In this document: positions 1 through 56,834 of the stretch, piece by piece
Numbering within the stretch: the first letter of the stretch is position 1
Layout of the letters: every line of letters begins with the position of its first letter
Assembly: GCA_036490175.1 (NCBI GenBank)
Contig: DASXEJ010000144.1
Location: 1-56,834 of the forward strand
Reading direction: 5' to 3'
DNA length: 56,834 nucleotides
DNA from: Pirellulales bacterium
GTDB lineage: Bacteria > Planctomycetota > Planctomycetia > Pirellulales > JACPPG01
The notes under the pieces: generated by a model
Told to the model about the DNA's origin: nothing
The model's database searches: none
Seen by the model: only the letters and a program-made list of their open reading frames with translations
Program-made: the position numbers and the translations under genes

Positions 1-1
1 C

Positions 2-247
2 ATGGCCAAGGCCTCGGTGGCCAGCGCTTTGGCCTGCCAGTATGCCGCGACCGGAGAAGAAGGTTTTGCCCGCGAAGCAAGCGACACGTTAACCGAGGCG
101 CAGAGCGTGGCCGGCACCGACACAGCGGAATTCGCCAACTATGAAGATCGAATCCGTTTTCGATTGGCGACGAGACAAATTGTCAATTCTGCCGAATTCG
201 AGCGACGTTTCCCTAAGGGTTGGCACGGCCAACAGGACGAACCGTGA
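2..247 (+). CDS. C-terminal fragment of an unrecognised helical protein
   Basis: This is the end of a gene that probably begins before the window. The first ATG at position 2 need not be the start. The 81 visible residues are Ala/Glu-rich and predicted helical, with no motif I can assign. The composition would suit the end of a TPR-type protein, but that is only an impression. Its stop TGA (245-247) overlaps a GTG start at 244 of the downstream membrane metalloprotease (GTGA overlap), so the two are likely translationally coupled. Confidence 0.55.
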   Translation: MAKASVASALACQYAATGEEGFAREASDTLTEAQSVAGTDTAEFANYEDRIRFRLATRQIVNSAEFERRFPKGWHGQQDEP

Positions 248-780
248 TCATCATCCCGGGCTTTCTGATTTCATTGCTCACGTTTCCAGGCGTGATCGTG
301 CATGAGTCCGCGCATTTGCTGTTCTGCAAGCTGCGGCGCGTGGCCGTCATGGACGTTTGTTTTTTTCGCATGGGGAACCCGGCGGGCTATGTCGTACACG
401 AACCAGCGCGAGATTTTACGAGCTCGTTTCTGGTCGCGATGGGGCCGTTTTTCTTGAATACTTTGCTATGCATCGTGTTTTGCTTTCCGGCGTTCGTGCC
501 GGTGCGCGTATTCGGCCGTGAGGATATCGTCAGTTATTTCCTGCTGTGGTTGGGCGTCTCGATCGGGATGCACGCACTTCCCTCAACTCAGGATGCAAAA
601 AACCTCTGGTACGAGGCGCGGGCCGCAGCGGCCCGGTTCAATCTGCTAGCGATCGTTAGCTTGCCGCTGGTCGTAGTAATTTACGTGGCAAACTTCCTGC
701 GATTCTTCTGGATCGATTACCCATATGGCATTGCGGTCGGACTGCTAATGCCGGACCTATTGCTTCGGCAACTTTCCTGA
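244..780 (+). CDS. M50-like membrane metalloprotease
   Basis: This is a 178-residue polytopic membrane protein. An HExxH zinc motif (H20-E21-S-A-H24) lies in the first hydrophobic segment. A later 'ST-Q-D-A-K-N-L-W' segment (D117) sits where site-2-protease-like families supply the third, acidic zinc ligand. At least four hydrophobic segments follow or flank these. The family pattern is an intramembrane or membrane-bound zinc protease of the M50/M50B type; the substrate is unknown. I chose GTG at 244, which overlaps the upstream stop as GTGA, over a TTG at 220 that would overlap the preceding gene by 28 bp. The protein is short compared with RseP-type S2P enzymes and has no PDZ domain. Confidence 0.7.
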   Translation: MIIIPGFLISLLTFPGVIVHESAHLLFCKLRRVAVMDVCFFRMGNPAGYVVHEPARDFTSSFLVAMGPFFLNTLLCIVFCFPAFVPVRVFGREDIVSYFLLWLGVSIGMHALPSTQDAKNLWYEARAAAARFNLLAIVSLPLVVVIYVANFLRFFWIDYPYGIAVGLLMPDLLLRQLS

Positions 781-976
781 TCGCCACGACGGCCATCTCG
801 GCGTGGGCATTCCGGCGGGGCAAACTCTAGGGCCTCAGCAACGTGTAGGGACGCCCAGAGAGTGGCTCCAGCGGGCGGCAGCGGACCGCACAGTTTGCCG
901 GATGAGGATACTACGCCTATCCGGCCCCGTTCCCAAGTCTTGCCCGATAACTCGTCGATATCGAATAATGAAATAG

Positions 977-1002
977 CACGCCGCGGCAACGTGCGCGGCG
1001 TG
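977..1002. repeat. GC-rich stem-loop, possible terminator
   Basis: CACGCCGCG (977-985) pairs perfectly with CGCGGCGTG (994-1002) around an 8-nt loop. GCATGTTTTGCG follows, a weak T-rich tail. It lies about 200 bp downstream of the M50-like gene and just upstream of a doubtful small ORF, so it could terminate the former. No long T-tract is present. Confidence 0.4.
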
Positions 1003-1038
1003 GCATGTTTTGCGTGGCACGTTTTGGACGGCAGGCCC

Positions 1039-1254
1039 ATGCTCGATCTGACCAAGATTGATCTACTTCTGAATGTCGGCATCGCGGTTGCGATCTTTGC
1101 GATCTTCGGCGGAGTTCGCGGCATGTATTCCGTCTCGGCTTCGTCACGTCGAGATCGCACGAATCAAGATACGACGATTTTGCCTGTCGACGTCGCGCTG
1201 CGAACAAGTAAGCCGACCGGTGCATCGACGGACAAACGCCGCAAGGCCGCGTAA
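1039..1254 (+). CDS. Possible small single-span membrane protein
   Basis: The ORF encodes 71 residues from ATG 1039. It begins with a short acidic/hydrophobic leader and one clear hydrophobic segment (about residues 8-28, ending in Gly-Gly-Val-Arg), then a basic hydrophilic tail rich in Ser, Arg and Lys. I recognise no family. The upstream sequence has a modest purine stretch (GGACGGCAGG) and no strong ribosome-binding site. The one-span, basic-tail layout suggests a real small membrane protein, but a chance ORF in GC-rich DNA is possible. Confidence 0.35.
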   Translation: MLDLTKIDLLLNVGIAVAIFAIFGGVRGMYSVSASSRRDRTNQDTTILPVDVALRTSKPTGASTDKRRKAA

Positions 1255-1472
1255 GCGCGCTTCGACCCGGTATTGCAACCCAATCAATAATCTGTGGGTC
1301 GCATCGTCTTTCCAGCGCCAGCGACCAGGCACACTCGATACGAAGAGACGTTCCAGGCCTACGACGGCTGCGCCGCCGAAGGCATGCCACTGGCGCCCGA
1401 CAAATTAGCTCAATCAGACTTTTGCGACGGCACTCCGTCGCAGGCAGGCTGCGCACGACTGCGGCCGGGATC

Positions 1473-1847
1473 TCAGCTGAAAAAGCCGCGCTTCTCGAAC
1501 GACGCAACGGCTTCAGGCTCGGTCCCGCAAATGTCGAACAATTTGGTGAGGTTGGTGATTTTGAAAACCTCCATCAAGTTGGGCGAGATGTTGCACATCT
1601 TCAGCTTGATTTTGTCGTTCTTGCACCGCTTGTGCAGCGGTAGCAACTTGCCGAGCATCGCGGACGACATGAACTTCACGCCCTGGAAGTTCACTAGCAG
1701 TTTGCGATTTCCGGAAGCCTCGAGCGCCACGTCGTTCAGTTCGTTGCCAATCTGCTCGATCATGGATTGATCAGTCAGCGTGGCCCCTTGAAAGTACACG
1801 ATCAGAACCTCTCCCTGGTCTTGCAAGCGCAAGTGAGTGTAGTTCAC
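1473..1847 (-). CDS. STAS-domain protein (anti-sigma factor antagonist-like)
   Basis: The 124-residue protein is a single STAS domain, the SpoIIAA/RsbV fold used in partner-switching control of sigma factors or signalling phosphatases. The signature region 'VKFMSSAMLGKLLPLHKRC' contains the serine (MSSAML) that is phosphorylated by the cognate HPK in characterised members. The order beta strand (EVLIVYF), 'QSMIEQIGNEL' helix and 'KLLVNFQGV' strand is typical. The start is GTG at 1847, preceded by AAAGGG; longer in-frame extensions overlap purD and show no domain. No kinase or phosphatase partner is visible nearby. It is followed downstream by non-coding sequence and lies just after purD on the same strand. 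Confidence 0.85.
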   Translation of the reverse strand: MNYTHLRLQDQGEVLIVYFQGATLTDQSMIEQIGNELNDVALEASGNRKLLVNFQGVKFMSSAMLGKLLPLHKRCKNDKIKLKMCNISPNLMEVFKITNLTKLFDICGTEPEAVASFEKRGFFS

Positions 1848-1932
1848 GAGAGGCCCTTTCCCCTGAGATTTGTTTTGCCGGAACGTGTTTTCTACGAGGG
1901 CGTTTCTTGTTGATTTCCGCTGGCCAAGCCAA

Positions 1933-3216
1933 TCAACGCGACTTCCAGAGTGCTTTGTCGGAAATGTCCTTGCGGCACCAGGCTCCTTCCCAGCGGATCG
2001 CCTTGACCGCCGTGTAAGCGTTGAGCTTTGCCGCGGGAATGGTCGTGCCCAGCGCCGTGACGGCCAGCACACGACCGCCATCCGTCACAACCTGATCGTT
2101 GAGAATGGTCGTGCCGGCATGGAAAACTTGCACGTCCTTGAGACGGGCCGCTTCCTCGAGACCGCGAATGGGTCGATGACGGGCGTATTTGCCAGGATAG
2201 CCCTCGCTGGCCATGACCACGCAAACTGCTGGGCGCGGATCCCATTCCAACGGCGCGAGTTCATCCAGTCGCCCGTCGGTGGTCGCCAGCAGCACTTCCA
2301 TCAAGTCGCTCTTCAGCCGCATTAGTAGCGGCTGGCACTCGGGGTCGCCCAAACGGACATTGTATTCCAGGACTTTGGCGCCCTGATTGGTCAGCATAAT
2401 GCCTGCGTATAGCACACCGCGAAAGGGACGGCGCGAACGCTTCATGGCGTGAATAGTGGGTACCAGCACGTGCTCTTCGATGCGGCGCAACGTGTCTTCG
2501 TCGACGAGCGGCGCGGGGCAGTAAGCGCCCATGCCGCCGGTGTTCGGCCCTGTGTCGCCGTCATAGGCGCGCTTGTGATCCTGCGTCGGTGGTAATGTGA
2601 CGATCGTGCGGCCATCAGTGATCGCCAACACGCTGGCTTCCTCGCCGTCCAGGCGTTCCTCAATGACCAGTTGGTCGCCGGCAGAGCCAAACTCCCGCTG
2701 GCGGGCAATGCGATCGACCGCTTCCAAAGCCTCGGTGCGACCGGCACAGACGATGACTCCCTTGCCGGCCGCCAGTCCGTCCGCTTTGACCACGACCGGT
2801 ACGTCATCCCGATCCTTGAGAAACGTGGTAGCGCTCTCTGCATTGCGGAACACGCGATAGTCGCCGGTCGGCACATCCGCATGACGCAGCAGGTTCTTAC
2901 AAAACACCTTGCTGCCTTCCAGCTCAGCGGCCGCCTTGCTGGGACCGAAGACCCGCAGGTTCTCGGCCGTGAAGGCGTCGACAATACCCATCGTCAGCGG
3001 CGCCTCGGGACCGACCACTGTCAGACCGATGTTGTTTTGCTTGGCGAACTTGATGAGGCGCCCAAAATCTGTGGGGCTGATATCTACGTTCTCGGCGGCA
3101 GTCGCCGTACCGGCATTGCCTGGCGCGACGAAAATGCGATCCGCCAGTGGGCTTTGTGCCAGCTTCCAAACCAATGCGTGCTCGCGCCCACCGCTTCCAA
3201 TGACAAGGACGTTCAT
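1933..3216 (-). CDS. purD: Phosphoribosylamine--glycine ligase
   Basis: GAR synthetase catalyses the second step of de novo purine synthesis, joining glycine to phosphoribosylamine with ATP. The 427-residue length is normal for the family. The N-terminal 'MNVLVIGSGGREHALVWKL' is the classic PurD opening. It is followed by 'VVGPEAPL', the ATP-grasp 'VVVKADGLAAGKGVIV' segment and 'GPNTGGMGAYCPAP'. The start at 3216 is set by this N-terminal motif; the frame stays open a further 57 codons upstream but that part has no PurD similarity. The D-glutamate cyclase-like gene lies 251 bp upstream on the same strand. No other pur genes are near, which is usual where purine genes are scattered. Confidence 0.96.
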   Translation of the reverse strand: MNVLVIGSGGREHALVWKLAQSPLADRIFVAPGNAGTATAAENVDISPTDFGRLIKFAKQNNIGLTVVGPEAPLTMGIVDAFTAENLRVFGPSKAAAELEGSKVFCKNLLRHADVPTGDYRVFRNAESATTFLKDRDDVPVVVKADGLAAGKGVIVCAGRTEALEAVDRIARQREFGSAGDQLVIEERLDGEEASVLAITDGRTIVTLPPTQDHKRAYDGDTGPNTGGMGAYCPAPLVDEDTLRRIEEHVLVPTIHAMKRSRRPFRGVLYAGIMLTNQGAKVLEYNVRLGDPECQPLLMRLKSDLMEVLLATTDGRLDELAPLEWDPRPAVCVVMASEGYPGKYARHRPIRGLEEAARLKDVQVFHAGTTILNDQVVTDGGRVLAVTALGTTIPAAKLNAYTAVKAIRWEGAWCRKDISDKALWKSR

Positions 3217-3467
3217 AGCCGGGATACACCAGACCTGTTTGGTCGACCGTGGCCCCATCGCGCTGCGAAGCGCCCCGGCAATCCGCAGAACGGACGTAAG
3301 TTCTCGACCGGCCTTGCCAGGCCCAAAAGAAACCTCGAGCTGCGCGACCGCCGCCGCAGGCGATTCTAGCGCAGGGGTCACAAGCACACAAGCTGCACAG
3401 CTCGCTGACGTAACGCATAGTGGGGCTCTCGCCGCCGTTCTGCGATTGCCGACGGTAAGAACATTGT

Positions 3468-4664
3468 TTATCGCGCGGCACCGGCAAACAGATCGCGAAT
3501 TCCTGAGAAAACCTGCAAGTAGGTTTCCAGCGGCAGACCGTCCACACTTAGCTCACGCCGGCCGGTGACGCCGTCGACTGCTCCGGCATCGCGGACCAGG
3601 GCTTCGATCAGCACGCGGACGGACTGTTCGTTGTGAGTTGACGCGGCCGACGCTTCACCCCTCAGTCGGCACACTGCAAACGCTAGGGCATAGGCGGCCC
3701 AGTCGCTGATTCCACCCAGCACGGTAAAATCAGTCGCGACCCGGCAGGCCACTATGCCAGCGGGTCCGACGGTAATCGCACCGCGTAGCAACTCCCAGGG
3801 GATCGTCCCCATTCCGATCTCGTTTCCGCCGTCGCCAATACCGATCGTCGTCACGGGCAAATAGCGCTCCGCGATCGCCTCGAAGAGCCGATGTGTGCGA
3901 CCCGTGTAGGCGTCGATCGGCACACCCCGCATGTTGTGGCAGACGTTGCGACTTGCCGCAGGCACGTCCCGATCGAATTCGTCCAGCGACGTCGGTGCAG
4001 CCCGCCGTTGCGCGAGAAACGATCGTGGGGTGTGGCTCGGGCCCACCCGCTCGATGGCAACCAGGTGCGAGAGCCGCGCGCCGGGGCCATCGCTGAGGAA
4101 CTGTTCGATCCAATTGTCCGCACGGGGAGATTCTGCGGGGTTCGGCGCCGTGGCTGCGCCGCTACCTGCTATTTCAGTCTCTTCGAGCGGGAATTCGCGA
4201 ATAATCGAGCGTGCGAGGCCGTACTGATCGCAGCCCACCTGGAGGGCGTCCATGCCGTACTTGTCGGTGAGCAACACGACTTCAACCCCCAGTGCCGCGA
4301 GCGAGCTCGCCAGGAAGAGCGCACCGGGGGGGCCGTCGGTCTCGGCCGTCGGAGGTTGCGCATCGACGATGCAAAAACCTGTCACGATTGCTACGCATCG
4401 GGCGCGCTGTGCTAAGTCATGTGCGGCCGTCGCCAGGTGGCCACCGCACAACGGGGTGCCGAAATTCGTGTAACTGGCGACGCCTCGGCGCGCTGGGTCA
4501 CGGCGAACCAAAGATTCAATGGCGGGCCACGGTAGGGAATGGTCGGACGACAATGCGAACCGGTCTGGGGCAAGGGATTGCGGCGCAGAACGACATGGCG
4601 CTCGGGCCATGGCAGCCATTCGACGCGAGTTGGACTCTATCGGTAACTGTGGGATCGCGTGCAT
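3468..4664 (-). CDS. D-glutamate cyclase-like protein (DUF4392)
   Basis: This protein of about 398 residues matches the DUF4392 family, whose animal member (DGLUCY) converts D-glutamate to 5-oxo-D-proline. Visible family features are 'VTGFCIVDAQPPTAETDGPPGA' after residue 90, the alternation 'ALGVEVVLLTDKYG', and the strongly conserved 'TTIGIGDGGNEIGMG' near the middle of the C-terminal half. The start is uncertain: ATG 4664 has a GAAAG stretch upstream, and ATGs at 4619 and 4610 are alternatives, since the first 60 residues look non-conserved. The substrate in bacteria is inferred from the family; D-glutamate from peptidoglycan would make sense. Confidence 0.82.
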   Translation of the reverse strand: MHAIPQLPIESNSRRMAAMARAPCRSAPQSLAPDRFALSSDHSLPWPAIESLVRRDPARRGVASYTNFGTPLCGGHLATAAHDLAQRARCVAIVTGFCIVDAQPPTAETDGPPGALFLASSLAALGVEVVLLTDKYGMDALQVGCDQYGLARSIIREFPLEETEIAGSGAATAPNPAESPRADNWIEQFLSDGPGARLSHLVAIERVGPSHTPRSFLAQRRAAPTSLDEFDRDVPAASRNVCHNMRGVPIDAYTGRTHRLFEAIAERYLPVTTIGIGDGGNEIGMGTIPWELLRGAITVGPAGIVACRVATDFTVLGGISDWAAYALAFAVCRLRGEASAASTHNEQSVRVLIEALVRDAGAVDGVTGRRELSVDGLPLETYLQVFSGIRDLFAGAAR

Positions 4665-4974
4665 CCGACTTTCGGAGACTATTGTAGTCGGCCGCCCCCA
4701 ACTTCCGAGGGGGTGGGCGTTCCGAGAGCTATGGGCATCGCAACCGCAAGGTCGAATCGGTCGCTGGCAGGCTCTCGCCTGCATTCTGTGGGGCAGGCAG
4801 TTGACAACTGGGTGCGATTAGATAGAAATTAATGCGGGGAGTTCGTGAAAATCGTCACAAGAACTCCGCCGAGCCCTAAATCGCGTTTTGACAGCCCTTT
4901 GCACCTCGTCTGCGACCTTCGGGTCGCGGCACGGAACGGTGTGGTAGGCATCTAGCGGCGACGAGCATAGCCGT

Positions 4975-6060
4975 ATGGCAGAAAAAAAGAAAATGTCGAC
5001 GGCCGACATTCTGGCGGCCGCTCGCAAGGGTACTGCTGGTGGCAATGAGCCCGCGACCAAGCCAGCTCCGGAACAAGCACAACCTCCTGAGGCGCCGGGT
5101 ACAGAACCAGTTGCTGCCGCAGAGCCGGCGCCGATCGCCGCCAAGCCCGCCTCCGGTGGTGCAAAGCCGAGTGTCGCCGAGATTCTGGCAGCGGCTCGTG
5201 CGAATAAGGGAGCCGCAGGAGCGGCCCCAGAAGCTGCCAAGCCAGCTGCGGCAGTCGCCAAGGCTTCGCCTGAAAAACTGGCACCCAAGCCGAAGGTCGA
5301 AAGGCCCGCTGCCGCGTCAGCGGGTGTTGCGCCCGCAGGCGCGGGCGTGCGCGATACATCGAGCATTCTCGCTGCGGCTCGCGCTGCCGCGAAGCCGGGG
5401 CCTGTCACCAAATCAGAAGCCGCTGCGCGCCTTAAGCCCTCTGCTCCGGCCAAGCCCGCTAAGGGCGAGTCGGCGGGCGTGGTGCCGCCAATGCCTGCCA
5501 AGCCGGAATACGCCAAGGCGAAGATTGGTAAAGCGCCGGCCGCGCCTGTGGAGAATCGACGATTCTTTCTTGGCGTTTTAGTCGGATCGTTCTTGGCGGT
5601 TGGATTTTCGACACTGGCGGCAACGCTGGGCCTGTGGACGTTGGCAACGCTTCGGTTCATGTTCCCTAACGTGCTTACCGAGCCGCCCAGCAAGTTCAAG
5701 ATTGGATTCCCTGGCGATTTTCCTCCCGGAGTCGTCGAGGAGAAGTTCAAGGCGCAGTTCGGTATCTGGCCGGTCAATGTTGAATACAAGGGTTTGCGGC
5801 AAATCGTCGCTTTAAAGACCGTTTGTACGCACCTGGGCTGCACACCGAATTGGCTCGAAGCCGAGCAGAAATTCAAATGTCCCTGCCACGGCAGCGGCTT
5901 TTATAAAGACGGAGTCAATTTTGAAGGTCCGGCGCCGCGACCGCTTGAACGGTATGCGATTCGTCTGTCCGACGATGGTCAGCTAGAGGTCGACAAGAGC
6001 CGAACGTTCCAAGAAGAGTTGGGTCAGTGGAACGACCCGGGCTGCTTCGTGCAGGTTTAA
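4975..6060 (+). CDS. Rieske iron-sulfur protein with repeat-bearing N-terminal tail
   Basis: This is the 2Fe-2S subunit of a cytochrome bc-type quinol oxidising complex. The C-terminal Rieske domain carries CTHLGC (C284, H286, C289) and CPCHGSGF (C302, C304, H305): two Cys and two His ligands plus the disulfide pair. One membrane segment lies at about residues 190-225. The first 190 residues are a hydrophilic Ala/Pro/Lys-rich tail that ordinary Rieske proteins lack. It contains three copies of ILAAAR (residues 12-17, 70-75, 131-136), each preceded by a Ser/Thr-acidic turn. ATG 4975 starts directly with a Lys-rich segment. A terminator-like hairpin separates it from the cytochrome b genes that follow. 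Confidence 0.93.
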   Translation: MAEKKKMSTADILAAARKGTAGGNEPATKPAPEQAQPPEAPGTEPVAAAEPAPIAAKPASGGAKPSVAEILAAARANKGAAGAAPEAAKPAAAVAKASPEKLAPKPKVERPAAASAGVAPAGAGVRDTSSILAAARAAAKPGPVTKSEAAARLKPSAPAKPAKGESAGVVPPMPAKPEYAKAKIGKAPAAPVENRRFFLGVLVGSFLAVGFSTLAATLGLWTLATLRFMFPNVLTEPPSKFKIGFPGDFPPGVVEEKFKAQFGIWPVNVEYKGLRQIVALKTVCTHLGCTPNWLEAEQKFKCPCHGSGFYKDGVNFEGPAPRPLERYAIRLSDDGQLEVDKSRTFQEELGQWNDPGCFVQV

Positions 6061-6124
6061 GCGGTTTCGAGCGCCCGTACGTGTCCGGATAGTAGATTGC
6101 GTGCATGGAAGCTGGTCGACGCGT

Positions 6125-6160
6125 AGCGGCGGACCCTGGGCGAGGGCTCCCCGCTTTTTT
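6125..6160 (+). terminator. Probable intrinsic terminator after the Rieske gene
   Basis: AGCGG (6125-6129) can pair with CCGCT (6151-6155), with an inner CCCT/AGGG pair, followed by a run of six T. It lies 65 bp after the Rieske stop. It could let the Rieske subunit be made in different amounts from the downstream cytochrome subunits, or be read through. Confidence 0.55.
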
Positions 6161-6292
6161 CGTTTCGCCCTAATTTTCGATGAACACAGTTTGCTTTGCC
6201 CTTGTGCGGTTGCAGAAACGTATCGGCGCGAGGGTCGGTTTGGTGGGTTCTTCTTTCCTTTTTGGTCGTGAAATTTAATAGCGGATTAATCC

Positions 6293-7066
6293 ATGTCGCT
6301 CGGCGAAGCCATTCGTAATTCGCAGGTTTGGAAGAGCGTTTTTCGTCATCCGATGCCGCTCGACCGACGGAATCGCATCGTCGTGATGCTGACCAACTTC
6401 TTTCTGCACCTGCATCCGGTATCGATCAAGAAGCAGGGCATCGCGCTGAGCTACACCTGGTGCATGGGCGGGGTGACCTTCTTTTTGTTTCTGGTAGAGA
6501 CGGTTACCGGCGTGCTGTTGATGTTCTATTACCGGCCGACGCTGGAGTGGGCTTATAACGACATTCTCTCGCTACGCGATGTGACCAGTTTGGGCATCAT
6601 GCGCGAACTGCATCGCTGGGGTGCGCACGCCATGGTGATAACTACATGGCTGCACATGTACCGCGTATTTCTCACAGGCAGCTACAAGCCGCCGCGGGAA
6701 TTTAACTGGGTAGTAGGCGTGCTCTTGCTGCTCTTAACGTTACTGCTTTCGTTCACCGGCTATCTGCTTCCCTGGGATCAGTTGGCCATCTGGGCCATTA
6801 CGGTCGGCTCGAACATGGCCCGCGCCACGCCGATCATGGGTCACGAGGGTCCTGGGGCCAAGTTATTGAATGTCGGCGGCATTTCAATGATCACCAATGC
6901 CTCGGACGCGCGATTCGTTACCATTGGCGCGCGTTTCGTCGGCGAGGATACGTTGAATCGATTCTACGTGTTGCACTGCATTGCGATTCCGTTGGCCGTG
7001 GCTCTGCTCTTGGCGATCCACTTCTGGCGGGTGCGGAAAGACGGCGGAATCAGCGGGCCGCTGTAG
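6293..7066 (+). CDS. Cytochrome b, N-terminal half (b6 type)
   Basis: This 257-residue integral membrane protein holds the two b haems of the quinol-oxidising complex. The four-helix PetB-like core is complete. The helix-B histidines H107 and H121 are 14 apart ('LHRWGAH...LHMYR') and the helix-D histidines H228 and H243 are 15 apart ('LHCIAIP...AIHFWR'). The 14/15 spacing is the cytochrome b6 pattern rather than the bc1 pattern. '[12 protein letters not shown]' and the Arg/Pro-containing loops also fit. It is followed 141 bp later by the separate C-terminal half, so cytochrome b is split as in b6f complexes. The start ATG 6293 fits the family N-terminus. Confidence 0.94.
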
Positions 7067-7207
7067 CGGTCTCGCGAGAAGGTTTGTGGGCGCGCTTGCG
7101 ATGGACGTGGGCCGCGTCCGTCGCAGGGGACCGAGTTTTATATAGCGTTTCGAGAGAGTTCCGTACGCGGTCTCGACCGGCGGAATTCCTAGGGATCGGA
7201 ATTCGAC

Positions 7208-8563
7208 ATGCATAGTGATCCGAACTTTCTCTCGCATGTGGCGACGCCACTGGGCTTCTATTACCTGGTGCTATGCGCGCTCAATTGGGGGGCGGCTCTA
7301 TTCTTGTGGCGGCGAGGTGCCAAGACGTACGCCACGCCCGAGTTCGGTCCCTTGAAAGTGCCGATTACCGACGTGCTTGTCTGGCTGCTCGTGGGGGCCG
7401 CGTTTTTCATCTGCGCGCCGTTGGCCATGATTGGCATGCCGCCCGAGCTTCCTCCGGAAGTGAAGCAAGTTGTCAACGAGCTATCCGGCCCCGTCACTTT
7501 GGCGCTCGGATCGCTGATTCTGTTCACCTGTCTGTTCGTGTTTCGCCGGCTGTGGACACCGCCACCGGTGGCATGGACGTTGCTGAACCTGGCGCTATTG
7601 GTGATGGGTATGTCGATGACCGACCCCAACTTCACCGCCATTGTGGCTAAGCCAGACAATGTGCCGATCGTCGGGTTGGTGTTCCTGTTGGGATTCTTCA
7701 CTTGGCTGGCAACACATAAGGCCGTGATCAATGACGATCGCGCAGCCCAGGGGCTGCCGCCGATGGAAAAGGAAGGCGAAGAGAAGGTGTTGGTGTGGCC
7801 CGACCTGGTCTACACCGAGCTGATCTGTATGGTGGCGCTAACCGCGTTCCTATTGATTTGGGCCATTGCCTTGCAGGCGCCACTTGAAGAGCCGTCGAGC
7901 CGCGTCAAGACGCCCAATCCCTCGAAGGCGCCTTGGTACTTTCTCGGTTTGCAGGAGATGCTCGTCTATTACGACCCTTGGATGGCAGGAGTGGTGCTGC
8001 CGAGCGTGGTGTTGCTAGGGCTGATGGCAATCCCGTACCTGGACTTCAACAAAAAGGGGAGCGGGTACTACACCATTTCGGAGCGCAAGTTCGCATATTT
8101 GGTGTTTCAGTTCGGTTTTCTCGAGCTGTGGGTAATCCTTATTATTCTGGGGACCTTTCTGCGCGGACCGAATTGGAATTTCTTCGGGCCGTTCGAGACC
8201 TGGGACGCTCACAAAGTGCTTGCGCAGAACAATATCGACCTATCGCAGTTTTTCTGGATCAAATGGCTCGATCAGAGCATGCCCAAGGCGCCACCCGGTT
8301 CCGGTGCGGGCACGGAGCTGAGTTACATTCTTCTGCGCGAGCTGCCGGGCATCATTATCGTGTTCGCGTATTTCGTGTTGTTGCCGCCGATCATGGCTGC
8401 CACGATCTTTCGCAAGTTTTTCGTCAAGATGGGCTTTATCCGTTTCATGCTCATGTCGAACTTGCTGTTGATGATGGGGTCGTTGCCGTTAAAGATGGTC
8501 GCGCGGTGGAGCGCGAATTTGAAATACTTTATTAGCATTCCCGAGTACTTCCTGAATTTCTAA
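7208..8563 (+). CDS. Cytochrome b, C-terminal half (PetD-like) with extra N-terminal helices
   Basis: The 451-residue membrane protein carries the subunit IV/PetD-like region: 'KVLVWPDLVYTELI' is followed by 'PNPSKAPWYFLGLQEMLVYYDPWMAGVVLP', the usual PxxxKAPWYFxxLQE signature near the quinol site. PetD itself is about 160 residues. Here some 190 residues with about five hydrophobic segments precede the signature, and further helices follow it, so the protein is nearly three times the usual size. Its position directly after the b6-like gene supports a split cytochrome b. What the added helices bind is unknown; contact with the large multihaem subunit is one possibility. Confidence 0.9.
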   Translation: MHSDPNFLSHVATPLGFYYLVLCALNWGAALFLWRRGAKTYATPEFGPLKVPITDVLVWLLVGAAFFICAPLAMIGMPPELPPEVKQVVNELSGPVTLALGSLILFTCLFVFRRLWTPPPVAWTLLNLALLVMGMSMTDPNFTAIVAKPDNVPIVGLVFLLGFFTWLATHKAVINDDRAAQGLPPMEKEGEEKVLVWPDLVYTELICMVALTAFLLIWAIALQAPLEEPSSRVKTPNPSKAPWYFLGLQEMLVYYDPWMAGVVLPSVVLLGLMAIPYLDFNKKGSGYYTISERKFAYLVFQFGFLELWVILIILGTFLRGPNWNFFGPFETWDAHKVLAQNNIDLSQFFWIKWLDQSMPKAPPGSGAGTELSYILLRELPGIIIVFAYFVLLPPIMAATIFRKFFVKMGFIRFMLMSNLLLMMGSLPLKMVARWSANLKYFISIPEYFLNF

Positions 8564-8691
8564 GAGCGCGTGACGGAACGTTCCGCCGCTGCTCGCCCGG
8601 CGTGCCACCGTTGGACCGGTGTACCACGCACGACCGCGAGATACGGATGGAATCGTTTTGTACGCTCCCGACGCACTAAAGGCGTTCTGCA

Positions 8692-11600
8692 ATGCCGGCA
8701 ACTGAACAAACCTGGCGCGACACCAAATGGATGCACGTCGTTTTTGGCGTGTCGGGTGTGGCGATGCTTATCACAACAGTTTGGATGCTCGCGAAAGACC
8801 ATAATCGCGAATGGAAGCCAATCCAACGGAAATTTCGCGCGATCGAAACCTGGTACACCCAGGCCAAGATTACCGACCAGAGCAGTGCTGAGTACGAGCA
8901 GACGAAGGCCGCCCTGCAGGCCGAACTGGTCGCCGCGCAAGCCGAGCCTCCCGCCGAGTCGGTGATCGAGGCATTTACGGCCGAAGCTCGCGCGCATGCT
9001 GAGCAAAACGGTTACGACCTGTCCGTCGTGGAAAACGCCGACAAGTCGTTGCGCGATTTGGTAGCGAAGCCGGATGAGATCGACGCGACACGAAACCAGG
9101 TCATCGCGGCCCGCGACAAGCTGATCGCCGCCATGGATGCGATCGTTCGCAAGGCACAGTTCGACGAGGACAAGCGATTCAGTCTGCTTAAATTTCGTCG
9201 TGCGGACTTGGACGTAGAGCGCAGCAGGTACAACCTGGGAGTGGGCGAAGGTTTGCCCGAACAGGAACTGGTCGATCGCCAAGAGGGTGTCAACAACGTT
9301 GTCGAAGACGTCAACCGCATGACGGTTGAATACCAGCAGGCCAAGACCCACCGTCAAGAGTTGGAAAAATCGGTGGGGCTTGCAACGGCAAAGGTGGCCA
9401 CCGCGCGGAAGAAGCTCAACGACTATAACGGCGACTTGGACCGGCTCGTAAAAGCCAAGGAAGATCGCGAGCTGACGACCGCCAAGGACCTACTCGACCT
9501 GCCGATCATCAATGCTTTCAATAGTCCTCTTAAGATCGAGCAAATCTGGCTGCCCAAGCTGACGCTGAACAACAACTTCAGCGACGTGGCCCGTTTCGAT
9601 CGGTGCATCACTTGCCACCAGGCAATCGACAAGTCGGGCGCCGGCTCGGCAGTAGCGCCGGCGTATCCGCCCCGTCCGGCCGAGTTAGTGACAGTGACGC
9701 TCAAGACGCCGGCAGCTGCCGACTTGCCCAAGGAGTTCAACGATGCTCCGCCCGCCACGGACGCGGAGCGAAGCAAGGCCCTAGCGCAGATATACGGTTT
9801 GGAGTTGGCGAGCGAAGGCATTATCGATCCTCGCGACGTTGTCGTAAGCGTGGTCCGCCCCGAAAGTCTCGCTGCCCAAGCCCAAGTGCAGGTCGGCGAC
9901 GTGTTGCGTTTTGTCGGCGATGTCGATGTCTCGAAGGATCGTCGCTACGTCTATCGCTACCTGATCGGCAGCGTGAATTGGGGACAGCCCCTGGCGGTCA
10001 AGGTCGATCGTGGGTTGCCTAATCCTTTCAGCTCGCACCCACGGCTCGATCTCTTCGTGGGCTCGCTCAGCCCTCACAAGATGATGGATATTGGTTGCAC
10101 GATTTGCCACGAAGGGCAGGGGAGCGCCACCAGCTTCCAATGGGCGTCGCACACGCCTAATGATCCGCACGAGGTGAAGAAGTGGGAGGATGAGCATGGT
10201 TGGTTCAGTAATCATCATTGGATCTTCCCAATGCGTCCCGAGCGGTTCATGGAAAGTGGCTGCTTGAAGTGTCACTTCGACATTACCGAACTCGAGCCCA
10301 GCGAACGGTTCCCCGAGCCTCCGGCACCCAAATTGATGGCAGGCTACGACGTTATCCGTCAGTTCGGTTGCTTCGGCTGCCACGAGATTAACGGCTTCGA
10401 CGGGCCGTTGCGCCGCCGTGGGCCCGATTTGCGCGTCGAGCCGACCTATGCGGCCGCCGCGGCCGAGGTGCTGTCTGACCCCGGTTTGAACGATCAAGAG
10501 CGACATTTGGCGACGGAGATCGTCGAGCACCCCGAACGAAAGCCCACACGCAAACTACTGGCCGAAGTGCTCAAGGCCCAGGAGGAGAGTAACGCCGCCG
10601 GTGGGGCCGATCCAGAACCAGCCCGACTGACTGCCGACACGTTGCGAATGGCGACTCTGTTGGGCACAGACGACGAAACTCCCGGCAAGTACCGCAAGGT
10701 TGGTCCGAGCCTGCGCTATGTAAAGAGCAAGGTCGACGCGAATTTCCTCACGAGTTGGATTCGCAACCCGCTGGATTTCCGTCCTACCACGCGGATGCCC
10801 AAATTCTTTGGACTCGACGATCACCTGCATGAGATCAAGCGAGATGAGTTCGGTAATCCGGAAATGATTCCCAAGCTCGATGCTGAAGGGCACGAGGTAT
10901 TGAATGAAGAGGGCGAGTCCATCCTGGAGCCAGTTTACGACGAAAGTCCAGGCTTAGAATTGTCGAAGCGCTTCGAGCCGGTCGAGGTTCGCGCGGCGGC
11001 AGAATATCTGCTGGATGTAAGTCAGCCATTTGAATATCTCACAAAGCCAAAGGATGTGACCGACGAGCCGTCTGCCGAACGTGGCAAGACCGTGTTCCAG
11101 GTGCGCGGCTGCCTGGCCTGCCATCAGCACAAGGATTTCCCCGAGGGCAAATCGACACAAGGTCCAGATCTGTCGCGCATCGGGGACAAGCTGGCCACCC
11201 AGGCCGGCGCAAAATGGCTATACAGTTGGGTACGCGAGCCGAAGCATTACCATGCCCGAACGGTGATGCCCAACTTGTTCCTGGAACCGATCACCGACGC
11301 CGAGGGCAAGGTATCGGACCCGGCAGCCGACGTGACGGCGTTCTTGCTCGGTTCGCGCGACGGGTGGAAGGCAGAGGCGTTGCCTGCGGTTGTCGAAAAG
11401 GATCTAGATGATCTGGCTGCCGAATATCTTCGCGGCAGCTTCACCTATCGGCAGTCAGAGGAGTATCTGAAGAACGGTATTCCCGCTTCGCTCCGCAACC
11501 AATTGAAGGTCGACGAGCAGTTGCTGATTGCGACCGACGGCATGACTCCGGAAGAGAACCAGCGGCACAAGCTGCTGTACGTAGGGCGACGCACGATCGG

Positions 11601-13233
11601 GCGGCTTGGCTGCGCCGGCTGCCACGACATCCCGGGCTTCGAGGATGCCAAGGCGATCGGTACTGGACTGGCCGATTGGGGCCGCAAGGAACCGTCGAAG
11701 TTGGCCTTCGAACAGGTAGTGCAGTACCTGGCACAAGAGAACTTCGTGCATGGTCACGGCCATATTCACAATATTGAAGAGGCGCTCGATCCGCACCATA
11801 TGGATCCGGATACAGGCTTCTTCACAGAGGCAGTTTTGCACCACGAGCGCGAAGGTTTCATCTGGCAGAAGTTACGCGAGCCGCGCAGCTATGACTATCG
11901 AATGACCGAGAACAAGGATTACATCGAACGGCTGCGAATGCCGAAGTTCAATCTCTCGGACAAGCAGCGCGAAGCAGTGATCACGTTCGTGCTTGGCCTA
12001 GTGGCCGAACCGCCCGCCGCGCAATACGTGTACAAGGCTGACCCGCGCCGTCAGGCGGTTATCGACGGACAGCGGCTGATTACCAAATTCAATTGCGACG
12101 GCTGTCATACGTTTCGCATGGAGACGTGGTCCTTCGACTACGATCCGAAGAATTTCCCCGAGCCGCCGCCGTTTGAGGATTATGCGTTCGAGATACCGCA
12201 CTTCACTCCGGCGCAATTGGCCGAGTCGAAGAAAGTAGATCGTCGCGGTCTAGGTCATGCCACGGTGACGGGCATGGTCAATCCCGAGATTGCCGAAGAT
12301 GACGACGGCAATCCGCAGTTCTATTTCGGCCTGTGGCAATCGTTGCCCATTAACGGCCAGCCGTGGATCGTGGGTGGTCCCGAGGTACCGGTGGCTGAAA
12401 GTCGTATCATTAATAAGATTCCTCCGATCGGTGGCAACTTTGCACGCTTGCTGCATCCCGTGGCATTGGCCATGGAGCAAGTTACGAATCCGAACGCCAA
12501 AGCCAGCGATGCCTGGGGCTGGGTTCCGCCGCCGCTGGTGAACGAGGGGAACAAGGTGCAGACGCAATGGCTACACGACTTCTTGCTGAATCCGTATCCG
12601 ATTCGGCCGGCGGTCGTACTGCGGATGCCTCGGTTCAACATGTCGAGCGAAGAGGCATCTCAACTGGCCAACTATTTTGCCGCGGTGGACGACGCGCAGT
12701 ACCCCTATCTGGTCGATCATCGCACCGATCCTAGTTATCTGGCGCGACAAGATGCGGAGCATGCGCACCGTTTTGAGGATGCGCTAAAGGTCATTACAGG
12801 CAACGAATTCTGCGTGAAATGCCACAAGGTGGGAGATTTCGTGCCCGCCGGCAGTCCCGCGGCGCTCGCTCCCAATTTGGATCGCGTTTATCAGCGGTTG
12901 CGGCCGGACTATCTCGAAAAATGGATCGGCAATCCGAAGCGGTTGCTCCCCTATACCGGGATGCCTGTGAACTTCGCGCCAGACAAGCCTGTCGATCAGA
13001 ACTTGTTCCCGGGAAAGAGTATCGACCAGGTGGAAGGCATCGTCGATTTCTTGATGAACTACGACACCTACATGGCGGATCGCACGTCAATCAAGCCAAT
13101 GGTCAAGCCGGCGCCGCCGGCCACCGACGCAGCCGGGACGCCGGCAGCGCAGTTACCGACGGCCGATCAGCCGGCAGCACAAATACCCACGGCGCGATCT
13201 ACGGCGGACGCAACGCAGGTCGCGGCACCGTAA
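8692..13233 (+). CDS. Giant membrane-anchored octahaem cytochrome c of the bc-type complex
   Basis: This 1513-residue protein sits where cytochrome c1 or f would be encoded. A single N-terminal membrane anchor (about residues 15-35) is followed by a long Glu/Lys/Gln-rich coiled-coil region (about 90-280). Eight CxxCH haem c sites then begin near residues 305, 469, 524, 560, 807, 974, 1135 and 1374. Between the first two sites, 'VVVSVVRPESLAAQAQVQVGDVLRFVGDVDV' resembles a PDZ-like fold. The C-terminus is an Ala/Pro-rich tail. Several haem segments with 'GPDL...W...P...MP' look like repeated monohaem cytochrome c domains. The natural reading is a fused electron-exit subunit that takes electrons from the Rieske protein. 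The number of working haems is an inference from motifs. Confidence 0.88.
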   Translation: MPATEQTWRDTKWMHVVFGVSGVAMLITTVWMLAKDHNREWKPIQRKFRAIETWYTQAKITDQSSAEYEQTKAALQAELVAAQAEPPAESVIEAFTAEARAHAEQNGYDLSVVENADKSLRDLVAKPDEIDATRNQVIAARDKLIAAMDAIVRKAQFDEDKRFSLLKFRRADLDVERSRYNLGVGEGLPEQELVDRQEGVNNVVEDVNRMTVEYQQAKTHRQELEKSVGLATAKVATARKKLNDYNGDLDRLVKAKEDRELTTAKDLLDLPIINAFNSPLKIEQIWLPKLTLNNNFSDVARFDRCITCHQAIDKSGAGSAVAPAYPPRPAELVTVTLKTPAAADLPKEFNDAPPATDAERSKALAQIYGLELASEGIIDPRDVVVSVVRPESLAAQAQVQVGDVLRFVGDVDVSKDRRYVYRYLIGSVNWGQPLAVKVDRGLPNPFSSHPRLDLFVGSLSPHKMMDIGCTICHEGQGSATSFQWASHTPNDPHEVKKWEDEHGWFSNHHWIFPMRPERFMESGCLKCHFDITELEPSERFPEPPAPKLMAGYDVIRQFGCFGCHEINGFDGPLRRRGPDLRVEPTYAAAAAEVLSDPGLNDQERHLATEIVEHPERKPTRKLLAEVLKAQEESNAAGGADPEPARLTADTLRMATLLGTDDETPGKYRKVGPSLRYVKSKVDANFLTSWIRNPLDFRPTTRMPKFFGLDDHLHEIKRDEFGNPEMIPKLDAEGHEVLNEEGESILEPVYDESPGLELSKRFEPVEVRAAAEYLLDVSQPFEYLTKPKDVTDEPSAERGKTVFQVRGCLACHQHKDFPEGKSTQGPDLSRIGDKLATQAGAKWLYSWVREPKHYHARTVMPNLFLEPITDAEGKVSDPAADVTAFLLGSRDGWKAEALPAVVEKDLDDLAAEYLRGSFTYRQSEEYLKNGIPASLRNQLKVDEQLLIATDGMTPEENQRHKLLYVGRRTIGRLGCAGCHDIPGFEDAKAIGTGLADWGRKEPSKLAFEQVVQYLAQENFVHGHGHIHNIEEALDPHHMDPDTGFFTEAVLHHEREGFIWQKLREPRSYDYRMTENKDYIERLRMPKFNLSDKQREAVITFVLGLVAEPPAAQYVYKADPRRQAVIDGQRLITKFNCDGCHTFRMETWSFDYDPKNFPEPPPFEDYAFEIPHFTPAQLAESKKVDRRGLGHATVTGMVNPEIAEDDDGNPQFYFGLWQSLPINGQPWIVGGPEVPVAESRIINKIPPIGGNFARLLHPVALAMEQVTNPNAKASDAWGWVPPPLVNEGNKVQTQWLHDFLLNPYPIRPAVVLRMPRFNMSSEEASQLANYFAAVDDAQYPYLVDHRTDPSYLARQDAEHAHRFEDALKVITGNEFCVKCHKVGDFVPAGSPAALAPNLDRVYQRLRPDYLEKWIGNPKRLLPYTGMPVNFAPDKPVDQNLFPGKSIDQVEGIVDFLMNYDTYMADRTSIKPMVKPAPPATDAAGTPAAQLPTADQPAAQIPTARSTADATQVAAP

Positions 13234-13267
13234 CGGATTTCGACTTGAGAGAGACAGCCTTGATAAT

Positions 13268-13295
13268 AGCGGTCAGATCAACGCGATCTGCCGCT
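13268..13295 (+). repeat. Stem-loop between the multihaem and cupredoxin genes
   Basis: AGCGG-t-CAGATC pairs with GATCTG-CCGCT (about 13268-13295), with one bulged T and a 5-nt loop. It begins 35 bp after the multihaem cytochrome stop. There is no T-tract, so a stability or processing hairpin is as likely as a terminator. Confidence 0.4.
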
Positions 13296-13429
13296 GCGGA
13301 TTACAGAGTCGCCGGCACGAGCGGACGTCCGATAGCGAGCCGGTTAAGGTTTCAGTTAGTTTTACAATCTGGAATTTCAAAGCCTGGCGCCAGTGGGCCA
13401 GGCGGGCGGATTGAGGAGAAGAAATCAAC

Positions 13430-14209
13430 ATGGCAAAGCTAACTTCGCGAAACTCGCTAGCGTGCGTAATCTGTCTTACGGTATTCAGTCTTACTGTGGT
13501 CTCGGGGGGCGCGGGCACCGTCAGCGCTCAGTGGGGCAACCTGAAGGGACAGTTCATCTATAACGGCAAGGCGCCTGAACCCAAGAAGCTGGATACGACC
13601 AAAGAGCCCGTTTGCGTGCCGCACAATCTGGTGGATGAGTCGTTACTAGTTGCGCCTGACGGCGGCATCAAGAACGTGGTGATATTCGTCCGCACCAAAA
13701 AGGCCGACCTGAAGATCAACCCTGCGCTGGGCGAGCCGCCGGCCCAGATTGAGATCGACAATAAGAACTGCCGATTCGAGCCGCACCTGCTGGTGTTGCA
13801 AGTCGGTCAGACCTTGTTGGTGAAGAACTCGGATCCGTTCTCGCACAATAGCAACGTTACTGAAATCGGCGGACAGGGGGCGAACCCGTTGATTGCTCCG
13901 GGCAAAGAAGCCACTTACAAGTACGTCCGCTCGCAAATGGTTCCGCAGCCCGTGGCGTGCAACATCCATCCCTGGATGAGGGCTTTCGTGCTGCCACGTG
14001 ACAACCCGTATTTCGCCGTATCGAGCGCGGACGGCAAGTTCGAGATTAAGGACCTGCCAGTCGGCAAGTTGGAGTTCCAGGTATGGCAGGAAAAGGCTGG
14101 CAACGTCGATACTAAGGAGTGGCCCAAGGGACGCTTCACGATGGACATCAAGGCCGGCGACAATGACTTGGGTACCGTCAAGCTCGATCCGAAATTGTTC
14201 AACAAGTAA
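13430..14209 (+). CDS. Secreted cupredoxin-like protein, paralogue 1
   Basis: The 259-residue protein has a signal peptide (about residues 1-33, ending VSA-Q). A cupredoxin-like region follows: 'VKNSDPFSHNSN' and then 'ACNIHPWM' give the His...Cys-x2-His-x2-Met set expected for a type 1 copper site. The C-terminal 'PYFAVSSADGKFEIKDLPVGKLEFQVW' resembles a carboxypeptidase-regulatory-like beta domain. A RBS (GAGGAGAAG) precedes ATG 13430. It lies inside the respiratory cluster, next to a close paralogue and a dihaem cytochrome, so a mobile copper electron carrier is the best guess. Copper binding has not been shown; the ligands are read from the sequence. Confidence 0.82.
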   Translation: MAKLTSRNSLACVICLTVFSLTVVSGGAGTVSAQWGNLKGQFIYNGKAPEPKKLDTTKEPVCVPHNLVDESLLVAPDGGIKNVVIFVRTKKADLKINPALGEPPAQIEIDNKNCRFEPHLLVLQVGQTLLVKNSDPFSHNSNVTEIGGQGANPLIAPGKEATYKYVRSQMVPQPVACNIHPWMRAFVLPRDNPYFAVSSADGKFEIKDLPVGKLEFQVWQEKAGNVDTKEWPKGRFTMDIKAGDNDLGTVKLDPKLFNK

Positions 14210-14227
14210 TTGCTACCGAGGAAAATC

Positions 14228-15112
14228 GTGACACGCTTTGTTGCCGCCCTAACGATGTTATTTTTTGCGACTTTGCTGTTGGCCGCCGTCTCGGGCTGCC
14301 GCGAGGCGATTGCACTAAACCCGACCGTTGACGTCAAGGTTGCCAAGGAGCTGCGCGCGGGCTCTGGCAGTGGCGAATCGGGCCATGCGGCCGCGGCCGA
14401 ACCGACAGGCACCGGCTGGGGCACGCTTAAAGGCAAGTTTGTATACGCCGGTGATGCACCCAGCGCCAGTTTTTTCTCCACCGGAGGCAAGGACGGTGCC
14501 GTGTGTGGTCAGCAGGTGCCGAACCAGCAGCTAGTTGTCGATTCGGCGTCGAAGGGAGTCGCCAACATCGTGGTTTTTGCCCGCAAAGTTTCGCGGGTCT
14601 TTAAGCCGGAAGAGGGAGCTGCCGCGGCGCCACCCGCACCCGTCTTTGATCAAAAGGGCTGTCTGTTTCTCAGTCACGTGTTCGCGACGCAAATGGGAGT
14701 TCCACTCGAAATCAAAAACAGCGATCCCGTTTCGCATAACACCAGCTTCGACCCGGGAGGTGGCAACACGCCGGCTAACCCGCTGTTGCAACCCAACTCG
14801 TCGGTTACGTACAAGTTCAGCCGCGCGATGAACGCACCGGCCGCGGCAACATGCAGCATCCATCCGTGGATGAAGGGTTACATCATCGCTCGCGACGATC
14901 CGTATTTTGCTGTGACAGGCCCGGACGGTTCGTTCGAGATTAAGAACGTGCCGGCGGGCGAAGATGTGGAGTTCCAGGTATGGCACGAGCAGGCCCCTGG
15001 TGGCCTAGAGGCCAAGCCCGGCTGGAGCAAGGGGCGGTTCAAAATCAAGATACCGGCTGACGGCGAGCAGGATCTGGGAACGATCGAAGTGCCGGCTGCC
15101 ACCTTCCACTAG
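14228..15112 (+). CDS. Cupredoxin-like lipoprotein, paralogue 2
   Basis: The 294-residue protein begins with a lipoprotein signal ending 'LLAAVSGC', so it is probably lipid-anchored. The body parallels the preceding gene: 'GTLKGKFVYAG', 'IKNSDPVSHNTS', 'TCSIHPWMKGYIIARDDPYFAV', 'DGSFEIKNVPAGEDVEFQVW' and 'KGRFKIKI'. The same His/Cys/His/Met copper ligand set is present. I chose GTG 14228 because GAGGA lies 7 bp upstream; the TTG at 14210 lies before that site. The gap from paralogue 1 is only 18 bp. The pair is a clear tandem duplication, with one secreted and one anchored version. Confidence 0.82.
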   Translation: MTRFVAALTMLFFATLLLAAVSGCREAIALNPTVDVKVAKELRAGSGSGESGHAAAAEPTGTGWGTLKGKFVYAGDAPSASFFSTGGKDGAVCGQQVPNQQLVVDSASKGVANIVVFARKVSRVFKPEEGAAAAPPAPVFDQKGCLFLSHVFATQMGVPLEIKNSDPVSHNTSFDPGGGNTPANPLLQPNSSVTYKFSRAMNAPAAATCSIHPWMKGYIIARDDPYFAVTGPDGSFEIKNVPAGEDVEFQVWHEQAPGGLEAKPGWSKGRFKIKIPADGEQDLGTIEVPAATFH

Positions 15113-15149
15113 AGTCATTGAGATCGCGCGTAGGATTCGAGATCCGATC

Positions 15150-16469
15150 ATGAAAAGATATTCGTTCATTTCCTGGCGATGTGTCGGTCTTGTCGTTGCC
15201 GCGACCGTGCTGCCTGCGGTGGCCGGCTGTACGAAGGTCGATCCGCCTGTGTTTCACTTGAATCTGCAAGGGCGCGACCCGCACGACTTCCTGCTGACGG
15301 GCAAGGAAAAAGATCAGGCGGAGCGCGACGCCAAGCAGCAGAATGCCACATCGCTCGATGCGGTCGCCACGGTGCTGTACGCCATGTTCGGCGAGCCCAA
15401 CGCGCCCTTCGTGCTGCCAGAAACCGGGCTGGATCCGCGCAAGATCGAGCTCGCGGCAGGCCGTACCGGCGGAGACGAAACGGGCCGCCAGGGCGGTCTG
15501 TACCGTCAGCACTGCGCTCACTGCCACGGCATCAGTGGCGATGGCGCTGGTCCGACGGCCGCCTTCTTGAATCCTTATCCGCGCGATTACCGCCAAGGCG
15601 CCTTCAAGTTCAAGAGCACCGCGCGAGCGGACAAGCCCACGACCGAAGATCTACACCGCATCTTGCACGAAGGGATTGCCGGCACGGCGATGCCCTCGTT
15701 CCTTCTGTTGGCTGACGACGAGATTGATGCGTTGTCCGAGTACGTGAAATACCTCAGCATTCGCGGCCAGACCGAGCAGTTGCTGTTGATCAAGGTGCTT
15801 GACGACGGAGATTCCATCGATTTCAAACAGGTCAAGCTGAGCGAGCTAGTCAGCGAGTACGTGACGCCGATCGCCGAAACTTGGGCTTCGGCCGAATCGG
15901 CCATCGTCGTTCCACCTGATCGCCCGCCGGTGGATACGCCGGAGCAGTTGGCTGATTCTATTGCCAAGGGGGCGGAGTTATTCCGCGGCGCCAAGGCGCA
16001 ATGTGCCAAGTGCCACGGTCCGACGGCGCTCGGGGACGGCAGCGAGGAGTTGCTGTTCGACGATTGGAATAAGGTCAAGCAATTCGCCGACCTGGCGAAG
16101 AAGATCGCCGACGCCGAAGCGATCGAGGACCGCACAGAGCGCTCGGAGACCCTCAGCGACTTGCAAACCAAGCTGACTGTCGAGGATTACAAGTGGCTCT
16201 TGCCTCAACAGCAGATCCAACCGCGCAATTTGCGTCTGGGAACGTATCGGTTCGGGCGCCGACCGGTTGATCTTTATCGACGGATCTTTGCTGGTGTGAA
16301 CGGTACACCGATGCCACAGGCGGGAGCCGATGCAAACAATCCGAGCGGGCTCACGCCGGAGGAAATCTGGCACATCGTCGCTTATGTCCGCTCGCTGCCG
16401 TACGACAAGATGAGCGAGCCGGGAGTCGGCAAGGGAAAGCTAGCCGGACTCAATGGATGGCACGAGTAA
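15150..16469 (+). CDS. Dihaem cytochrome c lipoprotein
   Basis: The 439-residue protein starts with a signal peptide and lipobox (AVAGC, Cys at about residue 26). Two CxxCH sites are visible, 'CAHCHGISGDGAGP' near residue 122 and 'CAKCHGPTALGDG' near residue 285. Methionine-bearing segments, 'GTAMPSFLLLADDEIDALSEYVKYLS' and 'GTPMPQAG...LTPEEIWHIVAYVRSLP', probably supply the sixth ligands. This is two class I cytochrome c domains in tandem. Placed between the cupredoxin genes and coxB, it likely carries electrons from the quinol-oxidising complex to the terminal oxidase, whose subunit II has no fused haem. Confidence 0.9.
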   Translation: MKRYSFISWRCVGLVVAATVLPAVAGCTKVDPPVFHLNLQGRDPHDFLLTGKEKDQAERDAKQQNATSLDAVATVLYAMFGEPNAPFVLPETGLDPRKIELAAGRTGGDETGRQGGLYRQHCAHCHGISGDGAGPTAAFLNPYPRDYRQGAFKFKSTARADKPTTEDLHRILHEGIAGTAMPSFLLLADDEIDALSEYVKYLSIRGQTEQLLLIKVLDDGDSIDFKQVKLSELVSEYVTPIAETWASAESAIVVPPDRPPVDTPEQLADSIAKGAELFRGAKAQCAKCHGPTALGDGSEELLFDDWNKVKQFADLAKKIADAEAIEDRTERSETLSDLQTKLTVEDYKWLLPQQQIQPRNLRLGTYRFGRRPVDLYRRIFAGVNGTPMPQAGADANNPSGLTPEEIWHIVAYVRSLPYDKMSEPGVGKGKLAGLNGWHE

Positions 16470-16547
16470 GGTTGCAACATAGTCAGTCCGCAGGCGGCGC
16501 GTACGTGAATCACTTTAGCTTCGGGGCGCGTCAGGTGGAGGTCGATC

Positions 16548-17302
16548 GTGGGTAGGTTTTGGAGCTTGTTGTTTCTTGCGGTGCCGGTCTTCGGCGTGGC
16601 CGCATTTGTGTGGGCCCCCGGTGCCGGCTATTGGTTGCCGCGGGACGTATCCGAGCATGGACACCAGATCGACCACTTGTGGACGTTCATCTTGATCCTT
16701 ACGGGGTTGGTGTTCGTTGCCACCGAGGTGCTGTTGTTCTGGTTCTTGTGGCGATACGACGGCGCAAAGAACGCAGACCCCGTGAAGTACACGCACGGCA
16801 GCCATAATCTGGAAGTCATCTGGACCATTCTGCCGGCCGCCACCCTGCTATTCATTGCCATCTATCAAATGAATGCGTGGGCGGATGTAAAGATTCGCAA
16901 CCCGGGAAGCGAGGGATTGCCCGTCACGGTCGAGGTCACCGGGCGACAGTTCGAGTGGCGTCTTCGTTACCCGGGCAAGGATGGCAAACTCGGCACGCCA
17001 GACGACATTTACCATGTCAATGACCTGCATGTGCCGGTAAACGAAGAGATCCTGGTCTCGTTGAAGAGCCAGGATGTGCTGCACGATTTCTTCTTGCCGA
17101 ATTTACGCATCAAGCAGGACGCTGTGCCCGGCATGGCGATTCCGGTCTGGTTCAAGGCGACGGAACGCGGCACGTTCGACCTGGTTTGTGCCGAGCTATG
17201 CGGTTGGGGTCATTACAAGATGAAGGGCCGGTTGACCGTCAATTCCCGTGAGGATTACGACGAGTGGCTGGACAAAATGTTTGCGGCTCAAGAGGCGACC
17301 AA

Positions 17303-17306
<4 letters not shown>
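16548..17306 (+). CDS. coxB: Cytochrome c oxidase subunit II
   Basis: This 252-residue subunit receives electrons through the binuclear CuA centre. Two N-terminal transmembrane helices ('TFILILTGLVFVATEVLLFWFLWRY' and 'WTILPAATLLFIAIYQM') precede the periplasmic cupredoxin domain. The CuA ligands are visible: His in 'VLHDFF' and the set in 'CAELCGWGHYKM' (two Cys, Glu, His, Met). 'GRQFEWRLRYPG' is the conserved aromatic region for electron entry. There is no C-terminal cytochrome c domain, so a separate donor is needed. GTG 16548 follows GGAGGTCGATC. Its last 4 bases overlap coxA as ATGA. Confidence 0.96.
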
Positions 17307-19120
<1,814 letters not shown>

Positions 19121-19186
19121 AGTAAGCAGAGGCCATCCGAGCGCGGCAAATCGGCACGACAAATAATGCGGAACGCCTGGTAAACA

Positions 19187-20224
19187 GTGGAAAGATCGCG
19201 CGGAGACAATGCTGGCACTCTCTCGGCAAGCGCCTGGCCACATCGGCTGGCCGTGTTGCTAGTGTGCGCGACGTTCCCGCTGATCTGGGTGGGCGGGCTG
19301 GTCACGACATACGAGGCCGGCATGGCTGTGCCCGACTGGCCTTCGACCTACGGTTACAATTTGTTCTTGTATCCCTGGCAAACATGGCTTGCCGGTCCCT
19401 GGGATTTGTTCATCGAGCACGGGCATCGGTTGTTCGGCGCGCTCGTGGGCATGATGACCATCTTGCTTGTGGCCGCGGCGTTCCGTCTCGACGGTCGAAT
19501 TTGGTATCGCTGGGCAACGCTCGGCGCTCTGGCTCTGGTGATCGCTCAGGGAGGTCTGGGCGGGTTACGTGTACGGCTAGACCAACGATTGTTGGCGCAG
19601 ATCCATGGATGTGTCGCGCCGGTTTTCTTCGCAGTCACGGTGGCCTTGGCTGTCTGGAGTTCACCGCGCTGGCGGGCCGGTCGCACACTTGCGCAAGATC
19701 CAAAACAGGCTCGCGCGGCCGCGCGTTTTCAGCGACTGGCGTTCTTGACCGTGGTGATGGCCTATGTGCAACTCGTGCTCGGTTCGCAGTTGCGTCACGT
19801 TCGACCAAGCGTCGATATGGCGACTTTTCGCGCTGCCGTTTGGTTTCATCTGCTGATGGCCGCGGTATTGGCCGTTCACATACTTTTGCTGGCGGCACGT
19901 GGACTCCGGTCGTTCTCTGCCAATGGTTACATAGCGGTACCTGTAGTGGCGCTAGCGGCAATGCTGATGCTCCAGCTTGGCTTGGGTGCCGGTGCGTGGG
20001 TAGTCAACTACGGTTGGCCCGCCTGGTTCGGTCGTTACGAGTGGGCTCAGCAGTATGTTGTCTCACATGAGAGTCGGACGCAGGCGCTGATGACGACGGC
20101 ACATGTGGCCGCAGGTTCACTGATCCTGGCCACTTCGCTGATGGTGGCGCTACGGTCGTTGTTGCTACCTTCGGCGCGATCAATTCCGGTGCAAAGGTTT
20201 GTTGCCTCGGAGGTGCTGGCATGA
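19187..20224 (+). CDS. ctaA: Haem A synthase (COX15/CtaA family)
   Basis: This 345-residue polytopic protein oxidises the C8 methyl of haem O to give haem A for the oxidase. It shows the family's internal duplication: two four-helix units with paired histidines, the first including 'FIEHGHRLFGALVG' and 'AQIHGCVAPVFFAV', the second including 'WFHLLMAAVLAVHILLL' and 'TTAHVAAGSLIL'. The opening 'GGLVTTYEAGMAVPDWPSTYG' is diagnostic. The start GTG 19187 is the only suitable one upstream of the first helix and has no strong RBS. Four-base ATGA overlap with ctaB. Confidence 0.93.
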   Translation: MERSRGDNAGTLSASAWPHRLAVLLVCATFPLIWVGGLVTTYEAGMAVPDWPSTYGYNLFLYPWQTWLAGPWDLFIEHGHRLFGALVGMMTILLVAAAFRLDGRIWYRWATLGALALVIAQGGLGGLRVRLDQRLLAQIHGCVAPVFFAVTVALAVWSSPRWRAGRTLAQDPKQARAAARFQRLAFLTVVMAYVQLVLGSQLRHVRPSVDMATFRAAVWFHLLMAAVLAVHILLLAARGLRSFSANGYIAVPVVALAAMLMLQLGLGAGAWVVNYGWPAWFGRYEWAQQYVVSHESRTQALMTTAHVAAGSLILATSLMVALRSLLLPSARSIPVQRFVASEVLA

Positions 20225-21141
20225 GCACTCTCAGTGCTGCAACGACAGCTATGAACCAGACCGGTCGTGTAAAGATCTGGCCGCGAGTGCGCGATTATAT
20301 CGAGCTGACGAAGCCGAAAATCGTCGTGCTAGAGTTAGTCACGATCATCGTGGCCGCATTCGTCGCGAGCTGGGGTTCCCCTGACTTGTATTTGCTTGGG
20401 TCCGCTCTGGTCGGTACGGGGCTCGTCGCGGCGGGCGCAAGTGCCTGGAATCAATGGATTGAACGACATTCCGATGGACTGATGGTTCGCACCGCGGATC
20501 GGCCGCTGCCGGCCGGCCGTCTGTCGAGCCGTGAAGTGCTCTGCTTTGGCACTCTTACCACTGTGGCCGGAGCGGCTTGGTTGGCTGCGGCCGTGAATCT
20601 CTTGACGGCCAGCTTGGGCATGGCCACTTGGATTGCTTATGTTTGCCTGTACACGCCGCTCAAGTCGCGGACGTCACATAATACCGCCGTGGGCGCGGTG
20701 GCTGGCGCCATGCCGGTGCTGATGGGTTGGACGGCGGTGGGCGGTCAGCTCGGCCTTTCGGCCGCGACGTTGTTCACGATCGTCTTCCTTTGGCAGTTTC
20801 CGCATTTCATGGCTATTGCTTGGATCTATCGGGCAGACTATGCCGCGGCTGGCTGCCGGATGCTCTCGGTCGTTGATCCGTCGGGTCGCAGAGCCGGTTT
20901 GCAAGCTGTCGTGGGGGCGCTCGTTTTGTTGCCTGTCAGCGTATTGCCCGCCGTTGGGCGGTTGGCCGGCACTGGTTATTTTGTGGTAGCGTTGTTGTTG
21001 GGTCTGGCCCAGTTGGCCGCAGCCGTGCAGTTTGCCCGTCACTTGGACGAGCGCTCGGCACGGATGCTGTTGCGTGCCTCGCTCATCTACTTGCCCTGTG
21101 TGCTTGTGTTCCTGTTGTTGTCGGCCCCTATCGTGCGTTGA
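20221..21141 (+). CDS. ctaB: Protohaem IX farnesyltransferase (haem O synthase)
   Basis: The 306-residue UbiA-superfamily membrane enzyme transfers a farnesyl group to protohaem, giving haem O, the substrate of CtaA. Both aspartate-rich motifs are visible: '[21 protein letters not shown]' near residue 80 and '[13 protein letters not shown]' near residue 205. '[27 protein letters not shown]' and '[13 protein letters not shown]' are further family signatures. ATG 20221 overlaps the ctaA stop, so the two haem A enzymes are coupled in translation, directly before coxC. Confidence 0.96.
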
Positions 21142-21172
21142 AGCTCTTCGAGAAAGGTACAAGCGACCTGTC

Positions 21173-22159
21173 ATGGCCATTGCCACAGACGCCCCTCATG
21201 GGCACGCTCAACACTTGAAATTGCAATACCAGCCCGGCTTACCGCTACCCAACGGCAAGTTGTTCATGTGGCTGTTTTTGTCGACCGAGATTATGTTTTT
21301 CGCCGCCCTGATCGGCGTGTACATCGTGATTCGCTTCGGTGCGCCAGACTGGCCGGCGACGCACGACGTGCATCTGTCTGAACCCATTGGCGCGTTCAAT
21401 ACCTTCGTGCTGATCTGTTCCAGCGTGTCCATTGTCTTGGCGCTGGAAAGCGCGCGAGCCAACAAAAGCGGTCTGGCAAAGGTTTGGATGCTGATCACTT
21501 TGGCATTAGGTTGTGTATTTTTGGGCGTCAAGGGTTACGAGTACAACGCCAAGTTCTCGCACGGCATTTATCCTGCCACACCGCGCAGCCGGATTCACGA
21601 GCGAGCCGATCTGGATTTTGGCTCGGCCGCCCGTGTGCGTTTGCAGACGATCATCGAGCCTCTGGCCAAGATTCCCGCCGAAACGTTGTCGAAGGAGGAA
21701 GCGGATCAATTAGTTTTGGCCAAGAAGATCAAGGACGACTTTTCCGCCACAAACCCGGTAACTTTGCAGCGCCTGGCCGACGACATCATGCCGCCACCGT
21801 CGCTGGAAGGGGAACATACTAGCGTCGCCGCGCATCCGGAGACGCTCAGCGAAGAGCATCCGTGGGTCCAACTCCCCTACCTGGCGGCGGAGCACGACAA
21901 GGTGGAATACGTCCGCGAGCTCGTCGAGTCGTTCAAGCTGCCGATGGTGATTCCTGGCGGCAATATGTGGGCCAGCACTTATTTCTTGTTGACGGGCTTT
22001 CACGCCGTACACGTGTTGGTAGGGCTGATCGTGTTCGCCATCATGCTTACGATCACGCTTGACGCCACGAAAGCCGGCGCCATCGAGAATATCGGTCTGT
22101 ACTGGCACTTCGTCGATCTGGTGTGGATTTTCCTGTTTCCGTTGCTGTATCTGTTCTGA
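21173..22159 (+). CDS. coxC: Cytochrome c oxidase subunit III with a large hydrophilic insert
   Basis: This 328-residue protein is oxidase subunit III. The N-terminal helices ('[27 protein letters not shown]', then '[21 protein letters not shown]') and the C-terminal helices ('[27 protein letters not shown]', '[23 protein letters not shown]') are typical. Between them lie about 120 charged residues (from '[13 protein letters not shown]' to '[11 protein letters not shown]') that the usual subunit does not have, probably a loop exposed on one membrane face. ATG 21173 begins with a His-rich segment. Sequences upstream in frame belong to ctaB read out of frame and are ignored. Confidence 0.93.
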
Positions 22160-22201
22160 CCATTCGGCCGCTGCGGCGGCTTCATTGTGGAGTTCTTAGT
22201 T

Positions 22202-22693
22202 ATGCACGACGCCGGCCATTCATCCGAGGCACACGGCCACGCGCACGGTGAACCTGCAAACGGTGATCACGGGCATGCCCACGGCGGTATTGCCAAATAC
22301 ATCTACGTGTTCCTGGCGCTGTGCGTACTGACCGGGGCTTCGTTCTTTACGTATTCCAGCGCGTGGCCGTGGCACGATCAGCCGGCGGTGGGGCGATTTT
22401 TTATGATGGCGGTATCATGCACCAAGGCCATGTTGGTGATTTTGTTCTTCATGCACTTGAAGTACGAAGCCGACTGGAAGTATGTGCTGACGATTCCGGC
22501 GTCGATTATGTCGATATTCCTGATGCTGGCGCTGGTGCCCGATGTGGGTCTGCGCATGCGTACCTACTCGCCCGAGCGTCGCGAGCATGCGGCGCTGCCC
22601 GAGGTGCAATTCCAAAAGCTGCAAAAGAAGGTGAAGGAATTGGAACCGGTCCACGATACGTCGGCACCGGCTGCCATCGCGCCGGCACACTAG
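22202..22693 (+). CDS. Cytochrome c oxidase subunit IV family protein
   Basis: The 163-residue protein has three hydrophobic segments ('YIYVFLALCVLTGASFF', 'FFMMAVSCTKAMLVILFFMHL', 'YVLTIPASIMSIFLMLALVPD'). This is the small prokaryotic subunit IV (COX4_pro/CyoD-like) layout, with the conserved 'KAMLVILFFMHLK'. The N-terminus is strikingly His-rich, with several HGHAHG-type repeats, and could bind metal. The C-terminus is a short charged helix. ATG 22202 was chosen over the TTG-type start at 22187 because a GGAG lies upstream. It is the last structural oxidase gene before the ABC transporter pair. Confidence 0.85.
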   Translation: MHDAGHSSEAHGHAHGEPANGDHGHAHGGIAKYIYVFLALCVLTGASFFTYSSAWPWHDQPAVGRFFMMAVSCTKAMLVILFFMHLKYEADWKYVLTIPASIMSIFLMLALVPDVGLRMRTYSPERREHAALPEVQFQKLQKKVKELEPVHDTSAPAAIAPAH

Positions 22694-22825
22694 TGGAATC
22701 GATGTCTTTGGTCTGGGGAATTGTCTGAGCTGGCCGTCAACAGACGGTACTTCGGCCGCTCGTTACAAGCTGAGCGCAGCGTTAGTTGCTCGACACGTTC
22801 CTCGTGCGACAATTGAGTTCTCTCC

Positions 22826-23773
22826 ATGGTTTCCTCAGCCGCTCTGAATGTCTCGCGGCTGGTGCATCGCTACGGCGATCGCCTGGCGCTCGAGGATGTC
22901 AGCCTGTCCGTGGATCAGGGCGAGATCTTCGCCTTTCTCGGCCCCAATGGCGGCGGCAAGACGACGCTGTTTCGCCTGCTGTCGACGCTCGTCCCCATTC
23001 AATCGGGCGCGATCGATATTCTCGGTCTCGACGTGCGCAGGCAACCTGATGAGGTTCGCTCGAATATCGGCGTCGTGTTCCAGGCGCCGAGCCTCGATCG
23101 CAAGCTCACCGTGAATGAGAACCTCTGGCAGCATGGCCAGTTGTACGGGCTGTCGCGTGGAGTGCTTTCCACGCGGCGGACGGAGATGCTGGCACGCTTT
23201 GGTTTGACCGACCGAGCGGGTGACCTGGTGGAAACGCTCTCGGGCGGGTTGCGGCGCCGCGTTGAGCTGGCAAAGGGTTTGCTGCATCGTCCGCGCGTTT
23301 TGTTGCTCGACGAGCCCAGCACTGGGCTCGATCCCGGGGCACGCAGCGACCTGTGGGAGTATTTGCACCGTGTGCGCGACGAAGACGGGGTGACCGTCGT
23401 GCTGACGACACATCTGCTCGAAGAAGCCGAGAAGGCCGACCGTCTGGCAATCATGAGTGCCGGCAAGCTCGTGGCGCTAGATACACCCGATCGCCTGCGT
23501 GCCACGGTCGGCGGTGACACGATCTGGATCGAAACTGATCGCCCCGAGCAAATGGCGGCGGACATAACCGAGCGTTTGGGGTGCGCGGCAAACGTGGTCG
23601 GCGCGCGTGTGCGTTTGGAGTTGCCCGACGGCCATCAATGGATTGCCCGACTCGTCGAAGGTTTCCCCGGCCAGATCAGCTCGATATCGCTGGGTAAACC
23701 GACACTGGAAGATGTATTCATTGCCCGCACCGGCCACCGCTTCTGGCAGGCCGAGGAGGTGGGCGTTGGCTGA
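22826..23773 (+). CDS. ABC transporter ATP-binding protein
   Basis: The 315-residue ATPase shows Walker A 'GPNGGGKTT' (about residues 40-48), Q-loop 'VVFQAPSLD', signature 'TLSGGLRRRVELAKGL', Walker B 'VLLLDEPSTGLDP' and the switch His in 'VVLTTHLLEEAEKADR'. The C-terminal extension of about 80 residues is usual in the drug-exporter/NatA/CcmA-like group. It overlaps the permease gene by 8 bp. Its place between oxidase and SCO1 genes suggests export of something needed for oxidase assembly, such as copper or haem, but the substrate cannot be read from the sequence. Confidence 0.9.
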   Translation: MVSSAALNVSRLVHRYGDRLALEDVSLSVDQGEIFAFLGPNGGGKTTLFRLLSTLVPIQSGAIDILGLDVRRQPDEVRSNIGVVFQAPSLDRKLTVNENLWQHGQLYGLSRGVLSTRRTEMLARFGLTDRAGDLVETLSGGLRRRVELAKGLLHRPRVLLLDEPSTGLDPGARSDLWEYLHRVRDEDGVTVVLTTHLLEEAEKADRLAIMSAGKLVALDTPDRLRATVGGDTIWIETDRPEQMAADITERLGCAANVVGARVRLELPDGHQWIARLVEGFPGQISSISLGKPTLEDVFIARTGHRFWQAEEVGVG

Positions 23774-24710
23774 GCATACCGTAGACCCCGCACCAGGGGG
23801 CAAGATCGAGCCTGACAGTAATCGCGCCGGCACAGCTTCGGCGTTTTCGGCAACGGCGCGCGTTGCCAGCAACGGAGGAGATTCTCGTGGCGAGCCCAGC
23901 GCAGTGCGGCGCGCAACCGGCTCGGCCGTATGGTCGCTGTGTTACCGTGAACTGATTCGCTTTGTTCGGCAACGCAATCGCATAGTGGGCGCGATTGGCC
24001 AACCGGTATTGTTCTGGGTGCTCTTTGGCGCGGGCCTGGGACCGACCTTTCAATTGCCAGGCATCGATGGCGACGTCAGTTACCGCGAATATTTCTTTCC
24101 CGGCACCTTGGCGTTGATTCTGTTGTTTACCGCCATCTTCTCGACGATCTCGATTATCGAAGACCGGCGTGAGGGGTTCCTGCAGTCGGTGCTCGTGGCC
24201 CCTATTTCGCGCTGGTCGATGGTGTTGGGAAAAGTTTTAGGAGGATCGATCCTGGCGACAGGGCAGGGAGTCTTGTTCCTACTTTTGGGACTTTTAGTGG
24301 GTTTGCACTTTTCTCTAGCCGGTTTTGCAGCCGCGGCGCTGTTTTCGTTTGTTGTGGCGTTTGCGCTCACGTCGCTAGGGTTTGTAATTGCCTGGCGGAT
24401 GGACTCCACGCAAGGGTTCCATGCCATTATGAGTGTGTTTTTGCTACCCATGTGGCTGCTGTCGGGTGCCTTCTTCCCCGCTGAGCATGGCTGGTTAAAC
24501 TGGATTATGTGGGCCAATCCGTTGACCTATGGTGTCGCGGGGTTGCGCCGATTGTTGTATCTGGGCGAGGCCGCGCAGAGTGTGCCAGATTGGCTGGCCG
24601 TGCTGCCGTCGTTGCCCATGGCACTCGCCGTCACTGCGATATTTGCCATCGGAACATTTGCCGTGGGTTGCTGGATCGCTGGTCAGCGCACGACAGGAGA
24701 CTTGTTATGA
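23766..24710 (+). CDS. ABC-2 type transporter permease
   Basis: The 314-residue permease has about 55 hydrophilic residues at the N-terminus, then about six transmembrane helices in the ABC-2 pattern. It includes 'YREYFFPGTLALILLFTAIFSTISIIEDRREGFLQSVLVAPIS', the conserved EDRExGFLqxxLvaP box, and 'LLPMWLLSGAFFPAE...NPLTYGVAGLR'. I set the start at TTG 23766, six bases after GAGGAGG and inside the ATPase gene; the first ATG lies too far inside the protein. ATGA overlap with SCO1 (24707-24710). It pairs with the preceding ATPase to form an exporter. Confidence 0.88.
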   Translation: MAEHTVDPAPGGKIEPDSNRAGTASAFSATARVASNGGDSRGEPSAVRRATGSAVWSLCYRELIRFVRQRNRIVGAIGQPVLFWVLFGAGLGPTFQLPGIDGDVSYREYFFPGTLALILLFTAIFSTISIIEDRREGFLQSVLVAPISRWSMVLGKVLGGSILATGQGVLFLLLGLLVGLHFSLAGFAAAALFSFVVAFALTSLGFVIAWRMDSTQGFHAIMSVFLLPMWLLSGAFFPAEHGWLNWIMWANPLTYGVAGLRRLLYLGEAAQSVPDWLAVLPSLPMALAVTAIFAIGTFAVGCWIAGQRTTGDLL

Positions 24711-25528
24711 CCCTACAGGTAAAGATCTGGTTATCGCTCTTGTTGTCGTTGCTAATTGCTTACACGTCCTATTCCGGTTGGCGTCTTTACCATCGCGACG
24801 ACTTTGTTTCGCGCGCGACGGAAAGCCGCTCGCGCCATATCGAGCGCACGCGCGCAATGGGATCTATCGCCGATTCCGAGCTGGTCGACACCGCCGGCAA
24901 GCCGTTTTCGCTCGATTCTCTGGCGGGCAAAGTGTGGCTGGCAAGCTTCTTCTTCAGCAGTTGCCCGGGCCCTTGTGCACAGATGAATCGCGCCATCGCC
25001 GGATTGCAGAACGATTGGAAGGACGACAATCTGAAATTCGTGAGCATCACGGTCGACCCTACGAACGACACGCCGGAAGTGCTCGCCAAATACGCCCGCA
25101 CATTTCACGCAGATCCTGAGCGCTGGACGTTCCTAAGTTGCCCATTTGCCAAAGTGCAAGCTCTCGGCACGGAAGCATTTCAAGTGCCTATTGGCCCCAA
25201 GATGCACACCGAGCGGGTGATCCTGGTCGACAAATGGAAAAACGTCCGCAGCATGTACCTGACGAGCGATGCGACTCAGATGTTGGCGCTGAATCGAAAA
25301 ATCAAGGAATTGTTGGCCGAGGAAACTCCGCCCGCGAAAACGGATGACTCAGATTCGGTCGTCGCTATTCGCGAAGCGGAGTCGCCTAAAGATGAGGTGT
25401 CCAATGGCGGCCCCGCGGTTGCCGATGCTCCATCGTCCGCCGCCGCAGCGTCCGAATCCTCGACGCCTCTCGAGGGCGCATCGGCAACCGCGGGGCCGGC
25501 GAAGGCCGACACCGAGGCGAAGCCGTGA
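24707..25528 (+). CDS. SCO1/SenC copper chaperone
   Basis: The 273-residue membrane-anchored thioredoxin-fold protein is predicted to load copper into the CuA site of CoxB or keep its cysteines reduced. An N-terminal helix (about residues 5-22) is followed by the SCO domain with the CxxxC motif at C86-P-G-P-C90 and the third copper ligand H167 in 'IGPKMHTERVILVD'. 'FVSITVDPTNDTPEVLAKYA' is conserved. After the domain come about 70 Ala/Ser/Glu-rich low-complexity residues not found in typical SCO1. It overlaps both neighbours by four bases (ATGA before, GTGA after), so it is translationally coupled to permease and DUF420 genes. Confidence 0.93.
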   Translation: MTLQVKIWLSLLLSLLIAYTSYSGWRLYHRDDFVSRATESRSRHIERTRAMGSIADSELVDTAGKPFSLDSLAGKVWLASFFFSSCPGPCAQMNRAIAGLQNDWKDDNLKFVSITVDPTNDTPEVLAKYARTFHADPERWTFLSCPFAKVQALGTEAFQVPIGPKMHTERVILVDKWKNVRSMYLTSDATQMLALNRKIKELLAEETPPAKTDDSDSVVAIREAESPKDEVSNGGPAVADAPSSAAAASESSTPLEGASATAGPAKADTEAKP

Positions 25529-26010
25529 CAGCATACGTGGCGCTTTGCGATACCGCTGTACCGTTGCTGGCTATGTCCGTGCGGGATCTGCCGACGGTCA
25601 ACGCGCTTTTGAATGCTGCGGCAACGCTGCTTTTATTGTTCGGTTTTTACTTGATAAAAAGTGGCCGCGAGCAGGCCCATAAGCGGGCCATGCTAACGGC
25701 ATTTGCGGTCAGCGTCTTGTTTTTAATCTCGTATCTGACCTATCACTTTCAGGAGCGTCACGTGCCGTTCACGGGGCCGGATGCCGTCAGATACGTCTAT
25801 TACGCAATTCTGTTACCGCACGTGCTGCTGGCGGCAACTGTGCCGTTTCTAGCCGTCGCCACAATCTATTTTGGCCTCACCGATCAAAGACCGCGGCATC
25901 GCCGGATTGCCCGTTGGACGTTTCCGATTTGGCTGTTCGTGTCGATAACGGGCGTGATTGTGTACTTGATGCTATACCACCTTTACCCGGGACCATCAGA
26001 GGGGCTATAA
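25525..26010 (+). CDS. DUF420 membrane protein
   Basis: This 161-residue protein has four hydrophobic helices and conserved histidines: 'NALLNAAATLLLLFGFYLIKSGREQAHKRAML', 'YLTYHFQERHVPFTG', 'YYAILLPHVLLAATVPFLAV' and 'RWTFPIWLFVSITGVIVYLMLYHLYP'. These match the DUF420/YozB family, which recurs beside haem-copper oxidase genes and has been linked to oxidase maturation in Firmicutes. That function is carried over by family and context only. GTG 25525 overlaps the SCO1 stop (GTGA). Confidence 0.88.
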   Translation: MTAYVALCDTAVPLLAMSVRDLPTVNALLNAAATLLLLFGFYLIKSGREQAHKRAMLTAFAVSVLFLISYLTYHFQERHVPFTGPDAVRYVYYAILLPHVLLAATVPFLAVATIYFGLTDQRPRHRRIARWTFPIWLFVSITGVIVYLMLYHLYPGPSEGL

Positions 26011-26011
26011 T
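25982..26011 (+). promoter_or_regulatory. Possible promoter for the small CPSC-motif gene
   Basis: TTTACC (25982-25987) and a perfect TATAAT (26006-26011) are separated by 18 bp, just inside the end of the DUF420 gene. The ATG of the next gene lies 34 bp after the -10. The -10 partly coincides with the DUF420 stop codon, so chance is possible. Confidence 0.35.
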
Positions 26012-26045
26012 TTCATCGTCCGCCGCGACTTGGTACGACCAAAGT

Positions 26046-26366
26046 ATGAGCACGAATATGAATCACATTCTCCGGCACAGATTCGTCCACATTGTGACGG
26101 CATGCTTGGCACTGACTCTGTTGTTGTTCGTAGCCGACACCGTATCGGCCTGTCCTAGCTGCAAGGCTGCTCTCGCGAATCAAGATGGACACGGCGGCGA
26201 TCTGGTTACGGGTTTCTTCTACAGCATCCTGTTTATGCTCTCGATGCCGTTTGCGATCTTTGGCTCAATGAGTGGTTACTTTTATATGCTGGTGCGCCGC
26301 GCTCGACGGCAACAAGTCTTACCCACTCCGAATGCCGATAGCACCAAAGTCACCGCGCCAAAATAA
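26046..26366 (+). CDS. Small exported membrane protein with a CPSC motif
   Basis: The 106-residue protein has an N-terminal hydrophobic signal (about residues 12-35, ending VSA). A CPSCK motif follows at once (C36, C39), then a short 'HGG' segment and one transmembrane helix (about 52-76), with a basic tail. The mature N-terminus would therefore present two cysteines outside the membrane. I know no named family. It closes the oxidase and SCO1 cluster on the same strand, so a role in copper delivery or thiol exchange during oxidase assembly is a reasonable guess. No strong RBS is seen before ATG 26046. Confidence 0.72.
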   Translation: MSTNMNHILRHRFVHIVTACLALTLLLFVADTVSACPSCKAALANQDGHGGDLVTGFFYSILFMLSMPFAIFGSMSGYFYMLVRRARRQQVLPTPNADSTKVTAPK

Positions 26367-26411
26367 GCGCTCCAACAAGACCGCGCGGACGTGGTGCTCG
26401 TATTAACTTCT

Positions 26412-26482
26412 GGGTTCCGGATGTCTGCCCACGGTCGTGGGGACGTGCCTGGGGATTGAAGCTGCCTTCCAGGCCGGAACCC
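26412..26482. repeat. Inverted repeat between convergent genes
   Basis: GGGTTCCGG (26412-26420) is repeated inverted as CCGGAACCC (26474-26482), with a small inner CCCAC/GTGGG hairpin. It lies between the ends of the CPSC-motif gene (+) and the DUF983 gene (-), where a bidirectional terminator would be expected. No T-tract is present. Confidence 0.4.
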
Positions 26483-26507
26483 GCAGTGTACGTGGGCGCT
26501 TTGGAGG

Positions 26508-26888
26508 CTACCTCGACTTTTGCGCCTGCTCGGGCGGTGGATCGGCGAAGTGATCCCAGGCCATCCACAGGGCGCGTGCGTAGCGAAAGAACCACAGCGG
26601 AAACAGCACGCAGAACGGGGCCAACGTCAACAATAAAGTCCGCTCTGAGACGTGCGTGAACATCATTAGCGACAATGCCGCCGCGGTTACGATGACGGCA
26701 GTTACGCCGTAATTGAAATAGATCGAACCGATGAAATAGCCCGGTTCGCGCTCGTAATGCAGGCCGCAGGCTTCGCATTCCTTGGGCATGGTGAACCAGC
26801 CCGAAAACAGCCGGCCCTGTCCGCAGCGAGGGCAGCGCAGTCGCAACGTCCTTGCCAGACGCTTCCAGAGGCTCATTCGCTGTGTCAC
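26508..26888 (-). CDS. DUF983 zinc-ribbon membrane protein
   Basis: The 126-residue protein carries an N-terminal CPRCGQG...CEACG zinc-ribbon pair (about residues 19-42), then 'HYEREPGYFIGSIYFNYG' and two or more hydrophobic helices. This is the DUF983 pattern. DUF983 genes are often found near cytochrome oxidase clusters in proteobacteria, which fits the location, though the function is unknown. GTG 26888 or ATG 26876 may be the start. It is convergent with the oxidase cluster and divergent from the small membrane protein gene at 27000. Confidence 0.85.
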   Translation of the reverse strand: MTQRMSLWKRLARTLRLRCPRCGQGRLFSGWFTMPKECEACGLHYEREPGYFIGSIYFNYGVTAVIVTAAALSLMMFTHVSERTLLLTLAPFCVLFPLWFFRYARALWMAWDHFADPPPEQAQKSR

Positions 26889-26999
26889 TGTGCCCTCGCA
26901 TGCGTTGCATCAGTACCTGTTCGTACGATACTCTACTGCCAGCCGTGCGGCCATCAGGCCCCATTCGAGCGGCGAGCTTTGCAATATTGGAGGAATGTC

Positions 27000-27170
27000 T
27001 TGCGCGCAGTAGGTCGGCTGTTTCAACTCGCCGGGCTCGGCCTCCCCGTCGTCGCGGTTCTGATGCAAGTCGCCGACCAAATCACTGTCGGCAAGATGCT
27101 GGTGATGGCGGTGGCCGCCTTCAGTTTGTTCTACATTGGTCGCATTCTCGAAGGTTACGCGAGTCGCTAG
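27000..27170 (+). CDS. 56-residue membrane protein starting at TTG
   Basis: A TTG codon at 27000 lies five bases after a strong GGAGGA (26990-26995). It opens a 56-residue frame with two hydrophobic segments ('LFQLAGLGLPVVAVLMQV' and 'MLVMAVAAFSLFYIGRIL') and a short charged end (EGYASR). The much longer in-frame ORF upstream runs antisense through the DUF983 gene and is not protein-like. I do not recognise a named family. Hydrophobicity pattern and RBS together make a real small protein likely. It is divergent from DUF983. Confidence 0.65.
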   Translation: MRAVGRLFQLAGLGLPVVAVLMQVADQITVGKMLVMAVAAFSLFYIGRILEGYASR

Positions 27171-27469
27171 CGTATGTCGTGCGTCGCCACGCCGTGTCAG
27201 GGAACTTCATCATTGTGCTGGCCGTTGAATTCCGCGATTTGCCTTGGCGCGTTTCAGTAGCTTCGACGTAGCCGCTGCCGATCGGCCTGGGGGCCCGGTC
27301 TTGCTTTCCGGGAACCGCCTGGCGGCCTATACTTGAGGCATGTCTGGCGCAATCGCTGCCCACGGCGAGTGCAGGGACGCGTCGACAAGTCACTTCTCTC
27401 TGCGGCAAGGGACGAGCCGGCCGTACGTCCGGATCAAGCCCGTTCGAGCTCGAAGAGGCCTGCGCGAAC

Positions 27470-29866
27470 GTGAATATTGGTTTCGCATGCCGGACAACAT
27501 GGTTGGTAATTGCCGGCGCGTGGCTGTCGCTGTGGCTGATAGTCGCGGATTCATGCCAGGCTCAAGCGTTCTTCTATAGTTTTACGACCCGCTTCGAGCT
27601 TTCCGACGCGATCGAGGTGCCGCAAGCCGATGCCGACACGCGCGCCCGCTTAGAGCAAGCCAAGGCATTTGTCGCCGACCGCCAATGGGACGAAGCGATC
27701 GAGACATTTCGACAGGTCATGGAGAGCGCCCCCGGGCGTGTTATTGCGGCCGGAGATCGCCGATTTGTCAGCGTTCGCGAATTCTGCCATATGTTGATCG
27801 TGGCTTTGCCCGCCGACGCGGTGGATCTCTATCGCAGTCGCGTTGATCCGCAGGCGAAGCACTTGTTTGACGAGGCGATTGCTCGCCATGATACTGCCGC
27901 CCTCTGCCGCGTGGCCGATCAATTCTTCGCTAGTGCTTCGGGCGATGACGCCTTGCTCGCACTGGGTGACCTCGCGCTGGAGCGGGGAGAGCATGGCCAA
28001 GCCCGCGCCTGGTACGAAAAGTTGATCGAGACTCCGCCTCAAACGGTGCCGAGCGCACCGTTCGAGAAATCGATGGTTGACGGACAAATCACGGCCGAGC
28101 AGCGCGTGCAGGTCGAGTATTGGTATCCGCCCGACAGTGCCGAGCCCCCGGCAGCGTACGTGCTGCGCCGCGACGAATCGTTGGACGATACCACACGTTT
28201 GACGCTCGTCGACTTTTGGCGGGATAGAGGACTGACGGCGGGTCGCTTGGCGTATCCGCGTTCCGATCTCGATTTGGCCGGAGTTCGCGCCCGTCTGGTG
28301 TTGGTTTCAATTCTGGAAGGCTCGCTGGAGCGCGCACGCGGTGAGCTAGCAGGATTTCAGTCGATCCATGCAACTGCCACCGGGAGGCTGGGTGGCCTAG
28401 ATGTGAATTATGCCGAAGCCCTGACCGCCATGTTGGCTGCGGCACCTTCTTGGCCGGCGACCGCCGTCGATAGAGAGTGGCCAACATTTGCCGGCGCGAT
28501 GTCGCGTTGCAAGGTCGCTCCAGTAGCGTTCGAGCCTTACACGCCGCTGTGGGCCGAGCCGGTCGTGCTCCCCAAGGCTCCGGCGACGGATTCGTCGTAT
28601 CCGTCTCCTCGTGTTGCCGAAACCAAGAATGAATTGCTGAGCTACCACCCGATCGTTGTCGGGAATCTGGTGTTGGTCGACACGCAGAACGAAGTTCGCG
28701 CGTACGACCTGCACACGGGTAAGCCCGCCTGGGGCAATGATGCGGTGATATACCGTCCGGGCGAGCCAGTTTCCGAGCGCTCGCATGGCACGCCCAGCAC
28801 GCTGGGTGTGGCACGGTTCACTCTGACGGCGCAGGCCGGGCATTTATACGCACGGCTCGGAGACCCGCTCACGACGCGGCCCGAGGACAATTCGATCTAC
28901 CACCAGCCGAGCTATTTGGTTGGCTTGGACCTAGGGGGCGAGGGCCGGCTGGTATGGCCGCCGATTCGTTTGGAGGACAAATGGTCCTTTGAAGGCACTC
29001 CGGTAACTGATGGGCGCCACATTTATGTGGCTGTGAGGCATGGCACGCGTCCGCAGTCGCACGTGGCCTGTTACGACGCGCGCACCGGCCATCAATTATG
29101 GCGACAGTTCGTCGCTAGCGCCGAAACTCCTGCTCGTGGCCAGTCGGGCGAGTGTACGCATAATTTACTGACACTGGTTGACGGTATGATATTCGTCAAT
29201 ACGAACCTGGGCGCCGTCGCTGCCCTATCGGCCGAGAACGGTCGGCCCGCCTGGATCGTGCGCTATCCGCGCGCCAAGAAGGGAGACCTGAATCAACGCG
29301 CGACGCATTTCTATCGCGATTTGACTCCCTGTCTTTACGACCGAGGGCGATTGATCGTCGCCCCTTCGGACTGCCAGAGCATCTTGGCCTACGATGCTGC
29401 GACGGGGCTATTGCTGTGGGAGACGAGCTTGGCAAAGGACGTGATTCATTTGCTAGGTGTGGCGGGCGAGGCTCTCTGGGGCAGCGGCGAAAAGCTGTGG
29501 CGCATCAACGTGTCAACTGGCAAAGTCAGTTACCCGTGGCCGGAGGGCCCGATGCCCAAGGGGTTCGGACGGGGAATCCTGGCCGGCACTAAGGTGTATT
29601 GGCCCACGCCCCAGTCGATCCACGTATTTGATCAGCGCACCGGCGAAGAGTCCGCACCAATCGAACTCGAATCGCGCGGCATTCCATCGGGCAACCTGGT
29701 CGCCGCCGGCGAGTTCCTGTTAATAGCCGGCAGCGAGCGATTGACGGCGTTAGGACCCACAAGGTCATCGGCAGCGCCGAAGGCGATGCGGGCCATCGAG
29801 GAATCTTTACCACGCAAGGACGTGCGCGCCATTTCCCAGCCGCGAAAGTCTCCCAATGTGAATTGA
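27470..29866 (+). CDS. Exported PQQ-like beta-propeller protein with helical N-terminal region
   Basis: The 798-residue protein has an N-terminal signal-like hydrophobic segment (about residues 10-32). A TPR-like helical region follows (about 50-300: 'AKAFVADRQWDEAIETFRQVM', 'LALGDLALERGEHGQARAWYEKLIETPP'). The C-terminal 450 residues carry PQQ/WD-like blades: 'VRAYDLHTGKPAWG', 'VACYDARTGHQLWR', 'VAALSAENGRPAWIVRYP', 'ILAYDAATGLLLWE', 'LWRINVSTGKV' and 'IHVFDQRTGEE'. These D-x-x-TG-x-x-x-W repeats fit the PQQ-like/BamB fold. No PQQ-dehydrogenase active-site residues are seen. GTG 27470 is the start, and a TATACT at 27328 is a possible -10. The role is probably structural or binding; it stands alone. 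Confidence 0.82.
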   Translation: MNIGFACRTTWLVIAGAWLSLWLIVADSCQAQAFFYSFTTRFELSDAIEVPQADADTRARLEQAKAFVADRQWDEAIETFRQVMESAPGRVIAAGDRRFVSVREFCHMLIVALPADAVDLYRSRVDPQAKHLFDEAIARHDTAALCRVADQFFASASGDDALLALGDLALERGEHGQARAWYEKLIETPPQTVPSAPFEKSMVDGQITAEQRVQVEYWYPPDSAEPPAAYVLRRDESLDDTTRLTLVDFWRDRGLTAGRLAYPRSDLDLAGVRARLVLVSILEGSLERARGELAGFQSIHATATGRLGGLDVNYAEALTAMLAAAPSWPATAVDREWPTFAGAMSRCKVAPVAFEPYTPLWAEPVVLPKAPATDSSYPSPRVAETKNELLSYHPIVVGNLVLVDTQNEVRAYDLHTGKPAWGNDAVIYRPGEPVSERSHGTPSTLGVARFTLTAQAGHLYARLGDPLTTRPEDNSIYHQPSYLVGLDLGGEGRLVWPPIRLEDKWSFEGTPVTDGRHIYVAVRHGTRPQSHVACYDARTGHQLWRQFVASAETPARGQSGECTHNLLTLVDGMIFVNTNLGAVAALSAENGRPAWIVRYPRAKKGDLNQRATHFYRDLTPCLYDRGRLIVAPSDCQSILAYDAATGLLLWETSLAKDVIHLLGVAGEALWGSGEKLWRINVSTGKVSYPWPEGPMPKGFGRGILAGTKVYWPTPQSIHVFDQRTGEESAPIELESRGIPSGNLVAAGEFLLIAGSERLTALGPTRSSAAPKAMRAIEESLPRKDVRAISQPRKSPNVN

Positions 29867-29996
29867 ATCTCGCCAACGCAAGTTCTTTGTCGTCGGGACC
29901 GGACGTGATAAACGCGAGAGCTGTCGCCGTGTCACTGCGGCGCAAGCTATTGCCATGACTCGCTGAACGAACATACCACACAACTTGTAGCTGTTA

Positions 29997-30012
29997 CCCC
30001 CCCAAAAAAAAA
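29997..30012 (+). repeat. C7-A9 homopolymer before moxR
   Basis: Seven C followed at once by nine A, about 37 bp upstream of the MoxR start, in the gap after the beta-propeller gene. Such tracts can slip during replication. It lies in the leader, not in a reading frame, so any effect would be on transcription or translation initiation. Confidence 0.6.
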
Positions 30013-30048
30013 TTTGCCGCCACGGGTTGCCTCCTCAAAGGATCCATC

Positions 30049-31104
30049 ATGCTTGCAGACGATGATGTCCAGGCTGTCCATAAATTGAACGAAGCCTATC
30101 GCCGGCTGATCGGCGAGTTGGGCCGCGTGATCGTCGGCCAGCAAAATGTGATCGAAGAGTTGCTGATCGCGATGTTCGCCAGGGGACATTGCCTGCTGGT
30201 GGGTGTGCCTGGGCTGGCCAAGACTCTGTTGATTCGCACGCTGGCGGATACCTTGTCGCTTAAGTTCAGCCGCATCCAGTTCACGCCGGACTTGATGCCC
30301 TCGGACATAACCGGCACCGAGGTTATCCAGGAAGACAAAGCTTCGGGGGTGCGACAGTTCAAGTTTCTTGCCGGACCGATTTTTGCCAATGTGATCCTGG
30401 CCGACGAGATCAACCGCACGCCCCCCAAGACGCAGGCGGCGCTACTGGAAGCCATGCAAGAGCATCAGGTGACCGTCGGCGGCACGAGGCACCCACTCGC
30501 AGAGCCGTTCTTTGTGCTGGCCACACAGAATCCAATCGAGCAGGAGGGAACGTATCCTCTGCCTGAGGCGCAGCTCGATCGATTCATGTTCAATACGTTT
30601 GTCGATTACCCGGACGAAGACGAGGAGCTGGAAATCGTGCGCCGCACAACGGCCGATACGATACCCAACCTGGCCGCGACCCTGTCGGCCGACGATATTC
30701 TGTCGATGCAGAGTATCGTGCGGCGTGTACCCGTGGCCGATCACGTGGCGCGTTATGCGCTCCGCTTTACGAGGCTCACGCGGCGTGAGAAGGGGGAAGT
30801 GCCACAATTCGTCAAGGATTATGTCAGCTGGGGCGCCGGCCCGCGTGCAAGCCAATATCTGGTGTTGGGGGCAAAGGCGCGGGCAATATTGCACGGCCGG
30901 TATCATGCCGAGTGCGAAGACGTGCGAGCGGTTGTCGCGCCGGTATTGCGGCATCGCATCGTGACCAACTTCAACGCCGAAGCCGAGGGCATCAAGACCG
31001 ATGATATCGTTCGCAAGTTGATCGAAATTGTTCCGGAGTCCGATCTGGAGGCCGCCGCCGGTGGACGAGTATCAGAAGTATTTAGATCCGCAGATGCTGG
31101 CTAG
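30049..31104 (+). CDS. MoxR family AAA+ ATPase
   Basis: This 351-residue AAA+ ATPase shows Walker A '[13 protein letters not shown]' (about residue 50), Walker B '[23 protein letters not shown]', sensor 1 '[25 protein letters not shown]' and a C-terminal helical domain ending in 'RRVSEVF'-like residues. MoxR proteins typically act as chaperones that modify or insert metal into VWA-domain partners. DUF58 and VWA genes follow directly in the same operon, which fits. ATG 30049 follows AAGGATCC. The end overlaps the DUF58 gene by 44 bp. Confidence 0.95.
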
Positions 31105-31963
31105 TTTGCACGGCCTGGAGCTGCGCGCCCGACGCATTGTCGAAGGGTACGTGGCCGGCATGCACCGCAGCCCATACCACGGCTTCTCGGTCGAATTTGC
31201 TGAGCACCGCGAGTACGTGCCGGGGGATGATCTGCGCTATGTCGATTGGAAAGTTTTCGCCAAGACGGACAAGATCTATCTCAAGCAATACGAAGAAGAA
31301 ACCAATCTCGTTTGCTACTTGCTGCTCGACACTAGCGAAAGCATGCGCTACAAGAGCGATCAGGCCGCGCTCAGCAAGCTGGAATATGCGCAGTGTATTG
31401 CCGCCTCCCTGGCGTACCTGATTTTGCACCAGCAAGACAGCGTGGGGCTTGTGACGTTCGATCAAGAGATTCGCACCCTATTACGACCCAGCGGTAATGC
31501 CTCGCATCTGAAGCAGATGATCCACGTAATGGACGAGGCCCGGGCCGAACGAAAGACGGCTACGGGACCGATCTTTCACGACCTCGCCGAGCGATTGAAA
31601 AAGCGCGGCATTGTCGTAATTCTCAGTGATTTGTTTGATGACGTGTCGGCCATGATGGCGGGTTTGAAGCACTTCCGGCACCGCCGTCACGAAGTGGTGG
31701 TGTTCCACGTGCTGGATCCGGCCGAAATCGAGTTCCCCTTTCAACAGGCGACGTTATTCAAGGGCTTGGAGCAACTGCCCGAGGTTTTGAGTGATCCGCG
31801 TGCCCTGCGGCGGGCCTATCTAACCGAATTTGGAGCCTTCACCCGCCAGGTCCAACAAGGATGCCGGGCGCAGCGGGCCGACTACGTGCAAATGCGGACC
31901 GATCAGACTCTGGACGTTGCCCTGTCGGCCTACTTGTCGGCGCGGTTGACACGTGCTGGCTGA
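31061..31963 (+). CDS. DUF58 (VWA-like) protein
   Basis: The 300-residue soluble protein has the DUF58 signature '[41 protein letters not shown]'. This is followed by a VWA-like 'LLLDTSESM' (a D-x-S-x-S MIDAS metal site) and '[12 protein letters not shown]'. DUF58 proteins are the usual partners of MoxR ATPases. GTG 31061 lies inside the end of moxR; the alternative longer frame has no family similarity. A 64-bp gap to the first BatA-like gene. Confidence 0.93.
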
Positions 31964-32027
31964 TCTGGCGCTCGGCAGGCCGTGTGCCAAGACTGTCCTT
32001 TGATTCTGTTTGAGCGAACTCTAGCGA

Positions 32028-34229
32028 ATGCGAGAGGATCTGACTTTACTCGGCTTATGGGTTCATCCGGCCATGTTTGGCTGGCTGGTCGCTGCTGCTG
32101 CGCCCGTGCTGATCCATCTGCTAAGTCGGCGAAGATATCGCGAAGTTCAATGGGCGGCCATGCAGTATCTGCTCGCCGCGGTACGTAAGAACTCACGACG
32201 CATCCGCATCGAGAATTGGCTCCTGCTGGCCGTGCGCACGGCATTGGTGCTGTTAGTCGTGCTGGCCGTCGCCGAACCAATGCTCGAGCGCACCGGACTG
32301 GTGACACGTACCGGCCAACCGACGCATAAGGTACTGGTGCTCGATGCCTCGTACTCGATGGCCTATAAACCCAACGATCGCACGCGTTTCGAGCGCGCCA
32401 AACAGCGTGCCGAGCAGATCGTGCGCGAGAGCAACCAGGGGGACGGTTTCACGTTGGTGCTGATGGCCGATCCGCCGCAGGTGATTGTCGGCACGCCGTC
32501 GCTTGCTCCGCTGGACTTCACGAGCGAGATCGCCGGCACCAAAGTCACGGACAGTGGCGCCGACGTGGCAGCCACGCTAGTTCAAATCGAACGGATCCTT
32601 CAAACGGCCCGCCGTGAAAACACGCGCCTCGCGCACGAACAGATATTCTTTCTCACGGACCTTGGCCGTAACAGCTGGGCCCCTGACCTTAGTGCCGCCG
32701 CAGCGGCGGAGTTCCGCGAGCGCAGCGTTCGATTGGGAGAATCCGCAGCACTTACCATCGTCGATCTTGGCCAGCCGGATGCCGAGAATCTGGCCGTCGA
32801 GCAACTACGGCTCCTGGATGCGATCGTGACAGTGGACCAAGAAACGTCTCTGGCCGGAGAGATCCGCAATTTTGGTCGTCAGCCCAAGCCGCGGCAGACC
32901 GTTGAATTGTTCATTGATGGCGAGCGCCGCGGCGAACGTCAGGTCGACGTGCCGCCCGGAGGCCGAGCGACGGTCAGTTTCCCTTGTCGCTTCGATGCAG
33001 CCGGCGAGCACTCGCTTGAATTGCGGATGATGCCCGACCAGTTAGACGTGGACAATCACCGTTTTCTCGCGCTGCCCGTCAAGGACCAAGTGCGCGTGTT
33101 ATGCGTGGATGGGCATCCCACCGGAGGTCGATTCAAATCCGCAACGGACTTTCTGAGCGCGGCTTTGGCGCCCCCTGCAGGACAACAGAGTAATACGCGC
33201 GTACGTCCCGAGACCGTCACGGAAAGTGCGCTTTTGGACAACGATCTGACACAATACGACTGCGTGTTCATTTGTAATGTCGCGCAGTTTACCGAGCGCG
33301 AGGCACGCGTGCTGCGTTCCTATCTGAACTTTGGTGGTGGCCTGGTTTTCTTCCTGGGGGACCAGGTCCTGGCTGAGAGCTACAACCGCCAGTTGGCGAC
33401 GCGGGGCCGGGATGATCGGCACGTCTTGCCGGCCCAACTGCTGCAACCGGTTGAAGAGGCGCACTACGGACTCGATCCGCTCGGTTATCGGCACGCAATC
33501 GTCGACGTCTTTCGCGATGCCGAGCAGGCTGGCTTGCTGACCACGCCGGTACACAAATATTTTAAGCTCGCCGTGGACAGTCAGTCGCGCGCCCAGGTGG
33601 CCGTGGCCGTCGACAATGGCGATCCCTTCATTGTCGACGAACCGATTGGTCGTGGGCGATCCATGTTGGTTGCGACCTCGGCCGATGTTTCTTGGACTGC
33701 GATGCCCATGTGGCCCAGCTACGTGCCGATCGTGCAGGAACTGCTGATGCTGGCTGTTCGAGGACAGTTCCAGGAGCATAATTCGATCGTCGGCCAGCCC
33801 TTCGGAGCGATGCTGCCGCGCGGTCCGGTTCAGGCGGTGGCCGTGCAATTACCATCGGGCGAGACGAAACGTGCCGCCGTCCGGCCCGACGGCGCCGATC
33901 GCTCGTGGACGTTCGCCGACACAATGGCCAGCGGTGTATTTCGTGCTCAGGTCATAGGTGCCGGCGCAAAGGGGGCTGTAGATCGAGTGTTCGCCGTCAA
34001 CGTGAACACCGCTGAAAGTGATCTCGAACAAGTATCTCCCGAAGAGCTATCGAAGGACGTCTGGCCTGGCGTGCGATATTTTCATCGCACGAATGTGCGC
34101 GATGCGGATACCGTCGACGACGAGATCATCGTTCGCAGCCGTTTGCATTTGTGGTTGCTCATGGCGGCGATGGCCCTGTTGTTGGTCGAAAGCTTCTTGA
34201 ATTGGTTTACGGGGCGTTACGCCGTATGA
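32028..34229 (+). CDS. BatA-like membrane protein with VWA domain
   Basis: The 733-residue protein starts with the BatA N-terminus ('FGWLVAAAAPVLIHLLSRRRYREVQWAAMQYLLAA'), a second helix near residue 65-85, and a VWA domain with MIDAS 'LVLDASYSM' and 'FFLTDLGRNSW'. The middle part is a beta-sandwich-like region, then a segment resembling a Rossmann/GATase-type fold ('VRVLCVDGHP', 'YDCVFICNVAQFTEREARVLRSYLNFGGGLVFFLGD'). A final membrane helix near the C-terminus ('LWLLMAAMALLLVESFLNWF') anchors it. ATGA overlap with the next gene. It likely forms a membrane complex with the DUF58 and second VWA proteins. Confidence 0.88.
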   Translation: MREDLTLLGLWVHPAMFGWLVAAAAPVLIHLLSRRRYREVQWAAMQYLLAAVRKNSRRIRIENWLLLAVRTALVLLVVLAVAEPMLERTGLVTRTGQPTHKVLVLDASYSMAYKPNDRTRFERAKQRAEQIVRESNQGDGFTLVLMADPPQVIVGTPSLAPLDFTSEIAGTKVTDSGADVAATLVQIERILQTARRENTRLAHEQIFFLTDLGRNSWAPDLSAAAAAEFRERSVRLGESAALTIVDLGQPDAENLAVEQLRLLDAIVTVDQETSLAGEIRNFGRQPKPRQTVELFIDGERRGERQVDVPPGGRATVSFPCRFDAAGEHSLELRMMPDQLDVDNHRFLALPVKDQVRVLCVDGHPTGGRFKSATDFLSAALAPPAGQQSNTRVRPETVTESALLDNDLTQYDCVFICNVAQFTEREARVLRSYLNFGGGLVFFLGDQVLAESYNRQLATRGRDDRHVLPAQLLQPVEEAHYGLDPLGYRHAIVDVFRDAEQAGLLTTPVHKYFKLAVDSQSRAQVAVAVDNGDPFIVDEPIGRGRSMLVATSADVSWTAMPMWPSYVPIVQELLMLAVRGQFQEHNSIVGQPFGAMLPRGPVQAVAVQLPSGETKRAAVRPDGADRSWTFADTMASGVFRAQVIGAGAKGAVDRVFAVNVNTAESDLEQVSPEELSKDVWPGVRYFHRTNVRDADTVDDEIIVRSRLHLWLLMAAMALLLVESFLNWFTGRYAV

Positions 34230-36607
34230 GAGGAACTCTGCCAACCTGGCTAGAACCATTTCTTGGCCTCGATGCGGCCGAGCCGGGCGAAGGTGCGGTC
34301 TGGCGGTTCGACTTTCACTGGCCTTGGCCTGCCTGGGCAACGCTGTTGATGGCCGTCGGCGTAGTCGGGTGGATTGTGACGTTCTACCTACGCGAGGCTG
34401 GCACGGCGCGCCGCGCGACGCGCACCGGGCTGATCGCGCTTCGATTAACAACAGTCGCCATTCTCTGCTTTATGATCACGCAAGCGGCCCTTTCGCTTGA
34501 GCGTACGGGGTTACCCTACCTCGTAATCGCCATCGACGATTCAGCGAGCATGAGTATCGTCGACCGATATGACGATCCGCAGACCAACTCGCTCGCCGAG
34601 CGCGAAGTGCGCAGCGCCGGATTCGATAAGGCCACACGTTTGAATCTCGCTAAATCATTGTTGTTGGCCGACCAGGGCGACCTGCTGCGTGAGGCGGCGC
34701 GACGGCACAAGCTGAGATTGTATTTTGTCTCGGACACTGCGCGTGCCGAGCCTGATGATCTGGCCGGTTTGCTCGATCGTATCCGCGCGATGGAACCGAC
34801 GGGCCAAAGCACGCGCTTGGGCCAGGGGCTGCGGAGCATTCTTAACGATTTGCGCGGAGCGCCACCATCGGCGATCGTGCTGTTCAGTGATGGCATCAAC
34901 ACCGATGGCGAGTCGCTCGGCGACGCGGCCACTCATGCCCGTCGCAAGGGGGTTCCGCTCTTTACTGTGGGGCTAGGCAACCAGCGGCCCAATCGCGACC
35001 TGATCGTGAGCGACCTGTTGGTTGACGACGTGGTGTTCGTTGACGACATGGTGAATTTTGAATTCAAGCTCACTGGTTTCGGCTTTTCACAAAAGCGCGT
35101 CGAAGTTGTGCTTCGCGAAAAGGGCAGCCCCGCGCCGCTGGCCAAGATCACTGCCACGGTAGGGCCGGATGGAGAAGCGCACAAAGTCGTGATTCCGTAT
35201 CGGCCAACGGCCATTGGGGATTTCGAATACATCGTCGAAGTGCCCGGCCTGCCGGACGAAGCACAGGCGGACAACAACCGCCAAGAGCGGCTGATTAGCG
35301 TGCGCAAAGACCAAATTCGCGTATTGCTGGCGCAGGCCTATCCGAATTACGAGTTTCGTTACCTGAAGCACCTCTTGGAGCGCGATTCCACCATTGAGTT
35401 ACATACCGTGTTGCAGGAAGCTGATCCCGCCTACGCCGAGATCGACCAGTCGGCGCTGCGTTCATTTCCCGTGCGGCGTGACGAGCTCTTCAAATATGAC
35501 GTGGTCATATTCGGCGACCTCAATCCCTCGCTGATCGGTGCAGGCGTGATGCGCAATCTGGCGGATTTTGTGACCGAAAAAGGGGGCGGCATGGTGTTTA
35601 TCTCCGGGCCGCGATACACCCCCTTGGCGTATCGCAACACGCCACTGCAGGCGCTCTTTCCGTTGGAGTTCGAGGGGGCCACGGTCGGCAAGCCCATCGT
35701 CGGCCGTGAAGAGGGATTTCAGGCGGCTCCCACAGATCTGGGCCTGGCCAGTCCAACGATGCAACTCGGCGATACTCCCGCGCAAACTCGTGAGATTTGG
35801 AGCAAATTGCCGTCCCTGTTTTGGATGCTTGAAGTCTCGAAGCTTAAGCCTGCCGTGCGTGTGTTGGCCGAGCACGCCTCTCGCTCGGGCGATGAGGGCG
35901 CCAAGCTGCCGGTCATTTGTCTGCAATACGTTGGCGCCGGCAAGGTCCTGTTTCACGCCGTCGATGCCACCTGGCGCTGGCGCTATCGCGTGGGAGACGT
36001 GTTCTTTGCACGTTATTGGGTACAAACAATCCGTTATTTGAGCCGCGCCAAGTTGCTGGGCAAGGATCGTTCGGCCACGTTGACGACCGATCGGCACGAG
36101 TACCATCGGGGTGAGCCCGTCACATTGCGCGTGCGATTCACCGACGAACGGCTGGCCCCAGTCGAGGATGACGGCGTCAGCGTGATGATTGAGCAACAGG
36201 GGGGCAAGAACGAACGACTGCAATTGCAGCGGCTCTCTTCGGGGCGCGGTGTCTTCGAGGGTTCTCTCGTGGATCTTGCCGAGGGACGATACCACGCCTG
36301 GATCGCCGCACCGACGCTCGAAGGGAGCGCGCCGGCCACGGACTTCATGGTGGCGTCTGCTGGCGGCGAATTTGAACGGATCGAGGCCGATTTTGCACTT
36401 CTTCAAAGTGTCAGTGCGGATACCAAGGGCCAGCACTTTACGCTCGGCACTGTGGGGCAACTGAAACGATCGTTGCCTGGCGGCAGGCAGGTGCCGATCG
36501 AGACTTTGCGGCCGATCGAACTTTGGAACCGCTGGCCGCTGGTGCTGGCACTCGTGACGCTATTGGTAATCGAATGGCTGCTGCGGAAACGGTATGCGAT
36601 GGTATAA
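34226..36607 (+). CDS. VWA-domain membrane protein with GATase-like region
   Basis: This 793-residue protein has two N-terminal helices, then a VWA domain with MIDAS 'VIAIDDSASMSI' and 'SAIVLFSDGINTDGESLGDAA'. Next come a beta-rich segment ('DLLVDDVVFVDDMVNFEFKLTGF') and a region with 'YDVVIFGDLNPSLIGAGVMRNLADFVTEKGGGMVFISGP', the pattern of the glutamine amidotransferase-like domain seen in such proteins, here without an obvious catalytic Cys. A C-terminal helix (LVLALVTLLVIEWLLRKRY) completes it. ATG 34226 overlaps the preceding stop. It is a partner or paralogue of the preceding VWA protein. Confidence 0.87.
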   Translation: MRGTLPTWLEPFLGLDAAEPGEGAVWRFDFHWPWPAWATLLMAVGVVGWIVTFYLREAGTARRATRTGLIALRLTTVAILCFMITQAALSLERTGLPYLVIAIDDSASMSIVDRYDDPQTNSLAEREVRSAGFDKATRLNLAKSLLLADQGDLLREAARRHKLRLYFVSDTARAEPDDLAGLLDRIRAMEPTGQSTRLGQGLRSILNDLRGAPPSAIVLFSDGINTDGESLGDAATHARRKGVPLFTVGLGNQRPNRDLIVSDLLVDDVVFVDDMVNFEFKLTGFGFSQKRVEVVLREKGSPAPLAKITATVGPDGEAHKVVIPYRPTAIGDFEYIVEVPGLPDEAQADNNRQERLISVRKDQIRVLLAQAYPNYEFRYLKHLLERDSTIELHTVLQEADPAYAEIDQSALRSFPVRRDELFKYDVVIFGDLNPSLIGAGVMRNLADFVTEKGGGMVFISGPRYTPLAYRNTPLQALFPLEFEGATVGKPIVGREEGFQAAPTDLGLASPTMQLGDTPAQTREIWSKLPSLFWMLEVSKLKPAVRVLAEHASRSGDEGAKLPVICLQYVGAGKVLFHAVDATWRWRYRVGDVFFARYWVQTIRYLSRAKLLGKDRSATLTTDRHEYHRGEPVTLRVRFTDERLAPVEDDGVSVMIEQQGGKNERLQLQRLSSGRGVFEGSLVDLAEGRYHAWIAAPTLEGSAPATDFMVASAGGEFERIEADFALLQSVSADTKGQHFTLGTVGQLKRSLPGGRQVPIETLRPIELWNRWPLVLALVTLLVIEWLLRKRYAMV

Positions 36608-36646
36608 TCGACGGGTAACGGAAGTTGTTGGCGTACAGGAGTTTTC

Positions 36647-39600
36647 ATGCCTCATCCGCTCGAGCAAAAACTCGCGCGACTTCGCCGTCGGGCACGGCTT
36701 TATGTAGTCCTCAAAGCGGCATCGCGCGCCATACTCTTGGTCGTGGCCGTTACCTGCGTGCTGGCGCTGGCCGATGTGGCGTGTCATTTCCAGGATCGTG
36801 GACTCCGGGTCATCTTTTCGCTGGCCCTGCTAACGGCAACGGCCGCTGGGGTCCGTTGGATCGTGCGGGCGGTCCGCGAGAGTCGCTATCGCGACGTGCA
36901 GATTGCCCAACAGGTCGAGCAGTTCTATCCGGAATTGCGTGGTCGGCTCGCCAGCGCCATTGAATTTCTGCGCGACCGAGAGGATGATCCGTTGGCCGGT
37001 TCGGCCGAACTGCGGCGCGCCGTGATTAGCGATGCCACGGCCAACGTGCAAAGGTACGACTTACGGGCCACGCTCGACGCTCGCCCTGCCCGCCGCGCCG
37101 CCCTGACGGCTGCCTTGGCGATCGTGGCGGTCGTGCTGCTCGTCGCCATAGACGCCCCCGCGGCGCGAATCGCCGCGATCAGGCTGGTGAATCCACTCAG
37201 CAATGTCGAGTGGCCGCGTGTCAACCAACTGGCAATTCTCGATCCCGTCCTGCGGCTGCCGCAGGGACAGGATTTCGTGGTGCAGGCCGTCGACAGTAGC
37301 GGTGCCCCACTCCCTGACGATATAGCGGTTCAGTACCGTTGGGAAAACCCCGACGGCAGCGTGACTGAAGAGTCCGAACCGATGCAGTTGCTCGGCGACG
37401 TCGCACGCCACGAACGTTCAGGCGTCCATCGGCCGTTCGAATATCGCGCCGTGGGAGGGGACGATCGCCTCATGCCGTGGCAACAACTAGAAATTGTCGA
37501 GTCACCGGGGGTTCGCGACAGTTCTCTCACCTTGCACTTTCCTACCTATTCCGGCTGGCCGGATCGAACGGGCGAATTAAACGTACATGCGCTGATCGGT
37601 ACAAAAATCGAGATCCGAGCCCAAGCCACCAAGGAACTGGAATCCGCGTCGGTGCGACTGGCAGACGAGCAGGAGATTCCCGCGGCACTGGCCGCCGACG
37701 GTCATAGCCTCTCCGTTCCGGCCGACTTCGAACACGAGTTCGTCATCAAGGGTTCGGGATCATATTGGTTTGACCTGGTGGATCGTGAAGGTTTCCACAG
37801 TGCCGCGTCGCCGAAATATGAGCTCCATGCGGTGCCCGACGCCGCGCCGTCTGTCGAGGTCGAACGTCCGCAGGCGAATATCCATGTCGCTTCCGATGCC
37901 ACATTGCCGGTGTCGATCACCGCGCGAGATGACCTGGCGATTCACCGCATCACACTCAACTATCTGCGCTCTGACAAGAGCGAAGAAGGGGAGCAAACGC
38001 TGGAAATCGTTGCGGAACCGGAGCAAGTATCGGCCGAGGTAGCCGCCGCGTCCGCAGCCGACGGATATGCGGGCGATCGCCGGGCGCTCTCTTACCAGTG
38101 GGAGCTGAAGCCGCTGGGGCTCGATTCTGGCACGTATTTCACATTCCATGCAACGGTGGTCGACTACGCTGGGCAAACCGCCCAGAGCTTGTCCCGTCGC
38201 GTGACTGTGGTCACACCGGAAGAGATTCAAGATCGATTGGCCGAACGTCAATCCGTGATATTCAATGAGTTGGCACGCGTGCTGCTTTTGGAACAAACCG
38301 CGAGGTCGCACGTGGCCGGGCTGGAAGTTCAGCTTGATCAGACCGGCAAATTTCACAAGTCGGATATCGACGTTTTGCAAGGGGCGGGTCTGAATCAACA
38401 ACAAGTCGAGCGCGAATTAACGAGCGAACGCGATGGAATACATGGCCAGATCGAAGGCTTTCTCGATGAGCTAACGATCAACAAAATCGATGGCCCGGAC
38501 ACTCACCGGCAGATGCTAAATGTGCTGAGCGAATTGGCGCGTCTGTCGCGAGGTCCGCTGCCGGATGCCGCGCACGAGTTGACATCCGCCTCCAAGGCGG
38601 CCCAGGTTGATTTGCAGGACACGTCCTCGCCTGACGTGCAACCTGCAAAACAGATTCGTACGGCGCTAAAGGCTGCCGGTCGAGCGCAGGATGACGTCGT
38701 CGATTCGCTCTCGCGCGTTATGGATGACATGAAGCAATGGGTGAACCACCGCCATTTTCATCGCGAAATCGGACAGGTGAGCAAAGCGCAGGAAGAGATG
38801 GCTGACGAGGCCGCCGCGTTGGGGCGTCAAACACTCTCTCGCGCGATCGAGGATCTCGATCCGCAGCAGCGGGCCGACCTGCAGAAGCTCGCCCAGCGAC
38901 AGTTGGAGCTGGCGCGCCGACTGGAGCGACTCGAACAACGCATGGACGATGCCGTCGAGACGGCGCGGCAAGAAGATCCGCTTGCGGCTGATGGCATGAC
39001 GGATGCCTTGGCGCACGCCCGCAGCCACGGCATTGCCGAGTCGATGATGCAATCGGGCCAGAATATAGAACAAAATAAAATTGGGCAGGCGGCAGAAGGT
39101 CAGCGCCGTGCAGCCGAAGAATTGCACGAGCTATTGAATATTCTATCCAACCGCCGCGAGCACGAACTCGGGCGCCTGGTCAAGAAGCTCCGCGAGGCGG
39201 AACAAAAGCTATCCACCCTGGCGGCCGAGCAACGAGGCCTCGCCAAGAAACTCCAGGCCAACCAGCAGGTGGACGAGGCCCAACGGCAGCGAGAATTACA
39301 GCGCCTTTCACGGCAGCAAGAGCAATTGCAACAGGAGGCGGCACGCTTCGCTCGATCGCTGGCGAGGCTGCAAGCTAATAAGGCAGGTGACAGCGTCGCA
39401 AATGCCGGCGCCAAGATGGAGCAGGGCACCAAAAGTGGCGATGCGGGCGACAATTCAACAGCCGCCGAGCAGGCCGCCGCCGCCGAACGAGATCTGGAGG
39501 AGGCTCAACAGAAGCTCGCCGCCCGGCGCCAACAGGCCGAGGTCGATTTGGCCCAAGAACAGTTGGCCCGCATGGAGGATGCCATCGCGAGTATGCACGA

Positions 39601-40282
39601 GCGGCAGGGATCGCTGGTCGGCGAGACGACGCACTATCAACAGCGGCAAGTCGAGCGTGGTCACTTGACTCGCGCCGAGTCCATCAGCGTGCGCGAGCTC
39701 GCTCGCGGGCAGGAGGCACTCCGCGACGAGTCGCAAGAATTGGCAAAAACGCTGGCCGGCGCTGAAGTGTTCCAATTCGTGTTAGAGCAAGCTGGGCAAG
39801 AGATGGATCGTGCTGGCGCTCGCTTGGATCGCCGCGACGTCGGTGATGAGACACTGCGTGCCGAATTGGCGGCGCTCGCTCACATCGAGCGGTTGCAGGC
39901 GGCGCTCAGTACTGATCCACAGCAACCGGTTGCTGAAGAGTCTCAAGACGAAGGAGAGGATAGCAGCGGGGGAGGAAAGAAGCCTCAGCCGAAGGTGCGT
40001 TCCGTCGCTGAGCTGAAACTTCTTAAGGCGGTGCAGGAGGAAATCAATGGTCGGACGCGGGCTCTCGATGAGGGCCGCCACCAATCTTCAAGTCGTTCTG
40101 ACGAGCAGCAGCTGGAATACGCGGCGCTAAGCAAGGAGCAGGGACGGCTGGCCGACCTGATCGCGAACATGATCGAAGAGACCGCAGAGCGTCCGGAGGA
40201 CGAACCGGATTCGTTGCCAGACGTTCGTGAGCCGTCCGCGTCCACGGCCGATCCCGAGCATGCGCAGGAGATGATCCCATGA
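36647..40282 (+). CDS. Giant coiled-coil membrane protein (DUF4175-like)
   Basis: The 1211-residue protein has three N-terminal hydrophobic segments (about residues 22-42, 50-72, 148-170). Extracytoplasmic beta-rich domains follow (200-540), then a very long helical Glu/Gln/Ala/Arg-rich region (about 540-1100) with heptad-like coiled coils such as 'QLELARRLERLEQRMDDAVE' and 'EQQEQLQQEAARFARSLARL'. The tail is acidic, Pro/Asp-rich. The order of membrane segments, beta region and long coiled coil resembles DUF4175-type proteins that sit in MoxR/VWA operons. The function is unknown, probably envelope scaffolding. ATG 36647 follows CAGGAG. It overlaps the next gene by four bases. Confidence 0.8.
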   Translation: MPHPLEQKLARLRRRARLYVVLKAASRAILLVVAVTCVLALADVACHFQDRGLRVIFSLALLTATAAGVRWIVRAVRESRYRDVQIAQQVEQFYPELRGRLASAIEFLRDREDDPLAGSAELRRAVISDATANVQRYDLRATLDARPARRAALTAALAIVAVVLLVAIDAPAARIAAIRLVNPLSNVEWPRVNQLAILDPVLRLPQGQDFVVQAVDSSGAPLPDDIAVQYRWENPDGSVTEESEPMQLLGDVARHERSGVHRPFEYRAVGGDDRLMPWQQLEIVESPGVRDSSLTLHFPTYSGWPDRTGELNVHALIGTKIEIRAQATKELESASVRLADEQEIPAALAADGHSLSVPADFEHEFVIKGSGSYWFDLVDREGFHSAASPKYELHAVPDAAPSVEVERPQANIHVASDATLPVSITARDDLAIHRITLNYLRSDKSEEGEQTLEIVAEPEQVSAEVAAASAADGYAGDRRALSYQWELKPLGLDSGTYFTFHATVVDYAGQTAQSLSRRVTVVTPEEIQDRLAERQSVIFNELARVLLLEQTARSHVAGLEVQLDQTGKFHKSDIDVLQGAGLNQQQVERELTSERDGIHGQIEGFLDELTINKIDGPDTHRQMLNVLSELARLSRGPLPDAAHELTSASKAAQVDLQDTSSPDVQPAKQIRTALKAAGRAQDDVVDSLSRVMDDMKQWVNHRHFHREIGQVSKAQEEMADEAAALGRQTLSRAIEDLDPQQRADLQKLAQRQLELARRLERLEQRMDDAVETARQEDPLAADGMTDALAHARSHGIAESMMQSGQNIEQNKIGQAAEGQRRAAEELHELLNILSNRREHELGRLVKKLREAEQKLSTLAAEQRGLAKKLQANQQVDEAQRQRELQRLSRQQEQLQQEAARFARSLARLQANKAGDSVANAGAKMEQGTKSGDAGDNSTAAEQAAAAERDLEEAQQKLAARRQQAEVDLAQEQLARMEDAIASMHERQGSLVGETTHYQQRQVERGHLTRAESISVRELARGQEALRDESQELAKTLAGAEVFQFVLEQAGQEMDRAGARLDRRDVGDETLRAELAALAHIERLQAALSTDPQQPVAEESQDEGEDSSGGGKKPQPKVRSVAELKLLKAVQEEINGRTRALDEGRHQSSSRSDEQQLEYAALSKEQGRLADLIANMIEETAERPEDEPDSLPDVREPSASTADPEHAQEMIP

Positions 40283-41103
40283 GCGCATTGACTATTATCC
40301 GCGCGATCTGCGCCGCTGTGACCGCGATAATCGTTTGTGCGGGTGTCGAAACGTCGATCCAGGCAGAAGAAAAAGTCCCCGAACGCACAACCGTGGCGCA
40401 ATCGCCAGAGGGCCGCAAAAAACTTGCGCTCGATGACGAGTTGCTCGAGGACCTGGGATCTGATTCTGCAGGCCTTGGTGAAACAACAGACGGCACCATG
40501 GAAGACAGGCCGCGACGAGCGCTCAAATCCAAACAAAATTCCGCAGGTGACGCACTCGACCAGGAATTGCTCAAAGGACTTGGAGACGGAGAAGATCTCG
40601 GCGAACCAGGGGTCGACAATCCACTGGCAAAACTGAATTCTGAAATGCGCGAGGTCGAGTCGCTCATTGCGCGGCATCGCGCGGACGTCCAGACTCAGCG
40701 GCGGCAAGCACAAATCGTCCGCAAGTTGGAAGAGCTAATAAGGCAGGCACAAAAGCAGCGCCAAGGGGGAAATAGTTCTTCATCCGGTGGCACCAACGGT
40801 AAGGCCGGCCAGCAAACGTCCGACCGCCGCGATGTTTCTCAGCCAGAAAGGGGCCCCGCTCATTCACAGCAATCGGGCGACGCGCCGGCGCGTGAAAGTA
40901 CCAAGCAGGCGCGTGAAGATCAGGTCCGCAAACCCGATATGGCCGACATGCGCGATGTGCTCAAAGGCGTTTGGGGGCAGTTGCCCGAGCGGCAGCGGGA
41001 GCAGATGCTACAATCTTACGAAGAGCAGTTTTTGCCCAAGTATGAGCAGATGATTGCAGATTATTTCCGCTCGCTGGCGGACGAACAGCGGCAAAAGCGA
41101 TAG
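40279..41103 (+). CDS. Secreted coiled-coil protein of the MoxR operon
   Basis: This 274-residue protein has an N-terminal signal peptide (about residues 1-28, SIQA-E). Acidic repeats follow, 'LALDDELLEDLGSD' and 'DALDQELLKGLGDGEDLG', which look like two copies of the same short helix. A coiled-coil segment, 'MREVESLIARHRADVQTQRRQAQIVRKLEELIRQAQKQ', and a conserved-looking C-terminus, 'VWGQLPERQREQMLQSYEEQFLPKYEQMIADYFRSLADEQ', complete it. No named family is recognised. Four-base overlap with the giant coiled-coil gene suggests the two products act together in the envelope. Confidence 0.75.
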   Translation: MSALTIIRAICAAVTAIIVCAGVETSIQAEEKVPERTTVAQSPEGRKKLALDDELLEDLGSDSAGLGETTDGTMEDRPRRALKSKQNSAGDALDQELLKGLGDGEDLGEPGVDNPLAKLNSEMREVESLIARHRADVQTQRRQAQIVRKLEELIRQAQKQRQGGNSSSSGGTNGKAGQQTSDRRDVSQPERGPAHSQQSGDAPARESTKQAREDQVRKPDMADMRDVLKGVWGQLPERQREQMLQSYEEQFLPKYEQMIADYFRSLADEQRQKR

Positions 41104-41144
41104 TACGAGACGGAAGAGATGCTCTCGCGCGGAGGACGGGCATT

Positions 41145-42200
41145 GTGAAAGAAAATCTTCGACAAGGAGTCATTGCGGTTTTTGTTGCGAGCGCGCTTTT
41201 GGCGACACTCGGTAATATGCTGGTCGCCGCTGATCGCGATGACGACTCTGACCGCAGCGGTGTCGAGTTGATGACCCCCGCAACGCTGCACGCCGTTGAT
41301 CGCGGACTGGCATATCTTTCCAAGCGGCAGCAAGACAACGGCTCGCTCGGATCTGGAGGCTGGAGCCACAACGTTGCCGTTTGTGCCCTTGCAGGACTCT
41401 CGTTCGTCGCATCGGGCAGCACGCCGGAAGAAGGACCCTACGGGAAGGATGTCGCGCGTGCCGTCGATTTCATTCTCGAAAACACGGGAGACGAAGGCTT
41501 CATCCACGTGCCGGATGATACCGGGCATGGCCCCATGTATGGTCACGGGTTTGCGACACTGTTTTTGTCTGAGACATACGGCATGACAAAACGCGCCGAC
41601 GTGCGCGAGAAGCTGGCCAAGGCCGTTAATTTAATCGTTGATACGCAGAACGCCGAAGGGGGGTGGCGCTATCAACCTCAACGTCGCGACGCGGACATAT
41701 CGGTGACAATATGCCAGGTGATGGCACTCCGCTCGGCCCGTAATGCGGGACTGTATGTGCCGCATACGACGATCGAGCGCTGCATCGAGTACGTCAAGCG
41801 CAGCCAGAACGCCGACGGCGGGTTCATGTACATGTTGCAGGGAGGTCCGAGCGCATTCCCACGATCGGCGGCCGGAGTGGTCGCTTTGTACAGCGCCGGT
41901 ATTTACGATGGGCCGGCAATCAAAGGTGGTTTGAGCTACCTGATGGAGAGCCTGCCACGCGGCAACATTTTGGCCCGTGACAGCCATTATTTCTATGGCC
42001 ACTACTACGCGGTTCAGGCAATGTGGCACTCCGGCGGCGATCGTTGGCGGCAGTGGTATCCGGCGATACGCGACGAATTGCTCGCACGGCAACGGGACGA
42101 TGGTTCGTGGATGGACTCGATCTGCCCGGAGTACGGGAGTGCCATGGCCTGCATCATTTTGCAGATGCCGACAAACTATCTGCCCATTTTCCAGCGCTAA
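41145..42200 (+). CDS. Secreted prenyltransferase-fold repeat protein
   Basis: The 351-residue exported protein (signal about residues 1-29) has alpha/alpha-barrel repeats of the prenyltransferase/squalene-oxidase type: 'RGLAYLSKRQQDNGSLGSGGWSHNVAVCALAGLS', 'KAVNLIVDTQNAEGGWRY', 'RCIEYVKRSQNADGGFMY' and 'ELLARQRDDGSWMD'. The QW-like motifs recur, but the DCTAE/DxDD active site of squalene-hopene cyclases is not visible, so it is probably a binding or structural relative. GTG 41145 follows GGAGGA. It resembles the C-terminal part of the gene at 54290. It abuts the NPCBM gene without a gap. Confidence 0.85.
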   Translation: MKENLRQGVIAVFVASALLATLGNMLVAADRDDDSDRSGVELMTPATLHAVDRGLAYLSKRQQDNGSLGSGGWSHNVAVCALAGLSFVASGSTPEEGPYGKDVARAVDFILENTGDEGFIHVPDDTGHGPMYGHGFATLFLSETYGMTKRADVREKLAKAVNLIVDTQNAEGGWRYQPQRRDADISVTICQVMALRSARNAGLYVPHTTIERCIEYVKRSQNADGGFMYMLQGGPSAFPRSAAGVVALYSAGIYDGPAIKGGLSYLMESLPRGNILARDSHYFYGHYYAVQAMWHSGGDRWRQWYPAIRDELLARQRDDGSWMDSICPEYGSAMACIILQMPTNYLPIFQR

Positions 42201-43415
42201 ATGAAACGATTGCCGCCACGAGCTTCTTTACTCCGACCGTTTCATATGGCGTTGACGTTTGCGCTAGCACTGCTGGACAATTTGCAGCCGGCATTTGCAC
42301 AGACCGATACTCTGATTCCGGTGCGAGGTTCGCGGACGGCGGCCGCGCTGGAGAGCATCTCGGCCGACGGCCACGCAGTGTTTGCTACCAGCGAATCATC
42401 GATGACCATCCCCTTGGCAGACGTGGTTCGCTGGGGCACATTTGTTGAGCCACAGGCCGGTATGCAAGTTCTGCTTGCCGGCGGAGGACTTATTGCCGCC
42501 GCAGAGGCGCACACCGAAAACGAACAGCTTCATATCGAATCGAGCCTACTGGGTGAACGTGTCATTCCTTTGGAATTCGTCGCGGGTATTATATTTCGCC
42601 CGCCTTACGATCCTCAACAACGCGACCGTCTGGTCAACCGCGTGCGGGAAAACTCCGCCCGCAACGACCAGTTGCTATTGGAAAACGGCGACGAACTACC
42701 CGGTACGGTCATTTCAATCGGTGACAAGGATGTCGATTTCGAGACTCAGGGAAAAAGAGTAACTGTCGAGCGATCGCGCATTGCGGCCGTGGGCTTCGAT
42801 CCGACTATCGTTGCGGCAACTCCGATCGGCGGCCTGCACGTTCTGGCCGGCTTGCGCGACGGAAGCCGCTTGCTCATCAGCCAACTCGCGGGCACTGCGA
42901 AACAGATGAATTTCACGATGGCTGATCGAACTGTATGGACTCTGTCGGGTGATTCGCTGGTGGCATTACAGCCGCTATCCGGCAAGGCGAAGTTTTTGTC
43001 GGATCTAAAGGCCGAGGGCTACAAGCACCTGCCGTTCCTTAGCCAGTCATGGCCCTATCACAACGACGCGAACGTCGCCGGGACGCAATTACGGGCCGGC
43101 GGTCATCCATATGCCAAGGGCATTGGTATGCACAGCGCCGCGCGGCTGACCTATCGTCTCGACGGCCATTATCGTGCCTTCGCCGCCGACGTCGCGCTCG
43201 ACGATCAGGTCAAGGGAAGTGGTGCGGCGATATTCGCGGTCTACATCGACGATAAGCTTGCCTGGAAGAGCAAAGTGGTTCGCGGAAACATGCAGCCAAT
43301 CCCCGTGCAGATCAATACCGCAGGCGCGAAGCGGCTCAGTTTGCTCGTCGAATTCGCGGAGCGCGGGGACGAATTGGATCGCGCTAATTGGCTGGACGCG
43401 CGATTGGTCGATTAA
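42201..43415 (+). CDS. Exported NPCBM-domain protein
   Basis: The 404-residue protein has an N-terminal signal (about residues 12-34, FAQ-T). A beta-rich middle follows, then a C-terminal NPCBM/NEW2-type carbohydrate-binding domain: 'AGTQLRAGGHPYAKGIGMHSAARLTYRLDGHYRAFAADVALDDQVKGSGAAIFAVYIDDKLAWKS'. The 'GxGxHxxxxxxYxLxGxYxxFxxxvGlDd' pattern is diagnostic. NPCBM proteins bind glycans. ATG 42201 directly follows the TAA of the upstream gene. It ends the MoxR operon, whose transcription stops at a bidirectional terminator at 43414. Confidence 0.9.
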   Translation: MKRLPPRASLLRPFHMALTFALALLDNLQPAFAQTDTLIPVRGSRTAAALESISADGHAVFATSESSMTIPLADVVRWGTFVEPQAGMQVLLAGGGLIAAAEAHTENEQLHIESSLLGERVIPLEFVAGIIFRPPYDPQQRDRLVNRVRENSARNDQLLLENGDELPGTVISIGDKDVDFETQGKRVTVERSRIAAVGFDPTIVAATPIGGLHVLAGLRDGSRLLISQLAGTAKQMNFTMADRTVWTLSGDSLVALQPLSGKAKFLSDLKAEGYKHLPFLSQSWPYHNDANVAGTQLRAGGHPYAKGIGMHSAARLTYRLDGHYRAFAADVALDDQVKGSGAAIFAVYIDDKLAWKSKVVRGNMQPIPVQINTAGAKRLSLLVEFAERGDELDRANWLDARLVD

Positions 43416-43466
43416 TACGGGATCCTCAGTTCTTGCCAGGCGGAGGATCGCCTTATGCCCCGTATT
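43414..43466. terminator. Bidirectional terminator between convergent genes
   Basis: AATACGGG (43414-43421) pairs with CCCGTATT (43459-43466), with an inner pair ATCCTC (43422-43427) and GAGGAT (43443-43448). T-rich sequence lies on the 3' side and the A-rich start lies on the other. It overlaps the ends of the NPCBM gene (+) and the apgM gene (-), and could stop both. Confidence 0.7.
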
Positions 43467-44658
43467 TTCCGAGTCGACCAGCATTGGCCAACGCCAAAGT
43501 CATCAGATACTTTGCCTCGAATTGCCCCAGCCCGCCGCGTAGGCACTCGCGTTCGCTAAAGGATTCCGACAGGTCGCTACGGCAGATGTCCGACAGCAGC
43601 AGTGTCGGCACCGGGTGCCAGCTGTGGTTGCGCAGCCGGCTAGGCGTGCTATGGTCGCCGGTAACGATCAGTACGGTGGGCTCGAGCGCCATGACGCGCG
43701 GCAACGAGGCATCCAACTCTTCGATTCGCTGCACCTTTGCCTGAAAGTTGCCGTCTTCCCCCGTGCTGTCGGTGTACTTGAAATGGAGAAAGAAGAAATC
43801 GAAGTTGTCCCACTGCTCTTCGAGCAGTGCCATCTGTTCATCTAGCGTTTGTGCGCTGCCGACCAATTGCATTCCGACGAGACGGGCCAATCCTTTGTAC
43901 ATCGGATACACTGCGATCGCGGCAGCTCGCAGGCCGTAGACATCCTCGAATGTCGGTAGCGACGGTCGTGCGGAAAAACCGCGCAATGTCAAACCGTTTG
44001 CCTTGGGTTGATCGGCGAGCAATCGCTGAGCCTGTGCCACAAACTCGGCGGCCACTTCGGCGGTTTTGGCGCTCTCGGGTCGGGATGGCTGCGGCGCCAA
44101 AGGCGCGACGCCAGTGGCCTGCGGATCTGTGTCGTGTACGTCGCCTCCCAATCCCGCGGCCCGAAATACAACGACGAAGCGATGTTCCTTCACCGGTTCG
44201 ACAAATACTTCCAGGCCGGGAATCTTCACCTGTCGCAGTTTGATGGCCAGCGGAGCGCTTTCCTCGCTGCTGATCCGGCCGGCGCGCCGATCGCTGATCA
44301 GCCCGGCTTTGTCGAGCGTGCAAAAGTTGCCTCGTGCTGCCACATCGTTCGGCCCCAGCTCAAAGCCGATACCCGTGGCCTCGAGTGCTCCCCGGCCAAT
44401 GACATATCGCAATGGGTCGTACCCGAACAAAGCCAAATGTCCGGGTCCACTTCCAGGAGTAATTCCCGGCTTGACGGGCGTGCTGAGCCCCAGGACTCCT
44501 CGCCGCGCCAGCACATCGAGCCGTGGCGTCAGGGCGGCCTCGAGTTCCGTCAGACCGCCCGATTCAAATGGCAGACCACCGAGTCCATCGGCCACAATCA
44601 TCACGATCTTCGAGTCGTTCTGCGTGTGCAAGCTGCGCGTTAGTTCGTGCATGTCCAT
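43453..44658 (-). CDS. apgM: 2,3-bisphosphoglycerate-independent phosphoglycerate mutase, archaeal type
   Basis: The 401-residue enzyme interconverts 3- and 2-phosphoglycerate in glycolysis. The alkaline-phosphatase-superfamily start 'KIVMIVADGLGGLPFESGGLTELEAALTPRLDVLARRGVLGLSTPVKPGITPGSGPGHLALFGYDP' is typical of the ApgM family, with the catalytic Ser region around 'SGPGHLALFG' and metal ligands in 'VADGLGG' and the C-terminal 'VLIVTGDHSTPSRLRNHSWHP'. ATG 44658 has GAGGA upstream; the longer frame to 44955 has no family similarity. This archaeal-type isozyme is shared by many bacteria. Confidence 0.94.
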   Translation of the reverse strand: MDMHELTRSLHTQNDSKIVMIVADGLGGLPFESGGLTELEAALTPRLDVLARRGVLGLSTPVKPGITPGSGPGHLALFGYDPLRYVIGRGALEATGIGFELGPNDVAARGNFCTLDKAGLISDRRAGRISSEESAPLAIKLRQVKIPGLEVFVEPVKEHRFVVVFRAAGLGGDVHDTDPQATGVAPLAPQPSRPESAKTAEVAAEFVAQAQRLLADQPKANGLTLRGFSARPSLPTFEDVYGLRAAAIAVYPMYKGLARLVGMQLVGSAQTLDEQMALLEEQWDNFDFFFLHFKYTDSTGEDGNFQAKVQRIEELDASLPRVMALEPTVLIVTGDHSTPSRLRNHSWHPVPTLLLSDICRSDLSESFSERECLRGGLGQFEAKYLMTLALANAGRLGKYGA

Positions 44659-45060
44659 ATTCAGTTCCTCGGTCAATGACAGCCAGTTGCCCCACCGCAG
44701 GAAGCGGCGGCCAGGCAGCCAATACTTCGCACAACGCGCCGTCGCGAGGTGTCGAAGCAATCGGCGGGCATGCAGCGATACGTGTGACGCCGGCGCATCC
44801 CAAGGGCGCGAGCGCGTCGGCGGCGTGCCTCCTTTGGTATCAGAATCGGCTCGCTTGGCAAGTCGAAATCCTGGAACCTCGGTCCGGCATCGAGTACCAT
44901 CACGGCGGACCGGTCCGCCGCAAGCGTGCCATGGGCTGATACCCGGCGGACGCATCGGATTCTGCCAGCTTTAACACTGCGCCAGTGCAGGATTCTCTGA
45001 AATTGCCGGACGGCGACCGGAGATCGTACAGCATGATTTTTTGATTTTAGGACCGCAAGG
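44659..45060. other. Divergent intergenic region with an 18-bp palindrome
   Basis: Between apgM (-) and the UPF0173 gene (+). No convincing ORF on either strand. It holds a perfect palindrome, CGGCGGACCGGTCCGCCG (44903-44920), in a divergent promoter region, possibly an operator. An A+T-rich stretch (45032-45049) precedes the + strand gene. Confidence 0.6.
44903..44920. repeat. Perfect 18-bp palindrome, possible operator
   Basis: CGGCGGACCGGTCCGCCG is its own reverse complement. It lies between divergently transcribed genes, 245 bp upstream of apgM and 140 bp upstream of the UPF0173 gene. No T-tract follows, so a protein-binding site is as likely as a hairpin. Confidence 0.5.
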
Positions 45061-45768
45061 ATGGGAATTGAGCTCACTTGGCTAGGCCACGGGACTTGGT
45101 CGATCGTTGTAGAATCGAACAGCACGGGCAAGCACACTATTCTGCTCGATCCTTTTCTAGACGACTCTCCGTCCGCGCCTGTCAAGGCCGCCGATGTGGC
45201 GGCAGATTATATTCTGATTTCGCATGGGCACTTCGATCATGTGTCCGATGCGGCAAAAATCGCCAAGCGGACCGGGGCGCTTGTGATCTCGAACTTCGAG
45301 ATCTGCGAGTGGTTGGCCAAGCAAGGAGTACAGCGTACGCATCCGCACAATTTGGGTGGCGGATCGTCACATGATTTCGGCCGAGTGCAACTAACGCTGG
45401 CGCATCATAGCTCGATGTTGCCCGATGGAGCGTACGGCGGCAATCCTGCGGGCTTTTTGCTGTCGACTGCGGGGCGCAAGGTGTATTTCGCGTGCGACAC
45501 CGCACTGTTCTACGACATGAAGTTTATTGGCGAGCAGGGGATCGACGTGGCCGTGCTACCTATTGGCGACCAATTCACGATGGGGCCGGTGGACTCAATT
45601 CGCGCGATCCAACTCATTCAGCCGAAGATCGTAGTGCCTGCGCACTACGACACCTGGCCGCCGATCCATCAAAATGCCGCCGCCTGGGCCCAGCAGGTGC
45701 TCGCCGAGACCACGGCGGAGCCGCGCGTGATATCGCCCGGCGAGAAGATTGTCCTTAACGCATTGTAA
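45061..45768 (+). CDS. UPF0173 metal-dependent hydrolase
   Basis: This 235-residue protein of the metallo-beta-lactamase fold shows the HxHxDH motif H55-G-H57-F-D59-H60, 'LTWLGHGTWSI' at the start, 'LTLAHHSS', 'YFACDTALF' and 'VVPAHYDTWP'. Together these are the UPF0173 (YtkL-like) signature. The binuclear zinc site should be intact. The physiological substrate is unknown for the family. ATG 45061 is preceded by AGGACCGCAAGG. Confidence 0.92.
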   Translation: MGIELTWLGHGTWSIVVESNSTGKHTILLDPFLDDSPSAPVKAADVAADYILISHGHFDHVSDAAKIAKRTGALVISNFEICEWLAKQGVQRTHPHNLGGGSSHDFGRVQLTLAHHSSMLPDGAYGGNPAGFLLSTAGRKVYFACDTALFYDMKFIGEQGIDVAVLPIGDQFTMGPVDSIRAIQLIQPKIVVPAHYDTWPPIHQNAAAWAQQVLAETTAEPRVISPGEKIVLNAL

Positions 45769-45986
45769 GGAGTTTTGTCCAATCGATTGCGCGCCGCGAT
45801 CAGCGCCGGCCAGCGGAGGTAAGTCAATGCTTAGTGGGGAGCTTGTGCGCTATTTCTTGCGTGCACGTGACGTCGGTTTTGCTGGTAACGGTGAAAGTTC
45901 GCTCCACCGGAATCTACTTTTTGGCTACAATTCTCTGCGTGGATCAAATTCGTCCTGTGAATATGTCCTGAACATGGGGGTGTCGT

Positions 45987-46928
45987 ATGGCATGGCTGCA
46001 AGTTTCAAGCAGGGTCCGTGGAACCGTTGGCATTGTCATTCCCACGCTGGTTGTGATGGCCGCGGCGCACACCGCGATGGCCGAAACCGAATTGCGGTGG
46101 AAATTCAAGCAGGGAGACAAGACTCAGTACGAGATGAAGATGGAGATGACCCAGGATACCAAGGCGGGCGATACCCCCGTCCAAGCCAAAATGAGCCAGG
46201 TCATGGACATGACTTGGGAGGTCAAGAGCGTCGCTGACGATGGCACTGCCACGTTGCACCAGACGATCGACCGAATTCGGATGGAGATGACTATGCCCGC
46301 GGGGGCTGGGGCAGACTTCAAGTTTGATTCTCAGAATCCGGAGCAGGATAAAGTGCCTCCCGGCATCGCCAAAACTTTTGCCGCCATGGTGGGAAAGCCC
46401 TTCGTGCTGACGGTCACACCAAGCGGCGAAGTGAAGGACCTGAAATCTCCCGAAGGCATGGTGGCGGCTCTCAAGGGGAGCGCCGTCGGGGGCGCGGTGA
46501 CCGAGGATTCCCTCAAGCAAATGATCAGTCAGAGCATGATGCCCTTTCCGGCCGAGGCGGTTTCCACAGGCGCGACCTGGGAAAAGTCGGCAGAACTCCC
46601 CGCACCCCCGTTTGGCAAGCAATTGACCAAAACAGAATACAAATTCGTGGGCGAAGAAACTCACGATGGAAAGAAGCTTGACAAGATCGACGTCACGTTA
46701 GACGCCAAATTCGAGACGAGTGAAAACGCGCCGACGAAGATGAAGATCAAGAGCAACGAGGCTGGCGGAGAGGTTCTGTGGGACAATGAGGCCGGCCACC
46801 CGGTGACATCCACGATCGACAGCAAAATGACGTTCGAACTTACGATCGGCGGCATGTCGATCGAGCAGGATGTGACGACCAAGGTGATGATGAATCTCGT
46901 CGCGCCGTCGAACGCTCGCGAGTTGTAG
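45987..46928 (+). CDS. Exported DUF6263-like protein
   Basis: The 313-residue protein has a signal peptide (about residues 10-32, AMA-E). Beta-rich repeats of alternating hydrophobic and charged residues follow, rich in Met, Thr and Lys: 'LRWKFKQGDKTQYEMKMEMTQD', 'WEVKSVADDGTATLHQTIDRI', 'FVLTVTPSGEVKDL' and 'TWEKSAELPAPPFGKQLTKTEYKFVG'. These resemble the DUF6263 family of secreted bacterial proteins, which lack a known function. ATG 45987 follows GGGGG. No operon partner; 218 bp of non-coding sequence precedes it. Confidence 0.75.
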   Translation: MAWLQVSSRVRGTVGIVIPTLVVMAAAHTAMAETELRWKFKQGDKTQYEMKMEMTQDTKAGDTPVQAKMSQVMDMTWEVKSVADDGTATLHQTIDRIRMEMTMPAGAGADFKFDSQNPEQDKVPPGIAKTFAAMVGKPFVLTVTPSGEVKDLKSPEGMVAALKGSAVGGAVTEDSLKQMISQSMMPFPAEAVSTGATWEKSAELPAPPFGKQLTKTEYKFVGEETHDGKKLDKIDVTLDAKFETSENAPTKMKIKSNEAGGEVLWDNEAGHPVTSTIDSKMTFELTIGGMSIEQDVTTKVMMNLVAPSNAREL

Positions 46929-46996
46929 TGCGATCGATGAGAGATCGGTAACCGAATCCGCTGCCAGGTAGTTGTCCCACCCAAACGTGGCGTGGC

Positions 46997-47404
46997 CTAC
47001 GGTCGGCTGCCGACGATTGCAAGCAGTCGGTCCAAGAGCGGGACCTGATCCGCGTGCAGAAACTGCTTGGCCAGGTCGAGCGAGACAAATTCCGCCCGGT
47101 CGACTTCCCAGCTTGCGCAGCGCGGTATCGCAGCGGGTGGTGCAGGTCCGGCAAAGCAAAAGATTTGCTTGCGGCTTTTCGTCAACGTGACCGAGCCCAG
47201 CGAGATAAGTCCGCCCGCCTCGACGCCGGTTTCCTCAGCGCACTCACGCCTCGCCGCCCGTTCAAGGTCTTCCCCTGCGTTGGGCAAACCTTTGGGAATG
47301 CTCCACGGCGCGCGGCGGTTGTAATTGCCCGATGGGTGGACGAGCAATACTTCCCAGTCGTCCTCGCCGTGCCGGTAGAGGAGCACGCCGGCAGATTGCT
47401 TCAT
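46997..47404 (-). CDS. Nudix hydrolase
   Basis: The 135-residue protein contains a perfect Nudix box, GLPNAGEDLERAARREC then AEETGV (G-x5-E-x7-REUxEExGU), at about residues 39-61. The surrounding sheet 'MKQSAGVLLYRH', 'EVLLVHPSG' and 'WSIPKG' is typical. Nudix enzymes hydrolyse nucleoside diphosphates linked to another group, with Mg2+; the compact size suits the MutT/AP4A-like group, but the substrate is not decided by sequence. It is convergent with the DUF6263-like gene. Confidence 0.94.
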   Translation of the reverse strand: MKQSAGVLLYRHGEDDWEVLLVHPSGNYNRRAPWSIPKGLPNAGEDLERAARRECAEETGVEAGGLISLGSVTLTKSRKQIFCFAGPAPPAAIPRCASWEVDRAEFVSLDLAKQFLHADQVPLLDRLLAIVGSRP

Positions 47405-47805
47405 GTCGGCAGTCTAGCAATCGCGGCGTCGCAGGATCAAACACAGAGATAAACAACGAGTGCGATTCGACGTGCAGCCCGATAGCAGCGAGCACCCGCC
47501 CTGACAGCAGAGCTATTCACGGTGCGTACTTCGTGGCCACGCACCGCCCACGAACATCAACAGGCCTAGGCAGACAAGCGGCCGAGGTCCGGAATCCGGC
47601 GCGGTCAATGCGTGTGAAATGTCAGGAGAGTTTCCGTTCATGAACTCCCTGCCCGCCCTCCCACCGGACCGGAGTCTGTCGCGTAACAGAACTCCGGTCG
47701 GCGTCCGCACCTAATGCGCTTCACACTTTGTCGCAGTAGAAAACAAAGATTCCATGCGACCATTTAGTAGCCTGACAGCCGTCCCTGGCTGATGACGTGT
47801 GCTTC
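47405..47805. other. Gene-free stretch
   Basis: No convincing ORF on either strand; short ORFs here have no RBS or domain. It holds the inverted repeat at 47667-47699 and lies between two minus-strand genes, upstream of the Nudix gene and downstream of the PEP-CTERM gene. Confidence 0.6.
47667..47699. repeat. Long stem-loop downstream of the PEP-CTERM gene
   Basis: GACCGGAGTCTGT (47667-47679) pairs with ACAG (47686-47689) and ACTCCGGTC (47691-47699), with one bulged A and a 6-nt loop (CGCGTA): a 13-bp stem. No T-tract follows on either strand, so factor-dependent termination or an RNA-stability hairpin for the PEP-CTERM transcript is possible. Confidence 0.6.
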
Positions 47806-48597
47806 CTACTTCCGGCGACGTCGTGCGGCCAACGCCAGCCCGACAACTCCGATTCCGGCCAACACCATCGTGCTAGGCTCTGGAATAAAGACCGAGGCAT
47901 TACCGCCGAAAGTGCCCGCACCGGCAGCGGTGGCTGCGAGGAACAGCAGAGCCTGTTCATCGCCATTGGTGGCAAGACCGTTGCCGTCACCGGGCGTATT
48001 CCACGAGCTGAACGTCAGGGAGAAGTTCTTCTCGCCGTTGGCGAAGGTCAGAAAATCGGACGAATAGGTGACCACGACGCCTGCCGTTGCAGTGTCTGCC
48101 GTCATTTGTGGGGCACTGTTGCCCAAAATGCCGATCAAGGTCGAATTCGTAAAGGTGATCGTTAGCAGATTGTCCTTTGCGCCAAGACCTTCTCCGGCCG
48201 GCGTGTCGCGAATGAGGCTGATCGAGTTGGGGAGGGTGCCGGCGCCGGTGAATGTTTGCGTGGCGACCGTTCCACCGAAGCCGGTTATAACCGGACTAAC
48301 GGTGCTCGACGTCATGCTCAGCGTGGCTTGTTGAACGCCCTGCAGGTCCGCGGGGAGCCCGCCCAGGGTGAGGTACGTAAAGTTGACAGGGATAGCGGCA
48401 CCCAAGGGGCCACCCGTGGAAGTTCCGAAGTCTGTTTCTGGACTGTTTGTGTTCAGCGCGAACAGGTTGCCGCCCGGCGACGCCTCGGAGAATTGGGCGA
48501 AGCTCGCGGGAGTGGCACTAGCGGTTGACGCAGAGCCGATAACAATTGCGCCCGAGAAAATAGCGGCGCATAGACAGACAATTCGAGTGTCGAGCAT
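47806..48597 (-). CDS. PEP-CTERM sorting-domain protein
   Basis: The 263-residue secreted protein has a signal peptide (about residues 5-30, ASA-T). A Thr/Ser/Gly-rich beta domain without recognised enzyme motifs follows. The C-terminal PEP-CTERM tripartite signal is 'IPEPSTMVLAGIGVVGLALAARRRRK': PEP motif, hydrophobic helix, Arg cluster. Such proteins are sorted by an exosortase, which is not in this window. I set the start at ATG 48597, nine bases after GAGG; a GTG 15 bases upstream is the alternative. The low Cys and repetitive Thr/Ser content suit a surface or exopolymer-associated protein. Confidence 0.88.
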   Translation of the reverse strand: MLDTRIVCLCAAIFSGAIVIGSASTASATPASFAQFSEASPGGNLFALNTNSPETDFGTSTGGPLGAAIPVNFTYLTLGGLPADLQGVQQATLSMTSSTVSPVITGFGGTVATQTFTGAGTLPNSISLIRDTPAGEGLGAKDNLLTITFTNSTLIGILGNSAPQMTADTATAGVVVTYSSDFLTFANGEKNFSLTFSSWNTPGDGNGLATNGDEQALLFLAATAAGAGTFGGNASVFIPEPSTMVLAGIGVVGLALAARRRRK

Positions 48598-49352
48598 CGA
48601 GAAAAACCTCACGGTGTGTACCTACCTAGTTGAATCCGAGTGACGTAAAGAGTGACTAACGCAACTCTTTTTCGGATTTCACTAGCTGGCCAACCGCGGG
48701 TTTTAGAAGAGCGGGCGCACGGTGTGCCCGACCGGGGCCGATTTTAGGGGTGCATTCCATTCCTGTCAACGAAAAACTCAATTGCTTTCAAGGGGCACCA
48801 TCCGAGGTGCCAAGGGATGACGGGGCCCCGGTGAGTAGCCCCGTTGGCCATCCGGGCCCCAATCCTGATGATTTTTGGCCCGATTTCCGATCCCCTTCTT
48901 CTAGAGCCTGGGCGAGGCTTTGTCATGCCGTGCTCCAGGACGCCTCAGATCATCGGAGAAAGCCCCCAATTACCAGGCCGCATTTGGGCCTCTGACAACA
49001 AACTGATACGTCGAGGGGCCGGACTGGTCCGTGGTCGGCTGCTTTTCCAATCCTACAAAGCGTGGGGCAAGGCGGGGCGGTCTATACGTAAGCTGGGAAG
49101 GACGCGTCGCATTCCCAGCCTGCCAAACATCCCGAGTTTGGCATCTTTTGACCGGCAAGATGCTTGGCATGCCGTTCGCAAATAGGACGGCGGCAGCGCG
49201 GCTTGGCTAGGTAATCCGGCCGACAATGCGAACGCTCCTCCTGGCGCTCATTTGGCATCCGGACGGAACTAAAGCCTCTCGACACTAAATGCCCCTCAAT
49301 AACTTTCAACATTCGCGCCTCGACGTGCGGTCACCCCTCTCAGGAGTCAATA
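48598..49352. other. 755-bp gene-free region
   Basis: No convincing ORF on either strand. On the PEP-CTERM (minus) side, AATCCGA and TCGGATT flank a short spacer containing AAGAGT/ACTCTT near 48640-48685, a possible leader hairpin. Further on, 'TGGCAT' recurs at three places (near 49140, 49168 and 49255). One, TTGGCATGCCGTTCGCAA, has GG and GC 10 nt apart as in sigma54 -24/-12 sites, a weak match. Confidence 0.5.
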
Positions 49353-49610
49353 ATGTTTGCAACGCCCGGCTATGTAATTGCCCACAACTGTCCTGCAGGC
49401 CTGTGGCAGATCAGTTCCCCCTCGGGCCATGTTCTTTTCGAGTCTGCTTGTCGGGACGAGGTCGAGGCCATCTGTGTTCGCTTGAACCGGCGTCTTCGCC
49501 GCCGCCGAGCGCACCCCTCTCGATCGTCGCGGCCCCGCGTGGTATTTAGCGCGAAGCCTTGCGCTGCAGTCGATTTTGCAAAGGTGGTGGTTGCGCATGC
49601 CTTCGTCTAA
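49353..49610 (+). CDS. Small hypothetical protein
   Basis: An 85-residue ORF from ATG 49353 has a good RBS (CAGGAG, seven bases upstream). The N-terminal 45 residues look protein-like ('YVIAHNCPAGLWQISSPSGHVLFESACRDEVEAICVRLNRR'), while the remainder is basic and low in structure. I recognise no family. It overlaps only an out-of-frame longer ORF and lies just before the methyltransferase gene on the same strand. Confidence 0.45.
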   Translation: MFATPGYVIAHNCPAGLWQISSPSGHVLFESACRDEVEAICVRLNRRLRRRRAHPSRSSRPRVVFSAKPCAAVDFAKVVVAHAFV

Positions 49611-49693
49611 GATTGCCGCACACGGTTTCGCCGATCAAAAGCCGGCCTGCACCGGTCCGTTATCCGTCGCGCCTGCACGCGTTGAGTGTTTTC

Positions 49694-50311
49694 ATGGGAA
49701 TCTACTCACGATTCATCTTGCCGCGGGTGCTAGAATTCGCCATGAGCCAGCCGCAGGTGATGCGCGAGCGCCCCACGGCTCTGGCCGAGGCGCATGGTGA
49801 TGTGCTCGAGATCGGTTTCGGCACCGGTTTGAACCTGGCCTGTTATCCAGACGGAATTACGAGCCTCACGTTGCTCGATCCCGTGTCGATGCTCGACACT
49901 CGCGTCGCCGAGCGCATCGGAGCGGCCAAGATGCCGATCACCGTGGCTCGAGGGGATGGTGCCTCGCTCCCCTTCGACGCTGGTCGGTTCGACTGCGTGG
50001 CCAGCACATGGACGCTGTGTACGATCCCGGATGTCGAGGCGGCAATTCGAGAAATACGACGCGTATTGAAGCCGACGGGCCGCTATTTGTTTTTGGAACA
50101 CGGCCTCAGCGTCGATCCGCGTGTGGCACGCTGGCAAGATCGGCTCGATCGCGTACACGGCCTCTTCACAGGCGGTTGCCACGTAAATCGTCCGATCGAT
50201 CGCCTGATCACCGCGGCCGGACTATCGATCGAACGGCTCGATCGCTTCGTGCTGGCCCGTACGCCCCAGTATTTGGCCGCTCACTATCGAGGTATCGCAA
50301 CAGTGGCATAA
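49694..50311 (+). CDS. Class I SAM-dependent methyltransferase
   Basis: The 205-residue protein has motif I 'VLEIGFGTGLNLACYP', an acidic residue in 'LTLLDPVSMLD', motif 'VARGDGASLPFDAGRFDCVASTWTLCTIPDVEAAIREIRRVLKPTGRYLFLEHG', and the usual Rossmann strand order. It belongs to the class I (Methyltransf_11/25-like) enzymes. A PhcB-like or phosphatidylethanolamine N-methyltransferase-type relative is conceivable from the first helix (MGIYSRFILPRVLEFAMS) and 'VLKPTGRYLFLEHG'. The substrate is not decided. ATG 49694 is the first start that fits; longer upstream frame lacks family features. Confidence 0.88.
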   Translation: MGIYSRFILPRVLEFAMSQPQVMRERPTALAEAHGDVLEIGFGTGLNLACYPDGITSLTLLDPVSMLDTRVAERIGAAKMPITVARGDGASLPFDAGRFDCVASTWTLCTIPDVEAAIREIRRVLKPTGRYLFLEHGLSVDPRVARWQDRLDRVHGLFTGGCHVNRPIDRLITAAGLSIERLDRFVLARTPQYLAAHYRGIATVA

Positions 50312-50405
50312 GCTTGCCAGCCAGAGTACAAAATGGCTGTGGAGCAATGTCCGGCCAGCGAACGCGGGTCGGTAGCTGCGCAATATCTCCGTGAGGAACC
50401 TGTCA

Positions 50406-52718
50406 ATGAGCTTCGATCGAAATACGTATCTGCTACGCGCCGCGGGCATTCTTTCAGTTGTCGCGTTGGCAACGGCCGTGAGCGCGGTCGAGCCACTGCC
50501 GTTGGTCAGCGGCGTCGAGTTGCAGCCAGTTCGGGCGCAGGTAGATCGTGTTGCTCAAGCACTCGAGTTGGCAGGAGCACCGCTCACGCCCGAGCAGCAA
50601 CAGTCGCTCAAAACGGCTTACGCTGAGCAGGATGCGGAGAAGAGCCTGGCCGAGATTCAGTCCGTTCTGGACCCGCTCTGCCTGGCGGGGGTCACGATCA
50701 ATCCGGAAAGCCGCGTCAAGGTTGCCGCAGGGCAGGCTGAGAAGAATCTTGTGCAACACGGCTGGCGTGTGTTTCTCGTCAAAGTTGCCAACGAAGCCGG
50801 CGTTACGGCCCCGCTGCGCGTCACCAGCCCCAACGCTGCTAAACTTCACAAATCCTCTAGCGGCAATCCGGCGCCGCCCCAATCGATCACTCCACAGGAT
50901 GTCGGCGAGCGATGGCTCGATGTGCAATTAACCACCTCTCAGCCTCTCAACAAGGAATTGTCGGGCTTGCCGCTCGAGTATCGATTGATCGAACTCTACA
51001 GTCGCGATGTCGGCCAGCGCGAAGCAAAGCTGATGTTCGACGTTGGGCAAGGAACCCAAGATCTTGGCTTTCGCAACGAGCTGAACGTCCTCTTTAATTG
51101 TGAGCCTGCCGTGCATGTGGCGTTGGAAGTTTTGGATGTCGACGGCCAGCCGACGACCGGGCAATTCGTCTTTCGTGACCAATTGGGGCGCGTTTATCCG
51201 TCTCGGGCGCGGCGCATGGCACCGGACCTCTTTTTCCACGATCAGATTTATCGCCACAGCGGCGAGACTGTGCTGCTGCCCCCCGGTAAGTTCACGGTGA
51301 CCTATTCACGCGGGCCGGAGTATCGGATTCTAACTCGCGAGATCGAAGTTCCGCACGCAGCCACGCATCGCGAAAGCTTTCGCCTTGAGCGGTGGATCAA
51401 GCTGGCCGATCACCGATGGTATTCCGGCGATCATCACGTCCATAGCGCCGGTTGCGCGCACTACGAATCGCCAGCCGAAGGAGTGCAGCCCGAGGATATG
51501 ATGCGGCATATTCAGGGCGAAGATCTGAATATCGGCTGCGTATTGTCGTGGGGACCGTGCTGGTATTTTCAGAAGCAGTATTTCGAAGGCAAAGTCAGCG
51601 CGCTCTCGACTCCTACCAACTTGATGCGATATGACGTCGAAGTTTCCGGGTTCCCTAGTTCGCACTGCGGCCATCTGTGCTTGCTGCGATTAAAGGAAGA
51701 CGATTATCCCGGCACAACCAAGATCGAAGAGTGGCCCAGTTGGGATCTGCCTGTGTTGAAGTGGGGCAAAGAGCAGGGGGGCATCGTTGGCTACTCGCAC
51801 AGCGGCTGGGGACTGCAAGTTCCGGCAACGACGCTACCCACCTACGACATGCCCCCCTTCGACGGCATCGGGGCGAACGAGTACATCGTGGACGTCGTTC
51901 ACGATGCGTGCGACTTCATTTCCGCAGTCGACACCCCGTTCGTATGGGAAATGAACATCTGGTATCACACACTCAACTGCGGCTACACGTGTCGCATCAG
52001 TGGCGAGACGGACTTTCCCTGTATCTACGGCGAGCGTGTCGGGCTGGGCCGCGCCTATGTCAAACTGAAGGGGAGCGCCGACCAACCCCTCAATTACGAC
52101 GAATGGGCCCTAGGTATTCGCGACGGTCGCAGCTATTGCACCGATGGGCTGGCGCATTTGTTCGACTTTACTGTCAACGATCTCGGGGTCGGCGAGCCTG
52201 GGGCCGGGGGCCGGGCCAGCAAGTTGGCCGTCAAGGCGGGCGACAAATTGCCAATACGCGTCCGCGCCGCGGCGATGCTTGAAGAAAAGCCGCGCGATGA
52301 CATTCGCCGCCGCAAGCTTGATCAGAAGCCGTATTGGCATGTCGAGCGGGCTCGCGTCGGTGAATCGCGCAAAGTACCGGTCGAGTTGATTGTTAACGGT
52401 CGCGTCGTCGAAACACGCGAAATCGAGGCCGACGGTCACATCGCCGATTTGCAATTCGATTACGTCCCGCAAGCGTCTTGTTGGATCGCCCTGCGCGTCT
52501 TCGCCGCGGCGCATACAAATCCTGTGTTTGTCGAAGTCGACAAAAAGCCGATTTGTGCCAGTCGTCGCAGCGCGCAGTGGTGCCTCGATGCGGTCGACGT
52601 GTGCTGGAAGCAAAAGGTGCGCAATACGCGCGAAAGCGAGCAGCCCGCGGCCGCCGCGGCTTATGAGGTGGCGCGGCAGGCCTATCGCAAGGCTCTGGCC
52701 GAGGCGCCGGCCGAGTGA
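50406..52718 (+). CDS. Exported CehA/McbA-type metallohydrolase (PHP-like)
   Basis: This 770-residue secreted protein has a signal peptide (about residues 1-29, VSA-V) and an N-terminal helical/beta region of some 280 residues. A PHP-superfamily domain follows. 'YSGDHHVHSAGCAHYESP' is the metal-binding HxH start of the CehA/McbA group, with later His/Cys sites in 'SGFPSSHCGHLCLL', 'GIVGYSHSGWGL' and 'EMNIWYHTLNCGYT'. Members include carbaryl hydrolase, but most have no known substrate. ATG 50406 has GAGGA nine bases upstream; GTG 50391 is less likely. The C-terminus ends in an Ala/Arg-rich helix. Confidence 0.82.
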   Translation: MSFDRNTYLLRAAGILSVVALATAVSAVEPLPLVSGVELQPVRAQVDRVAQALELAGAPLTPEQQQSLKTAYAEQDAEKSLAEIQSVLDPLCLAGVTINPESRVKVAAGQAEKNLVQHGWRVFLVKVANEAGVTAPLRVTSPNAAKLHKSSSGNPAPPQSITPQDVGERWLDVQLTTSQPLNKELSGLPLEYRLIELYSRDVGQREAKLMFDVGQGTQDLGFRNELNVLFNCEPAVHVALEVLDVDGQPTTGQFVFRDQLGRVYPSRARRMAPDLFFHDQIYRHSGETVLLPPGKFTVTYSRGPEYRILTREIEVPHAATHRESFRLERWIKLADHRWYSGDHHVHSAGCAHYESPAEGVQPEDMMRHIQGEDLNIGCVLSWGPCWYFQKQYFEGKVSALSTPTNLMRYDVEVSGFPSSHCGHLCLLRLKEDDYPGTTKIEEWPSWDLPVLKWGKEQGGIVGYSHSGWGLQVPATTLPTYDMPPFDGIGANEYIVDVVHDACDFISAVDTPFVWEMNIWYHTLNCGYTCRISGETDFPCIYGERVGLGRAYVKLKGSADQPLNYDEWALGIRDGRSYCTDGLAHLFDFTVNDLGVGEPGAGGRASKLAVKAGDKLPIRVRAAAMLEEKPRDDIRRRKLDQKPYWHVERARVGESRKVPVELIVNGRVVETREIEADGHIADLQFDYVPQASCWIALRVFAAAHTNPVFVEVDKKPICASRRSAQWCLDAVDVCWKQKVRNTRESEQPAAAAAYEVARQAYRKALAEAPAE

Positions 52719-52787
52719 GACTCCTCCCCCGGGCAAGCGAATGACCTTTGTGCGAACCTGATATGCCCGACCGGTGTCGATTGTTCT

Positions 52788-52832
52788 GTCGGGTTAGCAG
52801 GCTGAATTCGTACCTTGACTGCGTCGGGTTAG
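52788..52832 (+). repeat. Direct repeat GTCGGGTTAG upstream of a promoter
   Basis: GTCGGGTTAG occurs at 52788-52797 and 52823-52832, start to start 35 bp apart, on the same helical face to within about a third of a turn. Both lie upstream of the promoter at 52856, at about -104 and -69. They are candidate activator-binding sites. Confidence 0.5.
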
Positions 52833-52855
52833 ACCAGCCAACAGCGAGAATTTGC

Positions 52856-52885
52856 TTGACCCTTTTGAGGGCGTTTGCATAGTAT
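52856..52885 (+). promoter_or_regulatory. Sigma70-type promoter of the structured leader
   Basis: TTGACC (52856-52861), 18-bp spacer, TAGTAT (52880-52885). Both boxes match well, and transcription would begin near 52892. It points to the mini-ORF and hairpin array downstream, and ultimately to the TPR gene at 53275. Confidence 0.65.
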
Positions 52886-53005
52886 GCACTGGTCGCAGGT
52901 GTCGTGGGCTAACGTGGTCCCGACCGGACTAGAGGCCCGCCGAGAAGCCGGTTCTGGAATCGGCAGTCCAGCGGGGAGGCTCTAGAGGAAGGAGGTGGTC
53001 CCTAT

Positions 53006-53038
53006 ATGTGTAGTCCATTCCAGAGGTGGCTCGTCTGA
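53006..53038 (+). CDS. Ten-codon mini-ORF (leader peptide candidate)
   Basis: ATG 53006 to TGA 53038 encodes MCSPFQRWLV. The upstream AGGAAGGAGGTGGTCC (52986-53001) would pair with 14 of 16 bases of the consensus 16S rRNA 3' tail, with GGAGG ten bases before ATG. Such complementarity is exceptional for a ten-residue product. A hairpin starts two bases after the stop codon. A ribosome on the ORF would cover or free that hairpin, as in attenuation. The peptide holds Cys, Trp and Arg, but no run of one amino acid. Confidence 0.45.
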   Translation: MCSPFQRWLV

Positions 53039-53039
53039 C

Positions 53040-53070
53040 GCATCAGCCGACGGGCTGCTGATGCTTCTTT
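53040..53070 (+). terminator. Attenuator-like hairpin after the mini-ORF stop
   Basis: GCATCAGC (53040-53047) pairs with GCTGATGC (53057-53064) around a 9-nt loop, followed by TTCTTT (53065-53070). Because it starts two bases after the mini-ORF stop, ribosome position could decide whether it forms. Confidence 0.5.
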
Positions 53071-53079
53071 CGGGAAGCG

Positions 53080-53101
53080 CGTCAGGCAGCCGATTCTGAC
53101 G
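53080..53101 (+). repeat. Short middle hairpin of the leader
   Basis: CGTCAG (53080-53085) pairs with CTGACG (53096-53101). The loop carries the second copy of CAGCCGA (53087-53093), which is also the sequence in the first and third hairpins. Confidence 0.5.
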
Positions 53102-53110
53102 AGTCTTTAA

Positions 53111-53149
53111 GAAAGCAGCCGACCGTTCGCGGTCGGCTGCTTTCGTTTC
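53111..53149 (+). terminator. Strong intrinsic terminator
   Basis: GAAAGCAGCCGACC (53111-53124) and GGTCGGCTGCTTTC (53131-53144) form a perfect 14-bp stem with a 6-nt loop (GTTCGC), followed by GTTTC. It would end the leader transcript 125 bp before the TPR gene start. Confidence 0.75.
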
Positions 53150-53274
53150 ATAAGCTCTATGCCCTCAGCCGCGCAATTTGCTTGCCGCACTGGCGGCATT
53201 TTGCGAGGATTGACAGCGAGGGCCGGTGTCAATTTAGGCATCGCAGCGATGCGAGGCCGAAGGAGTTCCTGCCG

Positions 53275-54168
53275 ATGACGCGGTTCGCTTTCTCGTGGAG
53301 CAGCTTCCCGGGTGTCAACGCAGTGGTCTGTGGTGCGGTGATAGTTGGCATGTCCGCAGCGCAGGCGACGGCACAGTCTGCCGCTGCATCGCCGGCACAG
53401 GTTCGCAGCGGCGGACAAGCCGCTGTTGAGCGAATCGGGCGCACCGATCCGGCGATTCGCCTTGGGCTGGGCTCCTCCGCGGCCATATCGCCGGTGCCCC
53501 AACTGTCGTTCTATGCGTTCCCGTTCGTTTCGGTCTTCGGCCCGCCGGCGCCAAATCTAGGGTATCCCCAGCCCCTGGGTCATCAGATCATTCCGACTGG
53601 GCCTAATGGTTACATTTATCGACCGGTTGCGAACCTGGGCGATTTTCTCCAACGTGCCGTCGCGGCGCTACGTGAGGCGAATTATGCCCAAGTGCTGGTT
53701 GAGCTCGATCCGCTGTTGACAGAGACGCCGGACGATGGCGACGTGTGGCTGCTCCGCGCCCAGGCGATGTTCGGTCTGGCCGATTACGGCAAGGCGGCCG
53801 AATCGCTGCACGTGGCGTTACGGGTCTTGCCGCGTGAGGAATGGGGCCGGCCCATCGTCAAACGGCGCGACTATTTTCGCTCGCCGGAGGAATACACTGC
53901 CCGCCTGCGTGCGCTAGAAAGTTATGTCCGCCTGCATCCAGACGTCGGAGCCGGTCACTTTCTGCTGGGCTACCATTACGGGTACCTCGGCCGTGCGACG
54001 GAAGCCGAACGGGAGTTGCAAACGGCGCTCCAGCTCATGACCGGCAGTGACGAATTGGCCCACGCGCTGTTGGCCCCAGCCGCAGATACCTCAGCGGCGC
54101 CCAGGCCGCGACCGGGTCTGTTGCTAGACGAAGAGTTGCCACGCACTCAAGGCCCGCGAGAGTTCTGA
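53275..54168 (+). CDS. Exported TPR-repeat protein
   Basis: The 297-residue protein has an N-terminal signal (about residues 8-35, AQA-T or ATA-Q). A linker rich in Pro, Gly and Tyr ('YAFPFVSVFGPPAPNLGYPQPLGHQI') follows, then helical repeats of TPR type: 'LQRAVAALREANYAQVLVELDPLLTETPDDGDVWLLRAQAMFGLADYGKAAESLHVALRVLP' and 'LRALESYVRLHPDVGAGHFLLGYHYGYLGRATEAERELQTALQLM'. It probably binds partner proteins in the periplasm. ATG 53275 has AGGAG nine bases upstream. The structured leader at 52886-53149 lies directly upstream and may control it. Confidence 0.82.
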   Translation: MTRFAFSWSSFPGVNAVVCGAVIVGMSAAQATAQSAAASPAQVRSGGQAAVERIGRTDPAIRLGLGSSAAISPVPQLSFYAFPFVSVFGPPAPNLGYPQPLGHQIIPTGPNGYIYRPVANLGDFLQRAVAALREANYAQVLVELDPLLTETPDDGDVWLLRAQAMFGLADYGKAAESLHVALRVLPREEWGRPIVKRRDYFRSPEEYTARLRALESYVRLHPDVGAGHFLLGYHYGYLGRATEAERELQTALQLMTGSDELAHALLAPAADTSAAPRPRPGLLLDEELPRTQGPREF

Positions 54169-54185
54169 GGGACGCGAGAGCTCTG

Positions 54186-54294
54186 AGAGAAATGATAGAT
54201 GATGAGGGCAAATTGATTAATAACGACTGCGCGCCATAAGAACGCGCCTCGGCCACTCATCAGTCATCATTGGGCACGCATCATTCTCTTCACT
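54186..54294. repeat. Imperfect inverted repeat between convergent genes
   Basis: GAGAAATGAT at about 54186 faces ATCATTCTC at about 54280, with GATGATGAG/CTCATC and GCGCG/CGCGC pairs inside. It lies between the end of the TPR gene (+) and the end of the second prenyltransferase-fold gene (-), the place of a shared terminator. Confidence 0.45.
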
Positions 54295-56245
54295 GCACGC
54301 CCTGCGGATACAGCGGCATGTGGCGATAGTAGATTTCGAGCATGTAGAGCGACAAGCAGGTCACGTACAGCCGTCCTCCCTGATCACGCACGGCCCAGGC
54401 ATCTGGACTCTTGCCCTTCGGGTCCCAGCTTCCCTTCTCTGGTCCGTTCTTCTCCTGATTTTCGACGAGCATATGGGCTAGCGCATCGTTCCAGCGCTTC
54501 CAATGATCGCCGCCGAAGTGATGCATGACCTGCGTGCCGTAATACCAGTAGTAGACGTCGCGCTCTAACCAGGTGGGGAGATGGCTGCCAAGGTATTCGA
54601 CGCCAGCCACTAGCTTCGGGTCGTACTGGGTCCAACCTAGATACTGTCGGCAGAGCAGCGCTTCGGCCGTCATCACGGGATCTGGATGCTGGCCGACCTG
54701 GTAGCCATACAGGACTCCGTCGGTCGTTACCTTGTCGAGATACGTGCCGACGCGATCAAGTGTCTCTTTGGGCACGTCCAGGCCGGCCATCCGCGCGCTC
54801 TGCAGGGCCATTACCATCCAGCCGGTTACCGAGGTGTCGCTGTCCATGCGCGGCCGATAGCGCCAGCCGCCAAGAGAATCTTGCGCCTCTACACAAAACT
54901 GCACGGCCTTTTCGGCCACCAGACGCAAGTGCGAATCTTTGGTCATGCCGTACAACTCGCAGACGGCGATCGTGCACTGGGCATGTGTATACAACCAGTC
55001 CTGGCGGTTCCCTTGATAGAAGTTGCCGTCAGGTGCCTGCACACTCAGTAGGTACTTAATTCCGTTAGCAACATTCTTCTTGTACTGCCCGGAATTATGC
55101 GTGTTGCCGTGCCCCTGAAATGCCAACAGCGCCATGGCTGTCGCGGCTTCGACGTTCTCATTGTAGGCGCCGCCGCTGTACGGGCCCTTCAGGCTCCATG
55201 ATCCGTCGGGCCTTTGCTGCCGGGCGAGGAAGGCCAGCCCGCCCTGGACGCCCCCCTCCGTGATTGTGTTACCGCCATAGCGCCCCAGTAGCGATTGTCG
55301 GCTTCCTTCCTGCCGCCCGGAAAGTGCTAAGCCAATCGTCGGCGCCATTAGCGCCGCCGCGGCCGACGAGCCGTCGAGCGAGATCTCTGGCTGTTTGGGC
55401 GCGGCAAAAGGATCCTCGACCGAATTGAGATCCGTGGGCGTGATCATCATCTTGTCGGCATGATCCGGGGCGGTTGTGCCCGAATCGATCGTCGGGTCGA
55501 GCAGTTGGTCTCCTAGTCGATCGGAATAGATCGGATCGATCTCGAACGAGTCGCGGCCCAGATTCATGCGTGGCGCCGCAAAAATCAAACCTAGGATGAT
55601 CAACATCAACATATGGACTAGGGCGCTTACCAGCCACGGTGGCGCTGCCCGGTAGGCCAAGTCCTCGAAGGAATCATCAGAGGTCTTATCATCCTTTCGA
55701 CGTCCGGTTTCAGGCGGGATGACGCCGGCCGCCGGACGCGCCGTGGGCACGAGCGGAGCCTGGGCCGCTGTTGGATTCGTACGAGTGCCCGCAGGATCCG
55801 CAGCGCCGCTCGGCGCTGCGGTCCGCGAATTGGCCCCTTGAGAAATGTGGACTTCGGCAACTGTAACTTGCTGCATCGAGGCACGTGGATTTGCCCCTAC
55901 GCGTGGCGGTGAGGGCGAGGCCGCCCGCACAGGTGCTACGCTGCCATTCGCGCCGCGCGGCATAGGCACCACAGGAGGCGCAGGCGGCGGTCCGACAGGC
56001 AGGCTGCCTGGGCTGGTGACGCCGACAGGAATCGATAACCAAACATTGCCTTTATCCGGGCCTGTGCTCGCCTGTGCGTCCGCGGCAGACGTACCACCCG
56101 ACACTTGCTGGGAAGGCACGAGGGACGTGGCTGGCGGGCTGTGAACGTAGCCCGGCTGAGGTACGGACGGAGGCTCAGCGTAACCGCGCACCGGAGGCGC
56201 GGGCAGGGGCGGTCCTTGCAACGGCAAGGAGTCCGAATCCGCCAT
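54290..56245 (-). CDS. Membrane-anchored prenyltransferase-fold protein with Pro-rich N-terminus
   Basis: The 651-residue protein has three parts. The first 200 residues are Pro/Ala/Gly/Ser-rich and disordered-looking. One transmembrane helix follows ('PPWLVSALVHMLMLIILGLIFAAP', about residues 203-226). The C-terminal 330 residues carry prenyltransferase/squalene-oxidase repeats: 'GGLAFLARQQRPDGSWSLKG', 'NGIKYLLSVQAPDGNFY', 'KAVQFCVEAQDSLGGWRYRPRMDSDTSVTGWMVMALQSARMAGLDVP' and 'ALLCRQYLGWTQYDP'. The repeat part is clearly related to the protein at 41145. It lacks an evident cyclase DxDD. ATG 56245 is preceded by AGAGGGA. The membrane span places the repeats outside the cytoplasm. Confidence 0.85.
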   Translation of the reverse strand: MADSDSLPLQGPPLPAPPVRGYAEPPSVPQPGYVHSPPATSLVPSQQVSGGTSAADAQASTGPDKGNVWLSIPVGVTSPGSLPVGPPPAPPVVPMPRGANGSVAPVRAASPSPPRVGANPRASMQQVTVAEVHISQGANSRTAAPSGAADPAGTRTNPTAAQAPLVPTARPAAGVIPPETGRRKDDKTSDDSFEDLAYRAAPPWLVSALVHMLMLIILGLIFAAPRMNLGRDSFEIDPIYSDRLGDQLLDPTIDSGTTAPDHADKMMITPTDLNSVEDPFAAPKQPEISLDGSSAAAALMAPTIGLALSGRQEGSRQSLLGRYGGNTITEGGVQGGLAFLARQQRPDGSWSLKGPYSGGAYNENVEAATAMALLAFQGHGNTHNSGQYKKNVANGIKYLLSVQAPDGNFYQGNRQDWLYTHAQCTIAVCELYGMTKDSHLRLVAEKAVQFCVEAQDSLGGWRYRPRMDSDTSVTGWMVMALQSARMAGLDVPKETLDRVGTYLDKVTTDGVLYGYQVGQHPDPVMTAEALLCRQYLGWTQYDPKLVAGVEYLGSHLPTWLERDVYYWYYGTQVMHHFGGDHWKRWNDALAHMLVENQEKNGPEKGSWDPKGKSPDAWAVRDQGGRLYVTCLSLYMLEIYYRHMPLYPQGVQ

Positions 56246-56834
56246 GAGCAAGTCCCTCTGTCCGAGTGCGGTCGCCCACGATCACTTTCAGCGACAACAG
56301 ACGTGATTTGGCCGGCGTCGCGGACAGGCCGCACCTCATTAATGGGCCGAAACGGCCCACACATTCCACTGTACCAGCGTGCCTACGGTCGAGCAAGAAA
56401 GTACAAGCAGCAGAGCCATTTGCGGCGACCTGGCGAGCGAAATGCGCCTGCTGAAATGGGATCGCCCGGGCGGATTATACCAGCTGTGCCTAATGCCGGG
56501 CTCCAATCAAGCGCCCTGGGTCCGAATTTGTGCGCATATGAAGAACGATGTAGGCCTTTGGGTCATCATAGGAGCGGTGTAGAGACCGCATATGATGGCG
56601 GTGCGATGCCGAGGACCCTTTCATTGACGCAGCATTAATTCTCAACCGTTGCGACCTGATCGTGCGACGGATGTGTCTATGCGAGTCTGGACTCAACTGA
56701 CACTCAACTGACGAAGTCCTGGCAATTCGGCCCCCGCCTTGCCCACTGCCGGTCGAGAGTGGTATACTTCCGCAGTCGCATGTCGTCGTCACTGTCCCCG
56801 ACTGGGACTAGGCGACTGGCCAGCGACCACCTCA
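56246..56834. other. Gene-free end of window
   Basis: No convincing ORF on either strand. Short frames on both strands lack RBS and domain. It holds a CTCAACTGACA-type short tandem repeat near 56692-56712 and a promoter-like pair at 56739-56768 directed out of the window. Confidence 0.5.
56739..56768 (+). promoter_or_regulatory. Possible promoter directed out of the window
   Basis: TTGCCC (56739-56744) and TATACT (56763-56768) with an 18-bp spacer. The gene it would serve lies beyond the window end. Confidence 0.4.

Follow-up and report, generated by a model that had tools for sequence, protein, structure and literature searches.

A candidate structured RNA gene of Planctomycetota with a short reading frame behind a complement of the 16S rRNA tail

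Results

The window analysed here is a stretch of 56,834 nucleotides (contig DASXEJ010000144.1 of assembly GCA_036490175.1) from a Pirellulales bacterium. Between two same-strand open reading frames (ORFs) at 50391–52718 and 53275–54168 (the latter counted from its likely ATG) lies a gap of ~550 nt, which holds a tract, AGGAAGGAGGTGGTCC (52986–53001), able to base-pair with the entire free 3' tail of 16S rRNA, followed by a ten-codon ORF, ATGTGTAGTCCATTCCAGAGGTGGCTCGTCTGA (53006–53038), that reads MCSPFQRWLV-stop. An earlier note on this DNA had located both at these positions. The element it described is real but incomplete: to judge from sequence comparison, tract and ORF form the core of a larger structured RNA, encoded by a free-standing gene that spans ~250 nt here, is usually present in one copy and is conserved throughout the phylum Planctomycetota.

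The gene is laid out as a predicted promoter, six helices with two loop contacts, and a strong terminator hairpin, and all its parts, tract and ORF included, lie on the forward strand. The sigma-70-type promoter (TTGACC-N18-TAGTAT, 52856–52885) was predicted by a pattern scan that gave two overlapping hits where 0.2 were expected, and in most members of the family a CTTGAC, CTTGTC or CTTGCC box stands ~18 nt before an AT-rich box upstream of P1. The 5' hairpin P1 (52901–52924), with the 7-nt loop UAACGUG (52910–52916), is paired in 96.7% of the cells of a 35-member alignment and shows double changes in 8/8 pairs. P2 (52928–52986), also covarying, encloses P3 and consists of an outer part (52928–52933 with 52981–52986), which is the weakest at 58.6% of cells paired, and an inner part (CCCG 52936–52939 with CGGG 52972–52975; 79%). 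P3 (52947–52964; 81.6% paired, 5/5 pairs changing on both sides) is a hairpin whose loop UCUGGAAU (52953–52960) is complementary to the ORF bases AUUCCAGA (53017–53024), a contact that we call PK2. The 3' domain (53025–53097) combines P6, in which 53025–53031 pair with a segment beginning AGCC at 53088 (85.5% of cells paired, double changes in 3/7 pairs), with P4, which holds the stop codon and joins 53033–53041 to 53079–53087 (73.7%, double changes in 8/8 pairs). The hairpin P5 (CAGCC-GACG-GGCUG, 53044–53057) carries a loop, GACG (53049–53052), that pairs with the P1 loop (PK1). The terminator (53110–53148) appears in the fold as a 15-bp hairpin with an interrupted T tail; it was missed by the scan because it has few Ts, some of them within the stem, and the T runs are longer in several relatives.

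The fold is well supported by covariation. Of the 42 pairs in the 35-member alignment, 35 show changes in both partners. Paired cells make up 82.6%, compared with at most 44.8% when the partners are slid, and the covariation score reaches 0.415, where the slid controls do not exceed 0.091; these counts lean towards the model, given that the alignment was fitted to it. An unfitted MAFFT alignment gives the same contrast (80.1% paired versus at most 46.8% slid). The PK1 contact is CGU-ACG in 14 alignment rows and CGC-GCG in 18, with no exceptions in the 32 scorable rows; in a wider set, for which counts are approximate because parses were partly corrected by eye, the exceptions are L131 (C-A) and L192 (U.G). 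Both states occur inside family f2 (L093 versus L073, L076 and L077) and inside family f21 (L109 versus L098 and L118), hence the change arose more than once. PK2 joins the P3 loop to the codons that immediately precede the motif GAGGTGG in the ORF, and the loop varies with these codons: the partners are UCUGGAAU/AUUCCAGA in the window and AUGGCU/AGCCAU, UUGGCA/UGCCAA, UCCGGUU/AACCGGA and CAGGUA/UACCUG elsewhere. Complementary runs average 4.88 over 34 distinct ORF tails, compared with 3.80 (sd 0.16) after permutation of the partners, and none of 20,000 permutations reached the observed value. The PK2 contact places the anti-16S tract within a single-stranded span that it closes; in the minimum free energy fold, computed without pseudoknots, the Shine–Dalgarno (SD) sequence is just partly unpaired.

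The 16S gene of the host genome is cut by a contig end, and the tail was therefore read from 13 relatives (two congeners and 11 others), in all of which the 16S end is GGATCACCTCC. Among their 15 16S copies, 14 have GGATCACCTCCTTTCT and the other one GGATCACCTCCTTTTT. Against this tail the tract forms 14 Watson–Crick and 2 G·U pairs; both apparent mismatches are A-to-G changes opposite U, so that all 16 positions are able to pair. The earlier note, which counted about 14 of 16 bases, thus understated a correct observation, and the match to the 16S tail that it had proposed to check holds for the tails of these relatives. The predicted duplex energy is −28.5 kcal/mol, compared with −28.4 kcal/mol for the perfect complement, while the 31 long ORFs of the window reach −16.4 kcal/mol at best and −8.0 kcal/mol in the median, a generous estimate for which the best of several starts was taken. 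The sequence AAGGAGGTGRTC occurs only twice in the 7.58-Mb genome, the second time within a coding frame. A near-full anti-16S tract is retained in every confirmed member of the RNA family, and in nearly all of them the complementarity reaches past the usual SD core to GGATC.

This pairing stands out against an SD-poor background. Planctomycetes have few SD genes (PMC5397173), and over 87 genes from the window and loci L034–L049 (17 regions) the start ATGs barely differ from internal ATGs (median −3.7 versus −3.5), a rough comparison because gene starts were approximated. The earlier note's remark that neighbouring genes have short SDs thus holds.

The ORF lies at the same place in all 83 covariance model hits, with a start codon 11–16 nt past the first base of GGAGG and a length of 10–18 codons up to the stop, and its insertions and deletions come only in threes. 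Members fall into two types: the distance from start codon to GAGG is 22, 25, 28, 34 or 40 nt in the RGG type (all 1 mod 3) and 14, 17, 20, 23 or 26 nt in the RW type (all 2 mod 3). The differences are multiples of three, which argues that the ORF is translated, and the selection to stay open and in frame that marks the ORFs of translated (dual-function) small RNAs is seen here as well. On this evidence from frame conservation, the mini-ORF is evidently translated. The conserved GAGGTGG is read in different frames by the two types. The conserved Cys codon is always TGT and the Gly codon GGT (42/42), and in the other frame the AGG and TGG codons are fixed (25/25). The RGG type is unconstrained in its N-terminal residues, each type has a constant C-terminus (QRWL or QRGG), and Cys-Ser pairs are frequent. 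The invariant codons and the frame difference between the types indicate that the RNA and its translation are conserved rather than the peptide, which does not appear to be the main product; a role for the peptide would be compatible with the codon invariance.

The end of the ORF in the window, AGGTGG-CTC-GTC-TGA-C (53022–53039), resembles the prfB (RF2) frameshift site in its spacing. An RF2-like programmed frameshift was rejected, as the +1 frame that follows the stop codon is short and lacks conservation, and TGA, TAA and TAG are all in use as stop codons among members.

In some RGG-type members (L083, L086, L090, L142, L151, L163, L171 and L203) the 16S tail recurs 3' of the core as GGATCACC or GGATCACCT, frequently as part of a hairpin that includes GATCC, and this copy might base-pair with the SD tract of the same RNA; it is absent from the window's genus. 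Masking of the SD by such a downstream anti-SD was rejected as a general mechanism, being confined to part of the RGG-type members (mean z 0.97).

A DNA search with 52850–53150 recovered four congeners at 78–87% identity and matches to the core around the tract in about ten other families of the order. A first covariance model, built from 13 members, matched 77/297 genomes of the order. A second model, built from 35 members, matched 306/398 genomes of the class (high quality, 295/386), nearly always with exactly one copy per genome, and 110/392 genomes drawn from the whole phylum in a sample that includes incomplete genomes; model E-values are rough owing to a short calibration, and diverged copies are possible in genomes without a match. 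The conservation of both ORF and SD, which the earlier note had proposed to look for in relatives, extends across the phylum, and when 30 distant matches were read, 29 had tract and ORF. The remaining one (L308 in G384) was a false match. Families f8, f13, f17 and f18 of the order gave weak or no matches, reflecting either loss or strong divergence, and the RNA is hence not strictly universal. Most records found by a pattern scan of named genomes belong to Planctomycetota, Adhaeretor mobilis and Thalassoglobus neptunius among them; the matches outside the phylum were dismissed as chance, as nearly all are without a model match and a lone exception (L197) has E values of 0.65 and 0.89. A member truncated by the start of its contig was also seen in two MAGs labelled Candidatus Kuenenia stuttgartiensis (within the first 260 bases of L135 and of L200), and the label may be wrong.

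A search of Rfam 15 at the gathering cut-off gave no matches for the window and 18 diverse members, and the best sub-threshold ones were unrelated. No description of the RNA was found in the literature searched. One candidate structured RNA, the Rhodopirellula-1 motif, is listed for Planctomycetes and also Proteobacteria and marked as likely cis-regulatory (Weinberg 2010, PMC2864571); the comparison with it covers this listing, in which it has no Rfam accession. The RNA gene thus appears to be previously unlisted, matching no family testable here and differing from Rhodopirellula-1 as that motif is listed.

The genes around the RNA are not conserved. Neighbours differ in the 8–12-kb surroundings of 16 relatives, and clustering of 1,647 flanking frames from 102 loci gave only lineage-level synteny, with at most 10 loci per cluster. 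As no downstream gene is shared across families in the 16 relatives or the 102 loci, the RNA is not the leader of a conserved gene, and the translation-coupled control of a neighbour that the earlier note had considered finds no support.

Discussion

By sequence comparison, a single-stranded linker of the pseudoknotted fold displays the complement of the whole free 16S tail. We propose that 30S subunits with an exposed tail would be captured through the unusually long SD duplex and then initiate. A ribosome translating the mini-ORF would pull open PK2, P6 and P4 on its way to the stop codon, which would give the RNA two forms, one free and folded and one opened by the ribosome. It is probably a housekeeping RNA that engages the ribosome. 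Most likely it would act on those 30S subunits whose tail is free, or report on their supply, as a decoy or a sensor; a decoy must be abundant. That ribosome binding and ORF translation are essential to what the RNA does we regard as very probable. For the explanation as a whole, an RNA gene that captures 30S subunits by the 16S tail, is opened by the translating ribosome and serves as decoy or sensor, we see nearly an even chance, and for the role itself, as a ribosome-pool decoy or sensor, a slightly smaller one. The ribosome capture or sensing of free anti-SD ends suggested in the earlier note would fit the data and is partly supported, considering the phylum-wide pairing with the full tail, the translated mini-ORF, the SD-poor surroundings and the presence of bS21 in all 24 genomes tested.

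Several other readings have to be weighed against this one. Next in order comes a dual-function small RNA, in which the fold or its loops would pair with targets in trans and translation of the mini-ORF would switch this activity on or off. A free-standing gene with predicted promoter and terminator, conserved loops and an ORF coupled to the structure would suit such an RNA, but the conserved loops already have their partners inside the RNA, and we consider it unlikely. The RNA might instead be a messenger for a functional micro-peptide, with the strong SD ensuring high output and the structure stabilizing the message. An ORF that is in frame everywhere, with its type-specific C-terminus and frequent Cys-Ser pair, speaks for a peptide, whereas the reading of GAGGTGG in two frames, the freely varying N-terminus of the RGG type and the fixing of codons where the RNA pairs speak against it and make a messenger rather improbable. 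Following it in the order is a checkpoint or guide in 30S maturation, in which the RNA would test or protect the new 16S 3' end through full pairing and one short round of translation. The extension of complementarity beyond the SD core and the nearly constant single copy, as in a housekeeping RNA, are consistent with this; however, we saw no processing enzyme or linkage to rRNA, and the purely inferential idea is improbable.

The remaining two readings are largely settled by the comparative data. A cis-acting leader or attenuator, whose leader peptide would control a downstream gene, has the classic layout of short ORF and terminator hairpin in its favour, but with neighbours not shared beyond lineages and a predicted promoter of its own at the 5' end it is largely refuted and very improbable. 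Chance resemblance of a purine-rich intergenic stretch to an SD has only the short length of the ORF to recommend it and, given phylum-wide conservation with covariation, it can be set aside with near certainty.

Returning to capture of the 30S subunit, ordinary genes in this phylum depend little on SD pairing, and the RNA may help to explain why the anti-SD is kept there. The purpose of anti-SD pairing in SD-poor bacteria would become directly testable through this RNA gene. A more speculative version of the decoy, which we rate as rather less likely than not, is a phylum-wide housekeeping RNA that would be the ribosome's counterpart of 6S RNA, selecting 30S subunits with an exposed tail, holding them by a duplex with the full tail and being released by translation of the mini-ORF. 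6S RNA (RF00013) is alike in this proposed logic only, as an RNA with a housekeeping role that occupies a central machine, RNA polymerase in its case, by imitating a start site; here the target would be the ribosome, and the two show no match in sequence or structure. RF00013 does not match at the locus, and some of the same genomes have 6S matches elsewhere.

tmRNA (RF00023) is likewise a structured RNA with pseudoknots and a frame of roughly ten codons ending in a stop codon, but the planctomycete RNA has its own start codon and SD and no tRNA-like domain. It is not a tmRNA: the window holds no tRNA or tmRNA, and canonical tmRNA is encoded separately in 12/12 genomes tested, in the host on contig C238. 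With the peptide-coding small RNAs of bacteria (PMC5521070) it shares a short translated ORF, but here the ORF belongs to a conserved tertiary fold, the SD matches the entire 16S tail, and the RNA is phylum-wide and usually single-copy.

A partial parallel is the autoregulation of rpsU, the gene for bS21, in Bacteroidia, where SD-poor genomes likewise have a single transcript whose extended SD pairs with the 16S tail and which, in the proposed logic, ribosomes with an exposed tail use selectively (PMC9976891). The tail in that system would be sequestered by bS21, bS18 and bS6 in mature ribosomes, and of these proteins the analysis covered bS21. In F. johnsoniae the extended SD of rpsU is needed by bS21-lacking ribosomes to initiate and leads to unusually stable complexes (PMC9976891); this gives a precedent both for the stability of such complexes and for a preference for ribosomes that lack bS21. 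The earlier note drew this parallel, and it stands for the extended SD, which pairs with the tail over its full length; it does not extend to the gene, as the RNA is neither rpsU nor the leader of a protein gene. Instead of a ribosomal protein it encodes an ORF of 10–18 codons within a structured, free-standing RNA, and the host has a separate rpsU (L326, G000:C238:48907–49065) with its own SD of −12.3 kcal/mol. Many related genomes have an rpsU SD of 7–10 bp (L318–L340), with none in family f16 (G078 and G088). Most other genomes have a single rpsU-like gene, and G054 has five (L319, L342 and L345–L347).
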